Origin: a virus
Strand: one strand, 5' to 3'
DNA length: 20,600 nt
Virus record (IMG/VR): IMGVR_UViG_3300025127_000366
Location: 1-20,600 of that record
Shown: positions 1 to 20,600 of the stretch, piece after piece
Numbering within the stretch: position 1 is the stretch's first letter
Layout: each line of letters opens with the position of its first letter
Notes under the pieces: generated by a model
Seen by the model: only the letters and a program-made list of their open reading frames with translations
Database searches by the model: none
What the model was told of the DNA's origin: nothing
Made by a program: the position numbers and the translations under genes

Positions 1-962
1 TTACTGTTGCCATTACTTTCCTTTAATAAATCAAAGACACGTTTGTATCTTTTTTGTTGTTCATAAAAGTATTTGGCACCTTTTTCTCTCATATCCTTAA
101 TGCTATTTGGATTTCCTCCAGCTATGATACCAGCACCTAATACTCCATCTGCTCTTGTTACAAACTCTCCGTCTGCTAATTGAGCTAACATCGTATCCTC
201 GTCTTTATCTCCTGCTCCTGATCCATCTTCAACGTAGCCAGTAGCTCTGACATAATTGTTTGAATCGTTTTCATCGTGTGAAACTTTAGAAGGTAAATAG
301 TTTATACCACCCTCATTATATTTTTTTATTTCTGCTATACCACCTGTGTTTAATCTTTGCACATCTAAAGAGTATGGACCCATTCTTCTTTGACCTAGAC
401 CTTGCTCCTCAGGAGCATACACTGAGTCATATTCTTTTTCTTGTCCGGTGGCCGGGTCTATGTATTTATAATTACCTCTTTGTTTTTTCAGTTCTAAGTA
501 ACTCATGTTGTAGCCTGGCATATATATATCAGCTGGGCCCTGATCAAAAGCACCCAATGCAAATGGTACACCACCTGCAGCTAAAGCTATTTTCATTGGA
601 TCGTATTCACCAGTCTCTTTATTTCTAAGAATATCTAACAGATTACCTCCCTTACTAGGATCTTTACCTGAATTTTGTGACGCTAAGAATTTAGGACTTC
701 CTGGAGCAACTGGTACTACTTGAGAGGGTGCTCCCATTCCTATTGATTTTGCAAAATCTGTTTGTCTAAATGGAGTAAAACCACCTGCTGTTCCTACAGA
801 TGCTTGAACACCTGGAACCATCGTTCCTAAATTGTATCCACCATAAGCACCAATACCTGCACCGAATAATCTTCCTAACCCAGAAGCTCCCGATTCTTTT
901 GCAGATCTGTATCCTTGGTATCCACCATAAGCAGCTAACGCGTAAGGTATTAGGTTTAGCAT
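1..962 (-). CDS. Probable virion protein with LADGEFV motif (partial, 3' end off the window)
   Basis: The reading frame is open from ATG at 962 to the window edge (320 codons, no stop), so the C-terminus is missing. The start is supported by an AAGGAG Shine-Dalgarno about 11 bases upstream. The N-terminal 60 residues are rich in Gly, Ala and Tyr with a glycine-zipper look (GGYQGY, GAGIGAYGGY), and a second Gly/Ala-rich hydrophobic stretch lies near 125-140. Residues 205-220 carry LNTGGIAE and NEGGI. Residues 256-275 carry DTMLAQLADGEFVTRADGV, a motif I know from tail and internal virion proteins of many marine phages; its function is unknown. It is the last gene visible in the late transcript, downstream of the glycosyltransferases. 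A structural or ejected-protein role is inferred from motif and position. No catalytic residues are recognised. Confidence 0.85.
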   Translation of the reverse strand, partial: MLNLIPYALAAYGGYQGYRSAKESGASGLGRLFGAGIGAYGGYNLGTMVPGVQASVGTAGGFTPFRQTDFAKSIGMGAPSQVVPVAPGSPKFLASQNSGKDPSKGGNLLDILRNKETGEYDPMKIALAAGGVPFALGAFDQGPADIYMPGYNMSYLELKKQRGNYKYIDPATGQEKEYDSVYAPEEQGLGQRRMGPYSLDVQRLNTGGIAEIKKYNEGGINYLPSKVSHDENDSNNYVRATGYVEDGSGAGDKDEDTMLAQLADGEFVTRADGVLGAGIIAGGNPNSIKDMREKGAKYFYEQQKRYKRVFDLLKESNGNS

Positions 963-1007
963 TTATAAAAATTCTCCTTTTTAGATCTAAACAGAAATAA
1001 TAACATT

Positions 1008-1904
1008 TTACTTGGTTATTATCAACTCATCGACAAATTTACCTGTATATTGGTGTTCTCCTACATGAGTAATCTCATCCAACACAAAGGCATGACATTT
1101 ACCACCTATATCTTTCCATAGCTTACAGAAGCCAAAATCTTCACCAAGGTATGTTTTTTCTACTGGATCATGTAATGTGTCAAAAAAATTCCACATATTC
1201 TTTTTAGGGACTAATTGACTATTAATTACTGTATTTTGTATTATCTCTTTTTGTGGATATGCTTTGATCATCTTCTCAAATACACTTCTTTTAATAAGCA
1301 TTGCTCCTGTAGGACTGTGAGTTACTTCAATTACACCGTTATTTAATTGTATATCTTTTCGGTCAGGCACTCTCATTGGGTATGTATTACCCGCTTGTGA
1401 TAACTGTAAAGGATCTTTTACTAAACCTTGTTTTATTTGTTCAAAACTTTTTTCCCACATAAAAGCCTTCAATGGATATGGTACTGAAATAACATCCTTA
1501 TCAGCTTTCAACATTTTGAATATTGTAGATGAATAAATAAATATATCAGAATCTATAAATAATAAATGAGATGCCTGTGAATCTAAAAAAGCAGAAACAC
1601 ATAAATTACGACCTTGAGTAACTAAGGATGATTTTATTAATGAAAATTCTATAGGGATATTTCTTTTATGGCAAGCTTTTGTAAGGCTAATTAACGCGTT
1701 AACATAATGTAAAGATACTTCTGAATGACATGGGGTGCCTATAAATAAATGCACATCACCCTTCTCTTCTGTTGTATTTTTTAATTCTTTTATAGTTTGA
1801 TAGGTATCTTCATTAGCGTATACCTTTTGTTGATCATTTGGTTTTTCTTTCCAAATAGGTTTTCTTACTTCATCAAAATCATAACCTTGGGGATTGTCGT
1901 TCAT
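1008..1904 (-). CDS. GT-A fold glycosyltransferase
   Basis: This 298-residue protein is a probable nucleotide-sugar-dependent glycosyltransferase of the GT-A fold. A beta strand near residues 50-58 (VHLFIGTPC) opens the fold. It is followed by HLLFIDSDIF, whose DSD at 118-120 is the metal- and nucleotide-binding DxD motif. HSPTGAMLIKR at 196-206 and GEDFGFCKLW at 254-263 match the acceptor and catalytic-loop pattern of phage and bacterial Anp1/GT2-like enzymes. A late THVGEHQYTG (279-288) could supply another metal ligand. The start has an AAAGGAG Shine-Dalgarno. It overlaps the end of the upstream GT-B gene by 26 bases, so the two are probably translated together. Sugar and acceptor cannot be read from the sequence; virion or host-surface glycan is inferred from the virion gene context. 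Confidence 0.85.
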   Translation of the reverse strand: MNDNPQGYDFDEVRKPIWKEKPNDQQKVYANEDTYQTIKELKNTTEEKGDVHLFIGTPCHSEVSLHYVNALISLTKACHKRNIPIEFSLIKSSLVTQGRNLCVSAFLDSQASHLLFIDSDIFIYSSTIFKMLKADKDVISVPYPLKAFMWEKSFEQIKQGLVKDPLQLSQAGNTYPMRVPDRKDIQLNNGVIEVTHSPTGAMLIKRSVFEKMIKAYPQKEIIQNTVINSQLVPKKNMWNFFDTLHDPVEKTYLGEDFGFCKLWKDIGGKCHAFVLDEITHVGEHQYTGKFVDELIITK

Positions 1905-2820
1905 TTAAAGCTCCTTTCAAAAATGCTTCCCACTCTTTTCCTTTTTTCTGCCAAGAATAAAATCTTTTTGCAAACCTTTGTTGTTCTTCAATGTGGTCTT
2001 GTATATGGTTCTCATGAAGTTGAGAACAAGCTACATCAATAGCATGTGCAAATCTTTGTGATAAGATAGGTAAATTATTAGTATAGTTTACATAAATAGG
2101 CCATTCTGAACACGTTTCAAACAAAGCACCAAAATTAGTTGTAATCATATATAATCCAGAACTCATCGCCTCAAGAGCCCCAATACCAAACGTTTCTTCA
2201 AACACACTAGGATGTGTCCACATTTGGTAATCAGTTATTCTCTCCAATATATATTCATTTGGCTTGTAACCAATGTAATTTACATTTTGTAATTGTTCGG
2301 CTTGATCAAATAAAGGTTTGTATAAATGTTCATTCTCTTTGTGAAATTCTTCTCCATAAATTTTTGTACTTGAAAAAACATCAAGAGTTACTCCTGGAGT
2401 TTTGATATATTGCATAGCACCTAATATCACACTTAACCCTCTCCAAGGAGTCGAATGATATAATAATTTAATTGGATCACCCTTTTTATAAATTTTTCTC
2501 TCAGGAAAATGTATAGATCCATTTTTAATTACCATACTTTTTTCAGTTGGTATTTTAAAATAATGTCTAAACTTCTCATAATTCCAATGAGAATTGAAAA
2601 CGTACCAATCATATTCCTTATGTTTTTCTGGTGTGCTAAAAAAATTAAAAAGATTTGGTTGGTCGTAAGAATTTTTTTGCCAAAGTATATTTATTTTATT
2701 TGGATCTAAAGGAACTTTGTAAGGTATTGAGGTGCAAATTTGAACTTGGTCTAATAAAGAATTATCGCAGTGCTTGTACAACATTTCTAGTTGTAACTCT
2801 GTTCCGCCTCTTGGTAGCAT
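1879..2820 (-). CDS. GT-B fold glycosyltransferase (GT4-like)
   Basis: This 313-residue protein resembles GT4-family retaining glycosyltransferases. The C-terminal donor-binding half is clear: HSTPWRGL (122-129) is the phosphate-binding segment and HPSVFEETFGIGALEAM (203-219) holds the E-x7-E pair (E209, E217) typical of GT4. The N-terminus starts abruptly at MLPRGGTELQ, the acceptor-side glycine loop, so the first beta strand usual in this fold is absent. The ATG overlaps the upstream stop as TAATG and I see no better upstream start in this frame, so the short N-terminus seems genuine. Donor and acceptor are unknown. The tight link to the GT-A gene downstream suggests they act on the same glycan. 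Confidence 0.83.
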   Translation of the reverse strand: MLPRGGTELQLEMLYKHCDNSLLDQVQICTSIPYKVPLDPNKINILWQKNSYDQPNLFNFFSTPEKHKEYDWYVFNSHWNYEKFRHYFKIPTEKSMVIKNGSIHFPERKIYKKGDPIKLLYHSTPWRGLSVILGAMQYIKTPGVTLDVFSSTKIYGEEFHKENEHLYKPLFDQAEQLQNVNYIGYKPNEYILERITDYQMWTHPSVFEETFGIGALEAMSSGLYMITTNFGALFETCSEWPIYVNYTNNLPILSQRFAHAIDVACSQLHENHIQDHIEEQQRFAKRFYSWQKKGKEWEAFLKGALNERQSPRL

Positions 2821-3017
2821 TATTCCTTTGTTTTACCAAACAACGTAAGCTTTGCAACTGTAATTTCTAGATCTTGTCTAAAATCATCAGCAGTTGTATC
2901 TGTATCTGGATTTGCAACATCAGCATCAAACTCTGCTTTGTCTGCATAAATTTTTCCAGTTCTTTTATGTTTTACAATTTCCTTAACTTCTGCTGGTACT
3001 TTTGGTAAATCACTCAT
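2820..3017 (-). CDS. Small conserved phage protein of unknown function
   Basis: A 65-residue soluble, charged protein containing VKHKRTGKIYADKAEFDADV, followed by NPDTDTTADDFRQDLEITV. I recognise this KHxRTGKxY pattern from short proteins in marine T7-like and pelagiphage late regions, none with a known function as far as I recall. There is no membrane segment, cysteine pair or catalytic motif. It lies between the 42-residue basic protein and the GT-B gene; its TAA overlaps the GT-B ATG by one base. The context suggests a virion or assembly accessory role, which is only inference. Confidence 0.75.
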   Translation of the reverse strand: MSDLPKVPAEVKEIVKHKRTGKIYADKAEFDADVANPDTDTTADDFRQDLEITVAKLTLFGKTKE

Positions 3018-3019
3018 TA

Positions 3020-3148
3020 TTATCTTCCTTGTTTGTTGTATTTCTTATAATCTCTTTTCTCTCCTTTTGAAAGGCTTTTTTTGTGCCTTCGAGGCCTCTT
3101 ACGTGGTTTTGGTCTAGGTGTAAAATTTGTAAATTTTTGTCTAGCCAT
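3020..3148 (-). CDS. Very basic 42-residue conserved phage protein
   Basis: Reading the minus strand from ATG at 3148 to TAA at 3020 gives a 42-residue protein starting MARQKFTNFTPRPKPRKRP and ending KKYNKQGR. Lys and Arg make up 18 of 42 residues, and the N-terminal half is Pro-rich. The same layout (FTxFxPRPKPxKRPxRHKKS, then KRxYKxYxxQGR) is one I recall from short proteins in marine cyanophage and pelagiphage tail regions. The ATG overlaps the stop of the upstream gene by 8 bases, and the next gene begins 2 bases after its stop, exactly as expected for a packed operon. The charge suggests nucleic-acid binding or packing in the virion, but no function is established. Confidence 0.8.
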   Translation of the reverse strand: MARQKFTNFTPRPKPRKRPRRHKKSLSKGEKRDYKKYNKQGR

Positions 3149-3491
3149 TTTCCTGTGATCTGTCTATTTGTGCATAACTTATAGCACCTTGTATTGCATT
3201 ACTTCCTGTAGCTGCCTGCACTGTAATTGCATCTCCTGCTTCTAGGTTTAAAGTTTGTGGTGAAGCATTAACTTGTGATTTGGCTGCAACATCGTCTCTA
3301 AAAAATTCATATTCTGTATTAGAATCAGAAGAGTCTACAAGATTCATATTTACTAGAATGGCTGATGAAGCATCGTTGTTTGCACAGTAAATACTTTTAA
3401 CTATTATAGTTGCATTAGTAGGACATGTAAGTGCTGTAGTCTTACCAGTGCTAGCTTGTTTGAATCCTTGGTTTTTATATAAAATCGTCAT
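3141..3491 (-). CDS. Small beta-rich virion protein
   Basis: A 116-residue protein rich in Thr, Ser, Ala and Asn, with alternating beta-strand patterns. It starts MTILYKNQGFKQ and continues TALTCPTNATIIVKSIYCAN, then LEAGDAITVQAATG near the C-terminus. This pattern (short N-terminal handle, a CPxxxxxIVKSIYxAN strand, an LEAGDxxTxQA strand) is common in small phage proteins thought to be jelly-roll-like virion components. No enzyme motif is present. Its ATG overlaps the TGA of the upstream 54-residue gene (ATGA). A capsid- or tail-decoration role is inferred from composition and context. Confidence 0.75.
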   Translation of the reverse strand: MTILYKNQGFKQASTGKTTALTCPTNATIIVKSIYCANNDASSAILVNMNLVDSSDSNTEYEFFRDDVAAKSQVNASPQTLNLEAGDAITVQAATGSNAIQGAISYAQIDRSQENG

Positions 3492-3652
3492 GATAAAAAA
3501 TAATTAAAAGCATCTTGTTCATTTTTTAAATCTTGTTGAAAAGCAAAATTTAGTTGTGATCTTAAAGTTTCCAAAGCTTCTAACACTTGTCTTTGGTTAG
3601 ATGGATCATAATTTTCTTTTGGTTCTGGTATTGTTATATTTATTTTTGCCAT
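3488..3652 (-). CDS. Small conserved phage protein, 54 residues
   Basis: ATG at 3652 to TGA at 3488 encodes 54 residues beginning MAKINITIPEPKENYDPSNQ. The second half is helical and acidic/amphipathic (QVLEALETLRSQL, then QQDLKNEQDAFNYFLS). I recall similar short proteins with a helix ending NEQEAFNFFL in marine phage tail regions; function unknown. The start overlaps the upstream stop as TAATG and its stop overlaps the next start as ATGA, which strongly supports it as a real gene. A small scaffolding or assembly role is possible but unproven. Confidence 0.78.
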   Translation of the reverse strand: MAKINITIPEPKENYDPSNQRQVLEALETLRSQLNFAFQQDLKNEQDAFNYFLS

Positions 3653-4191
3653 TAAAAAATTTTACCTTTTTGCCATTCCCAACAATAGGGTGAATGTCTT
3701 ATCCTATTATACATCTCAATATCTAAATGTAAATATTTCTCGAGTTCTTTTTTATCTTCGAACACGTATTTACTTGTACTTTTATTGAGAAAATTACTTT
3801 TATTAAAGTGTTGTTTAAGAAAAAGATTTAAATCTTTTAAATCCACATACCAATTTACGTTGGCATTTATCAAATAACACATTTGTGAACTTGTGTGATT
3901 TACATCTCCCCTGGCCATTGAACTTGGTTCATGATAAGAACAAAATGTTTTTTCAACATCTATTTCATCAATATCTAAACCATGTCTAGCTAAATCATAT
4001 CCTAAGCCATGTATATATCTTTCAACTGGTTCTCTAATAACAGTCCAACAAACTTTATTTAGATTTCTTTTATTTGTAATTTTAGGATTTAAATCTTCAA
4101 TTGTTTTTCTTACACTTGTACAAGCATTTTTATGAATGAGCAGATATTGAAATTTTTCTGTTTCGTAAAATTCTAAATTTTGGAAAAACAC
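3652..4191 (-). CDS. Sulfotransferase-like protein
   Basis: A 179-residue protein resembling cytosolic/Golgi-type PAPS-dependent sulfotransferases. Residues 17-31 (LLIHKNACTSVRKTI) match the 5'-phosphosulfate-binding loop usually written hPKxGxTSl. Residues 48-63 (CWTVIREPVERYIHGL) match the 3'-phosphate-binding RDPxxRfxS block, with R53, P55 and R58 present but His at position 61 where Ser is usual. It is shorter than most family members (about 250-300 residues). The start is GTG overlapping the upstream TAG (TAGTG); no ATG lies ahead of the first motif, so GTG is chosen. Acceptor unknown. Its position in a virion block with two glycosyltransferases suggests sulfation of a glycan, which is inference. 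Confidence 0.7.
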   Translation of the reverse strand: MFFQNLEFYETEKFQYLLIHKNACTSVRKTIEDLNPKITNKRNLNKVCWTVIREPVERYIHGLGYDLARHGLDIDEIDVEKTFCSYHEPSSMARGDVNHTSSQMCYLINANVNWYVDLKDLNLFLKQHFNKSNFLNKSTSKYVFEDKKELEKYLHLDIEMYNRIRHSPYCWEWQKGKIF

Positions 4192-4997
4192 TATTTGAAT
4201 CTTGCTGATCTTGGTGGACCTGATAGTTTACCAGCAGCACCCATCATTCTATCTCTTGCAGTTGTTGCTGCAGACGTGTCCTTCATACCCATGGTAGTAT
4301 TTGGTTGACCTCCACCACCAGTACTTTGTGGCTGTTCTGGAATGCTAGATATGTTGTCCATTTTACCAGTGTTATACGCAGTCATCGTTGCAATTTGTTG
4401 TGGTGAAGCGTTTGCTAATTTTATTTGTTGAAGTTTTGCATTATCAGCTACCATTCGATTTTGTAATTCAGTTCTTCTTTTTATCAAATTGGATGGGTCT
4501 TTTCCTTGTTTAAGTAATCTTGGAATACCTTTATTTGTAATTACATCAATTCTTTTTTGATATGATTTATCTAAACCAATGTTTATTGGATCACCAAATT
4601 TACCCCCAGTAATTTTATTTATAAAACCACCACTTATTGGATTATACCCTTGCATTAAATCACCTTGTTGAATTCTACCAATATCATCTAAACCGTACAA
4701 TCCTGCAAAATAATCTCTAGATTGTGTTACCACTGGATCTTCTTGTGGTATTAGCATTCTAGCTATTGCACCAGTGGCAGATCTTTCACCAAAAGGTAAG
4801 AAAGATGCTAAATCTCTTAAACCAAACGGTTTATTTTTTTCTGCTATTTTATTTTTTACTATGTCCTTACTATTGTTTAAAGGTGCTATGCCTGAAGCTT
4901 GTTGCATCATAAAATTTCTAAATGTAGGGTAATCACCATACTTTGCTTGTAGGTTTGGATTTGCTAAATATTCAGCTAAAAATTCATCTTGCATCAT
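4191..4997 (-). CDS. Uncharacterised phage protein, probably virion-associated
   Basis: A 268-residue protein with no enzyme motif I can name. Residues 1-30 (MMQDEFLAEYLANPNL, then YPTFRNFMM) form a helical start. Residues 60-90 (LRDLASFLPFGERSATG) and 93-135 (YGLDDIGRIQQGDLMQGYNPISGGF) resemble proteins I recall from uncultured marine phages. Residues 150-210 are basic and helical, probably a coiled coil (RRTELQNRMVADNAKLQQI). The tail is low-complexity and Gly-rich (QSTGGGGQPNTTMGM) and ends SGPPRSARFK. Its ATG overlaps the stop of the gp10-like gene (TAATG). That coupling suggests a tail or ejected protein; function unknown. Confidence 0.75.
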   Translation of the reverse strand: MMQDEFLAEYLANPNLQAKYGDYPTFRNFMMQQASGIAPLNNSKDIVKNKIAEKNKPFGLRDLASFLPFGERSATGAIARMLIPQEDPVVTQSRDYFAGLYGLDDIGRIQQGDLMQGYNPISGGFINKITGGKFGDPINIGLDKSYQKRIDVITNKGIPRLLKQGKDPSNLIKRRTELQNRMVADNAKLQQIKLANASPQQIATMTAYNTGKMDNISSIPEQPQSTGGGGQPNTTMGMKDTSAATTARDRMMGAAGKLSGPPRSARFK

Positions 4998-7165
4998 TAT
5001 CGCATTCCATCTGGTTGTGTATCAGCTCTAAAAGTACCATAACGCCAAGCTTGATTAGTTGATGTATTTTCTACTTTCAAACTTGCAAACCTTGCTCTAG
5101 CTCTTGTATCAACTTTTTGAGTTGAGTTGTTAATTGTAAAAGGTCCAAGTGGAGATGATGTTTCCGTATCCACAGGAAAATTTTTCAATAAAATAGATAC
5201 TTTAGCATCTCCTGTAAGAACTTTAAAGTCTGGCACAAACCTACGCATGCTCATAAAAAATTGACCATTACCTTCAATATCTAGATCAAAATCTCCAGAT
5301 TGAATAAATGATACAATAGCTGTTGATGTTCCTGTTGAAGATACTTCGTTGATGCCTTCTTCGTGAGAAAAATAAGTCGTAGCTCCATTGGTATTTGTTA
5401 CTCCAATTATTGTAGGAAAAGTTGGAGTTGCATTACTTATAAATTGTGTGGCATATGGATTATCAAATATAGTTGCATCCTCATAAGTTGTTCGTGGTAA
5501 AGTTCCTGTGGTCCATACTTTCTCATCATAATTATAAGATACAATTCGATCAATTTCTGTAGATCCATTTTTTGCATAAAACCAATTTATTTCTGAAAAC
5601 AAATTATTAATTCCTGCATATACTATTTCACCTGCAGTATAGTTTATACCTAGGTTGTCGCCTGTATCTAAAAATACAAAGTCTTCTACAAGACAAGGTA
5701 ATCCTTTTACAGTACCATCAAATACAAAAAAACCACCTGACTGTCCCATCCAATATACAGCACCATTAACAAAAGCCATAGAATGTTGTCCTATAGCACC
5801 ACAGTTAGAACCTACTTGTCTTATAGAAAAAGTAAAAGGTGGGCCTACAAACTGCATGATGTATGCAGCCGTATCCGTCAAAATTAAAATATAGTCTTTA
5901 CCTTTTGCAGCTCCAACAATTTTTGTACCTGAGTCAAGTCTAAAAGTTCCTGCTGTGTTAGTTGAAGTTGGCGTATAAGTGCTTTTGCTTTCTTGATCTG
6001 AAAATCTAATAAACATTTTATCTTGTGTATCAGTGTCACCTATTGTTGTTTCTGTGCCTAGCATAATAATATGCCTATCTCTCTCTGAAACTATTGACAT
6101 TACTGATGCTGTTGGAGCTCCTGTCACAATGACGGCTCTAGTAGAGAGTGCATTGGGATCAGCATGAATTGGATTCCAAGAAAATGTTTTACCATTTTTT
6201 ACTGTAGCAATTAATTGTTCACCAAAATTATCTAAAGACCATGAAGCAGGGTCTAGGACAACTGTAGAAGTCGTAGTCGCTTGTCCCCATCCAATAAAGT
6301 TAGATGCGTCTGTTACTGTCGCCAAGTTGCTGTGTGACGCTGCTGTAGTTCCTGAAGCTCCCCTTGATGCTATAACAATGTCATTACTGCTAATTGAGCT
6401 ATAAGTAATAAGCTCTGCTCCAATTAAGACGGTTCCTGAAGTAGGCAATCCAGTGGTCGATGTCAAAGTTATATTGGTTACAGAACCGTTGTTACCACCG
6501 GAAGCTGTTAGTGCTCCATTTAGAGTAGTGGTCAAAGCTCCTGAAACCGTACCTCCGTATTGTCCAGTTCCAAAACCAAAACCAAATGTTTGTGTTAACG
6601 GTCCAAATTGTGCATACGGATTAATGGTCGCTGCTCCGGTGGCCGTTGTTGTGCCTGATGCAGCAGAGGATACTTGTATTGTAAACGTGTTTGTTGTTGC
6701 TGATAATACTTCAAAAGGATTATCGGTAAAAAGTGTTGTAGCATATCCTGATCCAGTGGGAACAGTTACGCTTGTAAATGTAAATAAATCTCCAGCTACT
6801 AAACCGTGTGAGGTTTTATTTACAGTAATGGTTTGTGGAGCAGATGTAGAGGAAATAGTAAAAGTGGCACCTGTTATTGCTGTATCAAGTGGGGTGACAT
6901 CATAAAATGCACCACTATAATATACAAACAAAGCTTTGTGAGTTCCTATTGCAGCATAGGATCTACCGTCAAGATCTGACCATATATGTTGCTCTCTTGC
7001 AGCCCCTACTAGTGTATTAGAAGTTAATTGTCTCCATCCACCTATTTTTTCAGGTAATCCATATCTAAACCTAACATTATCCCCATCAGTCCATTGACCT
7101 TCGGCTCCTGTTTCTGTGACTTGTTTGTTAAATCCTGGTCTAATATTTACACTATTTAAAGGCAT
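4997..7165 (-). CDS. P22 gp10-like packaged-DNA stabilisation / tail protein with inserted beta domains
   Basis: A 722-residue protein. Residues 3-45 (NIRPGFNKQVTETGAEGQW, then DGDNVRFRYGLPEKIGGW) match the N-terminal signature of the phage stabilisation protein family represented by P22 gp10, a tail component that closes the portal after packaging. P22 gp10 is about 470 residues, so this one is much longer. Two insertions are visible: a beta-rich segment near 98-180 (ISSTSAPQTITVNKTSHGL) and a small domain near 228-286 (GTVLIGAELITYSSISSND). The second splits the GFGTGQYGG and GWGQ segments that adjoin in shorter relatives. No Shine-Dalgarno precedes the ATG; instead a perfect TATAAT sits 5 bases upstream. 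The next gene starts on its stop codon. Confidence 0.82.
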   Translation of the reverse strand: MPLNSVNIRPGFNKQVTETGAEGQWTDGDNVRFRYGLPEKIGGWRQLTSNTLVGAAREQHIWSDLDGRSYAAIGTHKALFVYYSGAFYDVTPLDTAITGATFTISSTSAPQTITVNKTSHGLVAGDLFTFTSVTVPTGSGYATTLFTDNPFEVLSATTNTFTIQVSSAASGTTTATGAATINPYAQFGPLTQTFGFGFGTGQYGGTVSGALTTTLNGALTASGGNNGSVTNITLTSTTGLPTSGTVLIGAELITYSSISSNDIVIASRGASGTTAASHSNLATVTDASNFIGWGQATTTSTVVLDPASWSLDNFGEQLIATVKNGKTFSWNPIHADPNALSTRAVIVTGAPTASVMSIVSERDRHIIMLGTETTIGDTDTQDKMFIRFSDQESKSTYTPTSTNTAGTFRLDSGTKIVGAAKGKDYILILTDTAAYIMQFVGPPFTFSIRQVGSNCGAIGQHSMAFVNGAVYWMGQSGGFFVFDGTVKGLPCLVEDFVFLDTGDNLGINYTAGEIVYAGINNLFSEINWFYAKNGSTEIDRIVSYNYDEKVWTTGTLPRTTYEDATIFDNPYATQFISNATPTFPTIIGVTNTNGATTYFSHEEGINEVSSTGTSTAIVSFIQSGDFDLDIEGNGQFFMSMRRFVPDFKVLTGDAKVSILLKNFPVDTETSSPLGPFTINNSTQKVDTRARARFASLKVENTSTNQAWRYGTFRADTQPDGMR

Positions 7166-7170
7166 AGGCT

Positions 7171-7199
7171 ATTATACTACATAGATAGCTTTGTTTAAA
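7171..7199 (-). promoter_or_regulatory. Candidate sigma70-type promoter before the gp10-like gene
   Basis: On the minus strand TTTAAA (7199-7194, four of six matches to the -35 consensus) is separated by exactly 17 bases from TATAAT (7176-7171, perfect -10). The start codon of the gp10-like gene is 5 bases after TATAAT, so the transcript would be leaderless or nearly so. That agrees with the missing Shine-Dalgarno in front of this gene. The site lies in a 29-base gap in an otherwise tightly packed late operon. AT-rich DNA gives chance matches, so this remains a candidate. Confidence 0.45.
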
Positions 7200-7440
7200 G
7201 GCTTTCGGGTTTTTTTGGTTCTGTGCCCTCTGCATTTGTGTTATCTTTTGATATAATTTTTCTTACTTCTGGTTGAAAATGCTTTTGAAAAGATGCAACT
7301 ATTGCTACTAAATGATTGCCAAAATGTCTGAATGATTCTGGTGTAAAATGTATCCTTTTATGTCTTTTAATTATCTCAACTTCAGCATCTGAAAATTCAA
7401 TGTCTGCTGATCCGTCTTTTGGGCTTTGTTTAAATATCAT
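7195..7440 (-). CDS. Small hypothetical phage protein
   Basis: An 81-residue soluble protein starting MIFKQSPKDGSADIEFSDAE. The middle is helical and His-rich (IIKRHKRIHFTPESFRHFGN, then HLVAIVASFQKHF), and the C-terminus is charged and disordered. I do not recognise a family function. Its ATG overlaps the stop of the upstream oxygenase by four bases (ATGA), so it is translated with the oxygenase group, but it could belong with the tail genes downstream. The pattern D-A-E-V-E-I-I plus a helical core looks like a small binding or regulatory protein; that is a guess. Confidence 0.7.
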   Translation of the reverse strand: MIFKQSPKDGSADIEFSDAEVEIIKRHKRIHFTPESFRHFGNHLVAIVASFQKHFQPEVRKIISKDNTNAEGTEPKKPESL

Positions 7441-7988
7441 GGTTTGTTAACTCCTAAGGTTGGTCTTTGATCAAACTTTAAATGTTTGTTTGGTCCGTTT
7501 GCATCCACATAATGTATGAATATTTGATTACTATAATCTCCTTCAAAAGGTTCTCTCCAATGTTCTAACTCACATCCAAGATAAACACAAGCATCACCTG
7601 GCTCCATAACAACAGGAGCACCTTCCATATATATAGGCCATTTAGTTCCATCAGAACCAATTGCTATTGTAGCTGATATTTCACAAGAAGGTCTATCAGT
7701 GTGTTTTTTTAAATCTGCGTATTTAGAGTAAGTTCTAAAAAAACTATAAGTTGGTAAAAGTTTAAGATTACAAATCTCCTCCATTTTCTTTTGATATACT
7801 AACATTAAGGACTCAGCTAATACGTCTCCATATTTCATTGTATCGTAAACGTCTGATTGAATATTATCAAAATCAGTTTCATTATTTACGTGAGTCATTA
7901 ACATATATCTATCAATCAAATTTACTTCATCTTGAGATATAAAATTTTTTATTAATTTATATTTAAAATCTTTTAATGTGCCCAACAT
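7437..7988 (-). CDS. 2OG-Fe(II) dioxygenase-like protein
   Basis: The likely protein has 183 residues from ATG at 7988. The frame is open a further 26 codons upstream, but that part lies inside the preceding oxygenase gene, and AAGG/AAGGT sequences precede 7988. The C-terminal half has a double-stranded beta-helix pattern: LKKHTDRPSCEISATIAIG gives the Fe-binding H-x-D (H96, D98), and GCELEHWREPF gives the distal His (H143). MEPGDACVYLG is the strand before it. This is a phage 2-oxoglutarate/Fe(II) oxygenase type whose substrate is not known. It follows a prolyl-4-hydroxylase-like gene with a 16-base overlap, so the two probably act together or are co-expressed as late proteins. Hydroxylation of a virion protein is a hypothesis. 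Confidence 0.78.
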   Translation of the reverse strand: MLGTLKDFKYKLIKNFISQDEVNLIDRYMLMTHVNNETDFDNIQSDVYDTMKYGDVLAESLMLVYQKKMEEICNLKLLPTYSFFRTYSKYADLKKHTDRPSCEISATIAIGSDGTKWPIYMEGAPVVMEPGDACVYLGCELEHWREPFEGDYSNQIFIHYVDANGPNKHLKFDQRPTLGVNKP

Positions 7989-8542
7989 ACAACTGAATAC
8001 CTTGTTCCTTTTGTTACTGGTGTTACTCGATGAGGAAATAGAAAACCAGAGGGCCAAATCAAACAACTATTTTTTTTGGGTTTTATTGACATAGAATCAT
8101 TACTTTTTGGAAATGCAAACTCTATATTACCGCCTTCATAATCATCGTTTAAAAAAAATATACCACTTAATTGTCTATTGAGTGTAGAACATTGATCAAA
8201 ATGCCATTTGTAATGTCCACCTACTTCGTATTTTAATAATTGAATGTTTTCAATATTCATTATTGATCCAGTAGGGATGTCGTTTCTTTTCATCCAATCT
8301 AACATCAACTCTCTAAAAACTTTTGTTAACCAATTTGACCAATGAACTTCTGTCATTGATTTTGAAAATCTTACTAATTCTTTTGTAAAAACGTTTCGTA
8401 CTTCTTTATTAGTTATAGTTTTACCTGCGCTTACAACACATGCTTCTTGATATTCAAAATCATCACACACTTTTATTAATACGTCTACAGCTTGTTCTTT
8501 CATAACTTGTTCATAGGTGTGAATATAATTTTTTATTTCCAT
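7973..8542 (-). CDS. Prolyl 4-hydroxylase-like 2OG-Fe(II) dioxygenase
   Basis: A 189-residue protein from ATG at 8542. A TTG five codons upstream (8557) is also possible, but ATG is preferred. The C-terminal domain is a clear P4H-type double-stranded beta helix: YEVGGHYKWHFDQ gives H114 and D116, FLNDDYEGGNIEFAFP is the central strand pair, and SGFLFPHRVTPVTKGTRYSV gives the distal H171 and the 2-oxoglutarate-binding R181. All four expected ligands are present, so it is probably active. Such enzymes hydroxylate peptidyl proline or related residues using O2 and 2-oxoglutarate. The substrate here is unknown. It overlaps its upstream neighbour by 10 bases and its downstream neighbour by 16. Confidence 0.85.
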   Translation of the reverse strand: MEIKNYIHTYEQVMKEQAVDVLIKVCDDFEYQEACVVSAGKTITNKEVRNVFTKELVRFSKSMTEVHWSNWLTKVFRELMLDWMKRNDIPTGSIMNIENIQLLKYEVGGHYKWHFDQCSTLNRQLSGIFFLNDDYEGGNIEFAFPKSNDSMSIKPKKNSCLIWPSGFLFPHRVTPVTKGTRYSVVCWAH

Positions 8543-9279
8543 GACTTTTTTTTCCAAAAAATATTTTTATATTGATGTATAAACCATCTAGACAAAGATA
8601 AGACTGTTATATGTGGATCTTGTTTGGTGTATCCAATCTCCATTTGCCATTCATCCCTTTTAAATGGTATTACTTGAACATAAGGAGTTCCAGCTTTAAT
8701 TAATGTATTCAAAGATGGGTATTTATCTCCGTTTAAAACAATAGGAAAATTTACAGGTAATGTGTAGGTATCTGTATCTACAATACCTGATAAAGTAAAA
8801 AATCTATCGTCTGAATTATTTAAAGGTGTTGTGAATAAACAGGAATATCCAGGTGGTGTTTTTATAATCCACGGATTTAAAATTTTATAAAATGGTAGAT
8901 GTTTGTTTTCATGAGCGAAAGGACATTTATCACCAACTTGATTTATTGGATGAACATCACCATTATTGGTATTCAAATTCAAACCCATACTGTTTACCCA
9001 GTCTTTCAAAGCTTCATAAGAAAACTTACTAAAACTATCTCTTTCACCTGTTTTTTCGTTATGCATATTATGTTCGATTGAAATATCTTGTGGTGTGTAA
9101 AGACTGTATCCAGATGTCAAGCTATCTAGAAAAGGTATGCACCCTTTAATTGTTCTTTTTTCTTTAGTATGTTCTAATTCTTTAAACCACTGTGGAATAT
9201 TTACTTTTATGGGTTTAGGATGAAAGGCTTTTAGATCAACATATTCTGGTCGTGCAAGAAATTGGATCTTGATGGGCAT
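8533..9279 (-). CDS. Uncharacterised conserved phage protein (distantly DUF6065-like layout)
   Basis: A 248-residue protein beginning MPIKIQFLARPEY, with KPIKVNIPQWFKEL near residue 22 and TIKGCIPFLDSLTSGYSLY near 43. Residues 135-185 contain NPWIIKTPPGYSCLFTTPLN and LSGIVDTDTYTLPVNFPIVL, and AGTPYVQVIPFKRDEW follows near 200. The order NPWxIxTPPGY, then GxVDTDxY, then GTPxxQVIPFxR is one I recall from a marine phage and bacterial hypothetical family resembling DUF6065. Function unknown. It overlaps the P4H-like gene by 10 bases and so belongs to the oxygenase cluster. It may be a partner or substrate-binding protein for the oxygenases; this rests on gene order only. Confidence 0.75.
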   Translation of the reverse strand: MPIKIQFLARPEYVDLKAFHPKPIKVNIPQWFKELEHTKEKRTIKGCIPFLDSLTSGYSLYTPQDISIEHNMHNEKTGERDSFSKFSYEALKDWVNSMGLNLNTNNGDVHPINQVGDKCPFAHENKHLPFYKILNPWIIKTPPGYSCLFTTPLNNSDDRFFTLSGIVDTDTYTLPVNFPIVLNGDKYPSLNTLIKAGTPYVQVIPFKRDEWQMEIGYTKQDPHITVLSLSRWFIHQYKNIFWKKKSWK

Positions 9280-9298
9280 CCAACATATATACTTTAAT

Positions 9299-9742
9299 TT
9301 ATATTATTTGCAATCCAGAAATCCAAGTAACGCCTGTGTCGTCCCAATGTTTTTCAATCGACCCTGTATGTGGATAAGTAACAGTTGAAGCATCAAAATT
9401 TTCTAACACTGTTATATACGCAGCGCACTCGTCTTTTTTCCACCACGATGTACTTCCATCAGATGCACTATCTTTTTGGTATTGTTCAAGGGCAGCTTTT
9501 TTATTAGTAATGTAAAGTTCTAAATCAGTTTGAGTTGGGTAAACAATATTTAGATCTTCATAAGTGACTGTAGCACCATCCCATGATGGTTGTTTAGTAA
9601 AATTTCTTACAGCATTAAAATCTTCATCAGAAACATCAACAGCAGTTACACCAGTAATAGTGCTTCCGATAGCTGTCCAATCTGCATCTGTAGCAATGCC
9701 TGAAAAATTCAAATCATTTGTATGAAATATTAATTTACTCAT
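9299..9742 (-). CDS. Uncharacterised protein downstream of the tail fibre
   Basis: A 147-residue protein starting MSKLIFHTNDLNFSGI, with ADWTAIGSTITGV and VDVSDEDFNAVRNFT in the N-terminal half and a helix (DLELYITNKKAALEQYQKD) in the middle. The C-terminus has Trp pairs (STSWWKKDECAAY) and ends WISGLQII. I do not recognise a named family. It starts 2 bases after the stop of the tail-fibre gene, and an AGGAG Shine-Dalgarno is formed by the last codons of that gene, so translation is coupled. Fibre genes are often followed by a fibre-assembly chaperone, which is a fair guess here, but no chaperone motif is visible. Confidence 0.72.
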   Translation of the reverse strand: MSKLIFHTNDLNFSGIATDADWTAIGSTITGVTAVDVSDEDFNAVRNFTKQPSWDGATVTYEDLNIVYPTQTDLELYITNKKAALEQYQKDSASDGSTSWWKKDECAAYITVLENFDASTVTYPHTGSIEKHWDDTGVTWISGLQII

Positions 9743-9744
9743 TA

Positions 9745-11016
9745 TTAGACTCCTGTGTTTTCATAAATAAATACAGCACCTTTGGTACCACCTGAAGCAC
9801 TTCCGTTTGGTGAATTACCTTTGGTACCACCATTTCCAAAAGAAGTTCCTAAATGGAAACTTCTTAAATTATTTGTCATATCTAATTTAGCACCTGGAGC
9901 TGTTCCATCGTTTCCAGGAGGGCCTGCTTGGTGATAAGTATTATTTGGAGCTCCGTTACCTGCGTTGGATGTTCCAACGTTAGCTACTGAAGAGGAGTTA
10001 CCCGCGTTACCCGCAGTTCCATTTCCGCCACCGCCATACATTCCACCACTACCTGCGTTACCGACTGTAACTGTGAGAGTTGCTGGGTGAGTTACTGGTG
10101 CACCAAAGAATCCGAAACCTCCGTCTCCTCCGTTACCACCGCCTCCAGTTTGTCCTCCGCCAGATCCGCCTCCACCGCCAGCCCAAATTAATGCACCGAC
10201 ATAAGAAGCGTTCGCACTTGTAGTGTAGTTTGTTGAATTTGTTGCGTATTGTTTTGGTTCAAATGCGCCACCACCTGCTGATCCTGAAGAGGCTGCAGTT
10301 AATCTTCCTTGTGCATCGACAGTAATTGTTGCAGATGTGTAAGTTCCTGCAGAAACAGTTGTGTTTGCCAGTTGGTCAGCTCCAACAGCATCGTCACCAA
10401 CTTTTGCTTGAGTGACAGCATCGTCTGCAATCATGTCAGTAGCAACTTGTACTTCACCGATGGTTCCAGCAGAAGCTGCTCCTAAAACTCTATTAGCAGT
10501 TGTAGTGTCTTGCATTTTTGCAAAAGTTACAGCGTCATCTGCAATTTGAGCTGTAGCAATAGTTCCTGATATGTTGGCAGCAGCTACTGTGCCACCTAAA
10601 GTGTCTAAAGAAACTTCATTCAGATTTGTTCCATCAGAATAAGCTGCATAAATTTTTGCTTGGTCTAATGTAAATCCTGAGCCAGATGCAGTTTTAATTG
10701 TAAGGTTTGTTGGATTAGTTAATCCTGTTGCATCAAAAATATAAAATTTTTCAATTGAATCTGGTATTGTACAAATTGTGCTTGCAGCTATTGAAGCTGT
10801 TGCAAATTTTATAACTAAATTTCTTGCGTTTGATAAAGCTCCGTCTGACATTGCAAGAGCTAAAGTTCCACCGCTTGATAATGTAACTTGTTCAAATCCC
10901 GCAACTGCTTGTTGTACTAAATTTAAATTTGTATTTGTCTTATCCCCCCATGTACCAGCGTTTTCACCGGTAGCCATAAGTTCTAGTTTAAGATCACTCG
11001 AATATGTTGATGCCAT
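9745..11016 (-). CDS. Tail fibre / receptor-binding protein with polyglycine C-terminal domain
   Basis: A 423-residue fibre protein. Residues 3-40 (TYSSDLKLELMATGENAGTW, then GDKTNTNLNLVQQAVAGF) are the N-terminal attachment signature widespread in marine phage tail fibres. The shaft has repeated ADDAVTxAK units near 159-211 and the linker ITVDAQGRLTAASSG at 231-245. Residues 279-346 are a polyglycine domain (WAGGGGGSGGG, GGGGNGGDGGFG, GSGGMYGGGGNG) like Gly-rich receptor-binding tips that fold as polyglycine-II helices. A collagen-like GPPGND occurs at 365-370. The start has a strong AAGGAG. Role: attachment to the host surface. The C-terminal tip is the likely specificity determinant. Confidence 0.85.
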   Translation of the reverse strand: MASTYSSDLKLELMATGENAGTWGDKTNTNLNLVQQAVAGFEQVTLSSGGTLALAMSDGALSNARNLVIKFATASIAASTICTIPDSIEKFYIFDATGLTNPTNLTIKTASGSGFTLDQAKIYAAYSDGTNLNEVSLDTLGGTVAAANISGTIATAQIADDAVTFAKMQDTTTANRVLGAASAGTIGEVQVATDMIADDAVTQAKVGDDAVGADQLANTTVSAGTYTSATITVDAQGRLTAASSGSAGGGAFEPKQYATNSTNYTTSANASYVGALIWAGGGGGSGGGQTGGGGNGGDGGFGFFGAPVTHPATLTVTVGNAGSGGMYGGGGNGTAGNAGNSSSVANVGTSNAGNGAPNNTYHQAGPPGNDGTAPGAKLDMTNNLRSFHLGTSFGNGGTKGNSPNGSASGGTKGAVFIYENTGV

Positions 11017-11052
11017 AAAAAATTCTCCTTAATATTTATAATTTTACATTAA

Positions 11053-12738
11053 CTAAGCTGCTAAATCAACTGTAGTCCACGTGTTATTTACACCAAGATC
11101 GACCTCTTGCCATGAGGTTATATTAGGGCTGCCCACTGAGCTTGTCAAGGACATGCCAGTTAATGCAACATTTGCATTAGATTGTGTGCCTTCATCTCCT
11201 AATGATATAGATAAAGCTAAACCAGAAACACCTACTAATACCATAGGTATTTCTGTGATTGTTCCAAGACTTGACGTTAAAGCTTGTCCAGATACAGACT
11301 CGGTAGTGGTTTGTACTAAACTGTCATTTCCAAGAGATAAATTTAATGCAGTTCCTGTTACTGGAACATCTAAAAATAGACCAGCAATTGAATTTCCAAT
11401 AGAGGATGTTGCGGCTTGTCCAGTAACAGATTCATTCGTGCTTTGTACTAAAGATGGTGAGCCTATTGACGAAGTCATTGTGTGCTCTGACACAGTAATT
11501 GATAAATCTGCATCTGCAGTTACTGAGTAAACTCCAAAAGTCATTGTCAAAGCTTGACCAGTTACAGAGACACTTACGTCTCCTTTTACGGTTTGAGTTC
11601 CTATTGCTGATGTTAAAGCTTGTCCAGTAAGTGATACTGAATCTGCTTGACCCCAACTTTGATTACCCCAAGTATCTCTTCCCCAACCAGCACCAATTAA
11701 AAATTCAGGATCAATTGTTGTTTGCCCAGCAGACATAGAAGCTGAGCTTCCCGTAACTGGTACACCAATATTAATAACACTTGATTCAGAAAAAGTTTGT
11801 AACAGACCAGCAGTCGTCACTGACTCTGTGTGTGATGTACCTGAAATGTCATCACCTATTGATGATGTTAATGCCTGTCCCGATACTGAAATATCTGCGT
11901 TTGCAGTTACTGTTTCTGAACCGATAGCGGTTGTTAAAGATTGTCCAGTTACAGTTTCAAATGGTTGTAATTGACCCCACGCGTTTAAGTTCCACGCATC
12001 TCCACCCCAACCAACTTCAATAATTCCTTCAGCAGTTACTGAACCGATAGATGAGGTTAATAAACCAGCGGTTGTTAAGCCTACAATATCTCCAGTTCCA
12101 GCAATAACTGAATTTACAGATAGTGAAGCTGCTTGACCTGTTGTTGTAATCAAGAATGAAGCTCCGCCTACTGCAGTTCCCACAGATGATGCAAGTGCAA
12201 TCCCTGAAACAGATACGTTTGCGTTAGCGGCTAACGACTCATTTCCAGTAGCACTGGTTAATGACATTCCAGTAATACTTGTATTTAAATTTCCTTGTTC
12301 TCCCCATAATCCTTCGGACCAATCTAACGCGCCCCATGTTGTAGAGGTGATATCAAAAATACCACCCATGCCAATTCCATGAACATAACATAAATAATAA
12401 AAATCAGTTTGTGATGATGGAGTAACTTCTATATATCTCGTGGTCGCTGCATTGAAAGTTGTTGTGTTGGTGTAAGCAGCTTGATTACTGCTTCCATCAA
12501 GATAGTAAGTAACTCCAGATGATATTATACCTGAGGTGCTAGTGTTGGTTGAAAAAATTAATGGGTGATTATCATTACTTGCAGCACTTTGTTCAAATCT
12601 TAAAGTACCACCTTCAACCCAAGATACAGTTCCTGGGCCTGTAGCGTTTCTGGCACCATCCAAATAAAAGACGTTGCCTGTTCCTCCGCCATATAGATCT
12701 CCCGATGCTACGGTTACTGTATAAATACGTTCAGCCAT
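11053..12738 (-). CDS. Fibre-like repeat protein with N-terminal cupredoxin-like domain
   Basis: A 561-residue protein. The first 130 residues look like a cupredoxin-type beta sandwich: DNHPLIFST holds His58 and FYYLCYVHGIGMGG holds Cys117, His120 and Met124, the ligand set and order of a type-1 copper site. Many phage proteins carry a similar YxxCxxHxxMGG module whose role is unknown. Residues 155-536 are about sixteen copies of a VxGQALTSSIG-like unit, spaced roughly 18-25 residues apart, interrupted by Trp-rich linkers near 243-256 and 353-366 (GWGxDxWxxxxWGQ). This is a beta-rich fibre or shaft. There are no transmembrane segments or enzyme motifs elsewhere. It sits directly upstream of the tail fibre. 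Confidence 0.83.
   Translation of the reverse strand: MAERIYTVTVASGDLYGGGTGNVFYLDGARNATGPGTVSWVEGGTLRFEQSAASNDNHPLIFSTNTSTSGIISSGVTYYLDGSSNQAAYTNTTTFNAATTRYIEVTPSSQTDFYYLCYVHGIGMGGIFDITSTTWGALDWSEGLWGEQGNLNTSITGMSLTSATGNESLAANANVSVSGIALASSVGTAVGGASFLITTTGQAASLSVNSVIAGTGDIVGLTTAGLLTSSIGSVTAEGIIEVGWGGDAWNLNAWGQLQPFETVTGQSLTTAIGSETVTANADISVSGQALTSSIGDDISGTSHTESVTTAGLLQTFSESSVINIGVPVTGSSASMSAGQTTIDPEFLIGAGWGRDTWGNQSWGQADSVSLTGQALTSAIGTQTVKGDVSVSVTGQALTMTFGVYSVTADADLSITVSEHTMTSSIGSPSLVQSTNESVTGQAATSSIGNSIAGLFLDVPVTGTALNLSLGNDSLVQTTTESVSGQALTSSLGTITEIPMVLVGVSGLALSISLGDEGTQSNANVALTGMSLTSSVGSPNITSWQEVDLGVNNTWTTVDLAA
11131..12276 (-). repeat. Coding repeat array (VxGQALTSSIG units)
   Basis: This covers the region of the fibre-like gene that encodes about sixteen degenerate copies of an 11-residue core (V/L-T/S-G-Q-A-L-T-S-S-I/L-G) at a spacing of about 55-75 bases. 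On the plus strand the copies are seen as recurring gcttgtccagtaac/gatac-type blocks. Copies differ at the DNA level, which fits old duplication followed by drift. The best-preserved copies encode SGQALTSSIG and TGQALTSAIG. Confidence 0.75.
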
Positions 12739-12756
12739 AGCACCGGAATCTCTCTA

Positions 12757-13206
12757 TTAAGCTATTCTTAAAATCGCGGCTGCAGTAGTGAATGCAGGGA
12801 ACTGAATTGTAAAAGTTCCTGAAGTTGCAGTTTTATCTCCGCCAAAATCTAATACAGCAACAGCGTCAGTGGTATTTGATCCACCAGCAGTTGTTGTATT
12901 GTAAATCAAAGCTCCTCTTGCAGTAAGGGTTACACCAACAAACGATAAGTCAGCAAAATCAGTTATTGCTGTATTTGTTGCTAATGATGTTCCCACATTG
13001 ACAAGAGCTTTTCCACCAGCTGTGTATCCAGATGGTGAGGATACTTCATTAGATGTTGCGTATCCTACTGTTGATTTTCCTAAACTCGCAGAGTTAGTAA
13101 ACATAGCTAATTTGTATGTACTACCACCTGGGTTTTGAAATTTATGTGCGCCTTCAAGTAATTCTTTTTTGAAAGAATTACAGATTGCATTAGTTGTTAT
13201 TGCCAT
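12757..13206 (-). CDS. Conserved phage structural protein
   Basis: A 149-residue protein starting MAITTNAICNSFKKELLEGA. It has TYKLAMFTNSASLGKSTVGY at 31-50, then EVSSPSGYTAGGKALVNVG and a beta-rich hydrophobic C-terminus. This layout (NxxxxSFKxELLxGxH, a KLAxYTxSA strand, Tyr-Thr-x-Gly-Gly) is one I know from many phage virion proteins of unknown role. The Shine-Dalgarno AAAAAGGAG precedes the ATG. It lies between the adaptor-like genes and the fibre-like gene, consistent with a tail or head-tail component. No catalytic residues. Confidence 0.78.
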   Translation of the reverse strand: MAITTNAICNSFKKELLEGAHKFQNPGGSTYKLAMFTNSASLGKSTVGYATSNEVSSPSGYTAGGKALVNVGTSLATNTAITDFADLSFVGVTLTARGALIYNTTTAGGSNTTDAVAVLDFGGDKTATSGTFTIQFPAFTTAAAILRIA

Positions 13207-13220
13207 TGTTTTTCTCCTTT

Positions 13221-13886
13221 TTAAACAGTTGTGTTTGGAGATGGAGACGGTATTTTAATTCTTGGAACACCATCATCATACTCCGCACGTCTTCTTCTGC
13301 CCATTTGTTGTAGGGCAAAATTTTGTATCTCTTCACTATACTTGGAATTATACAGGTTGTATAGATTATCCGGTCCTTTTAAAAAACTAAATGCCTCAGC
13401 CAATACACCATGTAACAACATGGACTCTTGATAAGTAGACAAAAAAGTATTGTTAGTTGAAGTGAAATTTGGTGGATCTTTAATATAATTAATTTGGACT
13501 GTACTCGCATTTGCAGGCGTGGGTGCAACTAAAATATTAAAATCATCGTAATTTGCAAAATATTTAGGAGTTCCTTGTGTTCCCGTACTATTGAATTCAG
13601 ATATAAAACTAATATCTCTTTTTTCTAAAAAAGTTCTTGTTCCACTTGATCCCACATGTTCTACAGATCTTAATATCAAAACATCTGAAGGCATAGATAC
13701 AGCTCTGTTACCAGCAGTAAATGTAGAAGTAGCATATTTTCTAAGATCATCATAATCAACCTTTCCTGCTACATCTAATTCAACAGATCTTATAAAATCT
13801 TGTATAATTGCATCAGTCAAAACTGTGCTACCTACTTCAGTATAGTTTCTTACTTGTGTCAAAAAATTAGAGTGAGTTATTGCCAT
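13221..13886 (-). CDS. Adaptor-like (head-tail connector) protein
   Basis: A 221-residue protein. The N-terminal 60 residues are helical (NFLTQVRNYTEVGS, then TDAIIQDFIRSVELDVAGKV), followed by RKYATSTFTAGNRAVSMPSD and a strand-rich core. A helical C-terminal part (YQESMLLHGVLAEAFSFLKG, then YSEEIQNFALQQ) ends in a basic tail. This helix/beta/helix design resembles the adaptor or connector proteins of tailed phages (SU10-adaptor or gp4-like). Such proteins sit under the portal and join head and tail. Its start overlaps the upstream stop (TAATG). Assignment by pattern only. Confidence 0.72.
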   Translation of the reverse strand: MAITHSNFLTQVRNYTEVGSTVLTDAIIQDFIRSVELDVAGKVDYDDLRKYATSTFTAGNRAVSMPSDVLILRSVEHVGSSGTRTFLEKRDISFISEFNSTGTQGTPKYFANYDDFNILVAPTPANASTVQINYIKDPPNFTSTNNTFLSTYQESMLLHGVLAEAFSFLKGPDNLYNLYNSKYSEEIQNFALQQMGRRRRAEYDDGVPRIKIPSPSPNTTV

Positions 13887-14332
13887 TATGTTATACTTAC
13901 CTCCACTTTACCTACCACGAGATCAGCTTGTCTTCTAATATTTTGTATTGATGGATCTTCAGGTATCATAGAATGCATTATGGTTGTTACACCATTTCTT
14001 ATTACTGGAAATTCTTGTGTTCTAAATGCAAACTGTCCAGGTAAACTTAAATTAGCCACACCAACTGAAGCTCCACCTGAATCAGATATAGTAGCATCTT
14101 TATCTGCTAAAAATTCTTGACTAGGTTGTTGAAATTTCATTACTCTTGGGTTTTGTAGTGCAATAGCATCTGCAGTGGTTCTTCTTCTACGTATCTGCGG
14201 GTGCTTTGGTTCAAACTCCGTATAGTGAACTAAAGATCCATTCCATTCTTTGACCATTTCTTCATATGGAAATTCCATACCTGATCTGTCAGATATTGCT
14301 TTTGATCTTTTTCCTGTTGCGTATGTTCCCAT
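13886..14332 (-). CDS. Conserved phage protein with DRSG/EWNG motifs
   Basis: A 148-residue protein. Residues 10-36 contain AISDRSGMEFPYEEMVKEWN and GSLVH, followed by EFEPKHPQIRRRR. This DRSG, FPYxEM, EWNG, EPKHPQ order is well conserved across marine phages and some cyanophages as far as I recall, without an assigned function. The middle is Gly/Ser-rich (DSGGASVGVANLSLPGQF), and the C-terminus ends ADLVVGKVEVSIT. It starts 2 bases after the upstream adaptor-like gene and overlaps the next start (TAATG). A small tail or connector component is likely from position between two adaptor-like genes. Confidence 0.75.
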   Translation of the reverse strand: MGTYATGKRSKAISDRSGMEFPYEEMVKEWNGSLVHYTEFEPKHPQIRRRRTTADAIALQNPRVMKFQQPSQEFLADKDATISDSGGASVGVANLSLPGQFAFRTQEFPVIRNGVTTIMHSMIPEDPSIQNIRRQADLVVGKVEVSIT

Positions 14333-14334
14333 AA

Positions 14335-15030
14335 TTAAATTCCTGACGGATAAAATGATTGTGGGCTAATATATGTAGAAGTTCTTTGTCCATCTTCATC
14401 AAGAGCTCTTTTCATTTCATCTTCGTATATTTGTTTGTTTTGTTGAACTAATTGAGGTGCTTTTTTCATAGCAAGGTAGTACCCTAAACCTGCAGCCATA
14501 CATGGCAGAAATCTATATGCAACATTTGCTTGGTTGCTATAAGCACCAGCGTCTTCAATTCTTTTTAAAACAAAATATTTGAGTGCAGTATAAGTATTTA
14601 AATCTGGTGTCTGATATAAATTGATAATAGGTGTTGTTTGTCTATCTACATAATATTGTGATGGTGTGCCTGTAGATAATTTGTTTGGAATTGCAGCATA
14701 CGCTGATCTGTCTATTTTAGTAAGAGACACATCTTGGGTTGAAGAACTATTACTTGCAGCTAATGTAGAAGATATAAAAGCTTCTAGAACATCACTTACG
14801 TCTGTGTCTACCGTATAAGAGGCTTGACCTGAAACTAACGTTTTTTCATTAAGCTCTACTTTCCATAAGTGAATACCTCTGTTACCCCATTCTGCAAATA
14901 ATAAATTTAAACTAATTCTTGCAGATCGCAGATCATATCCTGAGTTTGTTGTTACCCCACATCTTTGATAACCTTCTTGAATAATATCATCTATGTTAAG
15001 ATCAAAACTTGTAGTTCCTGATGTTGCCAT
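14335..15030 (-). CDS. Head-tail adaptor-like protein (P22 gp4 / tail-tube A type)
   Basis: A 231-residue protein. Residues 9-57 contain DLNIDDIIQEGYQRCGV, then YDLRSARISLNLLFAEWGNR and GIHLWKVEL, the N-terminal signature of a widespread phage adaptor family resembling P22 gp4 and T7-like tail tubular proteins. The strand-rich middle (LVSGQASYTVDTDVSDVLEA) and the C-terminal helical part (YRFLPCMAAGLGYYLAMK, then QIYEDEMKRALDEDGQRTS) fit the family. Such proteins bind the portal ring and receive the tail. Its ATG overlaps the stop of the upstream basic protein. A second adaptor-like gene lies two genes downstream. Confidence 0.78.
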   Translation of the reverse strand: MATSGTTSFDLNIDDIIQEGYQRCGVTTNSGYDLRSARISLNLLFAEWGNRGIHLWKVELNEKTLVSGQASYTVDTDVSDVLEAFISSTLAASNSSSTQDVSLTKIDRSAYAAIPNKLSTGTPSQYYVDRQTTPIINLYQTPDLNTYTALKYFVLKRIEDAGAYSNQANVAYRFLPCMAAGLGYYLAMKKAPQLVQQNKQIYEDEMKRALDEDGQRTSTYISPQSFYPSGI

Positions 15031-15371
15031 TATAAAATATCCTTGTAGTAATCAACTAAACCACCAGTTTTTTTTCCTGGTTTACTTTTTTCAAAACTTG
15101 GAACAGGTCTACCTTTACCAGCATCTCCATAAGCACTTGTAGTGGTATCTATTTTCATAGATCTTGGTAAATCAGCTTCTGATTGAAATTTAGGTTTTTT
15201 TGGTGGTACTATTATTTTTTTACCTTTTTTAAATCCCATATGCTTTTGGCCTGTCTTTCTTTGTTCAACTCTTTTTTTATTTGTAAATTTTCTTTTAGTT
15301 AAAGCTCTTACAATTCTTGGTCTTCCAAACCTTTCAATAAGATCTACAATTTTAATATCTTTTTTAGTCAT
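15030..15371 (-). CDS. Small basic protein of unknown function
   Basis: The likely protein has 113 residues from ATG at 15371. That start has an AAAGGA Shine-Dalgarno and overlaps the upstream stop by only 8 bases; a start nine codons earlier (15398) is in frame but lies further inside the neighbour. The N-terminus (MTKKDIKIVDLIERFGRPRI) is helical, then a long Lys/Arg-rich stretch (KRKFTNKKRVEQRKTGQKHM) is followed by KKGKKIIVPPKKPKFQSE. The C-terminus ends KTGGLVDYYKDIL. It is highly basic and probably disordered in part. Such proteins in phage head regions may bind packaged DNA; function unknown. Confidence 0.72.
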   Translation of the reverse strand: MTKKDIKIVDLIERFGRPRIVRALTKRKFTNKKRVEQRKTGQKHMGFKKGKKIIVPPKKPKFQSEADLPRSMKIDTTTSAYGDAGKGRPVPSFEKSKPGKKTGGLVDYYKDIL

Positions 15372-15648
15372 TTTTAAATCCTTTAAGCAATGGTCCATAA
15401 TATTTTGCTAGACTTGGATTGTTAACTTTCTTACCTGCTAGCTCTGAATGCATGTAGGAACCAATGTAAGGTTCTTCTTTCATCCTTGTTCCAGGAGCTT
15501 TTGATGTTGTTTCAGAGAATGCAGCTCTACCCATGGCAGCCTTCATTACTTTCTTACCAGCAGGCACACAGTTAGGCACCATCTTACTACCTTTTTTCTT
15601 CATACCTTTTTGAACGTATCCGTCCCAACAGGGTCCTTGTTTTGCCAT
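15364..15648 (-). CDS. Small conserved phage protein with PCWDGY...PNCVP motif
   Basis: A 94-residue protein beginning MAKQGPCWDGYVQKGMKKKG, then SKMVPNCVP, a CWxGYxxxGMKxKxGKxVPNCVP pattern I recall from many marine phage proteins. The two cysteines could form a disulfide or bind metal. The rest is basic and Ala-rich (AGKKVMKAAMGRAAF), ending LAKYYGPLLKGFKND. A perfect AAAGGAGGA Shine-Dalgarno is formed by the end of the upstream gene, and the ATG overlaps that gene's stop (TGATG). Possible virion internal protein; the basis is composition and place. Confidence 0.75.
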   Translation of the reverse strand: MAKQGPCWDGYVQKGMKKKGSKMVPNCVPAGKKVMKAAMGRAAFSETTSKAPGTRMKEEPYIGSYMHSELAGKKVNNPSLAKYYGPLLKGFKND

Positions 15649-15824
15649 CAGTCCTCCTTTTTAGCGGCCGCTTTGAGAATGGTTTGTTTCTCCTTTTTGC
15701 GGTTGTACAACTTCTTTGATTGTACCACTTTATGTTTAAATGATCTAGACCTTAGATTTTTGGCTATTGGATTAAACGATATCCTTAGCTTTTCCAAGAA
15801 TAGGTTTGTATTGCGTTTTGCCAT
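15648..15824 (-). CDS. Small very basic protein, start uncertain
   Basis: From ATG at 15824 the protein is 58 residues: MAKRNTNLFLEKLRISFNPI, then AKNLRSRSFKHKVVQSKKLY and a Lys-rich tail. The NPxAKNLRxxxxKxKVVxxKKxYNRK pattern is one I recall from short marine-phage proteins, supporting a real gene. The frame extends upstream to 15893, but that lies within the M15 peptidase gene. Even the 15824 start overlaps that gene by 53 bases and has no clear Shine-Dalgarno, so the true start may be a nearer non-ATG codon. Probably a DNA- or RNA-binding virion protein; function unknown. Confidence 0.6.
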   Translation of the reverse strand: MAKRNTNLFLEKLRISFNPIAKNLRSRSFKHKVVQSKKLYNRKKEKQTILKAAAKKED

Positions 15825-16248
15825 CTTGTTTAAATGCATGTAAAAAACTAGCTCTTGGCGTGTCAGGCACCCAACTAGCGTGAATCCACCCACTATTAGG
15901 TTCGCCAGGAGTGTAGAACTCGAGGATCAGCTGATCTGGCTGCAGGTTTGATTTTATCCAATCAAAAAGTTCAGCGTTGTCTACACCAACACATTCAAAG
16001 TCTGCGGCTTCAGCTTTTGCATGTTGGCTATTTGCTGAACTATTTATTGCAACACATAATTCTACGCTACGAAATCCGCTGGTGATTTTTACTCTACCAA
16101 AATGGTCTCGTACTGGCTGTAAAATATTTTCACATAGTGCTTTCAATTTTTCTATTTGTTCTGCGTTTGGATTATTGTTGATTCCCTTACGTATAGCAGT
16201 ATCACTTTTAGTAAGCTCTGAAAGAGTAAAGTTACGAGATAAATTCAT
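15772..16248 (-). CDS. M15-family peptidase, probable endolysin
   Basis: A 158-residue zinc peptidase of the M15A/VanY-like group (Peptidase_M15_3 type), which cleaves peptidoglycan cross-links. Visible motifs in order: FTLSELTKSD at 7-16, VKITSGFRS at 53-61 and SQHAKAEAADF at 74-84, with the zinc ligands H76 and D83. GEPNSGWIHASW at 116-127 gives the third ligand, H123. The Gly often seen in SQHxxGxAADF is Ala here (A79), probably harmless. There is no signal peptide, so export would need a holin or pinholin, and several small membrane proteins lie upstream. The ATG follows directly after the upstream stop. Confidence 0.85.
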   Translation of the reverse strand: MNLSRNFTLSELTKSDTAIRKGINNNPNAEQIEKLKALCENILQPVRDHFGRVKITSGFRSVELCVAINSSANSQHAKAEAADFECVGVDNAELFDWIKSNLQPDQLILEFYTPGEPNSGWIHASWVPDTPRASFLHAFKQDGKTQYKPILGKAKDIV

Positions 16249-16773
16249 TTAAAATCCTTTTATTATTTTTGAATTAAATACAATAGCATATTTTTTAGTG
16301 TGTGTTAAATTCCTATGTGTATAATGATCTAAATCTCCACTAAATATAACAAATTTACCTCTTGTTGTTTTTACTTCTTTTTTAATTTGAGGAAAATATA
16401 GTATTTGTTCTACATCGTTTAAATAAATTATAGCTGAAAATACACAAGGAGAATGATTATGTTGTTTTGTACTGCCTGCAAATCCTATTTCTATTCCCCA
16501 TACTTCATGTATTTTATATTTTGGTAATGCTACTTGTTGTTCAATTTCATTAAGAATATTTACTATGATTTCACCAATCTCTGGGTCATTCATAAAATAT
16601 TGCCAGTCTGTCATTCCACCATTTACATTTGTTATATCGTTTTTATTAGATGGATCTTTAATACCAGTTTGAATTTTTTCTATAAGAGATTTAGAATCTA
16701 AATCTATTTCGCCTTCCATGAAAAAATATTCTTTTTTAAATGTACCTTCAAAAAATCTATTTATTTTTTTCAT
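16249..16773 (-). CDS. 2OG-Fe(II) oxygenase-like protein with HxH motif
   Basis: A 174-residue protein with the double-stranded beta-helix pattern of 2-oxoglutarate/Fe(II) oxygenases, close to a phage group often annotated as putative 2OG-Fe(II) oxygenase. GFAGSTKQHNHSPCVFSAII (97-116) gives H105 and H107, where many relatives have HxD; LYFPQIKKEV is the middle strand. GKFVIFSGDLDHYTHRNLTH gives H150 and R154. The HxH could still bind iron. Substrate unknown. Position 16773 overlaps the upstream gene by 17 bases and has no clear Shine-Dalgarno; an ATG 18 codons later (16719) is a possible alternative. It sits directly before the endolysin, apart from the other two oxygenases. Confidence 0.72.
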   Translation of the reverse strand: MKKINRFFEGTFKKEYFFMEGEIDLDSKSLIEKIQTGIKDPSNKNDITNVNGGMTDWQYFMNDPEIGEIIVNILNEIEQQVALPKYKIHEVWGIEIGFAGSTKQHNHSPCVFSAIIYLNDVEQILYFPQIKKEVKTTRGKFVIFSGDLDHYTHRNLTHTKKYAIVFNSKIIKGF

Positions 16774-17404
16774 GCATTTCGTAAAACATTCTGTCTGAGT
16801 CCTCAGTTACCATTTCATTATCTTCTGCATCCCAATAAGTAGTTTGGACTTTATAGTCAGGCCAGCTGCTATCAGTAGTATAACTGTTAACGTGCCAAAG
16901 GCAACGATTATTAGGCTGAGCTGCATAATTACCGTTATTAAGAGCCAAAATGTGTGCACACTTATGTTCTTGAGGTATTTCAGAATGTTCGGTATCCAAG
17001 ATGTTAGTATCAGGGTGAGCCCAATCAATAGTGAATAAATACTTTCCATGATAAAATTTTTTATCAAGGCCCAAGTATTTGCCATTTAGACCATCCAACC
17101 AATCAAAGCAATGAACACTAGGCCAATAACTAAAACAATTCCACAATTCCAACTCGTGTGGCTGCATATCCGGCACTTCGGATCTAGAAAGATGTTTTTG
17201 GAAAAACGCTGAGATAGGCAACCTCCAATAACACGCACCGTTGGGTAACATGATATTAAATAAGATAGCACGACCTGAAATGGAAGTAATACCAAAGATA
17301 ACACAATCACCAGACTGTCCTTTATATTCTTCATCCATGTCATACAAATATTCCTTTCTTATCTTACAATAAATTGGTGGTATATTCGCATTTAAATATG
17401 CCAT
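16757..17404 (-). CDS. Conserved marine-phage hypothetical protein
   Basis: A 215-residue protein I recognise by layout from cyanophages and pelagiphages: MAYLNANIPPIYCKIRKEYL at the start, CVIFGITSISGRAILFNIML near 34, GACYWRLPISAF near 57 and LELWNCFSYWPSVHCFDWLD near 85. LFTIDWAHPD, HKCAHILALNNGNYAAQPNN and VTEDSDRMFYEM follow. It is rich in Trp, Cys and His. No function is established to my knowledge, and I see no catalytic motif I can name. Its start overlaps the upstream stop (TAATG). It stands between the membrane-protein cluster and the oxygenase/endolysin pair. Confidence 0.8.
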   Translation of the reverse strand: MAYLNANIPPIYCKIRKEYLYDMDEEYKGQSGDCVIFGITSISGRAILFNIMLPNGACYWRLPISAFFQKHLSRSEVPDMQPHELELWNCFSYWPSVHCFDWLDGLNGKYLGLDKKFYHGKYLFTIDWAHPDTNILDTEHSEIPQEHKCAHILALNNGNYAAQPNNRCLWHVNSYTTDSSWPDYKVQTTYWDAEDNEMVTEDSDRMFYEMHEKNK

Positions 17405-17622
17405 TACTTAAGAATTAATTTTTTTATACTTTTACTTCCGTCAATATTTGATTCAAGCTCTGCCATAGATTTTATGCATTGATATTTTACGTTACCACCA
17501 ATTGCTAGCCCACGCTTTGCCACACGTGCCCCCTTAAGACACTCAGACATGGAAGTTTGAATACGAGCTTCCTTAATCTCTCCTCCTATAATCATAAGCA
17601 AAGCAATCACCATCTCTGTCAT
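17404..17622 (-). CDS. Small protein with N-terminal membrane segment
   Basis: A 72-residue protein. The first 13 residues (MTEMVIALLMIIG) form a short hydrophobic segment, then EIKEARIQTSMSECLKGARV and ending NIDGSKSIKKLILK. I recall the KExRIQTSxxECLKGxRxAKR pattern from marine-phage proteins of unknown function. It overlaps the upstream gene by four bases (ATGA) and the downstream gene by one (TAATG). In the cluster upstream of the endolysin it may be part of the lysis machinery (membrane anchor or spanin-like partner). That role is inferred. Confidence 0.75.
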   Translation of the reverse strand: MTEMVIALLMIIGGEIKEARIQTSMSECLKGARVAKRGLAIGGNVKYQCIKSMAELESNIDGSKSIKKLILK

Positions 17623-17981
17623 TGATGACCTCCATTTGCTCTTACCTTATCTTTTAATATTTCTATATCTTTTAAAGCTTTTTCTAATTGTTTTGTTACA
17701 AATTCTATATTAACTTTATTGTGCATCATATCTTCAATTCTTATTTCAATTTTTTCTACAGACGAATAAAGATCTTCTAGTAAAAATAGTTGTTCCTGAT
17801 CTACGGGGACTTGCTCAGATTTTTTAAGTAAATCATTTTCAAACAACTCACGTGATGTCTCTAACGAAGTCAGTCTCCCAGTCAGTTCGGTATAGGCGAT
17901 TACGCCAGCCACGACACCTGCGATTATCATGAGCATGTTCCTAATAGGCATACTCACCGAAGTGTTCTCAGATATTTTCAT
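17619..17981 (-). CDS. Small membrane-anchored coiled-coil protein
   Basis: A 120-residue protein: SMPIRNMLMIIAGVVAGVIA at 10-29 is one membrane segment near the N-terminus, followed by a long charged helix (LTSLETSRELFENDLLKKSE, DQEQLFLLEDLYSSVEKIEI, then VTKQLEKALKDIEILKDKV) typical of a coiled coil. Very similar proteins (MKISExTxVSMPxRN at the start) occur in marine phages. The topology, an N-terminal anchor with a periplasmic coiled coil, resembles inner-membrane spanins such as Rz, but no sequence motif settles it. The start overlaps the preceding stop as ATGA. It is co-translated with the next small membrane protein. Confidence 0.75.
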   Translation of the reverse strand: MKISENTSVSMPIRNMLMIIAGVVAGVIAYTELTGRLTSLETSRELFENDLLKKSEQVPVDQEQLFLLEDLYSSVEKIEIRIEDMMHNKVNIEFVTKQLEKALKDIEILKDKVRANGGHQ

Positions 17982-18505
17982 TGTATAATTTTATCTCCCA
18001 TCAGTTTTACATCAGGATTTTCTTTTTTGTAATCATCTTTAAGATCATCCCAATGGCTTCCTTCAGGTTTCTTGTTCTCAGGTATAATTATACCAGAACA
18101 TTTTTCTACTAGCAATGCGAAGTTTGGATTACGTTTAATAGTGGGATTATTGTTAACTTTTCCACACATTTTCATCAGCTCCAATTGTTGTTTCAATTGT
18201 GCATTTTCTGTTTGTACTTTTCTAAACTCTTTTGTGCAGGCAGAACCTAAATACTTTCTCCAAGTAAATCTAATCGATTGATCATCAGAAGGGCTATTAT
18301 AATTATTATCAGGATTATTGTGTCTATACCTATTTTCCGAATCCCTTTGTTCAACCGATATGTCAAAAGAGCCAGTACTACAAGTATTAGTACCGTCATT
18401 GAGATACTCATTTCTAGGATACGCAGGCTCCACGAAGATTGCTAGCATGCAAATTAAAGCTATCAATAGTGCTGTAAAAAAATAATTCATCCTGGCGTTC
18501 TCCAT
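17978..18505 (-). CDS. Exported or membrane-anchored phage protein
   Basis: A 175-residue protein with a hydrophobic N-terminus (FFTALLIALICMLAIFVEPA, residues 9-28). This could be a signal peptide or an anchor; the Cys at 19 does not form a good lipobox because Ile precedes it. Residues 79-92 contain RFTWRKYLGSACTK, then a coiled-coil helix (FRKVQTENAQLKQQLELMKM) and NPNFALLVEKCSGI. I recall FRxxYRKYLGxxC and NPNFALLVxKCSG from uncultured marine phages. Two ATGs five codons apart (18505, 18490) both have purine-rich upstream sequence, so the start is not certain. A spanin-type partner role is possible. Confidence 0.72.
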   Translation of the reverse strand: MENARMNYFFTALLIALICMLAIFVEPAYPRNEYLNDGTNTCSTGSFDISVEQRDSENRYRHNNPDNNYNSPSDDQSIRFTWRKYLGSACTKEFRKVQTENAQLKQQLELMKMCGKVNNNPTIKRNPNFALLVEKCSGIIIPENKKPEGSHWDDLKDDYKKENPDVKLMGDKIIQ

Positions 18506-18517
18506 GATTCATAAATC

Positions 18518-18817
18518 CTATCTGCTTAAATCCTTAATATCATAAGCATGCTCTCTAACTTCATCGGCTAATTGTCTGTATAAATTTTCTGCCATCTGCC
18601 ATGTTGCTTCAGCAGAGGACAATCTTGTATTAATTTCTGCTACATTTTTTTGGGCTTGTTTGAGATCTCTTTGTAAATTTATTATTTCTTGCTCTGATCC
18701 GTTGATACTATCTGTAAGGTTAACGACATAACGAACCCCTGTAAAAGTTCCGACTAAGACCGAAGCCACAACCGGAACCATAACAATATTCTTTTTTAAT
18801 AAATCTACTAAATTCAT
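18518..18817 (-). CDS. Small membrane-anchored coiled-coil protein
   Basis: A 99-residue protein. Residues 11-33 (IVMVPVVASVLVGTFTGVRY) form one membrane segment, then a long heptad-like helix (SEQEIINLQRDLKQAQKNVA, then EINTRLSSAEATWQMAENLY) to the C-terminus, DIKDLSR. The design (short N-terminal cytosolic end, anchor, coiled coil) resembles inner-membrane spanin-like proteins, and a second protein of the same design lies two genes downstream (17619-17981). It starts on the stop codon of the upstream gene (TAATG). No sequence signature identifies its function. Confidence 0.73.
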   Translation of the reverse strand: MNLVDLLKKNIVMVPVVASVLVGTFTGVRYVVNLTDSINGSEQEIINLQRDLKQAQKNVAEINTRLSSAEATWQMAENLYRQLADEVREHAYDIKDLSR

Positions 18818-19059
18818 TACTTCACTATTAAAGCAACGACTAAAACTACAAACACAATAGATTCAATCTTATGGTTTGCCCAATAATGAATAGCTTTGTC
18901 TTTTATTTTTTTTATCATGTTTCTCTCCTTTATTATTTCATGTATACAATTTAAACATCCGCAGTCTACCACTGTCAAGCACTGGTTAGTATTAAAATAA
19001 GGACCTACACCTTTACAATGACAAGGGTGTCCACAAGAAGAACATATTAACATTTCCAT
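18817..19059 (-). CDS. Cys-cluster protein fused to a C-terminal membrane segment
   Basis: An 80-residue protein with two parts. Residues 5-40 hold eight Cys and three His (ICSSCGHPCHCKG, QCLTVVDCGCLNCIH), a pattern that should bind one or two zinc ions. Residues 48-80 are a basic stretch (MIKKIKDKAIHYWANHK) and one membrane segment (IESIVFVVLVVALIVK). The in-frame Met48 (18918) has an AAAGGAG Shine-Dalgarno at ideal spacing, so a 33-residue membrane peptide may also be made from it. The start at 19059 overlaps the upstream gene by 13 bases. Function unknown; the membrane part in this cluster could be holin-like. Confidence 0.75.
   Translation of the reverse strand: MEMLICSSCGHPCHCKGVGPYFNTNQCLTVVDCGCLNCIHEIIKERNMIKKIKDKAIHYWANHKIESIVFVVLVVALIVK
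18925..18931 (-). promoter_or_regulatory. Internal Shine-Dalgarno before in-frame ATG at 18918
   Basis: AAAGGAG lies 6 bases ahead of an ATG that is in frame inside the Cys-cluster/membrane gene (codon 48). The sequence and spacing are close to ideal and better than the site of the full-length start (AGAAG). It would give a 33-residue protein with one membrane segment. Confidence 0.55.
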
Positions 19060-19604
19060 CTTCTTCTAGCTTGTCTTAATCTTGAGTTAGGATCTTTTGC
19101 AGCTTTAGGAAACTTTTTCATTTGTCCTGCTGATCTTGCACAATATGATTTTCTTCTTGCAGCAGCTTTAGATCCTGGTTTAACTTTACCAGTAACTGCT
19201 GTTCTTAATTTTGATCCAGGATTATCACGTCTGTATCTTGCAACTCCTGCTGCAGTCATACCTGCTCCAGATTTAGTTGATCTAAAATTCTTTTTGTTTC
19301 TTGGTGGCATTGTATCTCCACCTCTTTTAAATTTTTTTGAAATTTTAATACCTAGAAATTTTTTTGGATCACTCTCTCCTTCAAAAACAAATTCGCCACC
19401 AGGTGTTTTAAATTTATCTTTGCCAGATGATTTTCCATAAGAGCCTGTAAGTGTTATCTTTGTATCATTTTTATCATACACATCATAAGAGCCAGAAATT
19501 TCATAATTTCTACTCTCTTTCTTATGTGTTACTGGACCATATTTATTGGTGCCTCCTGTAATCTGCACTTTTGGTAAAAGTTTTAATTTACTAAAGTTTG
19601 ACAT
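19047..19604 (-). CDS. DUF6321-type protein with extra N-terminal beta domain
   Basis: A 185-residue protein of two parts. Residues 99-185 match DUF6321, a widespread marine-phage family: GAGMTAAGVARYRRDNPGSK, then LRTAVTGKVKPGSKAAARRK, SYCARSAGQMKKFPKA, and DPNSRLRQARRRWKC at the C-terminus. The function of DUF6321 is unknown; it is very basic. Residues 1-95 are an unrelated beta-rich domain (KVQITGGTNKYGPVTHKK, then NDTKITLTGSYGKSSGKDKF, then KFLGIKISKKFKRGG). The in-frame Met99 (19310) has its own Shine-Dalgarno, so the DUF6321 part may also be made alone. Possibly a DNA-binding virion protein. Confidence 0.8.
   Translation of the reverse strand: MSNFSKLKLLPKVQITGGTNKYGPVTHKKESRNYEISGSYDVYDKNDTKITLTGSYGKSSGKDKFKTPGGEFVFEGESDPKKFLGIKISKKFKRGGDTMPPRNKKNFRSTKSGAGMTAAGVARYRRDNPGSKLRTAVTGKVKPGSKAAARRKSYCARSAGQMKKFPKAAKDPNSRLRQARRRWKC
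19316..19322 (-). promoter_or_regulatory. Internal Shine-Dalgarno before in-frame ATG at 19310
   Basis: GGTGGAG ends 5 bases ahead of an in-frame ATG at codon 99, exactly at the boundary between the beta domain and the DUF6321 domain. It could drive separate translation of the DUF6321 part. The site also encodes GlyGlyAsp, so chance cannot be excluded. Confidence 0.45.
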
Positions 19605-19611
19605 AAATATC

Positions 19612-19917
19612 CTACGTGAAAGTTATTGTAACACCACCTGTATTCGCCACTGTTGCATGTATACCATCTTTAAATAATATACCTGATCCAGGCACGAATA
19701 AATCTAAGCCCTCTGTATCAAATAAAAATGTTGCAACAACATCTCCTGAGCTCCCACCAGATCTAAATATAATAGATCCGTTTGTAGCTCCTTTTGCTTG
19801 GACGGAAGTTAACCTTGTTCGATTTGTTTTGCCCGTGCCACCTACAGGAACCATTTGATCCGTTGAGGTAACATGGGCAACCGACTGGTCGCTTGTAAAA
19901 CTTCCGCCACCACTCAT
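19612..19917 (-). CDS. Small beta-rich virion-like protein (paralogue of next gene upstream)
   Basis: A 101-residue protein. Residues 28-101 are beta-rich: TNRTRLTSVQAKGATNGSII, then GDVVATFLFDTEGLDLFVPG, SGILFKDGIHATVANTGGVT and ITFT. The core resembles the neighbouring gene 19920-20249: a receiving strand after R-x-R/L, a D-x-x-x-G-D segment, then a GILFKDGIxA strand, so the two are probable duplicates. This compact pattern (GILFxDGI before a Val-Thr-rich end) is common in short marine-phage virion proteins of unknown role, perhaps head decoration or fibre-tip proteins. It starts 2 bases after its neighbour. Confidence 0.75.
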   Translation of the reverse strand: MSGGGSFTSDQSVAHVTSTDQMVPVGGTGKTNRTRLTSVQAKGATNGSIIFRSGGSSGDVVATFLFDTEGLDLFVPGSGILFKDGIHATVANTGGVTITFT

Positions 19918-19919
19918 AA

Positions 19920-20249
19920 TTATTTGTTAGTTGTTGTTAAGTTAGGCCCTGAAAATTTATCAGTTAATAAAGTATAAGCTGTAACTTTAGTCTTTGTTTT
20001 ACAAAAAATACCTTTTGGAAACAGAATACCATCTTCAGGAAAATTAAAATTAATTACATCACCTGATGGTACATCAGCTTGAAACATAGTAGTTCCAGTA
20101 TTTGAAGTAGTTGTTAGTTCTAGAGTTCCAGCACCAGTGCCATCAGAGGCAATAATTATACCTCTTAACCTTACAGGAGCAGCGATTATAGCCGAAGCTC
20201 CAGCTGCTGCATCTGATCTTGTGGCTTGTATGTCAGTTTTTGCTGCCAT
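19920..20249 (-). CDS. Small beta-rich virion-like protein
   Basis: A 109-residue protein starting MAAKTDIQATRSDAAAGASA. Residues 26-105 have strands with the pattern VRLRGIIIASDGTGAGTLEL, then FQADVPSGDVINFNFPEDGI, then LFPKGIFCKTKTKVTAYTLL. The D-x-x-x-G-D-V and DGILFPKGI parts line up with the next gene (19612-19917), indicating a tandem duplication with divergence. A GAGGAG Shine-Dalgarno precedes the ATG. It follows the UUCG hairpin, so it may be the first gene of a separately controlled late unit. Function unknown; structural by pattern. Confidence 0.77.
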   Translation of the reverse strand: MAAKTDIQATRSDAAAGASAIIAAPVRLRGIIIASDGTGAGTLELTTTSNTGTTMFQADVPSGDVINFNFPEDGILFPKGIFCKTKTKVTAYTLLTDKFSGPNLTTTNK

Positions 20250-20266
20250 TTAATCTCCTCTTGTTT

Positions 20267-20286
20267 GTGGCTCCCGAAGGAGCCAC
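20267..20286 (-). terminator. Strong hairpin with UUCG loop between virion genes
   Basis: The minus strand reads GTGGCTCC-TTCG-GGAGCCAC, a perfect 8-base-pair GC-rich stem closed by a C(UUCG)G tetraloop, in the 49-base gap between the partial upstream gene and the next start. In minus-strand transcripts there is no U-tract after it (AAACAAG follows), so it may be a partial terminator, an mRNA-end stabiliser or a processing site rather than a classical terminator. On the plus strand it is followed by a T-rich stretch, TAATTTTATTTATT, so termination of opposite-strand transcription is also possible. Confidence 0.65.
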
Positions 20287-20298
20287 TAATTTTATTTA

Positions 20299-20600
20299 TT
20301 AAAACTGTTGAATGTTTAAAATAAATCTAAAGTTACCGTTAGCTGATGCGTTCACAGTGTTTGTAATTTGCAAGAAAATATTTCTTGCTGCGCCAGAAAC
20401 GTTAGCAGCTGGAGATGCTGCAGGTGATGCATCACTTCCAGTTGTGTTTATTAATGTTAAATTGTAACCAGCTCCTGCAGGAACAGTAGTTCCACCATCA
20501 AGAATTTGATCCGTGATTGCAGTTACTAATTGAGCCCCACCTGTTGCAGTTCCTACTTTAAAACCAATGTCACCAGCTCCTGTTAAAGTTGGTGCGGAAG
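20299..20600 (-). CDS. Beta-rich virion-like protein (partial, 5' end off the window)
   Basis: The minus-strand frame is open from the window edge to TAA at 20299, giving the last 99 or so residues. They include SAPTLTGAGDIGFKVGTATG, then QLVTAITDQILDGGTTVPAG, and end GNFRFILNIQQF. Composition is rich in Ala, Thr, Gly and Asn with alternating strands, typical of phage structural proteins. The start and the rest of the protein are outside the window, so the identity is unknown; a capsid-associated or decoration protein is a reasonable guess because a strong hairpin follows it, as often happens after abundant virion genes. Confidence 0.75.
   Translation of the reverse strand, partial: SAPTLTGAGDIGFKVGTATGGAQLVTAITDQILDGGTTVPAGAGYNLTLINTTGSDASPAASPAANVSGAARNIFLQITNTVNASANGNFRFILNIQQF

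Follow-up and report, generated by a model that had tools for sequence, protein, structure and literature searches.

A probable divergent cupredoxin domain with a putative type-1 copper site at the N-terminus of a marine phage fibre-like protein

The set His-Cys-His-Met in a cupredoxin fold is that of the type-1 copper site, among which the axial position is the most variable ligand. The closest described family, comprising plastocyanin, pseudoazurin and amicyanin (PF00127), consists of free electron carriers. The domain analysed here has the same His...Cys-x2-His-xn-Met order and strand positions, its ligands align with theirs, and a protein of phage Syn9 provides a sequence link, but it is devoid of any Pfam match, has an x3 loop between His and Met, and is embedded in virion proteins. 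The best structural match of both models described below was the N-terminal domain (residues 24-139; entries 2dv6, 6tfd and 6tfo) of the Hyphomicrobium denitrificans nitrite reductase, which we take to be part of an enzyme with catalytic copper domains. The identity with 2dv6 is only 14-16%, and the module is fused to fibre repeats instead. Marine phages are already known to encode a cupredoxin, the plastocyanin PetE of cyanophages, as described in PMC3037559. PetE is a protein by itself, metabolic and of host origin, whereas the present module is part of virion proteins. In PMC11705849, HxH iron sites are proposed in T4 gp37 and in the fibre of Alteromonas phage R22Y, together with a Trojan or Ferrojan Horse idea. 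Both cases deal with a proposed metal site in a marine phage tail fibre, but the HxH motifs would hold octahedral iron between the His pairs of fibre chains, with no Cys or Met ligand. To our knowledge, the metal centres of phage tails are mostly structural sites for iron or zinc. Among the open PMC papers listed by our searches, none dealt with phage tails that contain a cupredoxin or a copper site. In the same open literature, the only paper listed for cupredoxin together with cyanophage concerns Borgs; viral NirK is the subject of PMC8115048, and the word copper is absent from the passages of PMC2984593 that were covered.

In the window (the whole 20,600-base stretch of a virus record that was analysed), the fibre-like protein corresponds to a 561 aa ORF on the minus strand, at positions 11053-12738, flanked by a PHROG 644 gene and a tail-fibre-like gene. 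The DNA common to the window and pelagiphages consisted of short patches. Of the 13 records with a match, 12 bear Pelagibacter phage names, and the best record covers 7% of the 12 kb that was searched. The cupredoxin-like N-terminal domain (residues 1-132; 12343-12738, minus strand) was delineated with AlphaFold2, PDB structure matches and hhalign comparison with 34 cupredoxins. As stated by an earlier sequence-only reading, it contains His58, Cys117, His120 and Met124, the last three within the motif CYVHGIGMGG encoded at 12365-12390. All four codons lie on the minus strand. His58 (12565-12567), a putative equatorial copper ligand, stands in the model directly before the strand 60-63 and was aligned to the cupredoxin ligand His. 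Cys117 (12388-12390), also a putative ligand, ends the strand 113-117 and is the only cysteine of the protein, as seen from sequence, model and hhalign. His120 (12379-12381), the second putative equatorial ligand according to sequence and hhalign, precedes the last strand, and Met124 (12367-12369), the putative axial ligand from sequence, model and hhalign, is among the first residues of that strand (121-132 by DSSP). His, Cys, His and Met are found in the order of type-1 sites, and Cys, the second His and Met sit where the chain turns into its last strand. Apart from the ligands, the protein has His residues at positions 303 and 419 only. Its repetitive fibre-like remainder (residues 133-561 and stop; 11053-12342, minus strand) shows VSGQALTSSIG-type repeats, spaced Trp clusters and no Cys, and the C-terminal part of the fibre was matched by 79 of the 82 module-bearing ORFs of window-type loci. 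Database matches of the window protein itself were poor. PHROG gave a weak tail-fibre match (phrog_30742, E 3.2e-4), Pfam gave no match to the domain, Copper-bind included, and the sole match of the domain to PDB sequences by phmmer was an immunoglobulin domain of NCAM (E 0.019).

The structure prediction that the sequence-only reading had asked for was run with AlphaFold2 on residues 1-136 with 64 family sequences. The model was all-beta (pLDDT 90.7, pTM 0.85), and its best PDB matches were cupredoxins. In Foldseek, the 13 PDB chains at E<=1e-3 were all copper proteins of the cupredoxin fold. They come from a small, redundant set of enzymes (bilirubin oxidase, laccases, nitrite reductases, multicopper oxidase and ascorbate oxidase), and their TM-scores are low (0.37-0.50). 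The top VIA-align match was the Hyphomicrobium nitrite reductase N-terminal domain (rmsd 3.0 over 106), with a Z of 8.3 that is borderline, at the edge of the values expected from unrelated sandwiches; among the 50 entries listed, 47 were cupredoxin-fold by title and three were SO1698 (Z 6.7-6.9). The model of a divergent member with a C-x2-H-x2-M loop, L088, was also all-beta (pLDDT 88.2). Foldseek found for it no PDB match at E<=1e-3, the best E being 6.6e-3, and the 50 chains listed were all cupredoxin-fold by title. VIA-align returned the same nitrite reductase domain with a Z of 10.2 (rmsd 2.4 over 103), all 50 entries listed being cupredoxin-fold by title. The two models are not independent, because the alignments behind them have many rows in common. 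Both predict the beta-sandwich characteristic of the cupredoxin superfamily, and the fold and topology suggest that the four ligand side chains would converge in space.

The sequence relationship was evaluated against 34 reference cupredoxins from bacterial genomes, which had been identified there by PF00127 or PF13473. For the family profiles A3, A4 and A5, rows were excluded if they lacked C..H..M, scored under 60 bits or were shorter than 95 aa, as were near-duplicates and L001 on the minus strand, which reduced 197 hits to 192 rows (163 of them viral) and 63 representatives; since rows lacking C..H..M were removed beforehand, the invariance of the ligands in these profiles is partly by construction. 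The hhalign probability was 90% with A3, 72% with A4 and 63% with A5. In all three alignments the four ligands were placed on those of the genuine cupredoxins, which supports the cupredoxin ligand order proposed from the sequence. Controls with A4 remained low, at most 1.4% in 200 column shuffles and 3.4% with the reversed profile, and five profiles of unrelated virion families from the same loci gave 1.7% or less. A sixth negative profile, built on the fibre C-terminal part, reached 62%, but the module motif was itself present in 24 of its 60 rows, which makes this value uninterpretable. The Cys-x2-His-x3-Met spacing had been described as within the cupredoxin range. It does fall between the loops read in the references after C-x2-H (x2 in 19, x4 in 6 and x5 in 3, a longer Cys-His spacing being present in 6), but the C-x2-H-x3-M loop of the window type itself occurred in 0 of 34; these counts took the first Met after His, so that pseudoazurins (CTPHYxMGM), whose ligand is presumably the later Met, were read as x2.

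Searches with single sequences and with profiles against databases were less discriminating. Copper-bind matched 2 of 32 family members with a best E of 0.037, and unrelated families matched single members equally well or better (DUF481, 0.033; SpaA_4, 0.034). In the member search, a fimbrial protein (0.018) ranked before plastocyanin (0.11). Against PDB sequences, the A4 profile found pseudoazurin first (E 0.07) and the A5 profile five plastocyanins (E 0.025-0.045) ahead of antibody chains, which start at 0.1; the first His remained uncovered in both cases. These PDB matches are not significant alone, and the link running through Syn9 and a bacterial domain, L195, is stronger. Among the fetched ORFs, the family HMM found the C-terminal domain of a Syn9 gp10-like protein (E 3.3e-12), the N-terminus of which is T4 gp9/10 above the Pfam cut-off. 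This C-terminal domain contains GGGHPFRI and YYQCTLHSLMNGTITVV. In a single comparison it was 40% identical to L195 over 95 columns (E 8e-14), and L195 scores 32.8 bits against Pfam Copper-bind, for a cut-off of 21.2. It is possible that L195 represents a bridge between cellular and virion cupredoxins, as far as these sequence comparisons indicate. The Syn9 domain alone had no Copper-bind match, a match to At5g54830 (E 0.0039) below the cut-off, and an unrelated best PDB match. The Copper-bind cut-off was not reached by the window protein, the 32 members or the Syn9 gp10-like domain, and only the bacterial relative L195 passed it. The L195 domain, with GHPF and YYYQCSLHNGMYG, is located at L195:1465-1752 in a marine Bacteroidetes genome from which another locus, L173, also comes. 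Altogether we consider it highly probable that residues 1-132 belong to the cupredoxin (plastocyanin/azurin) superfamily.

The conservation of the ligands was followed in several samples. Viral contigs were scanned with six search peptides, two of which included a ligand, and 418 stretches encoded relatives. The best 80 of these 418 (76-100% identity) were kept and yielded 56 distinct domain sequences, every one of which retains HPL and C-x2-H-G-x-x-M-GG. The family HMM run over the fetched loci gave 232 matches, 188 of them distinct, a count unfiltered for ligands in which one of the two locus-search peptides contained the first His. The four-residue set was present in 181 of the 188; one copy was truncated and six were degenerate, two of these six rows being one phage region fetched twice. 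As one search peptide held the first His, the 13 copies that could be caught only by the His-free peptide were checked separately, and the first His was present in 13/13, as was C..H..M. A second sample, also unfiltered for ligands, was drawn with the ligand-free peptide GTPGxxGAYT. Among the matches listed there were 122 distinct copies, 12 of them cut by a contig end or a stop, and 19 of the 122 matches lay on DNA common to the earlier locus set. All four ligands were present in 107 of the 110 evaluable copies among these listed matches, 102 being recognised by script and 5 by eye (L289, L325, L350, L360 and L375, in which the first His comes after a longer insert or an altered preceding residue).

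The degenerate copies were of several kinds. In L366 (minus strand, match at 5504) H, C and H are kept and the axial Met is replaced by Tyr (CGNHSGYGG), which makes it a natural axial-ligand variant; the axial Met was the only position seen lost alone, and in this one relative. L299 has lost H, C and H and kept Met, and L353 has kept the first His and lost the other three ligands. In repeat 1 of two flavobacterial proteins (L180 and L181), all four ligands are replaced and the remaining module is recognisable. The second copy in the Syn9 fibre has L, G, I and V at the four ligand places in an ungapped reading, that of P-HM2 gp7 has Lys for the first His and no CxxH motif, and that of ACG-2014h keeps the His, the remainder of the copy having failed to align. 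Since the loss is mostly joint in degenerate copies, the four residues seem mostly to behave as one unit. This bears on the possibility that the family is a metal-free descendant, with the cupredoxin fold serving simply as an Ig-like domain for decoration or adhesion, and the four residues conserved for the sake of folding. Degenerate copies do persist in recognisable modules, which indicates that the fold can exist without the site. They are rare, however (6/188 and, among the matches listed, 3/110), and several ligands mostly disappear at once, as expected for one functional set; moreover an unpaired cysteine with no role would be surprising in a protein exposed to seawater. We consider a metal-free descendant unlikely.

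The distribution of the module was investigated in 50,697 phage records. With tblastn, the window domain matched none at 1e-3 and 20 weak records at 10, and being too weak a query it was replaced by distant members, one of which matched 47 records and another 264. By the first word of their names, the 264 records were Synechococcus (203), Cyanophage (27), Prochlorococcus (21), Pelagibacter (4), Methylophilales (4), Marine (3), phage (1) and uncultured (1). The sequence-only reading was correct in noting that a similar YxxCxxHxxMGG module is present in many phages. There was no match in 72,556 plasmid records. The pattern F-x-Q around SNxxH followed by Y-x-C-x2-H-x2/3-M-G was found in proteins of S-B68, P-HM2 (gp7), 023Pt_psg01, Mosig, Bellamy and ACG-2014h, and the annotations among the matches listed included tail fibre, virion structural protein, baseplate wedge proteins and gp7. 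In the BFVD collection of predicted viral structures, 38 entries matched at E<=1e-3. Many of these rows are nameless; the named ones are mostly tail-fibre or structural proteins of marine cyanophages, and three Marseillevirus beta-sandwich proteins were also present.

The position of the module varies from one protein to another. It is N-terminal in 55 of 56 distinct stop-closed window-type proteins (<=622 aa), the exception having it from residue 180. The neighbouring virion-type gene of the window (13886-14332, minus strand; PHROG 28581) has no module there, but its homologues elsewhere carry one at their C-terminus: this gene was matched by 37 module-bearing ORFs (overlapping loci not merged), and in the eight ORFs printed the matching part comes first and the module lies C-terminally. 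L080 has modules on two adjoining virion genes, at 3434-4384 and 5521-5946 (the C-terminus of the neighbour and the fibre), and L030 and L033 have two modules per ORF. By comparison of these sequences, the module is mobile among the virion proteins of marine phages, namely fibres, T4-type gp7, gp10-like baseplate proteins and the neighbouring virion gene. It is not strictly viral, since in genome contigs (23 loci) it was also found in large secreted-looking proteins, such as that of L173 with its hydrophobic N-terminus on a 1.06 Mb contig. The flavobacterial ORFs of L180 and L181, at 2389 and 2329, encode large secreted-looking proteins, each with an intact module beside a copy whose four ligands are all replaced.

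A confident all-beta fold, aligned ligands, near-complete conservation, mostly concerted loss and the spread among virion genes, all obtained by computation, form the basis of the cupredoxin reading. We propose that residues 1-132 are probably a divergent cupredoxin with an intact His-Cys-His-Met set, serving marine phages as an exchangeable accessory virion module. Because the whole putative site is intact in fibre and baseplate domains, virus particles may carry copper, and we think it likely that copper is bound there in vivo. In this proposal, the domain would take up copper after lysis, from the lysate or from seawater, and hold it tightly. The main effect of the metal would be to lock the short beta-sandwich, giving a rigid and stable knob at the surface, and the next likely role of this knob would be to touch the surface of the host. 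A stabilising or structural function as the main role is plausible but tentative; the varied positions of the module (fibre N-terminus, C-terminus of the neighbour, gp7, gp10-like) fit stabilisation by a metal. Catalysis or long-range electron transfer is not expected because the protein showed no second metal domain. By Pfam, the window protein contains no redox domain elsewhere; the module is fused to fibre repeats, a setting other than that of an electron-transfer carrier.

The same fold and metal site could also be used as a bait or a trigger, copper-loaded fibres engaging some host surface protein that handles copper, or adsorption being triggered by copper or the redox state. This would be the copper equivalent of the iron Trojan or Ferrojan Horse idea, and the most interesting of the roles. 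The 264 matching records of the 50,697 searched, which are Synechococcus, Prochlorococcus, Pelagibacter and Methylophilales phages, cyanophages and unnamed marine or uncultured phages, would agree with it, as would the precedent of iron at HxH motifs proposed for marine phage fibres in PMC11705849. However, the module occupies many positions, in gp7, in gp10-like proteins and at the N-terminus of the window fibre, and not specifically the receptor-binding tip, so that we give this role a small probability. As to the nature of the metal, Zn, Ni or Fe in place of copper is quite improbable: metals are indistinguishable from sequence alone, and recombinant cupredoxins can take up Zn, but the ligand set in this fold is that of type-1 copper and the nearest relatives are copper proteins.

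A cysteine engaged in a disulphide, with an incidental His/Met pattern, is hardly credible: extra cysteines do exist in some distant members (only 45/72, 7/15 and 5/16 complete distant proteins are free of them), but 52 of 56 distinct complete window-type proteins have no other Cys, and Cys117, the sole one in 561 aa, is without a partner, which excludes an intrachain bond in the window protein and leaves only an interchain one. A chance resemblance to cupredoxins was ruled out by the profile alignment with its controls, the conservation of the ligands and the Syn9-L195 identity.

A widespread and evolutionarily kept type-1 copper site on marine phage virions would be new, and would connect the chemistry of copper with the particles of marine viruses. 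It would provide a function-bearing annotation for many virion proteins called hypothetical, structural or tail fibre, and poses the question whether copper influences how cultured cyanophages and pelagiphages adsorb or how stable they are. The broadest form of the proposal, which we advance as a doubtful one, is that the phages which infect the dominant bacteria of the ocean have cupredoxins loaded with copper on their tails and baseplates, copper being a regular virion constituent that matters for adsorption, triggering or survival. If this were true, marine phages would constitute a particulate, high-affinity pool of copper ligands.

Several other genes of the window were recognised. Near the virion genes, a clear 2OG-Fe(II) oxygenase (7973-8557; PF13640, E 2.9e-21) and a weak one (16249-16773; PF13759, E 1.5e-5, below the cut-off) were observed, and the frame 7437-8066, adjoining the first, had no Pfam match at 0.01. 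The product of 3652-4191 is presumably sulfotransferase-like by its N-terminal HKNACTS motif and likewise had no Pfam match at 0.01. The segment 15772-16248 encodes an M15-type peptidase (PF08291), perhaps an endolysin. Two glycosyltransferase-like genes are located at 1008-2820, with a group 1 transferase match above the cut-off (PF00534) and a weak Anp1 match.
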